Part shown: positions 1 to 64,000 of the stretch, piece after piece
How positions within the stretch are numbered: the first letter of the stretch is position 1
How the letters are laid out: each line of letters starts with the position of its first letter
DNA from: Blastocatellia bacterium
GTDB lineage: Bacteria > Acidobacteriota > Blastocatellia > Chloracidobacteriales > JADJPF01
Reading direction: 5' to 3'
Assembly (NCBI GenBank): GCA_025057015.1
Contig: JANWYG010000014.1
Span: 1-64,000, forward strand
Length of the DNA stretch: 64,000 bases
Translations under genes and position numbers: made by a program
Notes under the pieces: generated by a model
Told to the model about the DNA's origin: nothing
What the model saw: the letters and a program-made list of their open reading frames with translations, nothing else
Database searches by the model: none

Positions 1-1053
1 CAGCTTTACTACCAAGTCTCCGCGATACGTATGTGCTATGTCTACGTTTACCTTAACTCCTGTAATCGACAGGTCTTCGGTTATGTTTATCTTCGATACC
101 GTTGTCTGATTATCCTTTATTGGAGCATTTGGAGTAGCTGTACCGCTGGCGGTAACGGCTGTTGTAGCTTGTCGACCACGTATCCTATTAAGCAGAGAAC
201 CGACTCCCGTCTGGCGAGTAGAGCCATCAGGCATTCTACGTCCTCGAGGACGAGGAGCATCCGCTACTGCTTCACCACCTCGTAGATGAGGAGGTACAAC
301 ACCGGTATTACGTCCAGTATCTACTCTGGAAGCTGCAGAAGTACCTGTAGTTGCAGCAGGTGGTTGTAGTTGCCCACTCTGCATCGCTTTACAGTGTGGA
401 CAGAGTACAGGTAGAGCATTGAAATGGTCTATCACTTGCCCGGTTTTAGCATCAACAAAGTAGTTCATCTTCGACGGGTTGCTACCGCTCAGATTCGTCA
501 ACTGCACGTGATATGCCAGCCGATAGTTACCATTGCTATCTGGATATATGACCAGCTCAGACGTCGGTGGTTGTGTCGGTGGCCCTACAAACCCGGCCGC
601 TTTTGCGATTTCAAGCGCTCGATCAGAAGTAATAGCCGGTCTTGTGTTGAAATTTGGTGGAACAAACGAATCAGTTTGCGATCCTGATACACTCTTCACA
701 GTACCATCCCGGCCTATGTGTGTTACTACTTGCTCACCGAAAACTTTGATACCGTTGTAGACCCGATCCATTCTTACGTGGGTCATTCCTAACTCATCGA
801 CCTCTACCGAACGAGGAGAAAGCTCACGTCCTGGCGACGCTATCCCATAATTTCTCCCTATGCCCGCAAAGTGATTTATGCTCGTTTGTATAGCACGCCG
901 AGCTTCCTCGCTATCTAGCGGTAGCGGCCCTGGCTGCAGTCTAGGCCTAGCCGCCTCTGCTATAGGATCGCCTACTATCTGCTGCCTCCCACTTATCTCT
1001 GCTATAGGATCGCCCACTATCATTTGATTGTCTTGTACGTTTCTTATCGTCAT
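1..1053 (-). CDS. FTP propeptide / P-domain protein, 3' end beyond the window edge
   Basis: The frame is open from an ATG at 1053 to base 1 (351 codons) and continues past the edge. A Shine-Dalgarno AAGGAG lies about 8 bases before the ATG. Residues about 45-210 read as a fungalysin/thermolysin propeptide (FTP-PepSY) region, with YNGIKVFGEQVVTHI and later YHVQLTN...YFVDAKTGQVID. A Gly/Pro/Arg-rich linker with a CPHC pair follows. The last visible stretch, ITEDLSITGVKVNVDIAHTY then RGDLVVKL, is the start of a proprotein-convertase P-domain. No HExxH or serine-protease motif lies between the two. The N-terminus has no signal peptide and carries a 14-codon duplication (IVGDPIAE twice). A secreted-protease relative or propeptide-type inhibitor is possible; the catalytic part, if any, must lie outside the window. 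Confidence 0.8.
   Translation of the reverse strand, partial: MTIRNVQDNQMIVGDPIAEISGRQQIVGDPIAEAARPRLQPGPLPLDSEEARRAIQTSINHFAGIGRNYGIASPGRELSPRSVEVDELGMTHVRMDRVYNGIKVFGEQVVTHIGRDGTVKSVSGSQTDSFVPPNFNTRPAITSDRALEIAKAAGFVGPPTQPPTSELVIYPDSNGNYRLAYHVQLTNLSGSNPSKMNYFVDAKTGQVIDHFNALPVLCPHCKAMQSGQLQPPAATTGTSAASRVDTGRNTGVVPPHLRGGEAVADAPRPRGRRMPDGSTRQTGVGSLLNRIRGRQATTAVTASGTATPNAPIKDNQTTVSKINITEDLSITGVKVNVDIAHTYRGDLVVKL
955..1020. repeat. In-frame 24-bp direct repeat
   Basis: CTCTGCTATAGGATCGCC(T/C)ACTAT occurs at 955-978 and 997-1020 with one mismatch, offset by 42 bases. It duplicates 14 codons near the N-terminus of the P-domain protein and encodes IVGDPIAE twice. Confidence 0.9.
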
Positions 1054-1107
1054 TATTTCTCTCCTTATCCAGATAACAATCTATCTTAAAGTTTATTCCA
1101 TCCTTCA

Positions 1108-1125
1108 AATGAATGGTTATTCATT
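1108..1125. promoter_or_regulatory. Palindrome between divergent genes (possible operator)
   Basis: AATGAAT and ATTCATT form a perfect 7-bp inverted repeat around a GGTT centre. It sits in the 209-base space between the divergently transcribed P-domain protein and the SBBP protein. Size and symmetry fit a TetR-type dimer site. Function is inferred from position only. Confidence 0.4.
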
Positions 1126-1262
1126 CACCTTATCGTCATCACCGCAGAAAAGTTGTCTAGAAACACTAGTTATGTGAGAGCCAGTTGCTTATGATAAACT
1201 TGCTCACTACAGATTCATTTTGAACAGTCTATCTCTCAAAGCAAGCCCTAAAGGAGGAGTCA

Positions 1263-3617
1263 ATGACGCGCTTTGCGATAATAGTAGGTGTAGTAATACT
1301 TGTAAGAAGCGTAGCAGCAGGACAGTTTCACGAACCGATATTGTTTGAAGCAAACCATGGACAAGCTAGTAAAGGAGTACTTTTCACGGCCAGAAGCAAG
1401 GGGTACATTATCGACCTGCTAGAAGACTCAGCCGTGTTAAAGACACATACTGCGACTATTAGACTAGATTATATAGCAAAGAAAAAGGCCGAAGTGCAGG
1501 TTCCGAAGCAACGCTCGTATGTGAACTATTTTATAGGCAACTTCGCTGCCTCGGACATTCCCACGTACGATAGTATAACCTACAAAGGGATATATGATGG
1601 AATAGACTTAGTTTACCATACAAGGCAGGGAGTCCTAGAGTACGACTTTAGGATCGCTGCTGGAGTTGACCCTTCGGTGATAGCGCTTAAGTTCAATGGA
1701 GTCTGCAGCATTCGCATAGACCAAACGGGTGCTCTCGTAATAAACACTGGCGATGGTGATATAATCCAGCCAGCACCGTATGCTTATCAAGAAGCAGCAG
1801 GACAGAAAAAGCCAGTCGACTGCTCCTATACGATAAAGGATGATATAGTAGGGTTTAAGCTTGGAGCATACGATGCTTCACTACCGTTGGTAATAGATCC
1901 TGAACTACGCTACGCAACTTATCTTGGTGGTGAGCGTAGCGATATAGCTACAGGTGTAGCAGTAGACACTGCCGGCAATGTTTACGTAGTAGGCTACACC
2001 AATTCGCTCAGATTTCCCACCCGCAACCAGCTCCAGCAAGCTGACAGTGGTGCAGGCGACGCGTTCTTGAGCCGTTTCGATGCTGAAGGTAGGCTAGCAT
2101 ACTCGACATATATAGGTGGTGGGCTGTTAGATCAGGCACTAGGTGTAGCTATAGCTTCTGACGGTTCGATATATATTGTTGGGCTTACTCAGTCCCTAGA
2201 TTTTCCTACCAGAAATGCTTTGCAAAACAACTATTCCGGCCGCACGGATGCGTTCCTAACCAAAATATCAGCAGATGGTAGATCTATAAGCTTTTCTACT
2301 TATTTAGGAGGAACCGGAGAAGAAGAGGCAACCGCCGTAGCAATTGACACGAAGGGAGACGTATATGTGGCAGGAAGCACAAATTCGATAGAGTTTCCAG
2401 TCAGTTCAAACGCCTTTCAGAAGGAACCAAGAGGTTTTAGAGACATATTTGTAGCAAAGTTCACAAGTAGCGGCAGTAGAAGCTACGCGACATACATCGG
2501 CGGATTTGCAAACGATCTAGCTACGGCAATAAAAGTAGATTCCTTAGGCAGAGCTTATGTGGTAGGCAATACTCTGTCAGACAACTATCCTACCGTAAAA
2601 GCATTTCAAAGCTCTCGTGCTGGTGGCGGAAGTCCTAGAACAGATGGAGTAATCAGCATAGTTTCTGCAGGCGGAAACAGCCTTGACTATTCCACCTTCT
2701 TCGGTGGTGAAGAAGAGGATCTCATAAGAGACATAGCACTTGATACGCAGGGGAACTTCTACATAGTTGGCACGACTAGATCTGTAGACCTACGTGTCGT
2801 AAATGCTTTTCAACCCACAAACAAAGGCGGCTCTTTCGGAGCAGGACTGTTTCTAGGTCCTTATGATGCTTTCCTAAGTAAATTTAGCCCTGACGGCAGC
2901 AGATTGCTTATCTCAACCTACTTAGGTGGGAGCGAGTATGATGATATTACTGGTATCTCCTTAGATCCGGCGGGTAATATCTATCTTTGCGGAGTGACCA
3001 GTTCGGAAGACTTTCCGCTATCTAGGGCATTTCAGAGAGGCAATGCAAGCAGGGGTGAGCAACGTGCAGACACGTTCGTAGCTAAATTCAATCCGACGAT
3101 AAAGATATTACTTTACTCTACATATTACGGTGGCAGCAGAAATGACGTTGCTCTCAGAATAGCCACTGAAAGAAGCGGCAATGCCTACGTAGTTGGTGTA
3201 AGTGCATCTACAGACTTTCCCGTTGTAAGAGCCTTTCAGAGCAACTTTGCTGGTGGTGAAGCTGGAGCAAGCAGCGGAGATGCTTTCTTAATCAGGATAG
3301 ATAACACTGCTGGGTATTCTTTGACTTCAGACGTTAGCTCGATCACCCTGAAGCGCCGACAGTCAGGCAAGGTGAAGATCTCGGTAATAAGAGATGAAGA
3401 CTATCTAAATCCGGTAACAATCACTGCTCCAGATCTCTCGAAGCAGTCTATTACTGTCTCTCCAGCCACAATCACGGTTACTGGTCAGGAGACAGCCGTA
3501 TTTGACATAAAGCCCAAGCGCAAAGCACCGGTACGCTCTTTAGATTTGATATTTACTGGAAGGGACGCCAACGGTTTAGAGAAAACCGTCTTTCTGAAAC
3601 TACGAGTAACAGAATAG
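1263..3617 (+). CDS. SBBP-repeat seven-bladed beta-propeller secreted protein
   Basis: This 784-residue protein has a signal peptide (residues about 1-19, ending VAAGQ) and an AGGAGG ribosome site shortly before the ATG. Residues about 20-205 form the N-terminal domain usual in SBBP proteins (FEANHGQ, then IYDGIDLVYH). From about 215 to 690 there are seven SBBP units, each with a TYxGG-type strand (TYLGG, TYIGG, TYLGG, TYIGG, TFFGG, TYLGG, TYYGG), a GNxYVxG strand and an FP turn, which suits one closed seven-bladed propeller. The last 90 residues look like an Ig-type domain (VTITAPDLSKQSITVSPATI). No catalytic motif is visible. A surface adhesion or binding role is inferred. Confidence 0.88.
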   Translation: MTRFAIIVGVVILVRSVAAGQFHEPILFEANHGQASKGVLFTARSKGYIIDLLEDSAVLKTHTATIRLDYIAKKKAEVQVPKQRSYVNYFIGNFAASDIPTYDSITYKGIYDGIDLVYHTRQGVLEYDFRIAAGVDPSVIALKFNGVCSIRIDQTGALVINTGDGDIIQPAPYAYQEAAGQKKPVDCSYTIKDDIVGFKLGAYDASLPLVIDPELRYATYLGGERSDIATGVAVDTAGNVYVVGYTNSLRFPTRNQLQQADSGAGDAFLSRFDAEGRLAYSTYIGGGLLDQALGVAIASDGSIYIVGLTQSLDFPTRNALQNNYSGRTDAFLTKISADGRSISFSTYLGGTGEEEATAVAIDTKGDVYVAGSTNSIEFPVSSNAFQKEPRGFRDIFVAKFTSSGSRSYATYIGGFANDLATAIKVDSLGRAYVVGNTLSDNYPTVKAFQSSRAGGGSPRTDGVISIVSAGGNSLDYSTFFGGEEEDLIRDIALDTQGNFYIVGTTRSVDLRVVNAFQPTNKGGSFGAGLFLGPYDAFLSKFSPDGSRLLISTYLGGSEYDDITGISLDPAGNIYLCGVTSSEDFPLSRAFQRGNASRGEQRADTFVAKFNPTIKILLYSTYYGGSRNDVALRIATERSGNAYVVGVSASTDFPVVRAFQSNFAGGEAGASSGDAFLIRIDNTAGYSLTSDVSSITLKRRQSGKVKISVIRDEDYLNPVTITAPDLSKQSITVSPATITVTGQETAVFDIKPKRKAPVRSLDLIFTGRDANGLEKTVFLKLRVTE

Positions 3618-3632
3618 CGAAGCTTTCTCAGC

Positions 3633-4121
3633 TCAGAAAAACTTAGGAGCTTGCCTTGACATTTGGCGCCGCAAAAGTTCCCGTTGCCCAACTTGTTTGT
3701 GCAGCAATGAGCGTAATTTTGCCGAGGATTTGAGAGCTAAGATGCCTATGCCGAACATAGCAGTAGCCACTATCGCACAGAGAACAGCAAACAACAGTCT
3801 TTGCATAAGCAACCCAAAGCCAGCAAAGGATACAAACAGCATAGCCAACGCCAGGCTTGACAGCCCAGAAATTCTATCCTGCGTCACGCGTCGCTCTAGA
3901 TACTGTATCTGCTTGGTCAAAAGTCTGATATTAAACAGAAGTCTCTCGCTGTCATCATCAGTTTTGCCTGTCCTTTGTGGCGGAGTTGGATCTAGGTAGA
4001 GCATCACTACGTTTTGATAGGTATGCACAAGGTAGCATTCGCCACACATCGGACAGCTTACTTTATTCAAGTGGTCAGGAAAAGAAAACTCATGGGCGCA
4101 TTTTGGACAATCATAACGCAT
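3633..4121 (-). CDS. Zinc-ribbon protein with coiled coil and two membrane helices
   Basis: The 162 residues start with a zinc ribbon (CPKC at 5-8 and CPMC at about 23-26). A short helical stretch (LLFNIRLLTKQIQYLERRV) could be a coiled coil. Two closely spaced hydrophobic segments at about 88-132 suggest a membrane hairpin, followed by a basic tail. I do not recognise a named family. The gene is divergent from xseA with 48 bases between the starts, and its stop lies 15 bases from the end of the SBBP gene. The kinase at 14.6-15.7 kb and the RDD protein at 44.6-45.2 kb share the ribbon-plus-membrane plan. Confidence 0.7.
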   Translation of the reverse strand: MRYDCPKCAHEFSFPDHLNKVSCPMCGECYLVHTYQNVVMLYLDPTPPQRTGKTDDDSERLLFNIRLLTKQIQYLERRVTQDRISGLSSLALAMLFVSFAGFGLLMQRLLFAVLCAIVATAMFGIGILALKSSAKLRSLLHKQVGQRELLRRQMSRQAPKFF

Positions 4122-4169
4122 CTTATCCGATCCAAAGCGTGATCGGCAAAAACCTTCTCCGAGGGAAAA

Positions 4170-5390
4170 GTGTCCATCGACGAAATACTGAGAGAACCCT
4201 CGCCGCTATCGGTGACAGAACTTACAGAGTGTATTACGGCACTGTTAGAAGACTGCCTTCAAGACATACTTGTAGAAGGCGAGGTTTCAAACTTCAAATG
4301 CCACTCCTCTGGTCATTGGTACTTTGTGTTGAAGGACGAAAGGACACAAGTTAAATGCGCGTCATTTCGCAACTCCAACATTTACATTAAGTTCAAGCCA
4401 CAAGACGGAGAAAAGATTCTTGCCAGAGGAAGTATATCAGTCTACAAGCAACGAGGCGAGTACCAATTGATAGTCTACAGCATCGAGCCTACGGGCAAGG
4501 GCCAGCAACAACTGGCACTAGAAGAGCTTACAAGAAAACTTAAAGAGGAAGGACTTTTCGCTGAAGACCGCAAACGCCCACTCAAGCGCATACCTGCTAG
4601 AATAGCAATCATTACTAGCAAAAGCGGTGCAGTATTGCAAGATATCTTAAGAATCCTAGCAAGGCGTAACCCTGCCGTAGAAGTATTTATTTATCCGGTG
4701 CATGTCCAAGGCTGCGAAGCAGTCAGAGAGATAGTCGAAGCGTTCGAAGTACTCAACGAGCGTAATGATATAGACACCATAATAGTAGCTCGCGGTGGAG
4801 GCTCTCAAGAAGACTTACAGGCATTCAACCATGAGTCCGTAGTACGAGCTGTGGCTAGTTCCAAAGCTCCCGTCATCAGTGCTATAGGCCATGAAACAGA
4901 CTATACTCTGACTGACTATGCTGCAGATTGCCGTGCCCCAACGCCTTCAGCAGCGGCAGAACTAGTAGCAGTAGACATAGCAGAGCTACACGCTGAACTG
5001 GAACGTAGTCTATCTAGCCTACAGCTGCAAATGCAGTGTCTACTACTACGACAGCGGTACAAACTAGAGAAGTTAATCTCCGCCCTAAGGGCGGAGAAAA
5101 TGCTGAAGATAACTGGTGAATATAGCCAGACATTAGACGATTTGAGCTATCGTCTGAGAAGCTCAATGCAAGCTCGTTTAGAGGAGTTTAGAGCTAAATT
5201 CAGCAAAACTGCAAGTAAATTAGAATCCCTAAGCCCACTAGAAGTGTTATCCAGAGGATACGCTATCGCTACTAGTAGCGACGGAAACATTTTATGCCGA
5301 GCAGAAGACGCTTCGCTAGGTATGGTTATAGAAATACGTCTTAGGCAAGGGTCTCTAATATGTAGGGTAGAAAAAATATTGTCCGACTGA
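4170..5390 (+). CDS. xseA: Exodeoxyribonuclease VII large subunit
   Basis: XseA is the catalytic and DNA-binding subunit of exonuclease VII, which degrades single-stranded DNA. The 406 residues begin at a GTG with GAGGG upstream. An N-terminal OB fold (about 10-105; LTECITALLEDCL, GEVSNFK, GHWYFVLKD) is followed by the nuclease domain (about 125-330) with IITSKSGAVLQDIL, IVARGGGSQEDL, FNHE and SAIGHETDYTL. A coiled-coil region and a C-terminal LSRGYAI segment complete the family plan. The small-subunit gene xseB, often adjacent, is not found here; the next gene is a WYL regulator 36 bases downstream. Confidence 0.96.
   Translation: MSIDEILREPSPLSVTELTECITALLEDCLQDILVEGEVSNFKCHSSGHWYFVLKDERTQVKCASFRNSNIYIKFKPQDGEKILARGSISVYKQRGEYQLIVYSIEPTGKGQQQLALEELTRKLKEEGLFAEDRKRPLKRIPARIAIITSKSGAVLQDILRILARRNPAVEVFIYPVHVQGCEAVREIVEAFEVLNERNDIDTIIVARGGGSQEDLQAFNHESVVRAVASSKAPVISAIGHETDYTLTDYAADCRAPTPSAAAELVAVDIAELHAELERSLSSLQLQMQCLLLRQRYKLEKLISALRAEKMLKITGEYSQTLDDLSYRLRSSMQARLEEFRAKFSKTASKLESLSPLEVLSRGYAIATSSDGNILCRAEDASLGMVIEIRLRQGSLICRVEKILSD
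5077..5097. other. Strong hairpin inside xseA
   Basis: TCTCCGCCC and GGGCGGAGA form a perfect 9-bp stem around a TAA loop within the coding sequence (encoding about ISALRAEK). It is GC-rich in a moderate-GC gene and no T-run follows on either strand, so it is not a standard terminator. A dispersed repeat or transcript-stability element is possible. Confidence 0.6.
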
Positions 5391-5426
5391 ATAAGAGGTT
5401 AAACCCAGAGTTTCAGAAGGAACAGC

Positions 5427-6419
5427 ATGCAGAAAAGGAACAGAGTACATATATATGCTTTTGAAATTCTGAAAGCTATAACGGACGAGATAAAGAAGGG
5501 TACATATCCGAACAAAGCAAAACTAGCACGCATTATAGGTCGGCACAAGCGCAGCATTCAGCGCTATATAGAGGCTATCCGCCGGCTAAATGCGCCTCTT
5601 GCTTACAACCCTAAGCGGAAAGGATTTTATTTTACCGATCCAAATTGGGTACTTCCGCCAGTGACATTAACAGAAGGGGAGCTGATAAGTTTCTTCACTG
5701 CTGAACGCTTCTTACGCAGGCTAGGCCTAACAGAAGAATCCATAAAGTTACGTACAGCTTTGACGCGAATGGCGGAATTGATGCCAAAAGAAGTGACAAT
5801 TAACCTCGAAGCGCTAGAAAAAGTTCTCGACTTTAGTCCCGAACCGGCTTTAGAAGCTAACCCAATCATTTTACAGACCCTGACTATAGCAGCACAAAAA
5901 CAGCAGACAGTCGAAATAGACTACTACACACAACGCACAGGCAAACAAAGTCGTCGCAAGGTAGATGTGCTTTGCGTACACAACCATCTAGGTGAATGGT
6001 ATGCTATATGCTTTGATCATAAATCTGGCGAGATCAGAGATTTTAATATAGGCAGAATCAAAGAGATCAACAAAACCGACAAGACTTTTAAGCCTCCCGC
6101 TAACTGGAACCGTGAGCAGTATCTAAGTAGCGGTTTTGGGATGTTTCATGGTGGCAAGCCGGTTGAAGTGATAGCAGTGTTCGATTCTGATCAAGCACGT
6201 TATATAAGAGAACGCCGCTATCATCCAACTCAACATCTTGAAGAGCTAGATAACGGCAGAGCTAGAGTAACTATAGAAGTAACCGAGAACGCATTACCAC
6301 AAGTAGCTCGCTGGCTGTTACAGTATGGCGAGCACGTACAAGTAATAGCTCCGCCTGCGCTACGCAGGATGCTCATAGACACCTACAGGAACGCCTTAAA
6401 AGCCTACGGCGAGCTTTAA
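5427..6419 (+). CDS. WYL-domain transcriptional regulator
   Basis: This 330-residue YafY/PafBC-type regulator has an N-terminal helix-turn-helix (about 5-65; NKAKLARIIGRHKRSIQRYI), a WYL domain (about 150-225; VEIDYYTQ, LGEWYAICF, RDFNIGRI) and a C-terminal WCX extension (about 240-325). WYL domains bind ligands, nucleic acid or nucleotide signals; the effector here is unknown. AAGGAA precedes the ATG. It is 36 bases downstream of xseA on the same strand and may be cotranscribed. WYL regulators often respond to DNA damage, which would suit xseA, but this is inference. It converges with the next gene, the two stops overlapping by four bases. Confidence 0.9.
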   Translation: MQKRNRVHIYAFEILKAITDEIKKGTYPNKAKLARIIGRHKRSIQRYIEAIRRLNAPLAYNPKRKGFYFTDPNWVLPPVTLTEGELISFFTAERFLRRLGLTEESIKLRTALTRMAELMPKEVTINLEALEKVLDFSPEPALEANPIILQTLTIAAQKQQTVEIDYYTQRTGKQSRRKVDVLCVHNHLGEWYAICFDHKSGEIRDFNIGRIKEINKTDKTFKPPANWNREQYLSSGFGMFHGGKPVEVIAVFDSDQARYIRERRYHPTQHLEELDNGRARVTIEVTENALPQVARWLLQYGEHVQVIAPPALRRMLIDTYRNALKAYGEL

Positions 6420-7087
6420 CGCCTTAATTCTAGCGCTTTGTCCAGTCTGACTTGCAGCAACATCCCGGCCGGCAGCACTACATCTTGCCCCTTAGCCAGC
6501 AGAACGCTACCCAGGGCCACACCTGCACCGACGGCTCCACCTGTAGCAGCACCTGTACCGCTGACAGCTCCTATGCCAGCGCCTATGATACCACCCGTAC
6601 CTACAATCACGGCTGGACTTTGCTTCTTACTGGTATCTTTGATCTGGCCTTCATCTCTTATAAGATCTTCTCTACCGTCAGCTATAGATACAAGGGTAGC
6701 ATTCAACAGATATCGCTCCCCAGTTGCTAAAACTAGTTCATCAAAGGTTACTTTTATAGAGCCGTTTTTACGGTTTCTGCCAGCCGGTTCCACACTAATT
6801 ACGCGGCAGACGACAGCAGCAGTCCTCGGTATCGCTACACGACCACCAATTAGCACAGACGTGGCTAGAGGAGCCACAAAAAGCTCGCCGCGCTTACTAC
6901 TTCGCGAATCGAGCGTTCTTTCCAATCTCAGTTCTAGAAGAGTTCCTTCGGGAACTACGGTCAACTCAGATACCTGCTTCGACTGCAAGCGCTTTGAGGT
7001 AGTAGTGCGTACCCTACCAGACTGAGCAAACGAAAACGCGACAAACAGTCCAACAATCAAGTTCGTCAGGCATACTATTACTTGCAT
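6416..7087 (-). CDS. Secreted glycine-zipper protein of unknown function
   Basis: This 223-residue protein has a signal peptide (about 1-21, ending SFAQ). A first beta-rich part reads VPEGTLLELRLERTLDSRSSKRGELF, with a similar element near the C-terminus (LPAGMLLQVRLDKAL). Between them is a strongly hydrophobic Gly/Ala glycine-zipper segment (about 160-205; GIIGAGIGAVSGTGAATGG). The layout recalls TrbI/TraB-like and stress-envelope glycine-zipper proteins, but I cannot assign a family. It starts two bases after the stop of the IPT/choice-of-anchor gene and is the last of three same-strand genes, probably an operon. Confidence 0.75.
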   Translation of the reverse strand: MQVIVCLTNLIVGLFVAFSFAQSGRVRTTTSKRLQSKQVSELTVVPEGTLLELRLERTLDSRSSKRGELFVAPLATSVLIGGRVAIPRTAAVVCRVISVEPAGRNRKNGSIKVTFDELVLATGERYLLNATLVSIADGREDLIRDEGQIKDTSKKQSPAVIVGTGGIIGAGIGAVSGTGAATGGAVGAGVALGSVLLAKGQDVVLPAGMLLQVRLDKALELRR

Positions 7088-7089
7088 TG

Positions 7090-8727
7090 CTACTTGCCTA
7101 CTGTAAACAAGAACGGGCGCGAAACGCCGCCATCGGGATTACGCACAGTTATTAAAAAGCTGCCAACAGTTGAATGTGGCAGTTTTTTCACCAACAATTC
7201 TGTATCAGAGACATATTTGGTCTTGAGCTTGACACCATTCATTTCTACCGTACAACCTTTTACAAAACCTCTACCTTTGACTACCAAATTCACTTTCGCA
7301 ACAGAGGTATATACGCTAGCGGGACGAAGTTCAGTTATTTTCGGAGCAAGGACTATACGAAAATCTCTCGTCTGTTCTGAAACTGACAAGCCACCTTGTA
7401 CAGCCTCTATTTTGAGCCTAGCGGCAGCAGACACCAAGTCTTCAGGTATAATCCACTTGAAGGTATCTTCATCAGGTCTCATTCTAGAAGCAATTACATT
7501 CGGATATGACCTGCCGCCATCAGTAGACAGATAAAGATTTTGAATAATTTTGCCATTAGAATCGACCTGCCAACGTATGGCAGTCGTTTCTCCATCTGCG
7601 CTCAGTACCTCACCACCTGTAGGAAACAGCAGCTTAACGACAGGAGGCGGCTCATCGCCTAAATAAGTATAAGCATCAGGCAAGGTAGCTACCTGTCCAT
7701 CAGGATTAATTACAGAAACTGCAATTTTACCGGGACTATTTTTTGGCGTAGTCACTTCAAGAAAATTCACATCTATGTACTTAGCTGGAACCTTACGACC
7801 ATTCCAGATCACTGTCGTCTGCTGAGTAAAATTATCACCTCCGAGCCTTACGATTTGTCCACCAGTAGTAGGTCCAGAGTCTGGAGAAACAAAGCGGAGA
7901 ACGGGTGCAGGAGGTGGAGGCGGCTCATAGGTGAAGCCGGCTTCGAGAGTCACAGAATCGCCGTTAGGATTGCTGACACGTACAGGAACAGCTCCGGCAG
8001 GATGCGGCGGCGAAATGAGATTTAAAGTAGTAGAATCGACGAAACTTGCCTTCGCGTCAAGCCCACCAAAGGTCACTCTAGCACCCTGCTTAAATCCTTG
8101 GCCACGCAAGACGACAGCTGTTCCACCGCCTTCCGGCCCGCGATTAGGGTTAAGGAAGTTAATAGCAAGTGGCCTTTCTTCAAACTGACGACTTGAAGCA
8201 GACATTCTATAGGTTTTGTCACCTCTAACAGTAGAGTCACTATTAGAAGCTACTCCTGCAGCATAAAACATCGCAGTACCAGCAGGCTGGGCAGGTGCAA
8301 CCCAGTCAAAATCCCAAACTACAGGCCCAGGCCTGTCTGTGAAATTTCCGGCTATAGTACTTACAAGATAGATACGCGTCTTACCATCTATCTGTGCTGT
8401 ACGAAGTTCAGTAACGGTCGTATCAACCGGTTCTATAGTTCCTAATGACGCTCCAGAAGAGCCTATAACAGTTAGCTGCATTCCCCAACTTTTAGCATCA
8501 GGGTCATCGAGCAAAAGCTGCATCCTGTACTTGTTTCCAGGAACATACTCAGTAGGCAAGTTCAACAACACTAGCCGGCCTTTGCCTGAGTTAACTGCTC
8601 CCTCATGGCAACTGTTGCAAAGTTGTTCACCAGGCGCCCCTGTATGTCCAAGCGGAGGTACCCCCGAGTTTGCTAGTACGACACAAAAAATAAAAACCAA
8701 AAATATAACTAATTTGAGTCGCCCCAT
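7090..8727 (-). CDS. Secreted IPT/TIG-domain protein with choice-of-anchor V-like N-terminus
   Basis: The 545 residues begin with a signal peptide (about 1-20). A choice-of-anchor V/Reeler-like domain follows, with GHTGAPGEQLCNSCHEG at about 28-44; CNSCH fits a c-type haem motif (CxxCH). Three IPT/TIG Ig-like domains follow (about 190-270, 275-360 and 465-545), recognisable by the repeated P-x-x-GPxxGG, GxxF and NPDG motifs. A further beta domain (about 365-455; LLFPTGGEVLSADGE) separates the last two. It lies in a three-gene minus-strand set with short spacers (8 and 2 bases). A surface or redox role is suggested by the haem motif, but it is not proven. Confidence 0.83.
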   Translation of the reverse strand: MGRLKLVIFLVFIFCVVLANSGVPPLGHTGAPGEQLCNSCHEGAVNSGKGRLVLLNLPTEYVPGNKYRMQLLLDDPDAKSWGMQLTVIGSSGASLGTIEPVDTTVTELRTAQIDGKTRIYLVSTIAGNFTDRPGPVVWDFDWVAPAQPAGTAMFYAAGVASNSDSTVRGDKTYRMSASSRQFEERPLAINFLNPNRGPEGGGTAVVLRGQGFKQGARVTFGGLDAKASFVDSTTLNLISPPHPAGAVPVRVSNPNGDSVTLEAGFTYEPPPPPAPVLRFVSPDSGPTTGGQIVRLGGDNFTQQTTVIWNGRKVPAKYIDVNFLEVTTPKNSPGKIAVSVINPDGQVATLPDAYTYLGDEPPPVVKLLFPTGGEVLSADGETTAIRWQVDSNGKIIQNLYLSTDGGRSYPNVIASRMRPDEDTFKWIIPEDLVSAAARLKIEAVQGGLSVSEQTRDFRIVLAPKITELRPASVYTSVAKVNLVVKGRGFVKGCTVEMNGVKLKTKYVSDTELLVKKLPHSTVGSFLITVRNPDGGVSRPFLFTVGK

Positions 8728-8735
8728 AGCTACCT

Positions 8736-9527
8736 CTAGGGTATAGGCACTGCACGATAATTTGGCACCAGTGCTGGTAGGATAGTGAAGATGTAAGCTC
8801 TATCTGTAGACGCCAAATCTTTCAGTACTTCATAAGTCTTCATATCACGCAAGCTGACGTCAGCGTTCAGCACAAAGAGACTAGCCCTTGCAGCACCGCC
8901 TCGCACGAATATAGCAAATTTATCGACACTAAGATCAGCTTTTATTCCATCTACATCATCCGTAGAAAGAAACGCCACTGCTTTAGGATTCTCTGTAAAC
9001 AACCCTTCAAATGAAAATAACTGCTGACGCGTTCCCTCTAGCAATAAAAGAAGTGCAGAAACTTGATTTGAAGTAATTACAGCAAAAGAAGGCCTATCTT
9101 CGGCAATCTGCACCTTTATAGGATTGATAATCGTGGCGTTTCGATAATAGGTAACCTTCAACACCCCACCGCGGCTATCAAACCTCATAGGCAACATTAC
9201 ATCAAAAAACCCATCTAGCCCGGGAATCTCGCAGTCACGGTAGTAGGCCACGGCATATCTGAGAGCCCGCTTGTTGAAATCGTTAGTCTCTGTCTCGACG
9301 AGAGGATAGAAATCTGGCGGCAAGAATTGCATATCTAGTTGCCGCTGTAATTTCAAAAGAGACTTAGGTGGCTCTATGAAGTCTGGTACTTCCTCGCTCT
9401 GATTCCGTATGCTATTAAACCCGTAAAGCAAATCAAACTTAAAAGCGGCTCTACTTTTTAATACATCTAGATTTTGCTGTGCCTGAACCGAGACTATGAT
9501 GAAAAACAAAAGCATGCACCTCAGCAT
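8736..9527 (-). CDS. Secreted protein of unknown function
   Basis: The 263-residue protein has a signal peptide (about 1-16, ending SVQAQ) and a clear AAGGAG six bases before the ATG. Its body looks alpha/beta with YYRDCEIPGLDGFFDVMLPM, KVTYYRNATI, and a C-terminal hydrophobic-polar stretch ending LPALVPNYRAVPIP. I recognise no family and no catalytic motif. It is the first gene of a three-gene set, eight bases upstream of the IPT/haem-motif protein, so it probably works with that protein at the cell surface or in the periplasm. Confidence 0.72.
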   Translation of the reverse strand: MLRCMLLFFIIVSVQAQQNLDVLKSRAAFKFDLLYGFNSIRNQSEEVPDFIEPPKSLLKLQRQLDMQFLPPDFYPLVETETNDFNKRALRYAVAYYRDCEIPGLDGFFDVMLPMRFDSRGGVLKVTYYRNATIINPIKVQIAEDRPSFAVITSNQVSALLLLLEGTRQQLFSFEGLFTENPKAVAFLSTDDVDGIKADLSVDKFAIFVRGGAARASLFVLNADVSLRDMKTYEVLKDLASTDRAYIFTILPALVPNYRAVPIP

Positions 9528-9622
9528 CCAGACTCCTTAAAAAAATGCATACTGGTATTGGGAATGATAGCCTAGCATAGCAGATATGGCTCTTCAAGAT
9601 AAGCCCAGCCAATCAGATGTAG

Positions 9623-10231
9623 TCAGATGTTTGCCATAGTTTTCTGCCGAAGGCCCTCGAGTGACTTGCGCGAAACTGCCCGCAAAGTTTCAAGCACCCC
9701 GATTCCTTTGTCTGCTACTGCTTCTATTACTACCTCATCCTTTATGACCAGCTCTCTTTTCATTTCCTCTACGCTACAAATATTCGGCAGGTCGCGCTTG
9801 TTAAGCTGAAGCACATAAGGCAAGTTATACAAACTCAAACCATGAGCTTGCAGGTTATGCTGCAGGTTCCAAAGTGACTCTATATTCGCGTCCCTACGCT
9901 CTATCTGACTATCAGCTACAAAAACTACCCCGTCGACTACGCTTAAATTCCTTAGTATAGTCTTGCGCGTCACATCGTAAAATAACTGTCCTGGCATCGC
10001 ATAAAGATTAAATCTGGTCTTGTAGTCTTCTAAAATATCGAATTCTATAGCTAAGTAGTCAAAGTACATCGTTCTGTCGGTCTGTGTAGCTAGGCTAATC
10101 AAGCTGCCTTTCGATCTATTTACTGCCAGGTGATATAGACACGCCAGGTTTGTCGTCTTTCCACCTTGACTAGGCCCGTAGTATACAAAATTGCATGTAA
10201 TATGACGATTGTCGTGATCTATTATCGGCAA
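9623..10231 (-). CDS. MglA-like small GTPase
   Basis: This Ras-like GTPase of the MglA type (202 residues) has a Walker A YYGPSQGGKTTNL at about 14-26, a switch region with YAMPGQLFYDVTRKTIL, and the guanine-specific motif LNKRD. MglA sets cell polarity and gliding or pilus switching in Myxococcus and Thermus, usually with an MglB-type activator. No MglB lies nearby. I choose the TTG at 10231, since GGGAGG lies eight bases upstream and the protein then starts directly at PIIDHDNRHITCNF; the upstream TTG at 10279 would add 16 unlikely residues and lacks a ribosome site. The DUF4388-TPR and kinase genes 5-9 kb away belong to families seen with such GTPases. Confidence 0.88.
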   Translation of the reverse strand: MPIIDHDNRHITCNFVYYGPSQGGKTTNLACLYHLAVNRSKGSLISLATQTDRTMYFDYLAIEFDILEDYKTRFNLYAMPGQLFYDVTRKTILRNLSVVDGVVFVADSQIERRDANIESLWNLQHNLQAHGLSLYNLPYVLQLNKRDLPNICSVEEMKRELVIKDEVVIEAVADKGIGVLETLRAVSRKSLEGLRQKTMANI

Positions 10232-10552
10232 AGGTCTATCCTCCCGAGCGGCACAAAAAAGGTCACAAAAACGCGTCAACTATAGTAACTGAGCAGATCT
10301 ATCTTGTAAAGAACTATGAAAACAAAATGTTACTACCCAAGCTCAAATCCACATAACCACTTTCCCACGTAAGTAAGATATTTTATACTGCAACGTAAAC
10401 TCCCCCGCTTTGATGGCTCTAAGCAAACTACTAACGCTCGAAAAGCAAACGCTGACCCATGCACAGGCCGCTAGGAAAGCGTCATTGCGCTACCGGTTAT
10501 GGGCATCCAACCCTTGTAGCCTAGACTCTGATGACATCTCTGGCTGGAGGTG
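10232..10552. other. Gene-poor interval with a doubtful 48-codon frame
   Basis: Between the MglA-like and MBL-fold genes there is no recognisable gene. A plus-strand frame from an ATG at 10413 to a TAA at 10557-10559 would encode MALSKLLTLEKQ... (48 residues), but it has no Shine-Dalgarno sequence and no recognisable family. The A/T-rich part at about 10290-10390 could hold a promoter. A small RNA cannot be excluded. Confidence 0.3.
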
Positions 10553-11230
10553 TCAGTAACCCATGTGGGCTAAGAAAGCAGTCAAGGTCGGAAAGTTCAT
10601 GTACATGTTTGTCTTTTTCTGTTGCCCAAGCGTAGAAGAGCGGCCACCGTAGTTGTGTCCAGGCAAGAGAACGATCTCATCGGGCAGTTTTTTAAGTGTT
10701 TGCGTCAGGCTATAGTACATGTCTTCGGGATTACTCCCCGGCAGATCAACCCTACCACAGCTACCTATAAAGAGCGTGTCACCTGACACCAAATGCCCCT
10801 CTACTAGGAAACACTGCGAGCCTGGTGTGTGCCCAGGCGTGTGAATAAAAGTTACACCTACTTCACCAACTCGCACTGTCTCACCGCCTTCTACTACAAC
10901 CATATCTGAATCTTCTAAGCCTATAATTTTCTTAAGATACTTTGCCTCAGCCTTATGGGTATAGACCTTAATAGGAAGCTTTTCGAGCAGTTCTCGGACG
11001 CCTTCAATATTGAAACCTAAGAGATTACCGCCGACGTGATCCGGATGGTAGTGCGTCACGAAGACTTTTGTTATCTTCATGTCATCTGCTTGAGCAAGCC
11101 TTATCAGCTGCTCTATCTCCCAAGCAGGATCGACTATAGCGACCTCGCGGCTAAGTTGATCACCTATCAAGTAAACAAAGTTTGCCATCTGCCCAATTTC
11201 ATACTGCTTTAAATACAATCTGTTGCCCAC
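10553..11230 (-). CDS. MBL-fold metallo-hydrolase (glyoxalase II-like)
   Basis: The 225 residues carry the metallo-beta-lactamase metal-binding motif THYHPDHVGG (H60, H62, D64, H65), HTPGHTPGS, SGDTLF and LPGHNYGG, all as in the glyoxalase II/YcbL group. It probably hydrolyses a thioester or acts on a persulfide. The start is GTG with AAGGTG upstream; an ATG at residue 15 (MANFVYLIG) is a possible alternative. It is a single cytoplasmic domain without signal peptide and has no obvious operon partner. A persulfide dioxygenase role is possible given the rhodanese 1.6 kb away, but the genes are on opposite strands. Confidence 0.88.
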   Translation of the reverse strand: MGNRLYLKQYEIGQMANFVYLIGDQLSREVAIVDPAWEIEQLIRLAQADDMKITKVFVTHYHPDHVGGNLLGFNIEGVRELLEKLPIKVYTHKAEAKYLKKIIGLEDSDMVVVEGGETVRVGEVGVTFIHTPGHTPGSQCFLVEGHLVSGDTLFIGSCGRVDLPGSNPEDMYYSLTQTLKKLPDEIVLLPGHNYGGRSSTLGQQKKTNMYMNFPTLTAFLAHMGY

Positions 11231-11325
11231 TTGTGCACCTTAAGGATCTAAAAATGCAATTATAGTTGGATAATACCAGCAAATGAGTCAGTCTTAAACA
11301 TTAAGTTTACCGGGAGTTGACCCTC

Positions 11326-12798
11326 ATGCTATGGCACGCGATAGGAATAGTGGTCCTTTCTGCTGCAATCATAAAAGTAGCCCCACATACTAAATCAAGA
11401 GTAAAGGCAGCATTAATCACATATCTCTTGTCATTATTCTTTGCAGCAGCAACAAGCCTGACTCGAAATCTGTTCGAACCTTTGCAGCAAACTTTAGACT
11501 TTCTAAGAATAATGACCTTGGCAATGTCCATACTTAATTTGCTATCCATTGTAACCTTCGAGTTGATACTCACGCGCATTAATATCAGAATTCCACGAAT
11601 ACTAAGCGATACTATGGTGATCATCATTTTTCTTGCGGGGTGCTTCTGGTTGCTCAAACAGCGAGGAGTTGATATCTCAGGATTAATTACCACCTCAGCA
11701 GTTCTAACAGTAATACTTGGCCTTTCTCTACAAGACACTCTCGGAAATATCATTGCAGGCCTGTCAATACAGGTGGAGAACGAAATACGTGTCGGCGACG
11801 TCGTTAAGGTAGGTGATTACACCGGTCGTGTCAAAGAGATTCGCTGGCGAAGAACCTCTATAGAAACGAAAAACTGGGAGACCGTACTCGTGCCGAACAG
11901 TCTCCTTGTTAAAGGTTCAGTAGTAATCTACGGCCGACGTGAAGGAGAACCTTTACAGACGCGCCGATGGATATATTTCAATGTAGATATAGAGCACTCA
12001 CCTACAGAAGTGATAGAATGTGTGGACGAAGCCCTACAATTTACTAACATCGAGGCCGTAGCAGACAAACCTAAGATACACACAATACTGATGGATTTCA
12101 AAGAAGGTTATGCTCGCTACTGTGTCTGTTACTGGTTGACTAATCTTGCTGTAGACGACCTCACTGACTCTCTCATCCGAACAAGAATATACTTTGCACT
12201 CAAACGCGCAGGCATGTCTCTCGTCGAACCTTCTTATAGGCTAAGTATCAAAAGAGGGGAACCCATACAAAAGCAGAAAGAACATGACCTAGCTATGAAG
12301 ATAGAAGCGCTAAGAAAAGTCCCGCTGTTTAAGACTATGACCGAGCAAGAGCTAAGCCAACTTGCCGAACAACTCAAGTATTCTCCATTTGCGCCAGGCG
12401 AAGTACTGACTAAGCAAGGAACAGAAGGACACTGGCTTTACATAATCACCGAAGGCGAAGTCAGCGTAAGTATCACCGTAGGAGATGTCGAGAAGGAAAT
12501 AAACCGCCTGCAGCCAGGGCAATTCTTTGGCGAGATGTCCCTAATGACAGGTCAACCTAGAAGCGCCACAGTGACTGCAGTTAGCGAAGTGATCTGTTAT
12601 AGACTAGACAAGGGAGCATTTCAGCAGATAGTAAAACAGAGACCAGAAATCGCAGAAGATTTGGCCGAGGTTCTTGCACTACGCAAACTTCAATATGACG
12701 CTGTCTTTGAATCTGCCGATCAGGAGTCTAAGTCTGCTAGAATTAGCGAAACGAGAATGGGTATACTAAATGATATAAGAGGCTTTTTCGGTCTATAA
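11326..12798 (+). CDS. MscS-type channel fused to a cyclic-nucleotide-binding domain
   Basis: This mechanosensitive-type channel of 490 residues has several membrane helices in the first 150 residues, the MscS pore and beta domain (LGLSLQDTLGNIIAGLSI, RVGDVVKVGDYTGRVKEIRW, LVPNSLLVK) and an alpha/beta domain. A cNMP-binding domain occupies about 335-450 with LRKVPLFKTM, EGHWLYIITEGEV and the phosphate-binding motif FFGEMSLMTGQPRSATV. Ligand binding may gate the pore or tune it by cAMP/cGMP. I prefer the ATG at 11326: GGAG at 11313-11316 is nine bases away, whereas the TTG at 11317 directly abuts it. The rhodanese gene follows 19 bases later. Confidence 0.92.
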   Translation: MLWHAIGIVVLSAAIIKVAPHTKSRVKAALITYLLSLFFAAATSLTRNLFEPLQQTLDFLRIMTLAMSILNLLSIVTFELILTRINIRIPRILSDTMVIIIFLAGCFWLLKQRGVDISGLITTSAVLTVILGLSLQDTLGNIIAGLSIQVENEIRVGDVVKVGDYTGRVKEIRWRRTSIETKNWETVLVPNSLLVKGSVVIYGRREGEPLQTRRWIYFNVDIEHSPTEVIECVDEALQFTNIEAVADKPKIHTILMDFKEGYARYCVCYWLTNLAVDDLTDSLIRTRIYFALKRAGMSLVEPSYRLSIKRGEPIQKQKEHDLAMKIEALRKVPLFKTMTEQELSQLAEQLKYSPFAPGEVLTKQGTEGHWLYIITEGEVSVSITVGDVEKEINRLQPGQFFGEMSLMTGQPRSATVTAVSEVICYRLDKGAFQQIVKQRPEIAEDLAEVLALRKLQYDAVFESADQESKSARISETRMGILNDIRGFFGL

Positions 12799-12817
12799 GC
12801 TTAAGGAGGTTAAAGCT

Positions 12818-13219
12818 TTGATTAAGACAATTCTACTTTCATTGCTAGTCTGCAGCGTCGTCGCAGCACAATCTGTCGCAACACAGAACCCCGCTGACGA
12901 GATTGAAAAGGTAACCGTCGAACAGCTCAAAGCGATGATGGATAAAAAAGAAAAGGTCCTCGTTGTAGACGTAAGGAATAACCCCGCCAACATAATCAAG
13001 GGAGCACAAGTTATCCCGCTACACGAACTAGAACAGAAAGCCGATCAACTACCCAAAAACAGCTTCATTGTCACCGTTTGCGCGTGTCCTTCAGAAGGTA
13101 CAAGTGGCCAAGCCGTGAGAATACTAAAGGCTAAAGGATTCACTAAGGTAGCGGCCTTAAAAGGTGGCCAGCGCGCTTGGGAGTCGGCTAATTATCCTAC
13201 TGAAGAATACAAACATTAA
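12818..13219 (+). CDS. Exported rhodanese-domain protein
   Basis: The 133 residues start with a signal peptide (about 1-17). One rhodanese domain follows: VLVVDVRNNPANIIKGAQVIPL, then the active-site loop VCACPSEGTSGQAV with Cys88 and Cys90, and LKGGQRAW. Cys in the loop suggests sulfur transfer or a periplasmic thiol role; the usual loop Arg is absent. The start is a TTG supported by AAGGAGGT seven bases upstream. It lies 19 bases after the MscS gene and is probably cotranscribed. Its TAA overlaps the stop codon of the convergent amidohydrolase gene at TTAA. Confidence 0.9.
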   Translation: MIKTILLSLLVCSVVAAQSVATQNPADEIEKVTVEQLKAMMDKKEKVLVVDVRNNPANIIKGAQVIPLHELEQKADQLPKNSFIVTVCACPSEGTSGQAVRILKAKGFTKVAALKGGQRAWESANYPTEEYKH

Positions 13220-14565
13220 ATCTTCTTGGCTATCCTTAGTATTTCTTGCTCGAGGGAATGCTCGTCCACGGTAGTCATGGCTCCGTGTCTATAAACCTCA
13301 CGACCTGCCACTACCGTAAGCTTAACCCTTCGAGTAGTTGCTGCAAACAGCACAGCAGCTTCTATGTCATAGATAGGTACTAAGTCGAGTTCTATAGCGA
13401 TCATATCTGCCTGTTTACCTACCTCCAAAGAACCTATCTCAGAAGCTAAGCCTAATGCCTCGGCCGAACGAATCGTTATAAGTTCAAGCAAAGTAGCAGC
13501 ATCTATCCAGCTACTATCCCTCAGAGCACAAGCGTGCAACATGTAGGCAAAACGAGCTTCTTCTAACATGTCCATAGAATTGTTACTGGCAACGCTGTCA
13601 CTACCCAGAGCTACTCTCAGACCAGCTTTTAACATGCGCTCTATAGGTGCTCTACCGTGGCCAAATTTTGCGTTTGACTTAGGACAATGCGCTACGCTGC
13701 ACCCGTAGCGCCCAGCAAGAGCTATGTCTTCATCGTCGACCTGCACCATATGGATAAGTAGCGGAGAGCAATGAAGTATTCCGGTCGATTCAAGATACTT
13801 TAGTACAGAGGTGTTTTTCGCCTCAGGCACTATGCCCCTCGACTGTAGCGATTTGGCAAAGTTTCCAGTAGCAGTGCGCACCAGTGCTGCTTCGTCGATT
13901 GATTCAGCTGCGTGCAGAGCCACTTTCAAGCCTTCACTCATAGCATAGTTCGCAACAACTGAGTACAGCTTAGCAGACACGCTGTAAGGTGCGTGTGGGG
14001 ATACACCTATTTCTATCAGCTTGGTTGAACGAGCCCTTAGTTCACCCACTTTGGACTGCAAAGTCTCGAATGATTGTTCTAAATGTTGTGGATCAGGCCC
14101 GAAGACTTCTTGAAAGAAGATACCGCGCAAACCTGATTCATATAGACCATATACCGTCGCACCACTTTGACCTGTATCTGCCAGCGTAGTGACGCCGTGT
14201 CTAGCAGCTTCTACAGCTCCATAAAGAGCTGATATTTGCAAATCAGTCTGCGTAAGCTTTCTAAAAGTAGAGACAAGTTTTTCTATCCAACGATGAAACT
14301 TACGCTCCTCTAGATAACCTCTCAGCAGAGTCAGTTCTAGATGCGAATGGACATTGACGAATCCCGGCAAGATGACAGCTCGACCAAGATCGACAACAGC
14401 ATAAGGAGCTGTAATAACCTTGTCAGCCGGCCCTACAGCCACAATACGATCGCCCCGCAAAGCTACAGCACCGTTTGTGATAGCTGACGAAGTGATCGGT
14501 AACACGTACTCAGCACGGTAGGCAATCAAGCTTTCAGGTGTTCCAATCGTCGGTGCCTTACTCAT
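13216..14565 (-). CDS. Amidohydrolase / S-adenosylhomocysteine-type deaminase family
   Basis: A 449-residue metal-dependent amidohydrolase of the MtaD/TrzN/SsnA group. Visible metal and catalytic motifs are HSHLE, SPHAPYS, LHAAE (second His), HMVQVDDED, CPKSNAKFGHG and LGSDS. The N- and C-terminal parts form the small beta domain usual in this family (VILPGFVNVHSH; IGSLEVGKQADMIAIE). The substrate could be an adenosine-type or cyclic amide compound; it cannot be fixed from sequence alone. I choose the ATG at 14565, which overlaps the TGA of the kinase gene as TGATG, implying coupled translation. A TTG at 14583 would add six residues. Confidence 0.9.
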   Translation of the reverse strand: MSKAPTIGTPESLIAYRAEYVLPITSSAITNGAVALRGDRIVAVGPADKVITAPYAVVDLGRAVILPGFVNVHSHLELTLLRGYLEERKFHRWIEKLVSTFRKLTQTDLQISALYGAVEAARHGVTTLADTGQSGATVYGLYESGLRGIFFQEVFGPDPQHLEQSFETLQSKVGELRARSTKLIEIGVSPHAPYSVSAKLYSVVANYAMSEGLKVALHAAESIDEAALVRTATGNFAKSLQSRGIVPEAKNTSVLKYLESTGILHCSPLLIHMVQVDDEDIALAGRYGCSVAHCPKSNAKFGHGRAPIERMLKAGLRVALGSDSVASNNSMDMLEEARFAYMLHACALRDSSWIDAATLLELITIRSAEALGLASEIGSLEVGKQADMIAIELDLVPIYDIEAAVLFAATTRRVKLTVVAGREVYRHGAMTTVDEHSLEQEILRIAKKI

Positions 14566-15728
14566 CAACTCAAAACAAACCAAACGACAACGACAATCAG
14601 CACCATTACTATGGCCACACTAACCACATAGAGGACGATCTTTAGTTTATCAGGGCTGGTAGTAACGATGGCTGAAATATAGGTCTCTAGTGGTTTCGAC
14701 GTCAGAGAAATAGATTTTTGCCCGCCACTTTCAAGCGCTACTCGAGGCGGAATACTAGCTGGGTTACTAGAAAGGGAATCCTCTCTAGGGAGTGGATTAG
14801 AAAGCGCTGTTACTAGCTCGTCAGCCAGTTGTTTTGCGCTTTGCTGGCGATCTTCACGCTTCTTGGCGAGGGCCTTGAGTACCACAGCTTCTATTGCAGG
14901 TGGAACTTGCGGATTGAGCTCTCTGAGTGGTTTTGGTAGGGAATGTATGTGATTAAGCACCAAGGCGATGGGAGAAGAGCCTTTAAACGGCAGATGTCCA
15001 GTAAGCAATTCGTAGAGGATAACCCCCAGGCTATAGATATCCGAGCGGTGGTCTAACTCTCTTCCTTCCCCCTGCTCAGGAGACATGTACTGCGGCGTAC
15101 CAACTACCATGCCTTGCTGAGTTAGCACAGCTCCTTCAGCAGTTTTCAGCTTAGCTATCGAAAAATCAAGCACCTTGATTACTTCCTGCGGAGTATTCGG
15201 ATTAATCAGGATGACGTTATCGGGTTTGATATCCCTATGAATAATACCTTTTGCATGTGCTGAATCGAGAGCTGCGCAGATCTGTTGCGCTATTTCCACG
15301 ACGCGAGCGGCAGGCAAAGCCCCTTGCTGGCTTATTATCTGACGTAAACTCTGTCCCTCGAGAAACTCCATAACCAGATAAACAGTCTGCCTGCCACTTA
15401 CGCCAAAGTCCATTACTTTGATGGCATTAGGATGGTCAACAGCAAGAGCGACTCGCGCCTCACGTCGGAAACGCTCCACAGCAACACTATCGCTGACAAG
15501 ATGCGGATGGAGAATCTTCACGGCCACCTTAGTGTCCATGTGTATGTGGCGAGCCCTATACACCTTGCCCATCCCTCCCTGCCCTACAACTTCCTCTATC
15601 AGGTACTTACTGTCTATGATCTGTCCCACAAAGGAATCTTGGTCTTCGGAAGAAATTTTCTTGCCGCAAAAAGGACAAAAGGTGCTCGTGTCTCTACATT
15701 CTTTCCCGCAGGAAGAGCATAGCTTCAT
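14565..15728 (-). CDS. Membrane-anchored Ser/Thr protein kinase with zinc ribbon
   Basis: A Hanks-type kinase of 387 residues. A zinc ribbon (CSSC at 4-7, CPFC at 18-21) precedes the kinase domain (about 40-300): GQGGMGKVYRAR, Lys71 in VAVKIL, HRDIKPDN (Asp166), and GTPQYMSPEQ. The usual DFG is DFS (188-190). One membrane helix lies at the very C-terminus (VVSVAIVMVLIVVVVWFVLS), so the kinase faces the cytoplasm as a tail-anchored protein. It lies 84 bases downstream of a conserved gene of unknown function and is coupled to the amidohydrolase. The DUF4388-TPR gene in the same run may be a substrate or partner (inference). Confidence 0.93.
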   Translation of the reverse strand: MKLCSSCGKECRDTSTFCPFCGKKISSEDQDSFVGQIIDSKYLIEEVVGQGGMGKVYRARHIHMDTKVAVKILHPHLVSDSVAVERFRREARVALAVDHPNAIKVMDFGVSGRQTVYLVMEFLEGQSLRQIISQQGALPAARVVEIAQQICAALDSAHAKGIIHRDIKPDNVILINPNTPQEVIKVLDFSIAKLKTAEGAVLTQQGMVVGTPQYMSPEQGEGRELDHRSDIYSLGVILYELLTGHLPFKGSSPIALVLNHIHSLPKPLRELNPQVPPAIEAVVLKALAKKREDRQQSAKQLADELVTALSNPLPREDSLSSNPASIPPRVALESGGQKSISLTSKPLETYISAIVTTSPDKLKIVLYVVSVAIVMVLIVVVVWFVLS

Positions 15729-15812
15729 TGGCAGTTCACCAAGTCTTCTATTTCATGCTGGTAAGGGGATTATAGTCTACTACGTACCAATCAACAACGA
15801 GTATATCTGCTG

Positions 15813-17231
15813 TCAGGGCAAGCTAGTTTCCACTTCATCAGCAAGTAGTCGTCCGCAAAGCAATTCTGATAGCAAAGTTCTTAACCTATCTAGCAATTGT
15901 TTGCTTCTGTCATCACAACAGTGCTTCTCAACAGGAGCTAATACCAGTCGCTCAAATGTGCCTTCACCAAGCAAATCCATCATTCCCTTCATAGCAGCAA
16001 GAAAAGAGAGCCTTTCAGAGTTAAGCTCAAAACCATCGATCTGCACGATATTTCTTGCTATCTCATAAGCTTTTTCATACCGCTCTAGATGTACTTTCAC
16101 GGCTTGCCGAAGAGGTTCACTCCCAAAGCAATCAACAACAGCATTAGAAACACCCTCCAAAAGCTCACCGAAAAAGCCATAGTTATTTTCGAAAGCGCTG
16201 AGTCGCTTGCAGAATAATTCGATAAGTTCTTCGCCTGTAAGTCCCTCGGTTTGCTTTTCAAGAAGCATCTCCAAAAAACGCTTAGCGTCTTGCACGTACT
16301 CAGGTAGCTCTATCTTAGGCACGTCAGTCGCCAAACTATCTAATTGATCAAATACTACGAGGGGCAAACCCCGCTTCCTAGCCAGATCTCTAAGCCCTAC
16401 ACGCTTAAGCTGAAAGGTTTCTTGTTCTTTCTCATCCTTAGGATATAGACTCAGCAGCTCCTTGTATTCTTGTATAAGCTTTCTATTACTCGGGTGGTAC
16501 TTGTACAATGTATCGCATTCGATTCTGTCAGCATCTTCGCAAGAAATACCAAGTTCGCTAGCTAAAACGGAAAGCCGTTCTCTTTCCTGCTGAGGAATAG
16601 TTCCTTTAGCAGAGCTTTGCAAGACCTGCTCTTTATACTTCACAGCAAACCTATCTATAATCTTCAGCAGCACTAATTTCCATCGCTTGACGCCTATTTC
16701 CTCGTACAGGTCTACAGCTATGCGGCTACCATCGACGTCATCGTAAAGCGGAGTACGCTTTAAAAACTTACCGACGTGCTTGATAATAGTCTCCTGCACG
16801 TTTCTAAGCTCGCCTTGTATGTCTCCAGAAATAAAAAAGAAGTAATTACAAAGGAGGTTGCCTTCCCGGAAGACTCTTTCGAACCGTTCTCTAGCAGCAG
16901 TTTCGTTCGTAAACACGATATTCTCTTCATCATAGCGGGCACCAAACATCACAAGTCGGTTCTGCACTTCCGGGCGCAAATAGTCTCTGCTAGGCTTAGT
17001 CTGGCCTAGCATATATTCACAAAAACTACCACCATTGCCTTGGTGATAAATATGTTCCTGATAAAGTGCTAGCTCGTTCCCACCATGAAAAAATCGGTCG
17101 CATTTACCATGCTGATCTTCGTCTTGTTCATAGAAGACATTGAAGAAAGAACTACCTCCTACTACGTTAACGTAGTACTCATATCTGTCCTTATCTCCTA
17201 CAAATCCCCTAATCCTGATATCGTATATCAT
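15813..17231 (-). CDS. Conserved protein of unknown function (TIGR04442-like)
   Basis: The 472-residue protein lacks a signal peptide and membrane segments. Its N-terminal part has YEYYVNVVGGSSFFNVFYEQ, FFHGGNELALY and GNGGSFCEYMLGQTKP, then RPEVQNRLVMFGARY and IVFTNET; this recalls, from memory, the family TIGR04442 found in Geobacter and Acidobacteriota. The rest is mainly helical and rich in Glu, Leu and Lys. No enzyme motif is visible. It is 15 bases downstream of the CnaB-like gene and belongs to the run with DUF4388-TPR and kinase genes, which suggests a signalling role. Confidence 0.75.
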   Translation of the reverse strand: MIYDIRIRGFVGDKDRYEYYVNVVGGSSFFNVFYEQDEDQHGKCDRFFHGGNELALYQEHIYHQGNGGSFCEYMLGQTKPSRDYLRPEVQNRLVMFGARYDEENIVFTNETAARERFERVFREGNLLCNYFFFISGDIQGELRNVQETIIKHVGKFLKRTPLYDDVDGSRIAVDLYEEIGVKRWKLVLLKIIDRFAVKYKEQVLQSSAKGTIPQQERERLSVLASELGISCEDADRIECDTLYKYHPSNRKLIQEYKELLSLYPKDEKEQETFQLKRVGLRDLARKRGLPLVVFDQLDSLATDVPKIELPEYVQDAKRFLEMLLEKQTEGLTGEELIELFCKRLSAFENNYGFFGELLEGVSNAVVDCFGSEPLRQAVKVHLERYEKAYEIARNIVQIDGFELNSERLSFLAAMKGMMDLLGEGTFERLVLAPVEKHCCDDRSKQLLDRLRTLLSELLCGRLLADEVETSLP

Positions 17232-17246
17232 TCCACGTTGTCCAAC

Positions 17247-17801
17247 CTACTGTGCTTCCAGCGATAAGGCAATGCTCCTTATTTCTCCTTCTGCTAACTC
17301 TACAACTTGCCTTGCTTCGCGAAAACCCTTCGCTGAAGCACGCACCTCGTACTTTCCTCCGTCTGGCGGTAGCCTAAAAGCAAATGAGCCAGCTTCAGAA
17401 GTGATATATTCCTTCTTATACTTCTGGCCATCGAGTCGCGAGATGGTTACCTTCGCTCCAGGCAGAGAGTAACCCGAAGATGTAAAGACAGCTCCCCTCA
17501 GAAGGACATACTCCGTTGGCAGCTCTATTTTTGCCAGCTTTATAGTCCTTCCTGCATCAACTCGTTGCCTGCGAACCAGCTCGACCCGCTTGTACCCCTT
17601 AGCTTCGACCGTAACAAGATAGTCGCCTGGTGGCAACTCTTCGAGCATAAACTCGCCTTTTTCATTCGTAGTAGCTAAAAACTCTTTGTCATCACAGCTA
17701 GCTTTAACCGTAGCTTTAGCTACCGCCCTGCCAGCTTCATCGACCACCTTACCAGCTATGGCACCGGTAGAAGAAAGAAGAAACAATAGCAGAAGTATCA
17801 T
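17247..17801 (-). CDS. Exported protein with two carboxypeptidase-regulatory (CnaB-like) domains
   Basis: After a signal peptide (about 1-16), 184 residues hold two beta-sandwich domains: GKVVDEAGRAVAKATVKASC with TTNEKGEFMLEELPPGDYLV (about 17-90), and RGAVFTSSGYSLPGAKVTI with TSEAGSFAFRLPPDGGKYEV (about 105-184). These match CarboxypepD_reg folds, which here stand alone rather than attached to a receptor. It is probably a periplasmic or surface binding module. It lies between the DUF4388-TPR gene (17 bases) and the TIGR04442-like gene (15 bases), in one run. Confidence 0.82.
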   Translation of the reverse strand: MILLLLFLLSSTGAIAGKVVDEAGRAVAKATVKASCDDKEFLATTNEKGEFMLEELPPGDYLVTVEAKGYKRVELVRRQRVDAGRTIKLAKIELPTEYVLLRGAVFTSSGYSLPGAKVTISRLDGQKYKKEYITSEAGSFAFRLPPDGGKYEVRASAKGFREARQVVELAEGEIRSIALSLEAQ

Positions 17802-17818
17802 ACACTTAGCAGAAAGAT

Positions 17819-19303
17819 TTACTTTTTCAACAACTTACCGAATAAAGAACCCATGTCTTGATTCCAAATAGAGCCCTTCTTAACTTTTGTAGAGGCTATC
17901 GGGTGATTAGGTTGGATGGAAAGTACGCTCTTATACATCTGCTCAGCTTCGTCAGAACGACCCATATTCTCATACATCAACGCTAGTTGCAGTCTAGGTT
18001 CTAGGGAATTCGGGTCAAGCTCACAACATTTAAGCAGCAATCCTTCAGCCTCGCTACGGTCACTCGGCCTCTTTACTATTATCATAGCAAGCGCCAGAAG
18101 GTACTTAGCCTTGTCGGGTACTAGCTCTACAGCTTGCCTAAAAAGCGTTTCGGCACGTCTTATATCGCCTACGCGCAACGATTGCTTGCCCTGCACAAAC
18201 CACTGCTCAGCGCGCATCTCTTCTTCTGAAACCTGTTTCGCTGTAGAAAACTCACGCTGCGAAGAAGAACGTATCTTGACTCCAGCTATGGCCTCCAATC
18301 TAGCCGTATCTATACGTTTCTTCTTGGGAGGAGCAGCAGGTGCTGGTGCTTCCCGTCTTACAGCATCGAGCGTTGAATACTCTCGATCGAGCGGCGAGAG
18401 TTTCTTAAACGCACCTGTAATTCTAGGGTTAGAAGCCGTAGGAGCAGTAGGAACGGCCATAACCGGCGAGGCCATCAAAACTTCCTGCTCAGCAGACTTA
18501 GCTTCAGCTGAACTCTCTTTAGCTACAGCCTCCGTTCCTATATCCGCTTCAAAGACAAATTCCACCTGTGGAGCCAAAAACTGAGGTGGTGTATCCCCAC
18601 CAGGCAAAGCTTCCTCTAAAGGATCCAGTATGCCAGCAGCAAGCAAAGCGTATAGAGCTCTCAGACCATCTATTTCAGGAATTCCGCTTTCCTTGAGCAA
18701 AGTGGACACAGATTTGGTCTTGTCTATCAGCGTAAGTATGAACGCTTCTAACTGTGTGAGATTAGCCCTCCTTGCCCTAATCATTATGTCCGGCACAGGA
18801 TGAATCACTTGCGACAAATCGCCTATAGAACTCCTTATGTAATCCTCATCTGCTATTGAGCGAATACCATCCATCAGAATGTCTAGGGCGCGAATCTGTA
18901 CTTTGAACTCATGATCGGCAGTCTTGCTTCCGTCAAAAGTATATTCCCCTTCTAAGTTGAAACAAGAAAGCGCTATCTTTCTTATTATTTCTTGCTCAAA
19001 GCAAATCAGCTCTTCGTGTGTCACCAACCTATAGTGAAGCAACAGGAAAGTAAGGGGATGTTCACGGCTTACATACTGCCTAACTTGCTGCAAGTAGTCA
19101 GCCGAAACTTTGCCCTTGTTCACTAAATGTTGACCTAGCTCCTCATCAGGCATGTTGCTTAGAGCAAACACCAAATGGCCGGCTTCAAAAAACAACACTT
19201 TTATTACCCTGTTTTGCCGCAACCTCAAAATTCCACTTAGCTCAGCCTCATCTATATCCCGTAGGAAGTCTATAAAAAACTGTCTGTTGAACTTACCTAG
19301 CAT
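17819..19303 (-). CDS. DUF4388 and TPR-repeat protein
   Basis: The 494-residue cytoplasmic protein begins with a DUF4388/PatA-N domain (about 1-145; ELSGILRLRQ, VIKVLFFEAGHLVFAL, GQHLVNKGKVS). A low-complexity Ala/Pro/Glu linker spans about 225-345, and TPR units lie at about 360-475 (AEQWFVQGKQSLRVGDIRRA, AETLFRQAVELVPDKAKYLL, LALMYENMGRSDEAEQMY). DUF4388 proteins occur with chemosensory, MglA and protein-kinase genes in Acidobacteriota and Myxobacteria, where they are thought to act as adaptors. An MglA-like GTPase lies 8 kb away and a kinase is in the same gene run. Confidence 0.87.
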   Translation of the reverse strand: MLGKFNRQFFIDFLRDIDEAELSGILRLRQNRVIKVLFFEAGHLVFALSNMPDEELGQHLVNKGKVSADYLQQVRQYVSREHPLTFLLLHYRLVTHEELICFEQEIIRKIALSCFNLEGEYTFDGSKTADHEFKVQIRALDILMDGIRSIADEDYIRSSIGDLSQVIHPVPDIMIRARRANLTQLEAFILTLIDKTKSVSTLLKESGIPEIDGLRALYALLAAGILDPLEEALPGGDTPPQFLAPQVEFVFEADIGTEAVAKESSAEAKSAEQEVLMASPVMAVPTAPTASNPRITGAFKKLSPLDREYSTLDAVRREAPAPAAPPKKKRIDTARLEAIAGVKIRSSSQREFSTAKQVSEEEMRAEQWFVQGKQSLRVGDIRRAETLFRQAVELVPDKAKYLLALAMIIVKRPSDRSEAEGLLLKCCELDPNSLEPRLQLALMYENMGRSDEAEQMYKSVLSIQPNHPIASTKVKKGSIWNQDMGSLFGKLLKK

Positions 19304-19365
19304 AGCAATTACCCATTAAGATATGATGCGCTTCAGTTTATTTGTCCATCTAAAATAAATCAAGG

Positions 19366-20133
19366 CTACTTGCTCTTGCGAAAGACCTTACCACCATTAT
19401 CTACTCTATGGATACCATTAACATCAGCGTAGAAAGAATGCTTTCCAGTCCTACCGTAAACCAACGGTTCAGCATGTATCCAGTAACTTTTCTTATCTTC
19501 AGACAGTTCCATTCCGATTTTATAGCCAGATATCTCGAGGGAACGTTGGCTAGCAAACCAAAAGTTAGCTTCTATTAGTTCGTCTATGTTAGCGTACCGA
19601 CCCCTTGAATCGACATACAGCTTCTGCGCTCCGATCAACTTGCCAACTTGCCGTTCAACATTCTGCTCGTTTACATACATCTTGGCCTCGAAGAAAAACC
19701 TATTTCCTGCTGCCTTAACCATCTCATAAGTCTGCTCATCGCCTACTCGCCAACGTCCATCCACCTTGAGCAAAGTAACTTCTTCTACTCTCATGTCAGC
19801 CGGATCGTCAGAAGACTTCATAAATACAGTAGCTACATTGCCGCTAGTTTGCTCACCGTAAAGCTTTATCTCTTTAGGTATCTCAGAAAATGTCTGCTCG
19901 AAGTCAGGCACCAGTTCTGCAAGCTCTTCTTCAGAAAGCCCTTCTATAGCACTAGCATAAACCGATAGTGCAAAACCTTCTCTGTACTGTTTTTCTCTGA
20001 GCAACCGGTAGAACTCCCGCACTGTATCAGAAGGCCCTAAGACTTTCGGCTTTGCTTGTTCAGATTCTTGACTATAAATAACAAATGGTAGCAAAAGAAG
20101 CATTAACACTCGCCAAACTCTCCGTCCAGTCAT
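19366..20133 (-). CDS. Exported protein with NTF2/DUF4878-like part
   Basis: The 255-residue protein has a signal peptide (about 1-21). Residues about 35-125 (VREFYRLLREKQYREGFAL, VTLLKVDGRWRVGDEQTYE) resemble NTF2-like/DUF4878 lipoproteins. The C-terminal half (LYVDSRGRYANIDELIEA, ISGYKIGMEL, YGRTGKHSFYADVNGIHRV) resembles the globular part of type II secretion/type IV pilin-like proteins found in Acidobacteriota. The pairing is odd and function is unknown. It is 62 bases upstream of the DUF4388-TPR gene and probably heads the run. Confidence 0.75.
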   Translation of the reverse strand: MTGRRVWRVLMLLLLPFVIYSQESEQAKPKVLGPSDTVREFYRLLREKQYREGFALSVYASAIEGLSEEELAELVPDFEQTFSEIPKEIKLYGEQTSGNVATVFMKSSDDPADMRVEEVTLLKVDGRWRVGDEQTYEMVKAAGNRFFFEAKMYVNEQNVERQVGKLIGAQKLYVDSRGRYANIDELIEANFWFASQRSLEISGYKIGMELSEDKKSYWIHAEPLVYGRTGKHSFYADVNGIHRVDNGGKVFRKSK

Positions 20134-20460
20134 AGCTCAAGATTTTATCAAAGCTCGTTAAGAAGAAAAGCCAAAACCTCATACCGGCGGTCTCAACCTA
20201 CACTCGAGGCAATCCAGCAAGCAGCAAGCAAATAAATCTAAATATTTGGAGAAAAATTTTAATATTTGGATTTATTCAAGGACAGTAAGTTAAGTCAGCG
20301 TAAAATCTTTATCACACCAAGTGCTAATATTAGCTTAACTTAGCAAAATACCAGCAGAGTCCACCGACAAGTCGTACTGAATGGAATAGCATTTGCTTAC
20401 CACTTTTTAGTCTCGCATGTATTCGCTTTTAATCTAAGCGAAAGTCAGTTAGGAGGAAAA
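20134..20460. promoter_or_regulatory. Long upstream region of the first TonB receptor with direct and inverted repeats
   Basis: This 327-base stretch has no gene. AATATTTGGA occurs exactly at 20241-20250 and 20261-20270, spaced 20 bases (two helical turns), inside A/T-rich DNA. GCTAATATTAGC at 20323-20334 is a perfect 12-bp palindrome. TAAGTTAAG at 20286-20294 and CTTAACTTA at 20334-20342 form a 9-bp inverted repeat enclosing most of the palindrome. The arrangement suggests operator sites for a receptor gene controlled by nutrient supply. AGGAGG just before 20461 is the ribosome site. Confidence 0.5.
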
Positions 20461-23400
20461 ATGAAAGTCTTACAGAATGCAAGGTATTTGTTCCTTGTAT
20501 CAGCTATGCTGGCTTGTGCAGCCATAACAGGATATGCACAGTCGGCTACAGGAGGAATACGAGGAACAATCACTGATCAGACAGGCGCAGTTATTGCCGG
20601 CGCCGAAGTGAGCATAAGAAACAATGCCACGGGAGCCGAAGCAAATGCTGTCACTAATCAAGAAGGCATCTACCGTATACCTTCACTACCGCCCGGCCAG
20701 TACACTATGACAATCACTGCGGCAGGATTCAAGAAAGCTGAACTAAAGGATCTAGCCGTAAGACTCGGTGTAGAGTCCACTTATGACGTGCAGTTGCAGC
20801 CTGGTGGAAGTGAAGAAATAGTGGAAGTCTCCGCCGGCGAGGTCTACATAGAGAAGGCACAAGCGCAGATATCAAGCAGTTTCGATTCAGCAAAGATAAC
20901 AGAGCTGCCGAACAACGTCGCTGGCGGCGGTATTGACGCCGTAGCATTGCTTACGCCCGGCGTAGTCGCTCCTGACGCAGGTGCAAGCTTCGGCAATACG
21001 AACGGTGCCACGATTTCAGCTAACGGCGCACGCGCCAGGAGCAACAACTTCAACATAGACGGTCAAGATAACAACGACATCTCTGTAACAGGCCCTTCGG
21101 TTGCAGTAAATAACACTGACATGGTACAGGAGTTTCAGATCATCACGAGCAACTTCTCGGCAGAGTATGGCCAGGCATCTGGAGCTATAGTAAATATCGT
21201 AACCAAAGGTGGCTCTAACGAGCTACATGGTACGGCATTCCTATATCACAGAAATCAAAAGACTCTCGATACGCTTACCTCACAAGAACGTCGTTCGGGA
21301 CTAAAAGATCCACCTCCTCAAATCAACAATATTTTTGGTTTCACCGTCGGTGGACCTATAAAGAAGGACAAAGTCTTCTTCTTTGGCTCATTCCAGGGCA
21401 TAGAGGAGCGCTCCAGCTTCTTACAGCAATCTCTAGCAAGCGGTCTGATTACGCCTACGCCAGCCGGGCTTGCAGCGCTGAACTCCGTGCTACCCGCTGA
21501 CATTAGGAACGTACTGAACACACTAGCACCCTTCAACCAGCCGCTCGGGAATCCAACTATTCAAGAAGGTACGACACGTATAATAAACGTAAACGTAGCT
21601 GGCCGAACAGTACCAGTACAGTTTGCTGGTATTCAACGTCTTATCCCGACACCTAGTGAAGAGCGAGAGTACTCAGTTAGAATAGATTGGAACGTAAGCG
21701 ACAAGATGAGAGTCTTCGGGCGATACCTAATCGAGCAGTCACTCTCAGAGAACGTGTTTGGTAACTTCAATAACGGTCTCGTTATAGATGTTGGCAGCCG
21801 TAACCAACAGTTAGGCTTCACAGCAGTATACACGTTCTCACCAAACGCTGTAAATGAATTCCGGTTCAACTATAGCCGTCTACGTGCCGATTTCGGTGGC
21901 GGCACTCTACCATCCGCTACGGAAGCAAACCAAGCTCCAGCATTCTTCAATCTACCTACTCCATTCGTAGATCTTGGTGCTGCTGTTAACCTGCCGCAGG
22001 GACGCTTGAATCAGAACTATCAGTTCTACAACCTCTTCTCTTATACGGCTGGCAGACACTCACTCAAGATGGGGCTCGATTTCAAACGTCGCTTGACTCG
22101 CTCCAACTTCTTGCCAAACCAGAACGGTACGTTTAACTTCTCTACCTTTGACCGGTTTGCCAACGATAATCCAAATTCAGCAGTTATCGCTTTTGGCAAC
22201 AACACGGTCAACTTCTCCGAGTTCAACCAGTACTACTTCTTCCAAGACGACTGGCGAGTTCGCGACAACTTGACGTTTAACATCGGTATCCGTTACGAAA
22301 ATAGCGGTCAGCCGATTAACGTCTTCAACGACATAACCACCAAACGTGAATCTGACCCTTCGACTGCATTCTTCAACACGAACGTTCCGTTAGAAGATCG
22401 CGTCGTACGACGTATCGACACGGACATGAATAACTTCGCTCCGCGCATAGGCTTTGCCTACACACCGCGCTTTTGGAAATCCATCTTCGGCGAAGATAAG
22501 ACAGTCTTCCGAGGTGGTTATGGTATTGCCTACGACGTAGCTTTCTACAACATACTGCTTAACGTATCGACTTCGACTCCAGTAGTGCTTCTAGCAACTC
22601 TGCCCGGTACTCCCGGACTTGTACCAGGTAATCCCTTTGGCCCTGCAGTACGTAATACACTGCAACCACTAGTACCACTGAGGACGCTCGATCCTAGACT
22701 GCTTACACGCACGCGCGTAGCCGATGACTTCCATTCACCTTACACGCAGCACTTCTCGTTCGGCATTCAGCGTGAGATTACGCCTCGCCAAGTGCTCGAA
22801 GTACGCTACGTAGGTTCTGTAACAACTGGCCAGTTCCAATCTATAAACGCCAACCCTCTAATCAGCGCCATAGCCAGAGACTTCCCGTCGTTTCTGCCGC
22901 CTGGAGTAACGCCAGCAGCTAACGGACGCAGGCTCAATCAAGGCCTGATACGGGAGCGCATAAACGGCGCCTCGGCTAATTACCACGGCCTGCAGGTACG
23001 TTATGATGCCCGCTATTCTGACCTCTTCTACGGCGTAAGCTATACATTCTCGAAGCAGATAGACAACGCTTCGGACATATTCTTTAGCAACGGCTCAGCT
23101 TTCCCACAGAACCCGTTCGATCCTGGTCGTGGCGAGAGAGCTCTTGGCGATTTTGACGTGCGACACAACCTAGCTATCAACTTTAACTACAACATACCGG
23201 TCTTTAAGTCACAGCAAGGCCTAGTTGGCAAGCTACTAGGCGGCTGGCAGTGGAGCGGTACTTACCTAGCTCGCCCCGGCAGCAGGTATACGCCAACGCA
23301 GTTCTTCTTTGGCAGCCCCTATGCCGACAACCCCTTCAACGCCACATTTATCGGCATATTGGATAACCTGCGACCATTCCTAAGCAATCCAAACGCTCCA

Positions 23401-23814
23401 CCTACCAAGGTCGGTATAGACGCAACTACAGCAGGAGTAAAGTCGCCCACTGGTTTTGTTGATCTAGGTGCACTCAACAAAGGAAAAGTAGTTCCGGTAA
23501 CGCCAAATGACGTAAGATTCATCGTCAACACGCCTGTAACAGCCAAGTTGTTTGGCTCGCCTTTTGGCACAGCAGGACGTAACTCTCTTCAAGGTGACCT
23601 CGTATCTTTAGGAAATATGGGACTGTTTAAGAACACCAAAGTTGGTGAGAAGCTCAACATTCAGTTCCGCTTCGAGATGTTCAATGTGTTCAACACGCAG
23701 AACTTTGGAGTGCCCGATGAGTTCGTAGACAATGCAGGTACCTCTTTCGCTGACTTTACGCAAAACGCTGGTAGCAGACGCTCCTTGCAGTTCGGCATCA
23801 AGCTGATCTTTTAA
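20461..23814 (+). CDS. TonB-dependent receptor, Oar-like, with carboxypeptidase-regulatory domain
   Basis: An outer-membrane receptor of 1117 residues. It has a signal peptide (about 1-26, ending GYAQ), a CarboxypepD_reg domain (about 32-115; GGIRGTITDQTGAVIAGAEV, SLPPGQYTMTI), a plug (about 125-250; NNFNIDGQDNND, EFQIITSNFSAEYGQASGA) and a large beta-barrel ending in Phe (FGIKLIF), the outer-membrane insertion signal. Acidobacteriota have many such receptors; the ligand (peptide, glycan or metal complex) is unknown. No TonB box is obvious at the mature N-terminus. It is followed by a hairpin and by a second receptor 237 bases downstream. Confidence 0.93.
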   Translation: MKVLQNARYLFLVSAMLACAAITGYAQSATGGIRGTITDQTGAVIAGAEVSIRNNATGAEANAVTNQEGIYRIPSLPPGQYTMTITAAGFKKAELKDLAVRLGVESTYDVQLQPGGSEEIVEVSAGEVYIEKAQAQISSSFDSAKITELPNNVAGGGIDAVALLTPGVVAPDAGASFGNTNGATISANGARARSNNFNIDGQDNNDISVTGPSVAVNNTDMVQEFQIITSNFSAEYGQASGAIVNIVTKGGSNELHGTAFLYHRNQKTLDTLTSQERRSGLKDPPPQINNIFGFTVGGPIKKDKVFFFGSFQGIEERSSFLQQSLASGLITPTPAGLAALNSVLPADIRNVLNTLAPFNQPLGNPTIQEGTTRIINVNVAGRTVPVQFAGIQRLIPTPSEEREYSVRIDWNVSDKMRVFGRYLIEQSLSENVFGNFNNGLVIDVGSRNQQLGFTAVYTFSPNAVNEFRFNYSRLRADFGGGTLPSATEANQAPAFFNLPTPFVDLGAAVNLPQGRLNQNYQFYNLFSYTAGRHSLKMGLDFKRRLTRSNFLPNQNGTFNFSTFDRFANDNPNSAVIAFGNNTVNFSEFNQYYFFQDDWRVRDNLTFNIGIRYENSGQPINVFNDITTKRESDPSTAFFNTNVPLEDRVVRRIDTDMNNFAPRIGFAYTPRFWKSIFGEDKTVFRGGYGIAYDVAFYNILLNVSTSTPVVLLATLPGTPGLVPGNPFGPAVRNTLQPLVPLRTLDPRLLTRTRVADDFHSPYTQHFSFGIQREITPRQVLEVRYVGSVTTGQFQSINANPLISAIARDFPSFLPPGVTPAANGRRLNQGLIRERINGASANYHGLQVRYDARYSDLFYGVSYTFSKQIDNASDIFFSNGSAFPQNPFDPGRGERALGDFDVRHNLAINFNYNIPVFKSQQGLVGKLLGGWQWSGTYLARPGSRYTPTQFFFGSPYADNPFNATFIGILDNLRPFLSNPNAPPTKVGIDATTAGVKSPTGFVDLGALNKGKVVPVTPNDVRFIVNTPVTAKLFGSPFGTAGRNSLQGDLVSLGNMGLFKNTKVGEKLNIQFRFEMFNVFNTQNFGVPDEFVDNAGTSFADFTQNAGSRRSLQFGIKLIF

Positions 23815-23822
23815 TTTTTCCC

Positions 23823-23845
23823 GGGAGAAGGGTACTCCTTCTCCC
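23823..23845 (+). terminator. Hairpin after the first TonB receptor
   Basis: GGGAGAAGG and CCTTCTCCC form a perfect 9-bp stem with a 5-base loop eight bases after the stop codon. No T-run follows, so it may be a transcript-end stabiliser or a Rho-assisted terminator. Confidence 0.55.
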
Positions 23846-24051
23846 TATCAATTCAGAAATTGTTTGAAGAACGGCAAGATATTTCACAGTACAAGCATTC
23901 TAAATAATAAGAATTGTTAAGACTAACTATTGCTTTAGAAGATTTTTTTTGGTCTAATTCTTGCTTCCATATTCTCAGTAAAAATAACTCAAAACTCGAT
24001 TCTTGGCCCTTATGCACAGCCAAGAGTTGCTAACTTCAAGAGGAGGAACAC

Positions 24052-27000
24052 ATGACCAACTTACGTCTAGCACGTCTAGGGCTACAGGTTCTGTTAATGC
24101 TCGGACTAGTGCTATGCCTACCGTTTGGTATGTCGGAAGCATCTGCACAGACAACCAACGGACGCTTTGTAATTACGGTCAAAGACGAAACTGGAGCAGT
24201 AGTGCCCGGTGCTACCGTGACCGTAGTAAATCAGGGAACGTTACAAGAGGTAACGGGTACAACTGGTGAGAATGGTGTCTACACAACCCAGCTCTTACCA
24301 ATAGGCTTTTACAAAGTAACCATAGAAGCTGCAGGCTTTAAGAAGTTCGTCAGTGAAGGCCTCAAGCTCGATGTCGGCCAGGAATACGGCTATAGCGCAA
24401 GCTTGCAGGTAGGCGGTGCTGATGACATAGTAGTCGTCTCTGCTGGTGGAGAAGCTCTAGTAAACACAACTACTGGAGAGATTCGTAACACGGTATCAGC
24501 AAAGCAGACACAAGAACTGCCATTGCCGACCAGAAACCCGCTGAACTTGATCCAGCTACAAGCCGGAGTAAATGGCAACTTAACACGTGGCTTTACCACA
24601 ATTAATGGTCAGCGACAGTCGACTATACAGGTTACCAAAGATGGCATCAATATCCAGGATAACTTCATTAGAGCAAACGCAGCTGACTTTTCACCAAACT
24701 CGCCGACAGTAGCAGGCGTAGGTGAAGTAACTATAGTCACCCAAAATGCAGGCGCTGACGTCGCCGGTTCCGCTGCTATTCGCTTTGTCACTCCGTCAGG
24801 AACAAACGAATATCACGGCGAAGTCTTCGAGTTTCACCGCAACCGTGTCTTGAACGCAAATGACTTCTTCAACAACGCAGTCAAACCGCGTATAGAAAGG
24901 CCTCCGTTCATACGCAATCAGTTTGGCTATCGCATCGGCGGGCCTATTTTCAAGAACAAACTCTTCTTCTTCAACGCCCTCGAAGGAACTAAACAAGTTA
25001 CCGGATCTCAGTTGACTACTACCGTCCTGTTACCTAATGCCCGTCGGGGAATATTTACGTACCGTGACAACAGCGGCCAGATAAGGACGTTGAATCTACT
25101 GTCAGCCCGAAACTTCTCAATTGACCCATTCATAGCTGGTCTGATAGCTCGCATACCCAGCGAAAGTAACATCCGCACTGTAGGTGACCAATTGAATACT
25201 TCTGGGCTGCTCATCCAGAAGACCGTTCGCAACTCAAGTTATACAAGTACCACTAGAATAGACTACATTATTAACTCCAATCACAGCGTCAACGGTGTGT
25301 ACGAGTATAACCGCCGTAGCGACGATCGGCCTGACATCGACACCAGCTTCAATAAGAGACCGCTGGTAGTCTCTCAAGGCTCCACGCATTTCGTCAAAGG
25401 TGGTTGGAACTGGGCTGTAAATAACCGCCTAAGCAATGAAGTCATCGTAGGCCACAACTTTACCAACCCAGTGTTTATAAGCTCCGAAGATCGTTCAGCA
25501 GGCTTCTTCGTGACCGGCTTACCGACTACAAATCCAGTAGTTACGTTCCTAAATCAAGGCCGTACGACACGTCTTACGAGCTTCATCGATCGGGCGCAAC
25601 TCTCAGTTGGTGCTCATAATATAAGCTTCGGCGCACAGTACGACCGGATACGGGTAACACCTTTCAATGATGCTGGTATTATCCCAAATCTCGGCTTAGG
25701 TCAGGCTACTTTCCCATCAGGTTTTGCACTCCGTGGTAGTGACTTCCCCGGTGGTATAGACGCTACACAGCTACTTACGGCGAACAACTTCCTCGCTTTC
25801 TACTCCGGTAGCATAGCCAGTGCCAGCGTGACCTATAATGCTGTCAATCAGACTTCAGGATTCGTCAGAGGAGCTACACAAAAGCGCAACCTAGAGATCG
25901 ATCAATATAGCTGGTATGTAACAGACCAGTGGAGATTCCACCCGCGCCTAACTATCAACGCAGGTCTAAGGTATGACTACGTTACGCCCTTACGCGAGCG
26001 CGACAACTTCGTGCTACTGCCCGAACGTGGCAATGCTACTACAGGTAAGGCCATAGTACTCAACCCAAACGGTGTAGTTAATTTCGCTCGTGGTAAACTG
26101 TTTAACTCCGACTTCAACAATTTTGCTCCAAACATCAGCGTAGCTTGGGACATCCCAGGTCTAGGCCGTCAGACAGTGTTGCGAGGCGGTTACTCTTTCG
26201 CCTACGTAAACGATGAAGCCGTCCGTGCAGTAGATAACAGTGCTCTGACCAACGCCGGTCTACAGCAGACACGTACAGCAACGCTAGCCGAGCTACAAGC
26301 CCTAGGTTCGCCAAGAGTAAGTACCTCCGCCGCTGCAGTCATAGCTGGTCCGCTTGCACCACCACAGTTTAGAATACCGATCACCTTCGCACAGCAGTTT
26401 GCAATTAACGCACAATCCGCCTTTGGTACGCCTGACCCCAACCTGCAGACTCCAAATTACCAACAGTACAACATAGGTATCGAGCGCGAGCTAACAAAAG
26501 ATATGGTCTTCACGGTTCGCTACGTGGGCAACAGGTCTACTAACTTGATCCGTGGCATTGACTATAACCAGATCGACGTAATCGGCACTGGTTTCGCTGC
26601 AGATGTAAGAAGAGCTCAGCAGAACGGTTTCCTGGCTCTACGTGCTACTGGAGTTTTTGATCCCAGATTCAACCCGAATATCCCAGGCAGTCAACAGCTT
26701 ACCGTCTTTCCGCTCCTCACAGCAGGAGGTTTGCTCACTAATCCTACCATCCGTTCCTTCATTCAGACAGGCGAAGCAGGCCAACTGGCGCTTATTTACA
26801 TAATCAACCGCCTGACCGGTTCTGTACGCTTTTCTCCTAATCCAAATGCCCTTGCAGCCAACGTGCTCGAGAACTTTGGCCGTTCTAACTACAACGCTCT
26901 ACAAGTGGAAGTCCGCCGTCGCTTTGCAGATTCCAAGATAGGTAGTTACTTCTTCCAGGCTAACTACACCTTCGGTAAGGTATTAGGCAATATTGAAGGC

Positions 27001-27720
27001 TTCAACTCCAACGGCAACGGTGGTGCTACTCAGACTCGTTTCGACGCACTGCTCGACAACAACAGGCCTGAACTAGAGTATGCTCGTGCTTCTTTCGACG
27101 TAAGACACCAGTTCAAGGCTAACTTCCTGTACGAGCTGCCGTTCGGACCTGGCAAGACCTTCAATTCCGACAACAAGATCATCCAGAAGCTCATCGGCGG
27201 ATACCAACTAAGCGGTATCTTCGAAATGCAGTCTGGCTTCCCGTTCTCGTTCATCTCTGGTCGTGGTACTTTCAATCGCGTCGGTCGCGGCATAAACACT
27301 GCCAACACGAGCCTCACTGTCGAACAAATTAAGAAGCTGTTCGGCATCAGAAAGACCCCGAACGGTATCTTCTATATCGATCCAAAAGTGATAGGCCCAG
27401 ACGGCCGCGCCGTAGCACCAGACGGAGCCCCACCGTTTGCCGGACAGATCTTCTTCAATCCCGGCCCAGGCGAAGTCGGTTCACTACAGAAACTGCAGTT
27501 TGATGGCCCGCGGCTTCACAACTTTAGCCTAAGCATTATGAAACGTACTCCAATCACTGAGCGGATCAACACCGAGTTTAGAGCTGAAATGTTCAACGTC
27601 TTCAACAGACCAGTCTTCTTCTTCAGCGATCAAAACATCAACAGCACCACGTTCGGTCAGATCACTAGCACCTTCAACAGCCCGCGCATCATCCAGCTAG
27701 CACTTAAGGTCAGCTTCTAG
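24052..27720 (+). CDS. TonB-dependent receptor, Oar-like, second copy
   Basis: A 1222-residue outer-membrane receptor with signal peptide (about 1-33, ending ASAQ), CarboxypepD_reg domain (about 38-120; GRFVITVKDETGAVVPGATV, LLPIGFYKVTIEAAGF), plug (about 130-250; TKDGINIQDNFI, GEVTIVTQNAGADVAGSA) and beta-barrel ending LALKVSF. The sequence differs enough from the first receptor that it is an ancient paralogue, not a recent copy. It has its own ribosome site (AGAGGAGG) before the ATG. No substrate-binding SusD-like partner lies nearby. Confidence 0.93.
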   Translation: MTNLRLARLGLQVLLMLGLVLCLPFGMSEASAQTTNGRFVITVKDETGAVVPGATVTVVNQGTLQEVTGTTGENGVYTTQLLPIGFYKVTIEAAGFKKFVSEGLKLDVGQEYGYSASLQVGGADDIVVVSAGGEALVNTTTGEIRNTVSAKQTQELPLPTRNPLNLIQLQAGVNGNLTRGFTTINGQRQSTIQVTKDGINIQDNFIRANAADFSPNSPTVAGVGEVTIVTQNAGADVAGSAAIRFVTPSGTNEYHGEVFEFHRNRVLNANDFFNNAVKPRIERPPFIRNQFGYRIGGPIFKNKLFFFNALEGTKQVTGSQLTTTVLLPNARRGIFTYRDNSGQIRTLNLLSARNFSIDPFIAGLIARIPSESNIRTVGDQLNTSGLLIQKTVRNSSYTSTTRIDYIINSNHSVNGVYEYNRRSDDRPDIDTSFNKRPLVVSQGSTHFVKGGWNWAVNNRLSNEVIVGHNFTNPVFISSEDRSAGFFVTGLPTTNPVVTFLNQGRTTRLTSFIDRAQLSVGAHNISFGAQYDRIRVTPFNDAGIIPNLGLGQATFPSGFALRGSDFPGGIDATQLLTANNFLAFYSGSIASASVTYNAVNQTSGFVRGATQKRNLEIDQYSWYVTDQWRFHPRLTINAGLRYDYVTPLRERDNFVLLPERGNATTGKAIVLNPNGVVNFARGKLFNSDFNNFAPNISVAWDIPGLGRQTVLRGGYSFAYVNDEAVRAVDNSALTNAGLQQTRTATLAELQALGSPRVSTSAAAVIAGPLAPPQFRIPITFAQQFAINAQSAFGTPDPNLQTPNYQQYNIGIERELTKDMVFTVRYVGNRSTNLIRGIDYNQIDVIGTGFAADVRRAQQNGFLALRATGVFDPRFNPNIPGSQQLTVFPLLTAGGLLTNPTIRSFIQTGEAGQLALIYIINRLTGSVRFSPNPNALAANVLENFGRSNYNALQVEVRRRFADSKIGSYFFQANYTFGKVLGNIEGFNSNGNGGATQTRFDALLDNNRPELEYARASFDVRHQFKANFLYELPFGPGKTFNSDNKIIQKLIGGYQLSGIFEMQSGFPFSFISGRGTFNRVGRGINTANTSLTVEQIKKLFGIRKTPNGIFYIDPKVIGPDGRAVAPDGAPPFAGQIFFNPGPGEVGSLQKLQFDGPRLHNFSLSIMKRTPITERINTEFRAEMFNVFNRPVFFFSDQNINSTTFGQITSTFNSPRIIQLALKVSF

Positions 27721-27726
27721 TGAAAC

Positions 27727-27758
27727 TTGCGGTAGGGTACAACTTTTCCCTACCGCAA
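27727..27758 (+). terminator. Hairpin after the second TonB receptor
   Basis: TTGCGGTAGGG and CCCTACCGCAA form a perfect 11-bp stem with a 10-base loop, starting six bases after the stop. As after the first receptor, there is no T-run. The two hairpins share position and a GGGTAC at the 3' side of the first arm. Confidence 0.6.
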
Positions 27759-27954
27759 ACTTCCCTCCTTCCCCACCAGACAACAGACAAAACTGCAAAC
27801 CTGGAAGATGGGACGCTACTTGAATGACCTAATCTGTTTGCCTCACACGTGAGCAGCAAAGCAAGCTCTAGCCTAAGCACTAGGTGACTACAAGCTGCAC
27901 TGTCATTACCCGCTAAACTAGACTTCAGCTGCATCATCTGAAATACTTCTAGCT

Positions 27955-28704
27955 ATGCATAGAGAGCTTCTAAAACAGCTACTAGCAGAAGTACAAAGCG
28001 GCGAGTTAAGCGTTGAGCAGGCTCTGGAAAAGCTTAAACTACTGCCTTACGAAGACTTAAGCTTTGCCAAAGTCGACCACCACCGCTCGTTGAGACAAGA
28101 TCTACCAGAAGTCATCTTCGCAATGGGCAAAACTACCGATCAAGTAGTATCGATAGCAGAACGTATAGTCGCCAGTGGAACTAACCTGCTCATTACAAGG
28201 GTAACTCCAGAAACCGCTGAAGCCGTACAGAAGGTATTGCCCAAAGCCTGCTACCACAAGCTAGCTCGTGTCATCACGCTCAGAACCGCTGACCTTACAC
28301 CCGCAACACGAGGCACGATAGGCATAGTTGCTGCCGGTACTGCAGACCTAGCTGTAGCCGAAGAAGCTGCCGTAACCGCAGAATTCGCCGGCAATAGCGT
28401 CGAACGGTTCTATGATGTAGGAGTAGCCGGACTACACCGACTACTGAGCATTACTGCAAAGCTACAGCAGATGCAAGTAATAGTTTGTGTAGCAGGCATG
28501 GAAGCAGCTCTTCCATCAGTAGTAGGTGGGCTTGTCGCTGTGCCTGTAATAGCTGTCCCAACAAGCATAGGCTACGGAGCACACTTCTCAGGCCTCGCAG
28601 CACTACTTGGAGCACTTAACAGTTGTTCATCAAACGTAACAGTAGTTAATATAGATAATGGCTTCGGTGCAGGATTCGTCGCTACTCTCATAAACCGTAA
28701 ATAA
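27955..28704 (+). CDS. larB: LarB-like AIR-carboxylase-family protein
   Basis: LarB carboxylates nicotinic acid adenine dinucleotide in making the nickel-pincer cofactor of lactate racemase. The 249 residues show the LarB N-terminal helical part ([19 protein letters not shown]), then the PurE-like domain with [49 protein letters not shown] and PTSIGYGA. LarC and LarE, needed for the same cofactor, are not in the window, so the other genes lie elsewhere or the protein works alone. No clear Shine-Dalgarno precedes the ATG. It is 29 bases upstream of the PrcB-like gene. Confidence 0.92.
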
Positions 28705-28733
28705 ATACATAACGACATAAAAGGAGAAATCTT

Positions 28734-29219
28734 ATGAAAATCTGTCGTGCAGCCGGACTGATGGTAGCATTGATGATAGCTTCAGGAAATGCTGCTGCTC
28801 AGACACCTATAAAATTTGAGACTATAGAGAAAAATAATGTAAGCGGCTACCGCTATGCTGAAGCTAACTTTAAGGGAGCTGATTTTCTAATCAAAGATAA
28901 GGGTGCTTGGAAGAAGTTTTGGAACGCCCATAGCAAGCAACTACAGCCGTTACCGTCACCGCCAAAGATCAACTTCAAAGAAGAGATGGTAGTAGTAACT
29001 ATCTTAGGAACTCAACCTACCGGCGGACCTAGTACAGAAATATCAGAGGTGCTCAGCGATGAGAAATGCGACTGTCTGATCGTCAGGATAAAAGATGACG
29101 AAAGACAGGGCTTTTTAACCGTAATAACGAATCCATTTCATATCATCAAGTTACCGAAAAGCGAAAAATCTCTACTCTTCGAGCATGAAAAGGTGGAAGG
29201 CTCAGGCAGCTTGCCTTGA
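28734..29219 (+). CDS. Exported PrcB-family protein
   Basis: The 161-residue protein has a signal peptide (about 1-22, ending AAAQ) and an AAGGAGA ribosome site. The body matches the PrcB C-terminal fold: FLIKDKGAWKKFWNAH, INFKEEMVVVTILGTQPTGG, CLIVRIKDDE. PrcB in Treponema denticola is a lipoprotein partner of the protease PrtP; here no PrtP-like protease is adjacent, although an M36 protease lies 1.9 kb away. The gene converges with the DedA gene and the two overlap by 18 bases. Confidence 0.82.
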   Translation: MKICRAAGLMVALMIASGNAAAQTPIKFETIEKNNVSGYRYAEANFKGADFLIKDKGAWKKFWNAHSKQLQPLPSPPKINFKEEMVVVTILGTQPTGGPSTEISEVLSDEKCDCLIVRIKDDERQGFLTVITNPFHIIKLPKSEKSLLFEHEKVEGSGSLP

Positions 29220-29834
29220 GATGCGCTGACGACGCGCTAACAGATACTTAACCCCAATCGTAGCGGCTATTACAACAACCACTACCAGCAGTACGCTCGA
29301 CCCATGCTGCCTCACAAGCTGCAAGGTGGCTTGCCCAAAGCTTCTAGCAAGCAGCGCTAGAATCGTATACCTAAGCGTACGGCCTATTAATAGGCCTACT
29401 ACTAGCCGTTTCAAATTAAAACCAAACACGCCAGAACAAAGTATAAACGGTTTAAACGGAAACGGCGGAGGCATAACGCAAGCTCCCACTACAGCCAGCA
29501 GGTCATACTTGCCAAGCAGTTTGCGAATATATTCTCGACGCTGCTCGCTTACACGCCGTAACGCCTTTGTACCGGCCTGCTTGGCAAGACCATAAAGTAT
29601 GATGCAGCCAAGCGTAGAACCCAAAGTAGCAGCAAGCACAAACTTGAGGATGTTCCAAAGAGAAGAATCTAACACCACACCTGCAACAAGCAATACGTCC
29701 GGCCCGCTTGGCATAGGCACAAAGGTCGAATCCAGCACGCCTATCACAAACAGCCCTATCCAACCGTAGCTCAGCAAAGCTTGCGACAGAGAAGAAAAAA
29801 AGGCTCCCCAGCCAAATAGATAAATCCTGTTCAC
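29202..29834 (-). CDS. DedA/VTT-domain membrane protein
   Basis: A 210-residue integral membrane protein with the VTT (SNARE-associated) domain: FVIGVLDSTFVPMPSGPDVL, LGSTLGCIILYGLAKQAG, YDLLAVVGACVMPPPFPFKP. DedA proteins are likely undecaprenyl- or phospholipid-scrambling transporters that protect membrane homeostasis. Four to five hydrophobic segments fit. It is a single gene; the 3' end overlaps the PrcB-like gene tail to tail. The substrate is not predictable. Confidence 0.88.
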   Translation of the reverse strand: MNRIYLFGWGAFFSSLSQALLSYGWIGLFVIGVLDSTFVPMPSGPDVLLVAGVVLDSSLWNILKFVLAATLGSTLGCIILYGLAKQAGTKALRRVSEQRREYIRKLLGKYDLLAVVGACVMPPPFPFKPFILCSGVFGFNLKRLVVGLLIGRTLRYTILALLARSFGQATLQLVRQHGSSVLLVVVVVIAATIGVKYLLARRQRISRQAA

Positions 29835-29958
29835 GAAACTTCCTTATGATGAGCTTAACACGAGCTGCTTCGGATCGAAGAAGCCGTATGTCCTAAACCG
29901 AGTATATTAAACTTCCAACTTCAAGCCAAGTAGACTGGTCTTGCAAGGAACAAGCTAG

Positions 29959-30915
29959 CTAGGTTATAGCACGAAAACTAATGCCAAGTTTATCAAAAAA
30001 CCTGATATCTTCCTGAGCAGAAGGATTTGGAGTTGTCAACAATTTCTCACCTATGAAAATAGAGTTAGCTCCGGCAAGTATGCAAAGCGCCTGTGCTTCC
30101 TCGCTCATAGTGAGTCTACCAGCACTTAGACGTACCATAGACTTCGGCATCAGAATCCTAGCCGTGGCTATCATACGCACTAGCTCAAACACATCTACCG
30201 GCTCTTGTTTAGCAAGAGGCGTCCCTTCAACTCTAACAAGCAAATTAATAGGTACGCTTTCCGGATGTGGCTGCTGTATCGCTAGTTGATGCAACAAGGA
30301 ATATCGGTCATTTCTACTTTCACCAAGACCGATTATGCCACCGCAACAGACCGAAATACCGGCCTTTCTGACTCTGTCTAGAGTGTCTAATCTGTCTTGA
30401 TAGGTTCTGGTAGAAATTATCTCACCATAAAATTCAGGCGAAGTGTCCAGATTGTGGTTATACGCCGTAAGACCAGCTTCAGCAAGCTTCTGAGCCTGCT
30501 CGTCAGTAAGCATTCCCAAAGTGCAACAAGCTTCTAGACCAAGCTCTCTTACTCCCCGCACAGCCTCCAGTACTCGTTCAAATTCTGCACCCAAGGGCGC
30601 ACTGCGCCAAGCAGCCCCCATGCAAAAGCGCGTAGCTCCAGCCGATCGAGCAGACCGCGCTGCATCAAGTATTTGTTGAACATCCAAGAGAGGTGCCGGC
30701 TGAACTGCCGTCTTGTAGTGTGCAGACTGCGGACAGTATGCACAGTCCTCTGGACAGCGACCCGTTTTGATACTAAGCAGCATGCAAGCCTGTACTTCAG
30801 AGGGCTTGTGATACCTTCGGTGAACAGACTGCGCACGGAAGATTAACTCCGGCAAAGGTAATTCATATATTTGAGCTATTTCTTCTACCGTCCAATCATA
30901 ACGGAGAGCTTCCAT
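29959..30915 (-). CDS. bioB: Biotin synthase
   Basis: BioB inserts sulfur into dethiobiotin, using a radical-SAM [4Fe-4S] cluster and a sacrificial [2Fe-2S] cluster. The 318 residues have [14 protein letters not shown] (CxxxCxxC), [34 protein letters not shown], and MVRLSAGR with the conserved Arg of the second cluster. Length and motifs suit a full enzyme. A GGAG lies just before the ATG, only about two bases away. No other biotin gene (bioA, bioC, bioD, bioF) lies in the window, and no BirA box was seen upstream. The 189 bases to the M36 gene show no recognisable element. Confidence 0.97.
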
Positions 30916-31104
30916 ACTCCTACCCCTATTTTGAGACTTGCTAATCTTAGCGAAACTTCCCGAAGATATTCAAATAGTCTTGGAGAAACTTAGACCGTAC
31001 AAGCCCTCTATCTAGACAGCCTGTAACTCAGTTTTCAGTCCTCAATACTTGCCGAGGCAGCTCAGTCAAGCTAAAGTCATTGTAAACTCTACACGAGGTC
31101 TCAG

Positions 31105-33852
31105 ATGCCATTAAGAACGTTAATCCTTGTAGGCTTTCTTCTCTTGACAGCTCTTATATTTGAATCCGTCTCACAATCTCAAAACTACTTGCAGCCTCAG
31201 CTGGATGACCTAGCGACTAACCACTCAGACTACTATCCAAACTTCGATATCCGCTCAAAGCAGATTCTGAGCTCTATAAAGCCAACTCTAGACCAACAGT
31301 GGCTCCAGCTTAAGGAGATACCAAATGCAGAAATTCGTTGGCAAGCTCATGAACCCACGCCAAGAATCATATACAGTCTCAGCGAAGGGCTAAGCGCTCC
31401 CAGCAAGCTTGCAGCCGAATATATCGCACGCAGGTTCTTGAAAAAACACCGTACTTTCTACAAAGTTGACGATTCCGATCTAAAACTCGTAGCAAACTAT
31501 CGAAGCAAAAGCTCCTCTCTACGGCACTTAATCTTCAAGCAGCAGGTCGGTAGCTTAGAAGTATTTGGTGCCGACTTGAAAATAGCCCTTGACGAACAAG
31601 GTCGCGTCATGTATGCGGCAAGTGGTCTTATGCCAGCTGCAGAAAAGCTAACTGAGACGCAGCCTAAACTGAACGTTCAGGAAGCAGTAGAGCTCGCTGC
31701 GCAAAGCATACAACGCAGCGTTTCAGAAATAGACTGCTCGGAACGTCTCCCAACACTCGTTATCTTTATGCTCACGCCAGATGAACCTAGGCTTGCTTGG
31801 CGGATTCGACTATTAGATAAGCTTACCGGAAATAGATATGACATCTGCATAGACGATGTTAAGGGAAGCCTGCTGCTGCGTCATAGTCTAACTTGGTACG
31901 CAGATCAGCCGTCCTACAGAGTATTCACTAGGAACTCACCACAACCAAACATGCCGTTTCTTTCACTCAATCCGCCTCTAATAGAGCGAGAACTAGTTAC
32001 GACGAGCGGTGATAAGAATGCCTCACCTGCTGGCTGGATAGACCTTGGCAATCCAATAACCGAAGGCAATAACGTCATAGCGCGCGAAGATCGTTCTGGT
32101 AACAATAACGGCAGAAGTGCTAGAGCAACAAGCTTGTCCTTTGACTTCCCTTTGATACTAAACACTCCAGGCGAAGAGCCGGAAAAATTCACTGATGCAT
32201 CGATTACCAACCTGTTCTATAGATGTAACTGGACGCATGATTATCTCTACAAGCTGGGATTTGATGAACAAGCAGGGAATTTCCAACGCAGCAATTTTGG
32301 CCGAGGAGGAAAAGAAAACGATCCTGTACTTGCTGATGCTCAAGACGGAGCACGATTTAACAATGCTTCCTTTGGCGTCTCTGAAGATGGATTCCCTAGC
32401 AGAATGCAAATGCATCTCTGGACCACAGCACAACCCAAAATAGACAGTTCGTTCGACGCTGAAGTTATCATCCACGAATACATACACGGGCTAACTACAA
32501 GACTTGTCGGCGGTCCTCAAGAAGCAACCTCGCTGTTTGGCATACAATCTGGCGGTATGGGCGAAGGATGGTCTGATTGGTATGCTATGAGCCTACTAAG
32601 CCGTCCCGGTGATGATCCTGATGCCAAGTATCCGTTCGGCAGCTACGTATCGAGAAATTTCGAGCGCGGTATACGCCGCTTCCCATACAGTACGAACTTA
32701 GAAATCAATCCTCTAACATACGCCGATATCGATCCTACTACTACGCGATTTAATCCTGATGACACAAATTCAGTACATCGTACCGGCGAAGTTTGGGCAT
32801 TGGCGCTTTGGACTGCTCGCTCGGAGTTTATCAAAGCCTACGGGTTTGAACGTGGAAAAGAGCTTATCGAAAGATTGGTTACTGACGCTCTAAAACTTAC
32901 TCCTTCGAACCCTACTTTTATAGATGGAAGAGATGCGATACTGGCTGCCGACAGGCTAACAAATGCTGGAACAAACGAATGTCTTTTGTGGGCCGCTTTT
33001 GCTCGCCGTGGAATAGGCTTTGGTGCAGCTGCACTCAACGGCAGCAGCAATTCCGTCCGGCAGTCTTTTGCTATCGCTCCATATTGTAGCCGTGAAGGCA
33101 GCTTACTTTTAGATCGTACGGCATACGTTGATGGCTCTACCATCAAGCTTCAATTTGGCGATCTCGACTTAGTAGGACAAGGTGCAGTCCGAATTACCAT
33201 AAGCAGTACTTCAGGGGACACAGAAACGCTAATGCTTAGAGAACACGCTTTCATACCCGGCCTGTTCGAAGGCTCTATTACTACTACCGTTTCCGCTCCT
33301 AATCCAGGAGATGGGCAGCTACAAGCAAGTATCGGCGATACCGTTACAGCCAGCTATGATACGAACGTCACTGCTCAGGCTCGAATAGTAAGAGAAGTAG
33401 TCCTGCTTGAAGATCCAGTAAACAACGGCAAGAACTTCGTGCTAGTATCCGACTGGAAGCTGACCAAAACGATCTACGCAAGCGCTCCTAAATCTCTCAC
33501 AGACAGCAAAAAAGGTAACTACCCAAACAATGCTAACTCCATAGTCGAACTAAAGAGCGAACTCGATTTTACCAACACCTTAGGCAGCCGCCTCATTTTC
33601 AAACACAAGTTCTCGCTAGAGAAAGGCTTCGACTACGGATACGTAGACGTTAAAGTAGGCAATGGGCTATGGACTCCAGTAGCAGCCTTTACTGGCTTTC
33701 AAGCAGAGTTTGCCGACACAAGCGTGGATCTAAGTCACTTCGATGGCCGCAAAGTCTCTGTGCGCTTCAGATTAACTTCTGACGGCGGTGTTACTGCCGA
33801 CGGTTGGTACATAGATGATATAAAGGTAGTGACCGGCAGTACCAAACCGTAG
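31105..33852 (+). CDS. M36 fungalysin-family metalloprotease with C-terminal InhA-like domain
   Basis: An exported zinc protease of 915 residues. Signal peptide at about 1-24; FTP/PepSY propeptide at about 60-215; catalytic domain at about 280-660 with HEYIH at 457-461 and the third zinc ligand Glu487 in GMGEGWSDW. A beta domain (about 670-770) and a C-terminal MAM/immune-inhibitor-A-like domain (about 775-915; YGYVDVKVGNGLWTPVAAFT, DGWYIDDIKV) follow. The propeptide is probably cleaved to activate it. It is similar in propeptide type to the left-edge protein. The stop shares a palindrome with the stop of the next, convergent gene. Confidence 0.94.
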   Translation: MPLRTLILVGFLLLTALIFESVSQSQNYLQPQLDDLATNHSDYYPNFDIRSKQILSSIKPTLDQQWLQLKEIPNAEIRWQAHEPTPRIIYSLSEGLSAPSKLAAEYIARRFLKKHRTFYKVDDSDLKLVANYRSKSSSLRHLIFKQQVGSLEVFGADLKIALDEQGRVMYAASGLMPAAEKLTETQPKLNVQEAVELAAQSIQRSVSEIDCSERLPTLVIFMLTPDEPRLAWRIRLLDKLTGNRYDICIDDVKGSLLLRHSLTWYADQPSYRVFTRNSPQPNMPFLSLNPPLIERELVTTSGDKNASPAGWIDLGNPITEGNNVIAREDRSGNNNGRSARATSLSFDFPLILNTPGEEPEKFTDASITNLFYRCNWTHDYLYKLGFDEQAGNFQRSNFGRGGKENDPVLADAQDGARFNNASFGVSEDGFPSRMQMHLWTTAQPKIDSSFDAEVIIHEYIHGLTTRLVGGPQEATSLFGIQSGGMGEGWSDWYAMSLLSRPGDDPDAKYPFGSYVSRNFERGIRRFPYSTNLEINPLTYADIDPTTTRFNPDDTNSVHRTGEVWALALWTARSEFIKAYGFERGKELIERLVTDALKLTPSNPTFIDGRDAILAADRLTNAGTNECLLWAAFARRGIGFGAAALNGSSNSVRQSFAIAPYCSREGSLLLDRTAYVDGSTIKLQFGDLDLVGQGAVRITISSTSGDTETLMLREHAFIPGLFEGSITTTVSAPNPGDGQLQASIGDTVTASYDTNVTAQARIVREVVLLEDPVNNGKNFVLVSDWKLTKTIYASAPKSLTDSKKGNYPNNANSIVELKSELDFTNTLGSRLIFKHKFSLEKGFDYGYVDVKVGNGLWTPVAAFTGFQAEFADTSVDLSHFDGRKVSVRFRLTSDGGVTADGWYIDDIKVVTGSTKP

Positions 33853-33858
33853 GCCTAC
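33849..33858. other. Palindrome holding both convergent stop codons
   Basis: GTAGGCCTAC contains the TAG of the M36 gene (33850-33852) and the complement CTA (33855-33857) that ends the TraB/Tiki-like gene. It is too short to be a terminator stem by itself. Confidence 0.7.
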
Positions 33859-35783
33859 CATATATAGTCTCCAGCATAATCTCTCACAGATTTATTTGAG
33901 AGGATATGAAACGTGCGAATCTTTTGCAACATCACTGGCGACAGTTGTGACAAAGGGATGTATATGATCCGTTTCCCATATCTACCAGCAAGCACCTGAA
34001 AGTAGGATCTTGGCGGAGTAGGAGCGGCATAGATGACAAATTTCTCTAGACTGTAGTCTATCGCTGCCATCAGAAGCCGCTCAGCATGATTAGCTGCATG
34101 CCTATAGTACGGGTCATGGAAAACGTCATAGAGTCTGCCTGGAGGCATGGTCATCAAGAACCCACCATAAATAGCCTTGCGAATGCCAGGCCCTACAACC
34201 CGTTCGTTCGGATCTGTAGCATAAAATGCCATATCCGACTCCTGATTATGCTCACCCAACCAAGTCATCGTATAGGAGTACTTGCTAGTATCTTCGTCAA
34301 AGATCACGACCAATGAGTCTACTTCACCTTTAACAATCTGACATTCTTGCACATACAGTTTACCCGTGTGCCAGTTGCGTATCGTCTCTCGAATGTCTAT
34401 ACCGTCAAGTAAGGAAGTCTCAAAAGGGCGGACCCGCTTACGCTCTTCACTCAGCATACCCTTGCCTTTACTACGCAAGTATCTGCCATAGTTTTCTATT
34501 ATCACATCCTCCGGCGGATAAGAGCATATGCTGCTGGGATCCATCCTATCGCTGGGATCAGCGTTCATACGCTTCTTACGCTCTAAGAACCGCGGTAAAC
34601 GTCTGGGCTTGAGCGGCGCCTGAGGATTCATAGAAACCTTGTTGATGAACGGAAAGATATCTGCTGCTCGCAAAGTGATTTCTGGAAGCTCTGAAGGTAA
34701 GTTCTGCACAGGATAAGTGGTGCCAATTTCCCACATCCTGAAGCAAAAATGGGGATTTATAGTGCTACGACCAGATACAAGAAGCTCGTAAAAGCCAGGT
34801 AGTAGCAAGTTCTTGACGAAGGCATACTTGCGAGCAAACTTCTTAAGCAGCAGCATCTGCTGCGCACTTATCTTGTCTCCCACTTCCTGCTCGTAATAGT
34901 TTCGGCACCATAAAACATACCTTGTGAGAATCTCGCTTCGGTCAGAAGAAATAACCTCTACAGCAGTTTCTTCGTGCGCTCTTTTAGCCACTTCTTCTAC
35001 GCTTTCAAGCTTGCCACCCTTTATGACACGAAAACCTGAGCGTACCTCCTCAGTTATAGCTAGTGATTGAGCTCTCACAGTCCTTATGCCAGAGCGCTGA
35101 ATCTCATAAACCGAAGTCAAAAAAGGAAATGTACCCATTATTTCGCCGAGAGACTGCGGGCTAAGATGGTAAAGTGTAGCCCGTATGGACTCTTCTTCAG
35201 GTTGCACACACTCGCTTTGCAAACACTTGACGAGCCCTCGCAAGTGCGCAAACCCACAGAGCACTAAGATAGTGCTGGAAGCATCATCAAGCTTACCGCT
35301 CCATTCAAGCTTGCGCTCAAACTCTTTCAGGCGAAACGCCATAGCCTGTTCTCGCTGCTCGTCTTGCGGAAGGTGTACCCAGGTCGGCTTTGCAAGGACC
35401 ATCTGACAGTACTTACGATGTCCTATTGACTGCAGCGCATATGAGTCTGGCAAAGGATCGTTCACTAAAGGATAATCGCAGGCTAGATCAATACATCTGG
35501 TTTCTATACTTTTCTCGCGTGCTCTGCGTAATGCCTCAAAAAACGCATCTACTGGCTCCATACGTATGACAGTCTGTCGATAAAGGAGTACTGAGACCTT
35601 AGGCAGCCTAGCTACACCCTGCATGATCTCCTTTTGAAAAACGAAAGGCAGCTCTACCGCTACACCTACCGGCCGTAATTCATCCACTGCTTGCCGAGCT
35701 ACGAGAGCAAACTCATACGAGTAATGCAGTACAGGCAAGATCAGAAACCGCCCTACCTTTTCTACCATCAGATCACTTCTCAT
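33855..35783 (-). CDS. Large protein with TraB/Tiki-like N-terminal domain
   Basis: The 642-residue protein has no signal peptide or membrane segment. Its N-terminal domain reads ILPVLHYSYEFALVARQAVD, then RPVGVAVELP, and a later LVLCGFAHLRGLVKCL; this pattern resembles the TraB/PrgY/Tiki/ChaN group, whose members are putative proteases or haem binders. The C-terminal 300 residues are not recognised and contain SLVVIFDEDTSKYSYTMTWL and VVGPGIRKAIYGGFLM. A GTG at 35792 and an ATG at 35768 are alternative starts; I prefer the ATG at 35783, with GGGGTGG upstream. It is a single gene of unknown function. Confidence 0.68.
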   Translation of the reverse strand: MRSDLMVEKVGRFLILPVLHYSYEFALVARQAVDELRPVGVAVELPFVFQKEIMQGVARLPKVSVLLYRQTVIRMEPVDAFFEALRRAREKSIETRCIDLACDYPLVNDPLPDSYALQSIGHRKYCQMVLAKPTWVHLPQDEQREQAMAFRLKEFERKLEWSGKLDDASSTILVLCGFAHLRGLVKCLQSECVQPEEESIRATLYHLSPQSLGEIMGTFPFLTSVYEIQRSGIRTVRAQSLAITEEVRSGFRVIKGGKLESVEEVAKRAHEETAVEVISSDRSEILTRYVLWCRNYYEQEVGDKISAQQMLLLKKFARKYAFVKNLLLPGFYELLVSGRSTINPHFCFRMWEIGTTYPVQNLPSELPEITLRAADIFPFINKVSMNPQAPLKPRRLPRFLERKKRMNADPSDRMDPSSICSYPPEDVIIENYGRYLRSKGKGMLSEERKRVRPFETSLLDGIDIRETIRNWHTGKLYVQECQIVKGEVDSLVVIFDEDTSKYSYTMTWLGEHNQESDMAFYATDPNERVVGPGIRKAIYGGFLMTMPPGRLYDVFHDPYYRHAANHAERLLMAAIDYSLEKFVIYAAPTPPRSYFQVLAGRYGKRIIYIPLSQLSPVMLQKIRTFHILSNKSVRDYAGDYIW

Positions 35784-35887
35784 GTATTCCACCCCATAGA
35801 ATCTAAAAGTAAATTATAACCCCGCTAATACTCCTAAAAACATTGGACAAAAATTGAACAAGTAAGGCAAAAGTTCCGTTATTTTTC

Positions 35888-35916
35888 TTGACAATACTTA
35901 GACACATGAAAACAAT
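35888..35916 (+). promoter_or_regulatory. Possible promoter for the ferritin-like gene
   Basis: TTGACA at 35888-35893 is a perfect -35 box; 17 bases on, AACAAT at 35911-35916 matches TATAAT at only three positions. The start codon of the ferritin-like gene is at 36004. Confidence 0.3.
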
Positions 35917-36003
35917 TACCTAATGAACTATGAGTGGAAGCAGTTAAGTTGGCTAAGTAAATTGTCATGTCTAATTCGCAGCATTTGGCAAAAAGGAGGA
36001 TAG

Positions 36004-36582
36004 ATGTCTAGAGCAAATAACTTCTTGGATTCGCTAGACGTAACCACACGGCGCAATTTCTTCAAAGCGGCAGCTCTCGCTGGAATAGGAAGTGCGGCCA
36101 TACTGAAAACCAGCAGCGTTGCTGCTTCAGAAGGCGATGTGAAGATAATGAACATAGCACTTTCTCTGGAGCATCAAGCTATAGCCGCATACAAAGCCGG
36201 AGCAGCCCTACTGAAAGACCCTGTACTTAAAGTTGCCGTGGGATTTATGAAACAACATGAATCACACAGAGACGCTTTGATTTCTACGATCAAGCAGTTT
36301 GGAGGCAAGCCTGTAGAGCCAGCAGCAAAATACGATGTTGCCAAGTTAGCAGCAGAAAACGGAATTAAGGAACTCAAAACCGAAAAAGACGTACTTGAGC
36401 TTGCCCTAAAGCTAGAAGATGGTGCTGCTCGAGCGTATTTTTCAGTACTACCAAAGTTAGAAAGCAAGGAAGTCCTCAAGGCTGCCGTGTCGATCATGGC
36501 TGACGAAGCGATGCATACGGCGGTACTGCGCAGCGCGCTTGGCCAAGATCCTAGTCCCAAGGCGTTCTTTTTTGGAGGCTAA
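36004..36582 (+). CDS. Tat-exported ferritin-like protein
   Basis: This 192-residue protein starts with a twin-arginine signal (TTRRNFFKAAALAGIGSAA, about 15-33) and ends export near VAASEG. The mature part is a four-helix ferritin-like bundle (ferritin_2/DUF4439 type): ALSLEHQAIAAYKAGAALL, MKQHESHRDALISTI, ALKLEDGAARAYFSVLP, IMADEAMHTAVLRSAL. Glu/His pairs (EHQ, HESH, EDG, DEAMH) could bind a di-iron or di-manganese site. A strong ribosome site (AAGGAGG) precedes the ATG. Twin-Arg export suggests cofactor loading in the cytoplasm. It probably handles iron or oxidative stress in the periplasm. Confidence 0.9.
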   Translation: MSRANNFLDSLDVTTRRNFFKAAALAGIGSAAILKTSSVAASEGDVKIMNIALSLEHQAIAAYKAGAALLKDPVLKVAVGFMKQHESHRDALISTIKQFGGKPVEPAAKYDVAKLAAENGIKELKTEKDVLELALKLEDGAARAYFSVLPKLESKEVLKAAVSIMADEAMHTAVLRSALGQDPSPKAFFFGG

Positions 36583-36588
36583 TTACAC

Positions 36589-36621
36589 GGAGCTACAAAG
36601 CAACTCCGCTTTGTAAGCTCC
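36589..36621 (+). terminator. Hairpin after the ferritin-like gene
   Basis: GGAGCTACAAAGC pairs with GCTTTGTAAGCTCC, giving a 13-bp stem with one bulged A and a 6-base loop, six bases after the stop. No T-run follows. It could end or protect the transcript. Confidence 0.45.
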
Positions 36622-36788
36622 AAACTCAAACAGTGGTTACTTCTAGTTCAACAAGATTTTTCAGTTGCCTTTGACTAAAACTTTAGGCAAGCAAGCCCGT
36701 TTGCAAAATGTTGGGCGGTCTGAGTCGCCCTGTATTGCCGATCGAACTAAGTACAAAAGCTTTCGCAACTAGGCTGCTGGCCACTTAG

Positions 36789-36816
36789 TAGACATCGCAA
36801 TATGTAGCGGTATAAT
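36789..36816 (+). promoter_or_regulatory. Sigma70-type promoter for the Smr gene
   Basis: TAGACA at 36789-36794 (five of six to TTGACA), a 16-base spacer and a perfect TATAAT at 36811-36816. Transcription would start near 36823, leaving a leader of about 45 bases before the start codon at 36868. This is the clearest promoter in the window. Confidence 0.6.
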
Positions 36817-36867
36817 TGGTCTGTCAGATTACAAGAGTGACGACTATGAGGTTTACTAGAACCAAGC

Positions 36868-37176
36868 ATGAAGGATGAACAATACGAAGAAAGTGATTTT
36901 GTAGTAGTACCTATAGAAGATAGCATTGACTTGCACACTTACTCCCCTAAAGACATAAAAGAGCTTATACCCGAGTACCTGGAAGAATGCAGCAAGCGCG
37001 GCTTCACTTTCGTACGCATCATTCACGGCAAGGGAATAGGAATTCAGCGTGAGATAGTACGTAGCATACTTGCCAAGAGCCCGCTTGTGGAAAGCTACGA
37101 GGACGCTCCACTTTATGCTGGACATTGGGGGGCTACCGTAGTTTATCTCAAAACCACAGATGACAAGACTAGTTGA
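36868..37176 (+). CDS. Stand-alone Smr-domain protein
   Basis: The 102 residues are essentially one Smr domain, the nuclease module at the C-terminus of MutS2. Visible motifs are IDLHTYSPKDIKELIPEYLE, VRIIHGKGIGIQREIVR and the C-terminal GHWGATVVYLK. LDLH and HGKG-type motifs are the nicking-site residues. Short single-domain Smr proteins cleave or bind DNA or mRNA; here the role is unknown. It has its own promoter and no operon partner. The 285 bases before it contain the hairpin and promoter described but no other gene. Confidence 0.88.
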   Translation: MKDEQYEESDFVVVPIEDSIDLHTYSPKDIKELIPEYLEECSKRGFTFVRIIHGKGIGIQREIVRSILAKSPLVESYEDAPLYAGHWGATVVYLKTTDDKTS

Positions 37177-37214
37177 TGCTCAGTTGGAAGCTGAGTAAAA
37201 CCAAGCCTACTTTT

Positions 37215-38174
37215 TCAGGATAGATCCTGTATATCAACCAGCCCGAGCAATCGTCTTTCGGCATCTACTACAGGCAAGGCATTCACGTGCTTTTCTGCCA
37301 TGAGCTTTTTGGCCGCGCGTACCATAGTTCCTGTCTGTACATACAAACAAGGTGAGGTCATTATCTCTCCAACGGCCCGATCACCTACTGCAGCATCTTT
37401 GCTCCAATGCCTTCTAAAGTCTCCGTCAGTAAACACTCCGACGAGGTGCCGCTCGTTATCGACTATGCAGACCAGGCCAGCCCGAGCACGCGTAATTGCC
37501 GTCAGAGCATCGCGTACAGAAGTTGTAGGTAAGACTGCTGGACAGCGATCTCCTGTGCGCATCAATTCATCTACGCGTCTCATGCTTCGCCCTAGCGAGC
37601 CAGCTGGATGCAATTTAGCATAGTCTTCAGAAGTAAAGCCGCGCATCTCCAGTACGGTCAGCGCAAGAGCATCTCCAAGAGCAAGCAGAGCAGTTGTTGA
37701 ACTTGAAGGAGCAAGTCGTAGCGGACAGGCTTCCTCTACAACTCCCATCTCTAAGACCACATCTGCACTGCGACCAAGCGACGACGAAGCAAGAGCCGTA
37801 ATGGCTATCAGGGTCACTCCCCGTGACTTGAGGTAAGGCAACAAACGCAGTACTTCCTCGCTCTCGCCCGAGTTAGAGAAAAGGACAGCCACATCCCCAT
37901 CAGCAACTAGTCCGAGATCTCCGTGCAGTGCTTCCGAAGGATGTATGAAAACAGCAGGTATTCCAGTAGAAGCAAAAGTTGCGGCAACTTTTTGTGCTAT
38001 TAACCCCGCCTTGCCCATCCCAGAACAAACCACTTTGCCGTTGCAGTCGACTATCAACTTTACAGCTTCGGCAAACCTACGGTCCAGACGTCCCTCTAAG
38101 CTCGCAACTGCTGCTGCCTCTAAGCGAATTACCCTACGTCCACACGCAATTATGGAAATATCTTCTTGTACCAT
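37215..38174 (-). CDS. kdsD: Arabinose-5-phosphate isomerase (KpsF/GutQ family)
   Basis: KdsD turns ribulose 5-phosphate into arabinose 5-phosphate, the first step of KDO synthesis for lipopolysaccharide. The 319 residues contain a SIS domain (about 35-180; VVCSGMGKAGLIAQKVAATF, GEALHGD-type PSEALHGDLGLV, LFSNSGESEEVL) and two CBS domains (about 205-319; VVDAERRLLGLVDIQDL). I choose the ATG at 38174; the TTG at 38186 would add four residues and has no better ribosome site. It is divergent from the epimerase gene, with 54 bases between the starts, so the pair likely shares a control region. Confidence 0.93.
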   Translation of the reverse strand: MVQEDISIIACGRRVIRLEAAAVASLEGRLDRRFAEAVKLIVDCNGKVVCSGMGKAGLIAQKVAATFASTGIPAVFIHPSEALHGDLGLVADGDVAVLFSNSGESEEVLRLLPYLKSRGVTLIAITALASSSLGRSADVVLEMGVVEEACPLRLAPSSSTTALLALGDALALTVLEMRGFTSEDYAKLHPAGSLGRSMRRVDELMRTGDRCPAVLPTTSVRDALTAITRARAGLVCIVDNERHLVGVFTDGDFRRHWSKDAAVGDRAVGEIMTSPCLYVQTGTMVRAAKKLMAEKHVNALPVVDAERRLLGLVDIQDLS

Positions 38175-38228
38175 AGAGCTTACCAAATTATTATCAGAGG
38201 CCGTGCAGATTCAAGCTATGGAAGCAGT

Positions 38229-39182
38229 ATGAAAGTACTAGTGACTGGAGGTGCAGGCTTTATAGGAAGTCACATAGTAGACAGGCTTCTCTTAGAAGGC
38301 CACAAAGTACGTATTCTCGATAACTTCAGCACAGGTAGCAGAAATAACTTCCCTCTCGAAAAAGTGGAACTAATAGAAGGTGACATAAGGGATCGGAAAA
38401 TTGTCTATGAAGCTGTAGAAGGCGTAGATGCCGTGCTGCATCAAGCGGCACTAGGCTCAGTACCTCGCTCGATAGTCGATCCAGCTACGACTCACGAGAT
38501 CAACGTTACTGGTACGCTCAACCTGCTTATAGCAGCAAAAGAAGCAAAGGTAAAGCGCTTTGTTTATGCCTCGAGTTCTTCTGTATATGGCAACAGTGAG
38601 TACTTGCCCAAGGAAGAATCTATGTCTGCAAGGCCACTGTCTCCTTATGCCCTATCGAAACTTGCTGGTGAGAGCTATACTATTCTCTTTTATAAACTCT
38701 ACGGCTTCAGCACCATTGCTTTAAGATATTTCAACGTCTTCGGTCCGCGGCAAGAGGCAAACTCGGAGTATGCTGCTGTCATCCCGCGTTTCACGGAAGC
38801 CTTACTTGCAGGCAATCCTATCACAATCTATGGAGATGGCTTACAGACTCGCGATTTCACATATGTAGACAATGTCGTAGAGGCTAATCTGCTGGCTTTA
38901 AACTCAACAGTATCTGGAGAAATCTGCAACATAGCCTGTGGTCAAAGCTACTCAATTCTCGAGCTAATAGCTAATTTGAGCGATCTAACACAAACCTGTC
39001 CGAAGATTATCTATAAAAAACCCCGCCCTGGCGATGTACGTAACTCCTTTGCGTCGATAAGTAAAGCAATCAGACTACTAGGATTCCGCCCAAGGGTCAC
39101 TTTTATTGAGGGACTTAAGCTCACAGTAGATTGGTTTAGACAAAAAAAGGTAGCCGAACAGCTTACTGTTGGAACATTTTAA
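38229..39182 (+). CDS. NAD-dependent sugar-nucleotide epimerase (UDP-glucose 4-epimerase-like)
   Basis: An extended short-chain dehydrogenase of 317 residues. It opens with the NAD motif VLVTGGAGFIGSHIVD, has DNFSTGSRNN, HQAALGSVPRS, the catalytic Ser-Tyr-Lys set (SSSSVYGNSE, then YALSKLAGE), and the product-loop motif VFGPRQ. The sequence resembles UDP-N-acetylglucosamine/UDP-glucuronate 4-epimerases such as WbpP. The true start is the ATG at 38229, where the NAD motif begins; upstream codons are not conserved. Divergent kdsD suggests lipopolysaccharide or capsule synthesis. Confidence 0.93.
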   Translation: MKVLVTGGAGFIGSHIVDRLLLEGHKVRILDNFSTGSRNNFPLEKVELIEGDIRDRKIVYEAVEGVDAVLHQAALGSVPRSIVDPATTHEINVTGTLNLLIAAKEAKVKRFVYASSSSVYGNSEYLPKEESMSARPLSPYALSKLAGESYTILFYKLYGFSTIALRYFNVFGPRQEANSEYAAVIPRFTEALLAGNPITIYGDGLQTRDFTYVDNVVEANLLALNSTVSGEICNIACGQSYSILELIANLSDLTQTCPKIIYKKPRPGDVRNSFASISKAIRLLGFRPRVTFIEGLKLTVDWFRQKKVAEQLTVGTF

Positions 39183-39996
39183 GATGTGTCATCACTTTCT
39201 TGATGTCCTCCCAAACTTCACGCTTTTTATCAGGCGAACGAAGTAGATATGCAGGATGGAAAGTAGGCATTACGGGTATGCCTTTATACTCGTACCAATT
39301 GCCGCGCACACGTGAGATACCATCTTTGATGCGCAGCAAAGAAAACAGCGGCGTCGCACCTAAAGTAACTATCACTCGAGGTTTGACTACTGCTATCTCT
39401 CTAAAAAGAAACCCCTCGCAAGCCTCTATTTCTTCCTTCTCTGGCTTACGATTCTCTGGCGGACGACACTTTACGACATTAGTAATGTAAACATCCTGAC
39501 GCTTGAGTGCCATTGCCTCGATTATCTTATCGAGGAGCTTGCCAGCTTGCCCCACAAACGGCCTTCCTTGAAGGTCTTCCTCCGCACCAGGAGCTTCACC
39601 TATAAACATTAGCTGCGCATTCGGATTTCCCTCACCAAAAACGGCCTGCGTACAACCCTTACAGAGATGGCAACAATTACCTATCTCCGCTTTTATATCT
39701 TCCAAGGTTTCCTCTCTCTGAGATACTTCTTGCTGAGCAAACAAAGAGAACTGTGCTGGTGCTTGAGGCAATGCCTTACTGCTTTCCCCTGCCAGTACTT
39801 CCTTTACAACTTTCGTCTCTGAAATTGGCTCTACAGCAGCTGACTTACTCTCAACAACGACACCTCTGACCGATTGCTGCCTATTACCAAAGCGAACTCC
39901 TGCCTCATACTGCGTAATACCTATCCCCTGCAGGTAATCGATATAGTCTCGTAGTGCCGCTGCTATAATCTTTAGTTCATCAATAGCATCTATCAT
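39163..39996 (-). CDS. Family 4 uracil-DNA glycosylase
   Basis: A type 4 uracil-DNA glycosylase of 277 residues, with an iron-sulfur cluster bound by CxxC plus later Cys residues (CHLCKGCTQ near 101-110; CRPPENRKP and CEGFLF after). The catalytic motif is IGEAPGAEEDLQGRPFVGQ; the second motif is HPAYLLRSP. It removes uracil from DNA. The first 90 residues are an extra helical and linker region (LKIIAAALRDYIDYL) not found in minimal thermophilic family-4 enzymes. Its stop overlaps the epimerase gene by 20 bases, tail to tail. Confidence 0.93.
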   Translation of the reverse strand: MIDAIDELKIIAAALRDYIDYLQGIGITQYEAGVRFGNRQQSVRGVVVESKSAAVEPISETKVVKEVLAGESSKALPQAPAQFSLFAQQEVSQREETLEDIKAEIGNCCHLCKGCTQAVFGEGNPNAQLMFIGEAPGAEEDLQGRPFVGQAGKLLDKIIEAMALKRQDVYITNVVKCRPPENRKPEKEEIEACEGFLFREIAVVKPRVIVTLGATPLFSLLRIKDGISRVRGNWYEYKGIPVMPTFHPAYLLRSPDKKREVWEDIKKVMTHLKMFQQ

Positions 39997-40046
39997 TAGG
40001 CTTCTCTTTCAAGCTCTCCTTTGCAGTACCTGCTAGTACTTAGAAG

Positions 40047-40418
40047 CTACTGTCTATTTTCAAGCACAAAGTAGTGCGTGGCATTTCTATAAACGCGCTT
40101 CAGAAACTTCCATTTCTCACCTACAGAATCTCCCCGGCGCAAGCGCTTCAATCGTTTCTTATCAGGTACGAAGTCAAGCATTTCTTCCTGCGTAACTACG
40201 TACAGCTCAGGCAGTGGCTGGCCACTCCGCCCGTAGCCTTCCACTAGCCGCTTGAGTATAGCTATTTTATCCTGAGCCAACCGGTAATCTTTCCACGTTA
40301 ACTCGTCACGAGCAAGCTGAAAGCGTAGTTCTCGCTCTTCCTCTTGAAGAAACTCTAGGTATCTAATCACCTGCTCGCTTGGCTGCTGAAACAAGCAAAA
40401 CAGAAATAACAGGATCAT
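40047..40418 (-). CDS. Small exported protein of unknown function
   Basis: The 123 residues have a hydrophobic start (MILLFLFCLFQQ), a charged helical part (QVIRYLEFLQEEERELRFQL) and a basic C-terminal part (KKRLKRLRRGD, KFLKRVYRNATHYFV). No family is recognised. The start overlaps the stop of the small membrane-protein gene by four bases as ATGA, so translation is coupled. The two proteins probably work together at the membrane. Confidence 0.62.
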   Translation of the reverse strand: MILLFLFCLFQQPSEQVIRYLEFLQEEERELRFQLARDELTWKDYRLAQDKIAILKRLVEGYGRSGQPLPELYVVTQEEMLDFVPDKKRLKRLRRGDSVGEKWKFLKRVYRNATHYFVLENRQ

Positions 40419-40630
40419 CTAGTTCTCACAGGTTTAGATATAGGCCTAGAAATGGACTCGCGCTTTTTAACTCCCACAGAATTAGGCAGTAGAAAGTAAA
40501 AAGTAGCGACAACAAGCAATCCTAAGGCAAGCATCCACAACAGTACCTTGAAAAGCAGCTTCGCTAACTTATACCCTAAATACAAAAGAAGTACAGCAAC
40601 TATGGCCGCCACTATTCCAACCATAGCCAT
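40415..40630 (-). CDS. Small membrane protein
   Basis: The 71 residues hold two hydrophobic helices (VGIVAAIVAVLLLYLGYKLA and LLFKVLLWMLALGLLVVATF) and a basic tail (KKRESISRPISKPVRTR). The positive tail suggests a cytoplasmic C-terminus. Four bases overlap with the next gene downstream as ATGA. No function is predictable. The 104 bases before it, shared with the divergent BNR gene, are A/T-rich and likely contain promoters for both. Confidence 0.6.
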   Translation of the reverse strand: MAMVGIVAAIVAVLLLYLGYKLAKLLFKVLLWMLALGLLVVATFYFLLPNSVGVKKRESISRPISKPVRTR

Positions 40631-40734
40631 TATTTTAGTTAGCTAAGGACAAAAAATAAACTTTTGTCATCGAGTCAGAAACTATGCAACAATTTATAAA
40701 ACTGCACCTTGGCTCTCGCTGATTAGCAAAAAAA

Positions 40735-43700
40735 ATGAACCGAGTCTTTTTATTAGCCGCGCTAATCTCTCTTTCTACAACGGCACTGTCAAGTGGCAGC
40801 TATTTGAATGTACGTCCTTCAGATAAGCTACGGCTACGCTACTGGCAAGCTATGGCAAAAGCCGAAGATTTGCACAAAAACTATGCTTGGGTGCTTACGA
40901 GCGAAGCAGAAAGGCACGTCTCGGTATCAGCTCATCGTTACTTGTCGCTCCTTCATAGCCTACTATCAGAAGACAGTTCATCTACTGAGCTTCAAGCAGT
41001 TCTGCCACCAAGTAACCGCAACCGGCTGGTCAATAACTTCGACGTAAGTGGCACGGCACAGCAGCAATCCTCCAGCGCCGCTTCTGAAAACAACATAGTC
41101 ATTCTCTACAACGACTATGAAAGTGCAACCGCTGTAGTTGCTTACAGCCTTGATGGGGGAATTAGCTGGCAACAGTCCAGCATACCAAGTATTCGCGGCG
41201 GTATAAATATCGGCGAAGGCAATGTCACAGTCAGCCGGCAAAGAACGTTCTTTGCAGCAACTATGGCGATAAACACTCTTGATGAGTCAACCATAGCGGT
41301 CTCTAAGTCTACCGATGGTGGGCGCAGTTGGAGTGTGGCAACCGATGGTGTAGTCAATACGTCACCTAATTTCTTCCATGATAAACCCTGGATTGCTGTA
41401 GATGAAACTGGTCAGAACGTTTTCTTAGCTTGGATCAGATTCGAAACTTCACAAAACCGAATAATGTTTAACCGCTCGACAGATGCGGGACGTAGCTTTT
41501 TGCGACCCATAGAACTTACGCCTTCAACTAAAGGTTTCTCCGTCGGCAGCGTCCGTGTAGCTGCCAGTGCCGGCCGAATTTATGTATCTTGGTTCGATTC
41601 TTCGGACAATTCCATTCGGCTAGTACGTTCGACAGACGGGGGACGCACGTTCGGTAACATTCAAACAGCAATACGGCTTGGCAGAAGAGTGCTGCCTACG
41701 ATGCTGAACGGCTCTGTACTGACTGAAACAGTTGCATCTCTAGCAATAGCTCCTAACGGCAACGTTTACCTTTGTTTCAGTGCTAAACCAAGCGAGACCT
41801 CGGTTGATCACAGCGACGTTTTTATTATACGGTCTACTGACGGTGGTGAGACGTTTTCCACTGCTACGAGAGTCAACGATGATGCCACTATCACCGCTCA
41901 ATTCAGGCCGTCAATAGCGGTAACTTCCTCAGGTGCGTTAGTAGCCCAGTGGTATGATCGACGAAACGACCAAGCAAACAACGCTCTGACCGGCATATAC
42001 GCCGCCGTGTCTACTGATGGTGGTGCTACCTTTAGCAGGAACACGCTAATAAGCGACCATGTTTGGCCATTTGCTCCCACACCGCGGGGTGTACGCTTTG
42101 GCTCTCACGGCGACTATGATCAGATTTCCACAGATGGTGAAGCTGTTTACTTTCATTGGACAGACTACCGCAACGGTCGCGATAGCAACATTTATTTTGC
42201 GACGGCTCGCTCCGATAAGCTGTTAGATCCTGGCTTTACGCTAGGTGCTCGTACTATAGCAGCAGAAATCGTAGGTACTCAAGCAAAGTTCTTTTTAGAA
42301 AGCTCCACGCTCGCCGGCAACCCCCGCTCAGTACTGAAGCTTGACGCTACCTCCTCCATAAATCCAGTCTTTTTGTTTTCTGCTCACCAGGTACCGACTG
42401 GCAGTAGTTTTGAGCTCCTTGTAACGCTTCGCGAAGATAGAGTACGTCCGGGGACTTATCCGATTATCATCACGGCTACAGATATACGTTCCGGAATAAC
42501 GCAGAGTCTGACTGTAAGACTCGTTTTACTGCAAGATCCTGTCAAAGTTGCTAAGGTTCAGATTACCGAAAACGCCGGAAACAGCAGCAGTCCCAAGCTA
42601 GTACTAGATAGCTCAGGGATACTGCACCTTTGCTGGCAGGACGACAAAGATGGTCCACAGCAGATTTACTATTCCCGATCTATCGACGGAACTGACTTTT
42701 CGCCTACAGTAAACGTCTCGCATAGCTATCAAGACGCTACTCGTCCTCGCATAGCAGTAGATGCAAGGGGAGGAGTGCATATAGTTTGGCAAGAGCGCTA
42801 CGACTTAGGCAGTGTTATCGTCTACAGCAGCTCACAAGATGGAAGGACTTTCAATGCTAAACGCGTCATATCTACAGGCGAGTTTGTCAACGATGCAAAC
42901 ATTTGTGTAGGCACAGATGACAGCATAAACATCGTTTGGAGCGAAGAGCAGCTAAATATGTCGAGGCTAATGCTTTCTAGATCGTTCGACGCGGGCAGAA
43001 GCTTCACTCAACCACAGATTATCCGTTCGTCCAGCAGACAAGTCTTGTTTGAGCCAGTAGTAGAAGTAAAAAATGGGATCATTCATCTGGCATATACGTT
43101 CCTGACAGTGACTGGCGAACGTTTCGGCAATCCCATTTTCACTGCTTCAGTACACTACACTAGGTCAAGTGATAGCGGCAAAACTTTCTCGGAACCTTTT
43201 CAAATAGTACCTTCCATCAATCTTAGCGATTCACCTGTGATGAAGGTCACAGACGACGGACAGGTAATTCTTATGTATGCTGGGCTTGACAACAGGCTGC
43301 CATTTCCAAGTCGTGAGATTTACCTTGCTCGATCATTCGACAACGGACTGAGTTTTGCTACGCCACAGCTTATAGCCTTTGGCAACGGTGACTCCACAAA
43401 GGTAGATGCAGCATTCGACCCAGCAGGAAACATCGTAGCCGTATGGCGAGATACTCAAGATCTGAACTATGAGATCTACTTGAGCCGACTTTTTGTAGGA
43501 GAGACTGCTTTTACCGGGCCTATCAATATCTCTCAAAATCTTGGAGTCAGCGAGCATCCAGCACTGGCTATAGATCGGCAAGGCAACATAACTATAGTCT
43601 GGCAAGACGATACAAACGGCAGTAACGAACTTTTCAGCCGTCGACTTACAGCAGACAACTTTCCCACACCGATGATAGAGGACTTTGAACCAAAGCTTGC

Positions 43701-44517
43701 AGCCATAGGAGATAATTTTGTAATAAGAGGTAAGAATTTAGCTGGAGTAACGGAAGTCAAAGTCGGTCAGCTCAGTGCCCGTATCTTCAGAAAATCGGCT
43801 ACTGGCATCGAAGCACAAGTGCCTTCAGGAGCAGCCACAGGCAGGATTCTAGCAGTTAGTCCTACTGGGATTTCGCGCAGCAACTCCGATCTGCAGATAA
43901 AAGGCCGTATAGGAGTCTCAAACACCCGCGTCAGTTTTCCAGCTACTGGGACGGCGTCTTCTTCTGAAACTCAAATCTCAATAATCAACAACTCTTCCTT
44001 AACGCGACAAGTAAGAATTAGCTCAAACAATCCTTCTTTTATCGTCTCAGTTGCGGTAATTAATCTTGCCCCGGCACAGGAAGTACCAATCAAGTTGACC
44101 TTTAAACCACAGCGCGCAGGTTTAATAGTAGGCGGAATACTGCTACAGGCTGACGAATCGACGATGCTACCGTTACAACCAGTACTTGTTACTTTGTCCG
44201 GCGTTGGATTAGACGAAGAGCGTCCTCGTATAAGCCTTCTCAGTCCCAGAGGCGGTGAGAAACTCGTTGCAGGGCAAACAGCTCAAATAATCTGGCAGGC
44301 TCAAGATAATACCGCTATAGCTTTGCAAGAACTCTTATTCTCGTCAGATGGCGGCCGAAACTACGTATCTATAGCTCGACCTGAAGGCGTAAGGAGCTAC
44401 TTATGGCAAGTACCAGCAACGAAAACTAGAAGAGCCAGAATCCAGCTGATTGTTACCGACGTTGCTGGTAACAAGTCCTCGGTTGAAAGCGGAGACTTTA
44501 CTATCAGCTTCAAATAA
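40735..44517 (+). CDS. Giant exported BNR/Asp-box protein with IPT and Ig-like domains
   Basis: A 1260-residue secreted protein with a signal peptide (about 1-19). About ten Asp-box (S-x-D-x-G-x-T/S-F/W) motifs, such as KSTDGGRSWS, RSTDGGRTF, RSTDGGETF and RSSDSGKTF, mark two sialidase-like propellers: one at about 130-500, another at about 600-970. An Ig-like domain lies between them (about 510-600). The C-terminus has an IPT domain (about 985-1060), a Hydin/ASPM-SPD2-type Ig domain (about 1065-1160) and a last beta domain (about 1165-1260; ISLLSPRGGEKLVAGQTAQI). The sialidase catalytic Arg and Tyr-Glu pair cannot be confirmed. No Shine-Dalgarno precedes the ATG; an A-run does. Confidence 0.86.
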   Translation: MNRVFLLAALISLSTTALSSGSYLNVRPSDKLRLRYWQAMAKAEDLHKNYAWVLTSEAERHVSVSAHRYLSLLHSLLSEDSSSTELQAVLPPSNRNRLVNNFDVSGTAQQQSSSAASENNIVILYNDYESATAVVAYSLDGGISWQQSSIPSIRGGINIGEGNVTVSRQRTFFAATMAINTLDESTIAVSKSTDGGRSWSVATDGVVNTSPNFFHDKPWIAVDETGQNVFLAWIRFETSQNRIMFNRSTDAGRSFLRPIELTPSTKGFSVGSVRVAASAGRIYVSWFDSSDNSIRLVRSTDGGRTFGNIQTAIRLGRRVLPTMLNGSVLTETVASLAIAPNGNVYLCFSAKPSETSVDHSDVFIIRSTDGGETFSTATRVNDDATITAQFRPSIAVTSSGALVAQWYDRRNDQANNALTGIYAAVSTDGGATFSRNTLISDHVWPFAPTPRGVRFGSHGDYDQISTDGEAVYFHWTDYRNGRDSNIYFATARSDKLLDPGFTLGARTIAAEIVGTQAKFFLESSTLAGNPRSVLKLDATSSINPVFLFSAHQVPTGSSFELLVTLREDRVRPGTYPIIITATDIRSGITQSLTVRLVLLQDPVKVAKVQITENAGNSSSPKLVLDSSGILHLCWQDDKDGPQQIYYSRSIDGTDFSPTVNVSHSYQDATRPRIAVDARGGVHIVWQERYDLGSVIVYSSSQDGRTFNAKRVISTGEFVNDANICVGTDDSINIVWSEEQLNMSRLMLSRSFDAGRSFTQPQIIRSSSRQVLFEPVVEVKNGIIHLAYTFLTVTGERFGNPIFTASVHYTRSSDSGKTFSEPFQIVPSINLSDSPVMKVTDDGQVILMYAGLDNRLPFPSREIYLARSFDNGLSFATPQLIAFGNGDSTKVDAAFDPAGNIVAVWRDTQDLNYEIYLSRLFVGETAFTGPINISQNLGVSEHPALAIDRQGNITIVWQDDTNGSNELFSRRLTADNFPTPMIEDFEPKLAAIGDNFVIRGKNLAGVTEVKVGQLSARIFRKSATGIEAQVPSGAATGRILAVSPTGISRSNSDLQIKGRIGVSNTRVSFPATGTASSSETQISIINNSSLTRQVRISSNNPSFIVSVAVINLAPAQEVPIKLTFKPQRAGLIVGGILLQADESTMLPLQPVLVTLSGVGLDEERPRISLLSPRGGEKLVAGQTAQIIWQAQDNTAIALQELLFSSDGGRNYVSIARPEGVRSYLWQVPATKTRRARIQLIVTDVAGNKSSVESGDFTISFK

Positions 44518-44533
44518 TTTGCTTCTCACAAAG

Positions 44534-44571
44534 AGTAGACTCAACCAGAAGTCGTGCTCTCTGAGTCTACT
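44534..44571. terminator. Inverted repeat between convergent BNR and RDD genes
   Basis: AGTAGACTCA and TGAGTCTACT form a perfect 10-bp stem with an 18-base loop, spanning the stop codon of the RDD gene. It sits where two genes converge, so it could end transcription from both sides. No T-run is present on either side. Confidence 0.4.
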
Positions 44572-45181
44572 GCTGCCAGACATTTGAGCCGAAGAGCTTG
44601 TCGTAAAGCGCTTGTTTGTCTTTATCTATCAAAGGATAAAGAAATAACAAGAAGCAGATTTGCCCAATCAGGCCTTTTACTATCTCTCTTGCTAGAGCTT
44701 TACCAAAGCCTAAGGGATATCCATCTTGTCCAAGGACGCATATTTTCATCATCTTTTTGCCTATCGTAGCACCCTCCTTGCCCAGTTTATAAACCTGATA
44801 GATTAATATGCCTATCATACCAGCAAAGATAAGCAAATAACCCAGCACTGTCATAAGTGTTCCTAAAGCAGCAACATCAGTGTCAGCAAGAAAAGCACCG
44901 AGAAAAGTCAGGACAAAGCCTGGGAGAGACGCTAGAAAGTTCACTACACCATCTATAAGTTGTGCAAGAAACCTTGTACCTATAGAAGCATGAATGCGCC
45001 CACCGCCCATCATCATCCCTGCTCCCCCATAACCTTGGGGTACATAGCCTGCAGGTTGTTGAAAGCCCTGTTGAAAAGCTTGCTGAGCAGTCCCCACGCC
45101 CCTAAGAACTGCGCCACACTGCCTACAAACCTGTGCCCAATCATCATTTTGCGCCCCACAAGCAGGACAAAATATAGCCAT
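44567..45181 (-). CDS. Zinc-ribbon RDD-family membrane protein
   Basis: The 204 residues begin with a zinc ribbon (CPACG at 5-9, CRQCG at about 19-23). A Gln/Gly/Met-rich linker follows (about 30-62), then an RDD domain (about 65-195) with IGTRFLAQLIDGVVN, GATIGKKMMKICVL and ALYDKLFG. Three to four hydrophobic segments lie within it. RDD proteins may act as Na+/H+ antiporters or scaffolds; here the function is unknown. A strong AAGGAGG is seven bases before the ATG. It is 22 bases downstream of deoB. Confidence 0.87.
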   Translation of the reverse strand: MAIFCPACGAQNDDWAQVCRQCGAVLRGVGTAQQAFQQGFQQPAGYVPQGYGGAGMMMGGGRIHASIGTRFLAQLIDGVVNFLASLPGFVLTFLGAFLADTDVAALGTLMTVLGYLLIFAGMIGILIYQVYKLGKEGATIGKKMMKICVLGQDGYPLGFGKALAREIVKGLIGQICFLLFLYPLIDKDKQALYDKLFGSNVWQQ

Positions 45182-45203
45182 TATATTGCCTCCTTTTGAA
45201 CTC

Positions 45204-46370
45204 TTAATTCACAATCTGACTCAAAAAGCTTGAGCCTGCGTTCAGACTAAGCCCGAAAATCTCTGCTACTGTCTGTCCTATATCGGCAAGAGAGGTACGT
45301 ATGCCAAGGTTAACTCCGCGTTGCGCTTTACTACCATAAGCTACTATTGGCACATACTCCCGAGTATGGTCGGTAGATCTGTCGGTAGGGTCACAGCCGT
45401 GATCAGCAGTTATAAGCAGTAAATCGTCCTGCTTCATCGCTGCAAAAACATCCCCGAGCCTAGCATCAAATTCTTCAAGTGCCGCCGCATAACCTGCTAC
45501 GTCATTTCTATGTCCGTAGAGCATGTCAAAATCGACCAAGTTAGTAAAAATGAGCCCTCTAGACTCAGCACGAATGGCATCCACAGTTCTATCCATCAAT
45601 TCAGCATTATTTTTGCCTTTGAGCTTTTGTGTTACCCCCCGCTCACAGTAAATGGAGCTAATCTTGCCTATGCAGACAGTATCAAGCCCTGCTTCTGAAA
45701 GCACATCTAAGAGAGTACTTTGAGGAGGAGCTATAGCATAATCTTGACGGTTAGGCGTACGAACAAATTTGCCGGGTGTGCCAACAAATGGGCGGGCTAT
45801 AATACGGCTGACTTCGTGCTCGCCGCGCATTATCCCTCGAGCTATTTCACACATCCTGTATAATTCTTCTAGCGGTATGACTTCCTCATGAGCAGCTATC
45901 TGAAAAACGCTATCAGCAGAGGTATAGACTATAGGTGAACCAGTCTCGATATGTTGCTTACCTAGTTCAGCGATTATCTCAGTACCAGAAGCAGGTTTAT
46001 TGCCAAGTACTTTGCGGCCTATTGCCGTCTCAAAAGCCTCTATTATTTCCTTAGGAAAGCCATTTGGGTAGGTAGGAAACGGTCTATCGATTATTATCCC
46101 CGCCATTTCCCAATGACCAGTAGTAGTATCCTTGCCACGTGAAGCCAACGCAGCTTTTCCATAGCATCCCTTGGGTTCATCCACCGGAGGGACAGGCAGA
46201 TCCCGGATGTTACATAGCCCTAGGCTACGTAAGTTAGAAATATCTACGTCTCGAAATTCTAAGATATGCCGTAGCGTGTCACTGCCTACATCACCATACT
46301 CAGCAGCATCAGGCATTTCACCTATACCGAGGGAATCGCAAACTATGATAATAACTCTATTGAAGCTCAT
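45204..46370 (-). CDS. deoB: Phosphopentomutase
   Basis: DeoB converts (deoxy)ribose 1-phosphate to the 5-phosphate, joining nucleoside breakdown to central metabolism. The 388 residues carry the alkaline-phosphatase-superfamily metal sites: IIIVCDSLGIGEMPDAAEYG, VGSDTLRH, KDTTTGHWEM, DFDMLYGHRND, ITADHGCDPT, STDHTREYVP. I choose the ATG at 46370; the TTG at 46385 would add five residues without a ribosome site. No nucleoside phosphorylase or deoC is next to it. The nucleoside-type permease pair lies 3 kb to the right. Confidence 0.95.
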   Translation of the reverse strand: MSFNRVIIIVCDSLGIGEMPDAAEYGDVGSDTLRHILEFRDVDISNLRSLGLCNIRDLPVPPVDEPKGCYGKAALASRGKDTTTGHWEMAGIIIDRPFPTYPNGFPKEIIEAFETAIGRKVLGNKPASGTEIIAELGKQHIETGSPIVYTSADSVFQIAAHEEVIPLEELYRMCEIARGIMRGEHEVSRIIARPFVGTPGKFVRTPNRQDYAIAPPQSTLLDVLSEAGLDTVCIGKISSIYCERGVTQKLKGKNNAELMDRTVDAIRAESRGLIFTNLVDFDMLYGHRNDVAGYAAALEEFDARLGDVFAAMKQDDLLLITADHGCDPTDRSTDHTREYVPIVAYGSKAQRGVNLGIRTSLADIGQTVAEIFGLSLNAGSSFLSQIVN

Positions 46371-46455
46371 TTTATTTTGACCCAAAAACTAGAACGCAGA
46401 CTATTTTCTAAAAAAACCGGTAACAGTACAAGCTTTTTCTATGCCTCTACAACTT

Positions 46456-46486
46456 TTGTAGTTCAACCAGCATTGTGATATATAAA
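46456..46486 (+). promoter_or_regulatory. Possible priA promoter, near-leaderless
   Basis: TTGTAG at 46456-46461 is followed after 17-19 bases by TATATAAA (46479-46486). The priA ATG at 46494 lies only seven bases beyond it and lacks a Shine-Dalgarno sequence, which would give a leaderless or nearly leaderless message. Confidence 0.4.
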
Positions 46487-46493
46487 TCAACCT

Positions 46494-48926
46494 ATGTTCG
46501 CCGAAGTTGCTATTCCGGTCTATGTCAATCAGACGTTTACCTATCTTGTGCCGCTAGAACTACAGCAAAAAGTCCAATCAGGCCATAGGTGCTTAGTTTC
46601 GTTTAGTAACAGGCTTCTAGTTGGCTACATAGTAAATATTAGCCCATCTCTACCAGAGGGTTTGGACGAAAAAGACCTTAAGTGTCTAATATGCCTGATA
46701 GACGAACAGCCGCTGATTACGACCGAGATACTAGAGCTAACCCGTTGGATGGCAGATTATTACCATGCTCCATGGGGCGAAGTGTTAAAAGCAGCGCTAC
46801 CTGTAGGCATAAACACTCCTGTAGAAGTAATGCTATCGGCGACAGAGGCTGGGCAAGAGCTGCTCAGGTCAGAAAAAGCAAAGAGCTCGAAGAAATGGCA
46901 GTTACTTAGCAAACTCAACGAATCTGGCCAAATTAGTTTAAGGCAGCTACAGAAAGAGCTTTCCATTTCACACATAATGTCGACGGCGAGAGTACTCGAA
47001 CGTGAGGGATTAGTGACGATTCAGCAGCAGCTCGGTCAGCCAGTAGTAAACCCGAAGAGACAACTGATGGTCAGGCCTACTGAAGGATTATCAGCTCAAA
47101 AACTGACCGAACAGCAGCGTCGAGTGGTAGAAGCTTTGAAATCACCGCTACCGCACAGCACCTTACTAAAGCAAGCCGGAGTTTCTGCTTCTGTCATACG
47201 CACCATGCAGAAAAAGGGCTATCTAGAAGTCTATGAATGCGACACATACCGCGATCCACTAGCACACTTACCCTCCTCTCCTATTTTGGATTTAAGTCTA
47301 TGCCCGCTTACAGCAGAACAATCCAGCGTCTTATCAGCTATTTGCAGTCATCTCGAAAAAGGTGAGTATGCAACGTTCCTACTGTACGGAGTGACAGGCG
47401 CAGGTAAGACTGAGGTCTACTTACGAGCGATGCGGCGAGCAGTTGAACTTGGTCGCACGGCAATGATGCTGGTACCTGAAATCGCTCTCGCTCCTATGTT
47501 TTCACGAAGACTTAGGGAACACTTCGGACAAACTGTGGCCATACTGCATTCGTCACTTTCCGAAGGCGAGCGATTGGACGAATGGCAACGATTAAGAAAT
47601 GGTCAGGCAAAGGTCGTAATAGGTGCCCGTTCGGCTATCTTTGCTCCCATTAAAGACCTAGGTCTGATAGTCGTCGACGAAGAGCACGATCCTAGTTACA
47701 AACAACAAGAAACCCCTCGCTACAATGCCCGTGACAGTGCAGTAATCCGTGCTTTGAAATCAAAGGCTGTAGCCATACTAGGCAGTGCTACACCTTCGCT
47801 TGAGTCGTACTACAACGCTCAGTCTGGCAAGTATGGTTACCTGCACCTCCCTACAAGGATTGGCGGCCGGCCACTTGCTGAGGTCGAAATAATAGACATG
47901 CGAGCTGTTTTCAAACGCCACGGTAAGGTACAAGTCATCTCGCAAGAATTACAGACTGCCGTAGGAGAAACTTTAGCTCGCGGCGAGCAAGCAATCATAC
48001 TGCTTAACCGCCGCGGCTACTCTTCATTTCTGCTTTGCCGTAGTTGCGGACTTGCTATCAAATGCAGAGACTGTGAGGTAACGCTCACTTATCACCGCGA
48101 GACAGCCCCCCGTCTAGTCTGTCATTACTGTAACTTCCAGCGTCCTGTGCCTACCTCGTGCCCACAATGTAGTAGCAGATACCTCCACTACGTAGGAGAA
48201 GGAACTGAACAGTTAGAAGCAATATTCAAAGATCTTTTTCCCACAGCGAGGATAGCACGACTTGATCGTGATAGTGCTCGCAGGCGCGGCGCATACGAGC
48301 AGTTAATAAGCGCTTTTGCCGCTGGAGAGATAGATCTGATGATAGGCACGCAAATGGTTGCTAAAGGGCATGATTTCCACAACGTAACGCTTGTCGGCGT
48401 TGTCTCTGTAGATGCTGGGCTAGGCATACCAGACTTCAGGGCAGCAGAACGTACTTTCCAACTTCTGACCCAAGTAGCCGGTCGCGCCGGCCGAGGTAAC
48501 ATTCCTGGAAAGGTGTTGATACAGTCCTATCATCCGGAACACTATGCATTGAAGTATGCTGCTGAGCAAGATTACAAGAGTTTCTACGAGCACGAGATAA
48601 AGTTCCGCCGGGCTATGTATTATCCCCCTTTTAGCGTCTTAGTCAACCTCATAGTTCGGCATAAGCAACTAACCGAAGCTCAGACTATTGCTGCAGAGTT
48701 ATATAAACAGCTACGAACCGCAGCTCAGATAGAACCGACGACTAGGATACTCGGCCCGGCACCGGCTCCGATAGCTCGATTGAAAGGTAACTACAGGATA
48801 CAAATAATGATAAAGGCTCGCTCCCGAGTACGAGCAAAGGAAGTACTAGAACTAGCAATCGCAAATTCTACAACTAAGGCTCTCGAAGCCATCACTATAG
48901 ATGTAGACCCGGTTGACCTCATTTAG
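46494..48926 (+). CDS. priA: Primosomal replication-restart helicase PriA
   Basis: PriA restarts stalled replication forks by loading the replicative helicase. The 810 residues show the N-terminal 3'-DNA-binding domain (VYVNQTFTYLVP), a winged helix (about 130-180), Walker A GVTGAGKTEVY (near 300), DEEH in IVVDEEHDPSYKQ (near 398), and the zinc-binding Cys set (CRSCG, CRDCE, CHYCN, CPQCS at about 517-563). Helicase motifs GTQMVAKGHDF and QVAGRAGRG complete it. It stands between the divergent deoB and convergent hfq genes, six bases from the hfq stop. Confidence 0.97.
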   Translation: MFAEVAIPVYVNQTFTYLVPLELQQKVQSGHRCLVSFSNRLLVGYIVNISPSLPEGLDEKDLKCLICLIDEQPLITTEILELTRWMADYYHAPWGEVLKAALPVGINTPVEVMLSATEAGQELLRSEKAKSSKKWQLLSKLNESGQISLRQLQKELSISHIMSTARVLEREGLVTIQQQLGQPVVNPKRQLMVRPTEGLSAQKLTEQQRRVVEALKSPLPHSTLLKQAGVSASVIRTMQKKGYLEVYECDTYRDPLAHLPSSPILDLSLCPLTAEQSSVLSAICSHLEKGEYATFLLYGVTGAGKTEVYLRAMRRAVELGRTAMMLVPEIALAPMFSRRLREHFGQTVAILHSSLSEGERLDEWQRLRNGQAKVVIGARSAIFAPIKDLGLIVVDEEHDPSYKQQETPRYNARDSAVIRALKSKAVAILGSATPSLESYYNAQSGKYGYLHLPTRIGGRPLAEVEIIDMRAVFKRHGKVQVISQELQTAVGETLARGEQAIILLNRRGYSSFLLCRSCGLAIKCRDCEVTLTYHRETAPRLVCHYCNFQRPVPTSCPQCSSRYLHYVGEGTEQLEAIFKDLFPTARIARLDRDSARRRGAYEQLISAFAAGEIDLMIGTQMVAKGHDFHNVTLVGVVSVDAGLGIPDFRAAERTFQLLTQVAGRAGRGNIPGKVLIQSYHPEHYALKYAAEQDYKSFYEHEIKFRRAMYYPPFSVLVNLIVRHKQLTEAQTIAAELYKQLRTAAQIEPTTRILGPAPAPIARLKGNYRIQIMIKARSRVRAKEVLELAIANSTTKALEAITIDVDPVDLI

Positions 48927-48931
48927 CCGGT

Positions 48932-49354
48932 TTATTCTTGAGATGAACCGCTCTTTGAATGATGACTAGATTGGTGGGAATGTCTGCGCTTATGACTCAT
49001 CTTTTTAGGCGCGCTAGCAGGCTTAAGTTGCTTCGTAGCTGCTTTTTGCATTCCTTTCTTTGCTATCTGCCTTTTCTTCTTGCTTGATTTCTTAACCTCG
49101 AGCCTTTTAACTACCGTCTTGCCATTCTCGTTGACAAAAGTAAACTTCGTATGTTGACCGCGAGGCAACTGAATGACCGATATGGCTTGCTTGCTAATCA
49201 GCTGCTGTCTGCCCTGAAAGTCGACAGTCACGGAATATCTGTCATAGTCTTTGATTTTGCCTACGAGTTTCAACTTACCTAAGTACAAAGTGACAGAACA
49301 TTGAGCTACCTTTGCGTGCTCCAAAAATACGTCTTGAACGTTAACGTCGTTCAT
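48932..49354 (-). CDS. hfq: Divergent Hfq-like RNA chaperone with long basic tail
   Basis: Hfq is a hexameric Sm-fold protein that pairs small RNAs with mRNAs. Residues about 1-66 follow the Hfq plan: NVQDVFLEHA (Gln7), VTLYLGKLKLVGKIKDYDRY (Sm1), QQLISKQAISVIQ (Sm2). In Sm2 the usual YKHAIS is SKQAIS, so the His and Tyr of the proximal site are replaced. A tail of about 70 residues is rich in Lys, Ser and His (KKSSKKKRQIAKKG, HKRRHSHQSSHHS), far longer and more basic than usual. It is the last gene in the long minus-strand run, 21 bases after the permease gene. The family call rests on the motif pattern. Confidence 0.83.
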   Translation of the reverse strand: MNDVNVQDVFLEHAKVAQCSVTLYLGKLKLVGKIKDYDRYSVTVDFQGRQQLISKQAISVIQLPRGQHTKFTFVNENGKTVVKRLEVKKSSKKKRQIAKKGMQKAATKQLKPASAPKKMSHKRRHSHQSSHHSKSGSSQE

Positions 49355-49375
49355 ATCCTTCCTCGTCCAGCAATT

Positions 49376-50242
49376 TTAACGTCGCTCCTTGATGTAAGGT
49401 TGCCCAAGAGCCTTAGGCGGCGACACTCTTCCAACGAAGCCAGAAAGTACCACCATAGTCAACACATAAGGTATGATCTGTATAAACTGGTTAGGTATAG
49501 AGCTTACGCCCTGCATTCTAATAGAGACAGCTTCAGCAAAACCAAATAGAAGGCAGGCAGCTAGCGTCTTAAGCGGATGCCAATTACCCAGGATCACTGC
49601 TGCAAGAGCTATAAAACCACGGCCTGCCGTCATATTTCTCGTAAAGAGCGAGTTTTGCCCTATAGATAAATACGCTCCGCCGAGGCCAGCAAGTAATCCT
49701 GAAGCAAGCACGCCGTAGTATCGCATAGCAGTCACACTTACCCCTGCAGTATCGGCTGCCTCGGGTTTCTCTCCTGAAGCACGAAGTCGCAATCCGAACG
49801 GTGTCTTGAACAGAAGATACCAACTAAGCGGCACCGCTAAGAAGGCAGCATAGACGAGCGGCGTAGCCAGTGTTTCCTCTCTAGCTAATTGCGGCGTAGA
49901 GCCAGTTGAATCAAACAGTGCTCCTGAAAGTAACCCTGGCACTGCTACGAACATGATGTTAATAGCTGTGCCTATAACAACTTGATTAGCCTTCAGATTA
50001 ATACAGGCGACAGCATGTACCAAGGCAACTAGGATGCCTGCTAGAGCTGCCGCTAATACTCCTAGCCAAGGATTATGTAGCTTTGCCGTAACGGCGGCAG
50101 CCGTAAACGCTCCAGCTAACATCATCCCTTCCAATGCTATATTGACTACTCCGCTACGCTCCGAATATATCCCCCCAAGAGAAGCAAATACGAGCGGGAC
50201 AGCTGTCCTTATAGTAGAGCCTAGTATAGAAATGAGCTCCAT
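49376..50242 (-). CDS. ABC transporter permease, nucleoside/simple-sugar type (BmpC/NupQ-like)
   Basis: A 288-residue inner-membrane permease with about eight hydrophobic helices. IYSERSGVVNIALEGMMLAG and AADTAGVSVTAMRYYGVL are typical of the second permease of purine-nucleoside ABC transporters (YufQ/NupQ). It starts six bases after the stop of its partner permease. The ATPase (NupO-like) and lipoprotein binder (BmpA-like) that normally go with it are not in the window; the next gene is hfq. Uptake of nucleosides is the likely task. Confidence 0.9.
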   Translation of the reverse strand: MELISILGSTIRTAVPLVFASLGGIYSERSGVVNIALEGMMLAGAFTAAAVTAKLHNPWLGVLAAALAGILVALVHAVACINLKANQVVIGTAINIMFVAVPGLLSGALFDSTGSTPQLAREETLATPLVYAAFLAVPLSWYLLFKTPFGLRLRASGEKPEAADTAGVSVTAMRYYGVLASGLLAGLGGAYLSIGQNSLFTRNMTAGRGFIALAAVILGNWHPLKTLAACLLFGFAEAVSIRMQGVSSIPNQFIQIIPYVLTMVVLSGFVGRVSPPKALGQPYIKERR

Positions 50243-50248
50243 ATCCCT

Positions 50249-51313
50249 CTAGGCAGGCTTTGCCCACCTCCTTTTGAGTTGTCTGAACAATTCCTCACAT
50301 CCGACAAAAAGAATTATCGTAGCCTGAAGTATTACGGTCAGATCCTTAGACACGCGATCAGTAAAGATATCTATGAACAACCCAGCGCGCTGCAAAGCTC
50401 CAAACAATAAAGCAGCAAGCACTATCCCTAACGGATGGTTGCGGCCAAGCAATGCCACAGCTATACCAGTAAAGCCATATCCAGCGGAAAAACCTTCGTA
50501 GTAGCGGTATCTGTAACCTTGGACTTCGCCTATAGCAACCATTCCAGCTAAGGCTCCGCTTATACACATAGCCAGTACGATATTACGAGCCACATTGACG
50601 CCGCCATACTGAGCAGCAGCCGGATTTGCACCTACAGCGCGTAGGTCATAGCCCCACCTCGTATGCCAAAGAAAGAAGTAAGTGCCACCAGCAGCTGCTA
50701 AAGCAATTAATAAACTCAAGTTCAGCGGTAGCCGCTGAGGAAGATCTACACCAAGCGGGCTCAGCAGCTTTGCAATACGAGCTATATGTGCTTGCTCGTA
50801 TATATGCTTGGTCTGCAAGATAGGATCGCCCGGCTCACGATAGAAATACTGCGTGAGGTAGCTGGTAATGCCCGCTGCTATAAAGTTCATCATTATAGTG
50901 TTGATGACCTCATGCGAACCAAAACGTGCTTTGAGCAGGCCCGGAATACCTGCCCAGATAGCACCAGCAAGTACCGCACCGAGCATACACATAGGAACCA
51001 GTAACAGCCCAGGTAGGTTGAAGGTAAATCCTATCCAAGCACAGACAAACGCCGCTACCTGAAGCTGCCCTTCTGCACCTATGTTGAGTAGACCGCAGTG
51101 AAACGCTAGCGCTACAGCCAAGCCAGTAAAGATAAGCGGTGTAGCATAGAACAAAGTGTAAGACAGCCCATCTATCGTACCGAAGACACTGGAAAAGAAA
51201 AGACCGTAAACAAAGAGCGGATCGTCACCCACGGCTGCTATCACGATCGCACCAACTATGAATGCAGCAACTACGGCTAGTAAGGGAAAAAACACATTTT
51301 GTAGCTTTGACAT
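50249..51313 (-). CDS. ABC transporter permease, nucleoside/simple-sugar type (BmpB/NupP-like)
   Basis: A 354-residue permease with about ten membrane helices: TPLIFTGLAVALAFHCGLLN, IGAEGQLQVAAFVCAW, FGSHEVINTIMMNFIA and GYGFTGIAVALLGRNHP are family marks of YufP/NupP. It pairs with the smaller permease downstream to form the membrane channel of an ABC importer. It starts two bases after the glpX stop, so the genes are cotranscribed and perhaps coupled. The gene order glpX-permease-permease links sugar-phosphate metabolism with nucleoside uptake. Confidence 0.9.
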   Translation of the reverse strand: MSKLQNVFFPLLAVVAAFIVGAIVIAAVGDDPLFVYGLFFSSVFGTIDGLSYTLFYATPLIFTGLAVALAFHCGLLNIGAEGQLQVAAFVCAWIGFTFNLPGLLLVPMCMLGAVLAGAIWAGIPGLLKARFGSHEVINTIMMNFIAAGITSYLTQYFYREPGDPILQTKHIYEQAHIARIAKLLSPLGVDLPQRLPLNLSLLIALAAAGGTYFFLWHTRWGYDLRAVGANPAAAQYGGVNVARNIVLAMCISGALAGMVAIGEVQGYRYRYYEGFSAGYGFTGIAVALLGRNHPLGIVLAALLFGALQRAGLFIDIFTDRVSKDLTVILQATIILFVGCEELFRQLKRRWAKPA

Positions 51314-51315
51314 CG

Positions 51316-52353
51316 TTAGAACCTGACGACTACGTCCGGGCCGCCTTCAAGTTTGATAGTATCGACAAACCGTACATAACGCGACTCTGTAGTCATTATA
51401 AGAGACTGAGTTCTTATTCCAGAACCAAAGAAACGCACTCCTTTCAGTATAGTGCCATCAGTCACGCCGCAAGCAGCGAAGATGATTTTCCTACCAGGTG
51501 CAAGGTCTGTAGTCGTGTAAACTTGGTTTGGATCTTTTATTCCCATAGCTTTCATCCGCTCTATCACTTCGCTATCGTCGGCAACTTTTTCGAGGTCCTC
51601 TTTAGCAAGTTGGTCCTTAAGCACAAATCGGGCTTGTATTTCACCGTTAAGGCAACGCATAGCGGCAGCCGTAAGCACACCTTCAGGAGCACCTCCTATT
51701 CCCATTAGGGCATGCACACCTGATCCACCCACAGCAGCACTTATTCCTGCTGAAAGATCACCATCGGAAATCAGTTTGATACGTGCTCCGGTGTTACGTA
51801 TCTCCTCGATGAGCTTTTGATGTCGAGGTCTATCTAGCACAGTTATTACCAAATCCCCTATATCACGGCTGAGTCGCCGAGCAAGTATCTTCAGGTTGTC
51901 CTTTACCGGAGCATCTATATCTAGGTGGCCTTTGGCAGCAGGTCCTACTACCAGCTTGTTCATGTATATGTCAGGAGCATTTAGCAGGCCACCCCGCTCA
52001 GCGGCAGCAAGCACCGATATAGCATTCGGGCCACCGGTAGCACACAAATTCGTACCTTCTAGCGGATCTACGGCCAGGTCCATCTCGGGATACTGATGTT
52101 TGTTTTCCTCATCGTCTCCTAAACCTACTCGCTCACCTATATACAGCATAGGAGCTTTGTCACGCTCACCCTCACCTATCACTACTTTTCCTGCTATCGG
52201 CACATACTTGAGCGCCTCTCGCATAGCCTCTACAGCAACATGGTCAGAATACTTGCGCTTGCCCTGCCCCATAGTACGAGCAGAAGCTATAGCTGCTGAT
52301 TCGACGACATGCAGAAAGTCTAACGCCAACTGCTGACTCTTTATCTGCCGCAT
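51316..52353 (-). CDS. glpX: Class II fructose-1,6-bisphosphatase
   Basis: GlpX removes phosphate from fructose 1,6-bisphosphate, the committed gluconeogenic step. The 345 residues show [20 protein letters not shown], the metal/phosphate loop [26 protein letters not shown], and [20 protein letters not shown]. Length and motifs match the GlpX/SBPase-like class. It lies 87 bases after the flavoprotein-like gene and two bases before the NupP-like permease. With ppdK upstream, two irreversible steps of gluconeogenesis share this gene run. Confidence 0.95.
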
Positions 52354-52440
52354 ATGAACTCCTCGAAAAACTAGAAAATGTTTTGGCTTTTATCTGATAT
52401 ATCTCAAAAGAAAGCAAGCAGAAAAATCTAAAGGCAAAGG

Positions 52441-53079
52441 CTAAAAGCCAAGCGTACTGCACATATCACAGCGATCGCAAGGTTTACCTTTTTCGATTAT
52501 GCACTGGCGATCTTCTAGAAACTCTAAAAACTCCTCCACAGGAGCACGAGCTATCTGTAACCTAGACGGATGGATGTCATTACGAGGAGTCTGTAAGAGA
52601 GACAAACTCTCGAGTCGCTGTGCCTTTATTTCCCTATCAATCGAGCTATTTGCAGCAGGATTATCTGTAACAGGATTTATGATCTCAATACCAAAGGACT
52701 TAAGCCGGTCTCGCATCTCGGCGATTGCTTTGAAAAGCCCTACGTTGCCATTTCCTCCAGCAAGCATGCCACCGAGCATCGCACGCACAGGTTTGCCATC
52801 ATAAAGCAACTTGACGATAAAATCGACGATAGGGTGCTCGGTCTGAAGCTGCACAAGCCGCGAGACAAAATCCAATGAAGGGGCAACCAGTATTACCTCG
52901 CTATAACCTGATTTAGCTTCAAACTTGTCAGAACAGGCGAAATCAGCCCTAGGAAACATCGACTGAGCCTTCTGCTTAAGCGCCTCATTGGCCTCAGGAA
53001 ACACAAGCACTACTTGCTTTCTTGCCAAAAAGTTGCGCGCTATCTCAGAAGCTATCTGCCTGACTGCTAACTCGTCCAT
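52441..53079 (-). CDS. Flavoprotein-like microcompartment-associated protein with CxxCxxC tail
   Basis: The 212 residues begin with an amphipathic helix (MDELAVRQIASEIARNFLA) of the kind that acts as an encapsulation peptide. An alpha/beta part follows: KQVVLVFPE, SEVILVAPSLDFVSRLV, FIVKLLYDGKPVRAML and RLKSFGIEII, a pattern I match from memory to HFCD-type flavoproteins of microcompartment loci (the P-S/T-L loop and GKPV strand). The C-terminus holds CIIEKGKPCDRCDMC, which could bind a cluster or zinc. Start choice: ATG at 53079; a TTG at 53094 adds five residues. It is directly downstream of two EutN genes, supporting a microcompartment link. Confidence 0.6.
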   Translation of the reverse strand: MDELAVRQIASEIARNFLARKQVVLVFPEANEALKQKAQSMFPRADFACSDKFEAKSGYSEVILVAPSLDFVSRLVQLQTEHPIVDFIVKLLYDGKPVRAMLGGMLAGGNGNVGLFKAIAEMRDRLKSFGIEIINPVTDNPAANSSIDREIKAQRLESLSLLQTPRNDIHPSRLQIARAPVEEFLEFLEDRQCIIEKGKPCDRCDMCSTLGF

Positions 53080-53096
53080 CGTAAAAGCCCACAATT

Positions 53097-53369
53097 TCAG
53101 TCTAGGTCTATGGTATCTACCACAGCCACGATAGCGGCATCTATAGCTCTACCTTCGACAGAAGTAGCAGCTGTAGAAGCTGACCACCCCTCCTGCACTA
53201 CGACTACCAGATCACCTACACCAGCATCTAAGGCATCTAGTGCTAAAAACGAGCTACCTTGCTGTTCACCTTCCAAGCCCACAGGTTGAACCAGCATGAT
53301 TTTACTGCCCACAAGCCCTTTTTCCTTTTGCGTAGCTATAACGTTACCTATTACGCGAGCCAATATCAT
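53097..53369 (-). CDS. EutN/CcmL-family microcompartment vertex protein (second)
   Basis: The 90-residue protein forms pentamers that cap the vertices of bacterial microcompartments. Marks are the start MILARVIGNVIATQKEKGLV, GSKIMLVQPV, LDALDAGVGDLVVVVQEG and the end IVAVVDTIDLD. Its start overlaps the end of the first eutN gene by 26 bases. It shares the GxGDxV turn with its neighbour but is clearly different in sequence, so both may be needed. No BMC hexamer gene lies within the window. Confidence 0.94.
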   Translation of the reverse strand: MILARVIGNVIATQKEKGLVGSKIMLVQPVGLEGEQQGSSFLALDALDAGVGDLVVVVQEGWSASTAATSVEGRAIDAAIVAVVDTIDLD

Positions 53370-53634
53370 ACTCTACATTAACTCGGTCTACTATGCCAGT
53401 AATAGTGCAGTCCGTGGGCACTTCTCTAGGGCTGAAAGGAAAAGAAGACTCTTTCCCTCTACACCAGAAGACCAGTTCACCTACACCAGCACCTACGGCG
53501 TCTATCGATACCATAGGCTTACCAGAGGGCCTGTGCTGCCCGTCCAGAGGTTGAATTACGAGCAGCTTAGCCCCCTGTAACTCAGGATCTTTTATAGTAG
53601 CTACAAGCGTACCTATTACTTTGGCTAACCTCAT
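53344..53634 (-). CDS. EutN/CcmL-family microcompartment vertex protein (first)
   Basis: This 96-residue protein has the EutN/CcmL signature: MRLAKVIGTLVATIKDPELQ, GAKLLVIQPLDGQ, DAVGAGVGELVFWCRG and ITGIVDRVNVEYD. I start it at the ATG at 53634, two bases after the ppdK stop codon; upstream codons in this frame belong to the ppdK reading region. The 3' end overlaps the second eutN gene by 26 bases, so translation of the pair is likely coupled. It has an extended tail after IVDRVNV (EYDIGSRNR) that comes from the overlap. Confidence 0.93.
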   Translation of the reverse strand: MRLAKVIGTLVATIKDPELQGAKLLVIQPLDGQHRPSGKPMVSIDAVGAGVGELVFWCRGKESSFPFSPREVPTDCTITGIVDRVNVEYDIGSRNR

Positions 53635-53636
53635 AA

Positions 53637-56279
53637 CTATGCTGTCTGAGAGCTGGCTTTTGCTACACCAAGAGCAGCTTGTGCCGCTGCAAGCCTTGCT
53701 ATCGGCACGCGATAAGGCGAGCAGCTTACATAGTCTAAACCTATGCGATGACAAAAAGCTACGCTCGACGGTTCGCCTCCATGTTCACCGCAGATACCTA
53801 TCTTGAGGTTAGGTTTCGTGCTGCGTCCGAGTCTTACGGCCATCTCTATCAGCTTGCCAACCCCGGTCTGATCTAGCACTTGAAACGGATCTTCTTTGTA
53901 AATCTTCTGCTCGATGTAGAAAGGTAAAAAACGCCCTGAATCATCTCGACTGAGACCATAGGTAGTCTGTGTCAAATCGTTAGTCCCAAACGAGAAAAAC
54001 TCAGCTTCACGAGCTATCTCGTCAGCAGTCAGTGCCGCTCGCGGCAGCTCTATCATCGTGCCTACGAGATAGTCTACGCTATCTCCCATTTCAGCAAAGA
54101 CTTTAGCAGCTACATCACGCACTATCTCAGCTTGAAGTCGAAGCTCATTTACATCACTGACAAGCGGGATCATAACCTCTGGAAAGACTTTGAAACCCGC
54201 CTTCTTTGCCTGCACGGCAGCTTCAAAGATAGCTCGTGCTTGCATAGCAGTGATTTCAGGATAAAGTATGCCAAGACGACAACCACGGTGGCCCAGCATA
54301 GGATTCATCTCGTGCAAAGCATCTATCTTGCGCTTGAGTTGAGCGACCGTGATATGAAGTTTTGCGGCAAGAGCCTCTATTTCAGCCTCATCGCGCGGTA
54401 AGAACTCGTGCAGCGGCGGATCAAGAGTACGAATAGTCACCGGAAAGCCGTCCATCGCTTTGAATATTCCGAAGAAATCTTCTCTTTGAAGCGGTTCTAT
54501 CTTCGCCAGTGCTTTCTCCCGCTCGGCTTTGCTTTCGGCAACTATCATCTCCCGTACGGCGTCTATCCGGTCTCCCTCAAAGAACATATGCTCAGTGCGG
54601 CACAAACCTATTCCTTCAGCACCAAAGCTGCGAGCTACAGAAGCATCGTTCGGCGTATCAGCATTCGTCCTGACTTTGAGTTTTCGGAAATCATCTACCC
54701 AGCCCATAAATTCGGCAAACGCCTCATCCATCTTCGGCTCAACTAACGGCACTTGCCCGAAAATAACCCTGCCTGAGCTACCATCGACCGTAATATAGTC
54801 CCCCTTATTTATCACATATTCACCAACACTGAAGTTTTCAGAAGCATAGTCTATGTGCAGCGCACCACAGCCTACGACACAACACTTACCCATACCACGG
54901 GCTACTACAGCAGCATGAGAAGTCATGCCTCCGCGGGCAGTAACTATAGCCTGAGCTGCTACCATGCCATGAAAATCATCCGGCGAAGTTTCAACCCGCA
55001 CAAGTATGACTTTCTCGCCAGCTTCTGCCATCTTCACTGCCTCATCTGGGGAAAAAACGACCTTGCCACAAGCAGCGCCAGGACTGGCAGGAAGCCCTGT
55101 AGCTATCACTTTCACTTCAGCCTTAGGATCTACCATAGGGTGCAGCAATTGGTCTAAATGGCCGGGCTCGACGCGCAAGACCGCCGTAGCTTTGTCAATT
55201 AACCCTTCGTGCACCATATCGACGGCGATCCTCACAGCAGCAGCTCCCGTGCGCTTAGCATTGCGCGTCTGCAACATCCAAAGTTTGCCTCGCTCTATGG
55301 TAAACTCCAGATCCTGCACATCTTTGTAATGGCGTTCGAGCATCTCGGCAACTTTGACAAATTGCTCGTATACTTCGGGCATATCTTGTTGTAACTGCGA
55401 GATCTTCTTAGGTGTTCGAATTCCCGCTACTACATCTTCGCCTTGTGCATTCGGCAAATACTCGCCAAAGATGACCTTCTCACCTGTAGACGGATCACGG
55501 GTAAAAGCAACGCCAGTCCCCGAATCGTTGCCCATGTTACCAAATACCATAGCAACTACGTTGACTGCAGTACCAAGATCATCCGGTATTTTATGTACTC
55601 GACGATAATCTACGGCACGACGACCATTCCACGAAGCAAATACAGCCCTTATAGCACGCTCAAGCTGTTGCAGCGGATCGGAAGGAAAGTCCTCCCCTGT
55701 AGCTTCTTTGACTATCTGCTTGAACTCGGCACAGATCTGCTTGAGCGAGTCGACGTCCAAATCTGTATCAAGCACAGCACCAACTTTCTTCTTATAATCC
55801 TCGAAAGCATGCTCAAAGCGCTCTGCATCAACGCCTAAGACTATTTTTCCAAACATATTTATAAATCTACGGTAGGCATCATAAGCAAAGCGCTCATTGC
55901 CAGTAAGCTCTGCAAGGCCTTGTAAGGTCTCTTCATTGAGGCCAAGGTTTAGCACAGTATCCATCATACCCGGCATGCTAAACTTAGCGCCCGACCGCAC
56001 CGAGACAAGAAGTGGATTGTTTCTATCCCCAAAACCCTTGCCGGTAGCTTCTTCAACCTTTTTGAGCGCATCAAGCGTCTGCTGCCACATCCCTTCCGGA
56101 AACTGTTGACCAGACCTGTAGTAAGCCATGCAAGCTTGGGTAGTAATGGTAAAACCTGGAGGAACTGGTAAACCCGCATTAGTCATCTCAGCCAAACCTG
56201 CACCTTTTCCTCCCAACAGGTCTTTCATACTTGCGTCACCTTCGGCCTTGCCGTTTGCGTAAAGATATACGTATTTCAT
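53637..56279 (-). CDS. ppdK: Pyruvate, phosphate dikinase
   Basis: PPDK makes phosphoenolpyruvate from pyruvate, ATP and phosphate (reversible). The 880 residues show the ATP-binding domain (GGKGAGLAEMTNAGLPVPPG), the phosphohistidine domain (TARGGMTSHAAVVARGMGK) and the PEP-utilising barrel (GIGLCRTEHMFF, LVGTMIELPRAAL, FFSFGTNDLTQTTYG, GICGEHGG). It starts four bases after recO and ends two bases before the first eutN gene. In anaerobes and thermophiles PPDK can run in either direction; with glpX downstream, a gluconeogenic role is plausible. A link to a microcompartment is unusual. Confidence 0.97.
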   Translation of the reverse strand: MKYVYLYANGKAEGDASMKDLLGGKGAGLAEMTNAGLPVPPGFTITTQACMAYYRSGQQFPEGMWQQTLDALKKVEEATGKGFGDRNNPLLVSVRSGAKFSMPGMMDTVLNLGLNEETLQGLAELTGNERFAYDAYRRFINMFGKIVLGVDAERFEHAFEDYKKKVGAVLDTDLDVDSLKQICAEFKQIVKEATGEDFPSDPLQQLERAIRAVFASWNGRRAVDYRRVHKIPDDLGTAVNVVAMVFGNMGNDSGTGVAFTRDPSTGEKVIFGEYLPNAQGEDVVAGIRTPKKISQLQQDMPEVYEQFVKVAEMLERHYKDVQDLEFTIERGKLWMLQTRNAKRTGAAAVRIAVDMVHEGLIDKATAVLRVEPGHLDQLLHPMVDPKAEVKVIATGLPASPGAACGKVVFSPDEAVKMAEAGEKVILVRVETSPDDFHGMVAAQAIVTARGGMTSHAAVVARGMGKCCVVGCGALHIDYASENFSVGEYVINKGDYITVDGSSGRVIFGQVPLVEPKMDEAFAEFMGWVDDFRKLKVRTNADTPNDASVARSFGAEGIGLCRTEHMFFEGDRIDAVREMIVAESKAEREKALAKIEPLQREDFFGIFKAMDGFPVTIRTLDPPLHEFLPRDEAEIEALAAKLHITVAQLKRKIDALHEMNPMLGHRGCRLGILYPEITAMQARAIFEAAVQAKKAGFKVFPEVMIPLVSDVNELRLQAEIVRDVAAKVFAEMGDSVDYLVGTMIELPRAALTADEIAREAEFFSFGTNDLTQTTYGLSRDDSGRFLPFYIEQKIYKEDPFQVLDQTGVGKLIEMAVRLGRSTKPNLKIGICGEHGGEPSSVAFCHRIGLDYVSCSPYRVPIARLAAAQAALGVAKASSQTA

Positions 56280-56283
56280 CTCC

Positions 56284-57051
56284 TCACCTCTTGGTGTTGA
56301 TAATGTCAGCTCGCAACTGAACCATCAGTCCGTATGACTTCAAATCGCGTTCCAACGATCTTCGAATAAGCTTATAGCAGTAGTTACCTATACCAACAAG
56401 ATGCTCATGTGGCTTGTCCAACCTAGCAAAAGCTGCAGGAGCCAATTTGAAAATAGCGTCAACGGTGCCTCCGAGCGACGGTTCTATGTGCGTTCCCCGG
56501 CCTTCACTACAACTGTAGCACAGCGGCGTACCATCGTTTGCTACCCACACCCCACTAGTAGGATCTATCCGTGAGTCACAGCCAGCACAAATCCTCAAGT
56601 CAGGAAAAAAACCTGAGAGTTTGAGTAACCACACCTCGAAATATCTTAGCAAGCTGTCCAGATCAGCATCAGCCGCCAAAGCATTGACTACGGCCGATAC
56701 TAAACGGTAGACCTTCTCGTTAGGATCATTGGCAGGAAGAAACGCGCATAGTAGCTCAGTAACATAAGACAAAGCAGCTGCTTTCTCCGGTTGAGAAACC
56801 TGCTCGAAGTACGACCTGAGTATGTCGCAGCCTTCTAGCCTGACTAGCTCGCGGCCCTCTTTCTCAAAGTAAGTCACTTGTACTTCGGTGAAAGGCTCAA
56901 GACTCGACCCAAATCGGCTCCTTATCCGTCTTGCACCATGCGCCACAGCACGCACTATACCACTGTTGCGCGTAAACAAGACGCAAATCTTGTGAGTTTC
57001 AGCTAACGGATAAGTCAGCAAAACAAAAGCTTCCGTTTTCTTGAGCCCCAT
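56284..57051 (-). CDS. recO: DNA repair protein RecO
   Basis: RecO anneals single strands and loads RecA in the RecFOR pathway. The 255 residues show the OB-fold start (KKTEAFVLLTYPLAETHKIC), GARRIRSRFGSSLEPFTEVQ, and a zinc-binding domain with CAGCDS and CYSCSEG (two CxxC pairs at about 157-180). It stands in the long minus-strand run between a small membrane protein (12 bases upstream) and ppdK (four bases downstream). A housekeeping gene in this run suggests a general, constitutive transcript. Confidence 0.94.
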   Translation of the reverse strand: MGLKKTEAFVLLTYPLAETHKICVLFTRNSGIVRAVAHGARRIRSRFGSSLEPFTEVQVTYFEKEGRELVRLEGCDILRSYFEQVSQPEKAAALSYVTELLCAFLPANDPNEKVYRLVSAVVNALAADADLDSLLRYFEVWLLKLSGFFPDLRICAGCDSRIDPTSGVWVANDGTPLCYSCSEGRGTHIEPSLGGTVDAIFKLAPAAFARLDKPHEHLVGIGNYCYKLIRRSLERDLKSYGLMVQLRADIINTKR

Positions 57052-57063
57052 CTCCGCCTTAAT

Positions 57064-57369
57064 TTACTTGTCGTAAAACGGCTTGTCTCTAACCTCTACG
57101 TCCTTAACAGGTATCTCTATCACACCACCGGTCGGCTCTTCAATGTAGTAGACCTTAGCCGAAATCTTAGCAGACCTGCCTATACCTCTAATCTTGCCCA
57201 TGTAGCTACCGTTGCTGAGCATGTATGCATACCTACCAACATTTTTGTCAGGCGTCTCTGTGTTGACTATATTGAGATATACCCACAAGACTACAGCAGC
57301 AGCGATCGTTGCAAGCAGCAAATGCTTGAGTATACCAAGAAGCTGTGAAGATTTTTTTTCTTCCACCAT
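57064..57369 (-). CDS. Small membrane protein of unknown function
   Basis: The 101 residues begin MVEEKKSSQLLG, have one membrane helix (about 13-33; HLLLATIAAAVVLWVYLNIV) and a mainly beta C-terminal part (YAYMLSNGSYMGKIRGIG, KISAKVYYIEEPTGGVIEIP). I choose the ATG at 57369 because GGGAG lies eight bases upstream; the start at 57411 would overlap the preceding gene. No family is recognised. It may be a membrane-anchored periplasmic protein. It lies within the speA-hfq run, 12 bases before recO. Confidence 0.68.
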   Translation of the reverse strand: MVEEKKSSQLLGILKHLLLATIAAAVVLWVYLNIVNTETPDKNVGRYAYMLSNGSYMGKIRGIGRSAKISAKVYYIEEPTGGVIEIPVKDVEVRDKPFYDK

Positions 57370-57404
57370 AAATATATCTCCCTTGGTGGATAGGCCCGAT
57401 GCCC

Positions 57405-58847
57405 TTAACATAGCATGTACTTACCGCCGCTCTCCGTTACTTTACCTTCAGCTATTAGCTTCTCTAGGTGAGAAAGTACCGAGCGCTCGGCCAACGAATA
57501 GAGCGTTTGTGGAGTATCAGTATAAACCTTTTTTACTATGTCGGGGATATTAAATATTCCTTCGCATAGCGCTGACAATATAGCAGCTTCCCGTTCAAGT
57601 CTATGTGAAATGTAAAAGCTTATGCGTTCACGTGCTCCACCCGTAGGTGGTCCATGTGAAGGAAACAGCGCGTCAACATCCAGAACAGCTACTCTATCAA
57701 GCGAAGCAAGATAGGCCTGCAGGTTACCCTCCGGCGGATCTATGACAACCGTACCGAAACCAGCCATGAGGTCACCACATAGCAGCGATCGAGTTTTATG
57801 CTCGTAGAACGAAATGTGATCTTGCGTATGCCCAGGTGTATATAAACTTTCTAGCAGCCAGCCACCTGATAGCTGCCATCGCTCACCATCCGCTATTTTC
57901 CGGTCAACAACAAAAGCATTACCAACACGCTGCTGTGTAAGCGGATGAGCTGCAACTTGCAGCCCATAACGCGCTCTAAGAGCAGCTACCCCTCCTACAT
58001 GGTCAGGATGAAAATGTGTAACAAGTATCTCCTCAAGCTTTGCTCCCTCTGCAATCAAGGTATCTAGGAAATTCTCCAGTCGTTGCTGTTCTTCCTCATA
58101 AGGCGATGCTGGATCTATTATCAGCAACTGTTTGTTACCAACTATGTAACAATTCGTATGCGTTGCCGGCGCAATAGTAGGAGTTCTCAACGGAAAAAGA
58201 AATATCCCGCGCTTAATCTCTATCCGCTCAACGCGGCCTGCGTTCGCTTCTGGTACAGAGTGCAGCCTTTCAAAAAGACCGTCCTTACCTGCTGCAAGCG
58301 ATTGCAAGATATACAGCGTCGGCGGTGCAAGCATTCTGCGCCCAAGCTGCCAGTCTAGAAGCGCGTCTTTAGGCCGCATCCACCTACCATCAGCTAATTC
58401 TCCCCCAGAGACTACTTTCGGCAACTGACCCTCAGGCAAATAAACTAGGAAGAATCTTGTATCAAAACGCCGCGGAGCAAACTCCGGTGTGATCCAACGG
58501 CCAGCAGGCAGAAAATCAGAAGCATGTATTACTAACTCATACCGCTCGAGCAGTTCGACAAACGATTCGCAAGTAGACACCTCGCCAACAACACCGCGAG
58601 CTACGACTACTCTCGTTTCTTCGAAAAGCTCCCTAGCAGCACAAGCAATAGCAGCCTTCTGCTCGGCATCCGTAGCACCAACGACAGGGATCTGAAAGTC
58701 TGCTGCGTCACACTGACCACCAGGAAATGCAGAGAAGCCTCCCATAAAGGCCAAATGCCTTGCCCTCTCAACGAGGTATACTTCGAGTTGCCCATCAACT
58801 GCTTCCCTCAGTAAAACAGCCGAAGCAGCCTTTTTCACTGTCGACAT
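57405..58847 (-). CDS. Nudix hydrolase fused to LACTB2-like metallo-hydrolase
   Basis: A 480-residue fusion. Residues about 5-190 are a Nudix domain of the NUDT19 type: FPGGQCDAAD (41-50), then a 20-residue insert and RELFEET (72-78), where the normal Gly of the Nudix box is Arg. Residues about 215-400 form an MBL domain with THFHPDHVGG (His278, His280, Asp282, His283), YTPGHTQDH and SGD-type CGDLM. A winged-helix tail (about 405-480) as in LACTB2 ribonucleases follows. It may act on nucleotide or CoA esters or RNA; both active sites need testing. It lies three bases downstream of speA. Confidence 0.9.
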   Translation of the reverse strand: MSTVKKAASAVLLREAVDGQLEVYLVERARHLAFMGGFSAFPGGQCDAADFQIPVVGATDAEQKAAIACAARELFEETRVVVARGVVGEVSTCESFVELLERYELVIHASDFLPAGRWITPEFAPRRFDTRFFLVYLPEGQLPKVVSGGELADGRWMRPKDALLDWQLGRRMLAPPTLYILQSLAAGKDGLFERLHSVPEANAGRVERIEIKRGIFLFPLRTPTIAPATHTNCYIVGNKQLLIIDPASPYEEEQQRLENFLDTLIAEGAKLEEILVTHFHPDHVGGVAALRARYGLQVAAHPLTQQRVGNAFVVDRKIADGERWQLSGGWLLESLYTPGHTQDHISFYEHKTRSLLCGDLMAGFGTVVIDPPEGNLQAYLASLDRVAVLDVDALFPSHGPPTGGARERISFYISHRLEREAAILSALCEGIFNIPDIVKKVYTDTPQTLYSLAERSVLSHLEKLIAEGKVTESGGKYMLC

Positions 58848-58850
58848 AAT

Positions 58851-60743
58851 TTATCCAAGATAGGTGTAACCTTCGTAATGCTTCATGTACTCCGTACGCA
58901 GCTCTTCAGCAGCAGCTGCATCCAAGTTGCCTTGCTTGACCTGTTCCTCAAGATGCATGTTGAAGTTTTCGAGAAGGAAGTTCTTGTCGTACCTAGCCAT
59001 CATCAGCACATCGGAAATGTGACTACCAGGCAGAATCTTCTTTATCAAGTAGCCATTTTTGTTGATTATGACGTGCGCTTCATTGAGCGTACCGAAGAGA
59101 TTATGGAAATTGCCCATCACCTCTTGATACGCACCTATCATGAAAAATCCTAGATAATAAGGCTCCCCTGGCTTGAAATGATGAAGTTCTAGCGTCTCTT
59201 TCACATCCTTCAGGTCAATAAATTTTTCTATTATCCCATCAGAGTCGCATGTTAAATCGACAAGCGTAGCATGTTCTGAAGGCGTAGTGTTGAGCTTATG
59301 TATAGGCATTATGGGAAACAATTGTTCGATAGCCCAGTTGTCGGGCAGGCAGCGAAAGACACTGAAATTACACAAATACTTTGCAGATAGCAACTTTTTA
59401 AGCTCGTCAAACTCTTCGGTGACGATTTTGCTCTGCTGAGAAAACTTGCTAGCTCGCTCGCAGACTTCCCAAAAAAGTGCCTCGCCCTTAGCTCTGTCTT
59501 CGAGATTTATAAGCCCGAGATTAAACAGCGTAAACAACTCCTCTTTGTGCTCCAACGCGTCATGATAGTACTCGCGGTAATTCTTAGAGTTGATATTCTC
59601 AACCAGATCTTTTAGCTCTATTACTACTTGAGGATCATCCTCGTTCGTAGTCACAGCGGAAATATCGTCGAGCACGGTTTCGATCTCGTCCTGTATGTTG
59701 GTCACTATCATAGCGTGAAAGGCTGCAAGTATCCTGCCTGACTCCGTTACTATGGTTGGTTCAGGAACATCTTCTTCATCGCACACACTCTTGATGGTAT
59801 AGACGACATCGTTTGCGAACTCCTGCATAGTATAATTAGCCGAAGAGTCAAAACTTGTCTTGGAGCCGTCATAGTCAACTCCCATACCGCCACCTACGTT
59901 GAGAAATTCTATATCTACGCGCATCTGCCGCATCTTGCAGTAGACTCTAGCAGCTTCTTTCATCGCATTTTTGATGCGCTTAATATCGGTAATCTGCGAA
60001 CCTATGTGAAAATGCAGCATCTTTAGGCAGTCCAGCATGTTGTGCTGACGTAACACTCGAACTACTTCTAACATCTCGCTCGTGGTCAGTCCAAACTTCG
60101 CCGTCTCACCACCTGATTTTTCCCAACGTCCGGAACCTCGCGAGTAAAGCCTAGCACGAATGCCCAATTCAGGCTTTACACCGGTCTGCTGAACCTGCCT
60201 AAGTACTATATGCAACTCCTCTACCTTCTCTATGACTATTATCAAACGCTTACCTATCTGCCTAGCTATGAAAGCCAAACGGATATATGCTTCATCCTTG
60301 AAACCATTGCAAACTATCAAAGACTGTGGTGCTTGCTCCAAAGCTAGCGCAGCAAACAGTTCGGGCTTAGAGCCACACTCTATGCCAAAGTTGTAGCGTC
60401 GCCCTTCACGAAGTACCTCTTCGAGAACGTCACGGCGAGGATTTACCTTCATAGGAAAAACAGCCCGATGTGCCCCTTTGTAGTCGTACTCTCGCATCGC
60501 CGTTTGATAAGAATTGTAAAGCTTTCTCACTTGATAAGAGAGTATTTGAGGAAACCTCAAAATCACTGGCAGTTTAACCCCACGCTTGAGCAGGTCATTT
60601 ACGATCTCAAATATGTCCGCTTCTGCAGCTTCACCTTCACCCGGCCTAACGACCAAGTTCCCCTTTTTGTTTACGTCAAAAAATCCCGCTCCCCAATTCT
60701 CTATTCCATAAGTCTGAATGGTTTCCTCAAGTATGTTTTTCAT
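58851..60743 (-). CDS. speA: Biosynthetic arginine decarboxylase
   Basis: SpeA converts arginine to agmatine, the first step of polyamine synthesis, using pyridoxal phosphate. The 630 residues have the PLP lysine motif FPMKVNPRRD, FGIECGSKPEL, LHFHIGSQITD, LNVGGGMGVDYDGS and the C-terminal FFMIGAYQEVMGNFHNLFG. Length and layout are typical of fold III ADC. A GGAG lies before the ATG. It heads a minus-strand gene run to hfq with gaps mostly below 40 bases. The 135 bases upstream hold no recognisable element. Confidence 0.97.
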   Translation of the reverse strand: MKNILEETIQTYGIENWGAGFFDVNKKGNLVVRPGEGEAAEADIFEIVNDLLKRGVKLPVILRFPQILSYQVRKLYNSYQTAMREYDYKGAHRAVFPMKVNPRRDVLEEVLREGRRYNFGIECGSKPELFAALALEQAPQSLIVCNGFKDEAYIRLAFIARQIGKRLIIVIEKVEELHIVLRQVQQTGVKPELGIRARLYSRGSGRWEKSGGETAKFGLTTSEMLEVVRVLRQHNMLDCLKMLHFHIGSQITDIKRIKNAMKEAARVYCKMRQMRVDIEFLNVGGGMGVDYDGSKTSFDSSANYTMQEFANDVVYTIKSVCDEEDVPEPTIVTESGRILAAFHAMIVTNIQDEIETVLDDISAVTTNEDDPQVVIELKDLVENINSKNYREYYHDALEHKEELFTLFNLGLINLEDRAKGEALFWEVCERASKFSQQSKIVTEEFDELKKLLSAKYLCNFSVFRCLPDNWAIEQLFPIMPIHKLNTTPSEHATLVDLTCDSDGIIEKFIDLKDVKETLELHHFKPGEPYYLGFFMIGAYQEVMGNFHNLFGTLNEAHVIINKNGYLIKKILPGSHISDVLMMARYDKNFLLENFNMHLEEQVKQGNLDAAAAEELRTEYMKHYEGYTYLG

Positions 60744-60878
60744 CTCACTCTCCTAGAGAAAATATGAAAAGAAACAGCAAAATCTAGCAGATCAAAAGAC
60801 TGATGTCAAAACAAAAATCTTGTCCCTTCAGAGCATTTATCTACCGATTAATAAATAACTTACAGACAATTTGTAAAT

Positions 60879-63599
60879 CTAGGAGCTACCGTGTGTCACC
60901 TGCCTTTCGAGTGCAACAACTACACGTCTGTACTGACGAGAAATCTCTTCTAGAAGGGCTTCCGCGTTCTCAAGACAACCGTTTCTGGAACAACGCTCTA
61001 ACTCAGCACAAGGGTTCATCAGCAAAGTAGCTTCAAATATACTGCTAGCTGACTTAAGGCTATGAGAATAGAACTCTATATCGCGAGGATTTCTTTCTCT
61101 GACAGCAGTAACTAAGGCAGAGAAAGTTTGCTGGGAATTGTTCAGATAATTCTTGATGATCTCTAGAACTACATCCGGTTCATCAAGCTGCTGCATCTGC
61201 CTAAGCAGCATAAGCGAATCTAGATTCACTACTTCCTGCTCTTGCAAGTCTATTACTTTATGAACACCAGTAACAGCAGCAGTTTTTTCACAAGCAAGTA
61301 TTCTTTCTACTGCACGTTCTATCGCTCTACACAACTCATCCTTCCTGACCGGCTTGCTGATATAGTCATCCATACCAGCATCCAAACACAGCTCGCGGTC
61401 ACCTTTCATAGCATGCGCCGTCACGGCTATCACGTAAGGTCGATATTGCCCATGCTCAAAACACCTTATCCTGCGTGTGGCCTCTAGACCGTCCATCACC
61501 GGCATCTGTACGTCCATCAACACTAAGTCATAGCGTACCTTCCTAAGCATCTCTAGCGCCTCTTGCCCATTTGCAGCAAGATCTGCGCGATAGCCCAAAC
61601 GCTCCAGCATAAGCAACATGACCTTCTGATTAACTACATTGTCCTCTACAAGCAGTATCCGCAAATTTATCCCTTCTTTCGAAGAAACTCCTTCTTCATG
61701 TCTGACAGCGTCCTTCACTTGCTCAGCTTTTTCATAAAATACCTCCTTTATGCGCTCATATAGCTGCAGGGGTCTAAACGGTTTGCCAAGATAAGAAGCA
61801 GTAAAGGGGTATCTTTCAGACTTAATATAGTCAGAGTTGCAAAGTAAAAGTGGTTGTTTGACCGAGGCTTTCTCAGTACGCTCTATCAAATCCCAATCAA
61901 GCTGGCTAGTAGAATTTATGATAACCAGGTCAAAAGTTTCGCCCGAAGCAAGACGTTTGATCGCCTGTAGAAACAAATCTCTAGCAACCCTTATTCCCCA
62001 CCGCTTAAGAAATTTCTCCACCACCAGACTAGAAGCCTCATTGTCCGACACTAGGAGTACTCGCTTGCCAGCAAACTGATCTTTTGCAGCTAGATATTCC
62101 GGCAGTACCCCCTGCGTAAGCTTGCAAGGTATTACAAAGTGGAAACTGCTGCCCTTGCCCAACTCGCTTTCTACCCAAATACGCCCCCCTAATAAGTCAA
62201 CTAATCTCTTGCTTATAGCCAGCCCAAGTCCTATCCCACCACGCTTACGCGATATAGAACTGTCTATCTGGGTAAAAGGATGAAACAACTTGCCGAGATC
62301 CTCAGCAGCTATACCTACGCCTGTATCCCTTACAGAGAAATGTAGCTCACAGATGTCGCTCTCCAATAACCGAGCATCCAGCAGCACCGCTACTTCCCCT
62401 GCTTCAGTAAACTTGATAGCATTGCTCAACAGATTTACAAGTATCTGACGTATTCTCGTAACATCTGATACCACTTGATACGGTACAGAATCACTTGCGT
62501 CATAGTAAAGCTCTATACCTTTAAAGAAAGCTTTTTCGTGAAGTAGTAAGAGAGTGCTCTCGACTAACTCCCGTACCTCAAATACTACCGACTCAAGCTC
62601 CAATTCGCTGGATTCTAGTTTCGAAAAATCCAGTATGTCATTTACTATTGTAAGCAGTGCCTCACTACTTGAGCGAATTGTCTCGACATAGTCGCGTTGC
62701 TGAGCAGTAAGCTGCGTCTCGTTGAGCAAGCCAGTAAGACCTATTATAGCATTCATCGGCGTACGTATTTCGTGGCTCATGTTCATCAGAAACTGCGACT
62801 TAGCTCGAGAAGCTTCTTCAGCCCGCTTGTTTGCCAGACGCAGTTCTTCAACTATTAACTCCAATCTGTAAGTGTTGTCCTGCTGTAACTTCTGGCTTCG
62901 CTCAAGCTCCTTTGCATATCTGAGCAGTTCGCTCTGAGAGTGCTTCTGTTCGGTCACGTCCATCGACATAGTACAAATAGCCCATGGCTGCCCATCGTCA
63001 TAAAGCAAGAACTTGGTCGATAGATAACTTCTAGGCTCGCCAGTCCTAGCACATACCTCTTCGATCTGCACTACCCGATGCCCTTGTAGCAGCTTCTCGT
63101 CACTACTAATTACCATCTTCACTACGTCTTCAGGGAAAAGCTCATAAAGCGTCTTTCCTATAACTTGTGACCTATCCAAACCTATAGCTTGCTCCCACAA
63201 CTTGTTGACAAACAAATAACGCTGCTCCAAATCACGAATGTAGATCGCTAAAGGTGCGTCATCTATTATCGCCGTGCAGGGATTGTCACTAGTAAATGAC
63301 CGCTCATAGGCAGCAACCTGACGGAACGAATGCACATACCCTATCGCCTTTCCGTCAGCACCACATATTTCAGATATCCAATCTAAGGCTGCCTTTTCCT
63401 TGGTCTTCGCTCTTATTCGAACCTTTCGCTCAGCTTGCCTCTCTCTAATAAATTCATCTAACCTTTTGCCTAAAAGCTCCTCCCGCACGTGCTCAAACAA
63501 CTTCATAGCATACTCGTTCACTGCAACTATACGACCACCCCTATCGACTACTATCGCTGCATCTTCTTTTCCAAAAAGCAACTCCAAAAGATCTGACAT
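60879..63599 (-). CDS. Hybrid sensor histidine kinase (PAS-HisKA-HATPase-REC-REC-HPt)
   Basis: A 906-residue phosphorelay protein: two PAS domains (about 1-70, 105-220), a coiled coil, HisKA with phospho-His276 (MNMSHEIRTPMN), HATPase (about 370-490; NLLSNAIKF, DTGVGIAAEDLGKLF, GIGLGLAIS), a receiver-like domain whose Asp is Asn562 (LVIINSTS), a full receiver with Asp696 (LVLMDVQMPVMDG) and a C-terminal HPt with His846 (YSHSLKSASS). It has no membrane helix, so it senses cytoplasmic signals. I choose the ATG at 63599 with AGGAG upstream; 63638 would add 13 residues. A PhoU gene is upstream. Confidence 0.94.
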   Translation of the reverse strand: MSDLLELLFGKEDAAIVVDRGGRIVAVNEYAMKLFEHVREELLGKRLDEFIRERQAERKVRIRAKTKEKAALDWISEICGADGKAIGYVHSFRQVAAYERSFTSDNPCTAIIDDAPLAIYIRDLEQRYLFVNKLWEQAIGLDRSQVIGKTLYELFPEDVVKMVISSDEKLLQGHRVVQIEEVCARTGEPRSYLSTKFLLYDDGQPWAICTMSMDVTEQKHSQSELLRYAKELERSQKLQQDNTYRLELIVEELRLANKRAEEASRAKSQFLMNMSHEIRTPMNAIIGLTGLLNETQLTAQQRDYVETIRSSSEALLTIVNDILDFSKLESSELELESVVFEVRELVESTLLLLHEKAFFKGIELYYDASDSVPYQVVSDVTRIRQILVNLLSNAIKFTEAGEVAVLLDARLLESDICELHFSVRDTGVGIAAEDLGKLFHPFTQIDSSISRKRGGIGLGLAISKRLVDLLGGRIWVESELGKGSSFHFVIPCKLTQGVLPEYLAAKDQFAGKRVLLVSDNEASSLVVEKFLKRWGIRVARDLFLQAIKRLASGETFDLVIINSTSQLDWDLIERTEKASVKQPLLLCNSDYIKSERYPFTASYLGKPFRPLQLYERIKEVFYEKAEQVKDAVRHEEGVSSKEGINLRILLVEDNVVNQKVMLLMLERLGYRADLAANGQEALEMLRKVRYDLVLMDVQMPVMDGLEATRRIRCFEHGQYRPYVIAVTAHAMKGDRELCLDAGMDDYISKPVRKDELCRAIERAVERILACEKTAAVTGVHKVIDLQEQEVVNLDSLMLLRQMQQLDEPDVVLEIIKNYLNNSQQTFSALVTAVRERNPRDIEFYSHSLKSASSIFEATLLMNPCAELERCSRNGCLENAEALLEEISRQYRRVVVALERQVTHGSS

Positions 63600-63755
63600 G
63601 CTCTCCTCTAGAAAGTGCTCGCAATAAGTATATAACAATACTGAAACGAAATCTTTATACTGGTTAAGAATCCTTAAATAGGCACTAGCAAACTACAGTA
63701 ATAGATTACCTTTCTGTCCTAATGCCAACAGGTCTTGGTTAGACGAGAAACACAC

Positions 63756-64000
63756 TCAATTTGCTTCCTTCGTATGTCGGATAATGCGACCTTCAACCAT
63801 AAAGACTACCATCTCGCAAAGATTGGTAGCATAGTCAGCTATGCGCTCAAGATGCTTGATTATGAAAAGTAGCTCCGTGCCTTTTCTTATATCCTGTGGG
63901 TGACGTTCCATATATGAGACCAGATCTTTGTATATTAGCTTGTAGATCTCATCCACCAGATCATCCTTTCTCAATGTCTGGCGAGCTCGCTTGATGTCAG
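63756..64000 (-). CDS. phoU: Phosphate signalling protein PhoU, C-terminal part
   Basis: The frame continues past the right edge; 81 codons are visible, with no start codon. The sequence DDLVDEIYKLIYKDLVSYME, LLFIIKHLERIADYATNL and MVEGRIIRH is the second three-helix repeat of PhoU, which holds the metal-binding E/DxxxD motif of this family (ERIADYATN). PhoU tunes phosphate transport and the PhoR kinase. The histidine kinase gene follows 156 bases downstream on the same strand but is not a PhoR. Confidence 0.92.
   Translation of the reverse strand, partial: DIKRARQTLRKDDLVDEIYKLIYKDLVSYMERHPQDIRKGTELLFIIKHLERIADYATNLCEMVVFMVEGRIIRHTKEAN

Follow-up and report, generated by a model that had tools for sequence, protein, structure and literature searches.

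A conserved cysteine-tail protein of Blastocatellia microcompartment loci: a candidate PduM-like linker with an HFCD-like body

Gene organisation of the locus

In the window (the whole 64,000-nucleotide stretch of DNA analysed here), the open reading frame at positions 52441-53079 is real and lies on the minus strand; it encodes a protein of 212 amino acids, hereafter P0001, from an ATG at 53079, with an in-frame TTG at 53094 as a possible alternative start. A plus-strand reading of the same interval contains stop codons and was rejected. P0001 belongs to a tight run of genes, recO-ppdK-BMC-P-BMC-P-P0001-glpX, in which 4 bp separate recO from ppdK, 17 bp separate the adjacent BMC-P gene from P0001 and 87 bp separate P0001 from glpX:

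51316..52353, minus strand: class II fructose-1,6-bisphosphatase GlpX, downstream of P0001 (PF03320, E 5e-127)
52444..53079, minus strand: P0001 coding sequence, 212 aa (stop codon 52441-52443; supported by homologues)
52444..52572, minus strand: C-terminal Cys module, residues 170-212, HPS...C193...KPC201DRC204DMC207STLGF (tail alignment)
52666..53022, minus strand: predicted HFCD-like alpha/beta body, residues 20-138, without recognisable FMN loop (TIGR02536, VIA-align, motif comparison)
53023..53079, minus strand: predicted N-terminal amphipathic helix resembling an encapsulation peptide (EP), residues 1-19 (AF2 helix; family-wide helical moment, z=7.6)
53097..53369, minus strand: gene for a BMC-P (EutN/CcmL) shell vertex protein, adjoining P0001 on its upstream side (PF03319, E 1e-23)
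53344..53634, minus strand: another BMC-P gene, sharing 26 bp with the one before it in this list (PF03319, E 1.9e-27)
53637..56279, minus strand: pyruvate phosphate dikinase (ppdK), upstream gene in an apparent operon (TIGR01828, 1414 bits)

By synteny, glpX also adjoins the gene of a Cys-tail protein in the genomes G051 and G063. Elsewhere in the window, 48932-49354 encodes an Hfq-domain protein with a long C-terminal tail rich in Lys, His and Ser, and 57405-58847 encodes a single protein in which a NUDIX domain is fused to a metallo-beta-lactamase-fold domain.

The N-terminal helix and the central body

A sequence-only reading of this DNA had placed Leu4, Val6, Ile9, Ile13, Phe17 and Leu18 on one face of an N-terminal helix. 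All six residues are present. With a turn of 100 degrees for each residue, V6, I9, I13 and F17 cluster in a sector of about 80 degrees, whereas L4 and L18 point roughly the opposite way, so the description is only partly right. The helix itself, likened to encapsulation peptides, is upheld: AF2 models place it at residues 3-18 or 3-19, within the 15-20 residues of the terminal amphipathic helices of such peptides. Its amphipathicity is significant for the family and not for P0001 alone, since the N-termini of 40 non-redundant members have a helical moment of 0.541 against 0.401 in shuffles (15-residue window; z=7.6, 0/2000), and that of P0001 is not above its shuffles (p=0.57, 18-residue window).

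In a single-sequence AlphaFold model, with pLDDT mostly 62-84 over residues 21-100, the middle of P0001 (residues 20-138) has the HFCD Rossmann-type fold. The best 13 structural neighbours of this body are UbiX, PadA1, DmrB and PPC decarboxylase, with Z from 8.8 to 7.5 over about 110 residues (VIA-align gives 8.8 for UbiX and 7.5 for PPCDC), below which comes a mixture of other Rossmann-like folds with Z of 7 or less. P0001 also matches the NCBIfam profile TIGR02536 with an E value of 7e-10 (residues 6-160 on profile positions 5-158 of 207), with a score of 38.9 bits against a curated cut-off of 152.6 bits over the full model. The proposed resemblance to HFCD flavoproteins, for which a structural match had been suggested as a check, is therefore real at the level of the fold. 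A match to PF02441, also suggested, was not obtained; with filters on, P0001 matches no Pfam family at E<=10. A PDB sequence search with P0001 gave chance or coiled-coil matches only, and hhalign of the HFCD parts against UbiX and CoaC, with very few sequences, gave no significance.

Inspection beside UbiX and CoaC from the window's genome, and beside P0002, a flavoprotein of the Ilyobacter PDU locus, shows neither the FMN-phosphate loop nor the PxSxNT/GIADN motifs in P0001. Where UbiX reads TGASG and PCSVNTVGMIATGI and CoaC reads VTGCIG and PCTANMMAKFAHGIAD, P0001 reads VFPEANEALK and APSLDFVSRLVQLQTEH, so neither that loop nor the motifs for the substrate are left. P0001 shares its predicted fold with UbiX and PPC decarboxylase but differs from both in these sites and in its additional helix and Cys tail. 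No FMN loop is recognisable; the HFCD body looks inactive, and P0001 probably binds no flavin.

The cysteine tail and its distribution

The tail of P0001 has the pattern C193-x7-C201-x2-C204-x2-C207-x3-GF. At the background of 1.1% Cys in the neighbouring proteins, at least four Cys within the last 20 residues would be expected with a probability of about 7e-5. The sequence-only reading had described this end as a non-standard Cys-rich tail, and the four cysteines are indeed as described and conserved across the family, of which the tail is the best-conserved part. The module in homologues has three invariant Cys, one position that is usually Cys, and a G-F chain end: all 73 collected tails have Cys201, Cys207 and the penultimate Gly, 69 have Cys204 (which gives way to Ser or Thr in the divergent members of G259, G507, G510 and G118), and 71 end in GF or GY. 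The module is modelled with low confidence, and in a second fold made with 31 relatives a helix at residues 181-189 is the sole tail element. The Cys pattern makes metal binding plausible, with Zn, an Fe-S cluster or a disulfide as candidates.

In a phylum sample of 396 genomes, P0001 as query found matches in 22 other genomes, mostly to the tail alone. With a ten-row alignment as query, the tail protein was detected in 124 of the 162 genomes of the class, representing 41 of 53 genera. BMC-P is encoded by 149 of the 162, both genes occur together in 122 (Fisher p 1.8e-6), and in 27 BMC-P was detected but no tail protein was. A scan of the contigs of 84,980 species returned no relatives with P0001 alone as query and 43 with a pattern built on KPCDxCxMC, which fixes Cys2 to Cys4 by construction. 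The titles of these 43 name Acidobacteria, Blastocatellia or Pyrinomonadaceae, with one Chloracidobacterium and one exception that is labelled Actinomycetota, though its contig name says Acidobacteria.

Nearly all homologues are 74-190 amino acids long, and the shortest, below 80, contain little beyond helix and tail. Typically the helix is followed by a coiled-coil-like helix or a low-complexity linker and then by HPSQERF...C..EP..KPCDHC.MC.SRGF at the end of the chain, so that the HFCD middle is missing from nearly all and both ends are retained. In most retrieved loci the tail gene directly follows the BMC-P genes, in the order Rex-aldolase-BMC-H-BMC-P(3)-tail; in G251, G360 and G395 no shell gene was found within about 10 kb of it. 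The family architecture, as judged from these sequences, is thus an amphipathic helix, a variable middle and a four-Cys/GF module, encoded by a gene that often follows BMC-P. The genus g5, which belongs to the same order, stands apart from nearly all others in that BMC-P was found in none of its 7 genomes (2.8-3.7 Mb).

The full HFCD body is found in the window's genome (G000) and in G219, which belongs to another family; the two proteins align by BLASTP (E 7e-10) over the latter half of the body plus the tail. In G401, of the window's own family, the start of an HFCD domain follows BMC-P directly at a contig end, and in G118, of another class, the second half of the domain is kept (TIGR02536, E 0.014). 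A strand-like stretch stands at the expected place of strand 1 in G259, G507 and G510, which as an HFCD remnant is suggestive only. Beyond the families with a full body, two further families carry such remnants. The simplest reading of these sequences would be an HFCD-containing ancestor whose body was lost repeatedly, with both ends retained; the BMC-P tree, in which families f1 and f6 group at 0.58, is too weak for the losses to be counted.

Microcompartment genes of the genome

The window's genome (3.33 Mb in 23 contigs) has its microcompartment genes scattered. Contig C10 carries BMC-H and BMC-P genes after a Rex gene, named by inspection, and a class II aldolase gene, and C23 carries BMC-H with a CoA-acylating aldehyde dehydrogenase. 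The ACI microcompartment type was defined by Sutter et al. 2021 (PMC8217296), who place a hydroxyacid dehydrogenase in the locus among its features. Other features that mark it, namely a class II aldolase with a C-terminal extension, a BMC-P triplet, BMC-H and an aldehyde dehydrogenase off the main locus, are found here on C10, C12 and C23; the scattered genes fit this type. The tail protein may be among the unnamed "proteins of unknown function" mentioned in that paper. Our search for other literature on the ACI type found none. Taken as a whole, the tail proteins very probably form a genuine family of accessory proteins of the ACI microcompartment.

Contig C15 encodes an RnfC-like protein (L012:8370-10249) adjoining a PduT-like BMC-T whose pore-loop region contains a Cys, as well as RpiB and DeoC, both with N-terminal extensions. 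That of DeoC (L013:8612-9460) is amphipathic and has a Cys cluster of its own (CLACNSHCSNRC), and that of the adjoining RpiB matches the C-terminal domain common to TIGR02536 and PduM. Cse2-, Cse1- and Cas3-like proteins of a type I-E CRISPR system, identified by inspection, are encoded near BMC-H and aldehyde dehydrogenase genes (L011:937-5796).

Relationship to PduM and other shell-core linkers

PduM, a linker of low abundance whose N-terminus forms a signal helix (PMC9132943, PMC12108088), is described as lacking known homologues beyond Pdu organelles (PMC12108088). PduM and the N-terminus of EutQ connect the shell to the enzyme core (PMC9132943, PMC12487888, PMC12108088), and two of these three papers disagree on a direct PduB-PduM contact. 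Like P0001, PduM (TIGR04493/PF15953) is a small accessory protein with an N-terminal signal helix and a gene beside BMC-P. By contrast, it keeps a C-terminal ITPxA-type domain where P0001 has the Cys tail, and P0001 matches neither TIGR04493 nor PF15953.

The likeness to flavoproteins of other microcompartment loci, also put forward from the sequence, is borne out by Ilyobacter P0002. This flavoprotein of the TIGR02536 (PDU/EUT locus) type, from Ilyobacter polytropus (WP_013388774), has an N-terminal helix and an HFCD body and is encoded beside a BMC-P (EutN/CcmL) gene, as is P0001; P0001 differs in lacking the C-terminal ITPxA-type domain (profile positions 158-205) and the FMN/GIADN motifs and in having the four-Cys end. 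P0002 (L174:25934-26641) matches PF02441 (E 3e-7), CoaBC (E 2e-8) and TIGR02536 (E 1e-7), and its C-terminal part matches the PduM profile (E 2e-6). The Ilyobacter gene order is PduL-"flavoprotein"-PduN-PduO-like, against PduL-PduM-PduN-PduO in E. coli, and P0002 occupies the slot between PduL and PduN that holds PduM in E. coli.

Because of these profile matches, microcompartment HFCD proteins, TIGR02536 and PduM can be arranged as one chain, and the simultaneous matches of P0002 suggest that PduM is a decayed flavoprotein. A relation of the PduM body to HFCD is only suggested by these comparisons, the BLASTP match between PduM and P0002 being weak and not significant (E 0.16). P0001 is in turn connected to PduM through P0002 and the shared gene position; it fits the chain in helix, body and neighbourhood, and BLASTP between P0001 and P0002 is not significant.

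The EutQ N-terminus, CcmN and CsoS2 also have short helices and flexible segments and tie shell to cargo (PMC12487888). Their likeness to P0001 is one of architecture. We know of no Cys module described in any of them.

Proposed role and alternatives

P0001 probably joins shell to enzymes and does not act as a flavin enzyme itself, because the ends are conserved across the class, and the HFCD middle is missing from most relatives and seems to be inactive in P0001. The best explanation is that it is an HFCD-retaining member of an Acidobacteriota-specific ACI accessory family, in which a Cys tail, probably metal-binding, would replace the usual PduM-like C-terminal domain. Given the shell-core linking done by PduM and by the N-terminus of EutQ, we take PduM as the working analogy. 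That P0001 acts in the ACI microcompartment as PduM does in its own, in assembly or as a linker, we judge about as likely as not. The helix would co-assemble with EP-bearing cargo such as the aldolase and the aldehyde dehydrogenase, the body, a degenerate flavoprotein fold, would serve as spacer or docking surface, and the Cys module would either coordinate metal, as Zn or an Fe-S cluster, or form a small thiol-rich hook contacting the shell. In this way P0001 would hold the enzyme core to the shell or govern assembly, a part played by PduM in Pdu organelles and by the N-terminus of EutQ in Eut organelles.

P0001 could instead be an encapsulated redox protein, with FMN in the HFCD body and an Fe-S cluster on the tail, passing electrons within the organelle or handing them on to a PduS/RnfC-PduT conduit. 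The fold of the body, the four Cys in the spacing C-x7-C-x2-C-x2-C, the RnfC-like protein adjoining a PduT-like shell protein in the same genome and the Rex gene beside the aldolase, BMC-H and BMC-P genes would all suit such a protein, but P0001 has neither a Gly-rich FMN loop nor PxSxNT/GIADN motifs, most members have lost the HFCD domain, Cys204 varies in the four divergent members, and a full-length PduT-like protein occurs in 6 of the 162 class genomes against 124 with the tail. On these grounds the earlier proposal of a redox-active flavoprotein carrying a further redox centre is not supported; we consider a flavin/Fe-S electron carrier unlikely, and less likely than a linker. The same count of PduT-like proteins means that the wide conservation of the tail is not tied to a PduT conduit, and the idea that the two work together was dropped.

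It is equally doubtful that function resides in the Cys tail, which would act on organelle enzymes such as the aldolase as a regulator or chaperone dependent on Zn or Fe-S and would just be delivered by the helix: the conservation of the tail and the homologues that are hardly more than helix and tail agree with this, but no partner came to light. Recruitment of an HFCD-type decarboxylase or a phosphopantetheine/CoA-salvage enzyme into the microcompartment is very improbable, as the structural similarity to PPC decarboxylase is offset by the absent substrate and FMN motifs, the failure to match PF02441 and the dispensability of the domain in relatives.

Returning to the linker role, we tentatively suggest, as a possibility rather than an expectation, that the tail proteins are a previously undescribed family of shell-core linkers, recognisable by a helix for targeting and a C-terminal Cys/GF module that binds metal, that they arose from the microcompartment HFCD flavoprotein by loss of the flavin domain, and that PduM is a parallel product of this decay. 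We found no characterised ACI assembly factor in the literature, and the tail family, present in three quarters of the class, is a candidate for one in microcompartments that are common in abundant soil bacteria. What is kept in this family is its ends and not the flavin fold. If the suggestion is true, PduM would gain an ancestry for the first time, with a testable origin in the HFCD flavoproteins of microcompartment loci.
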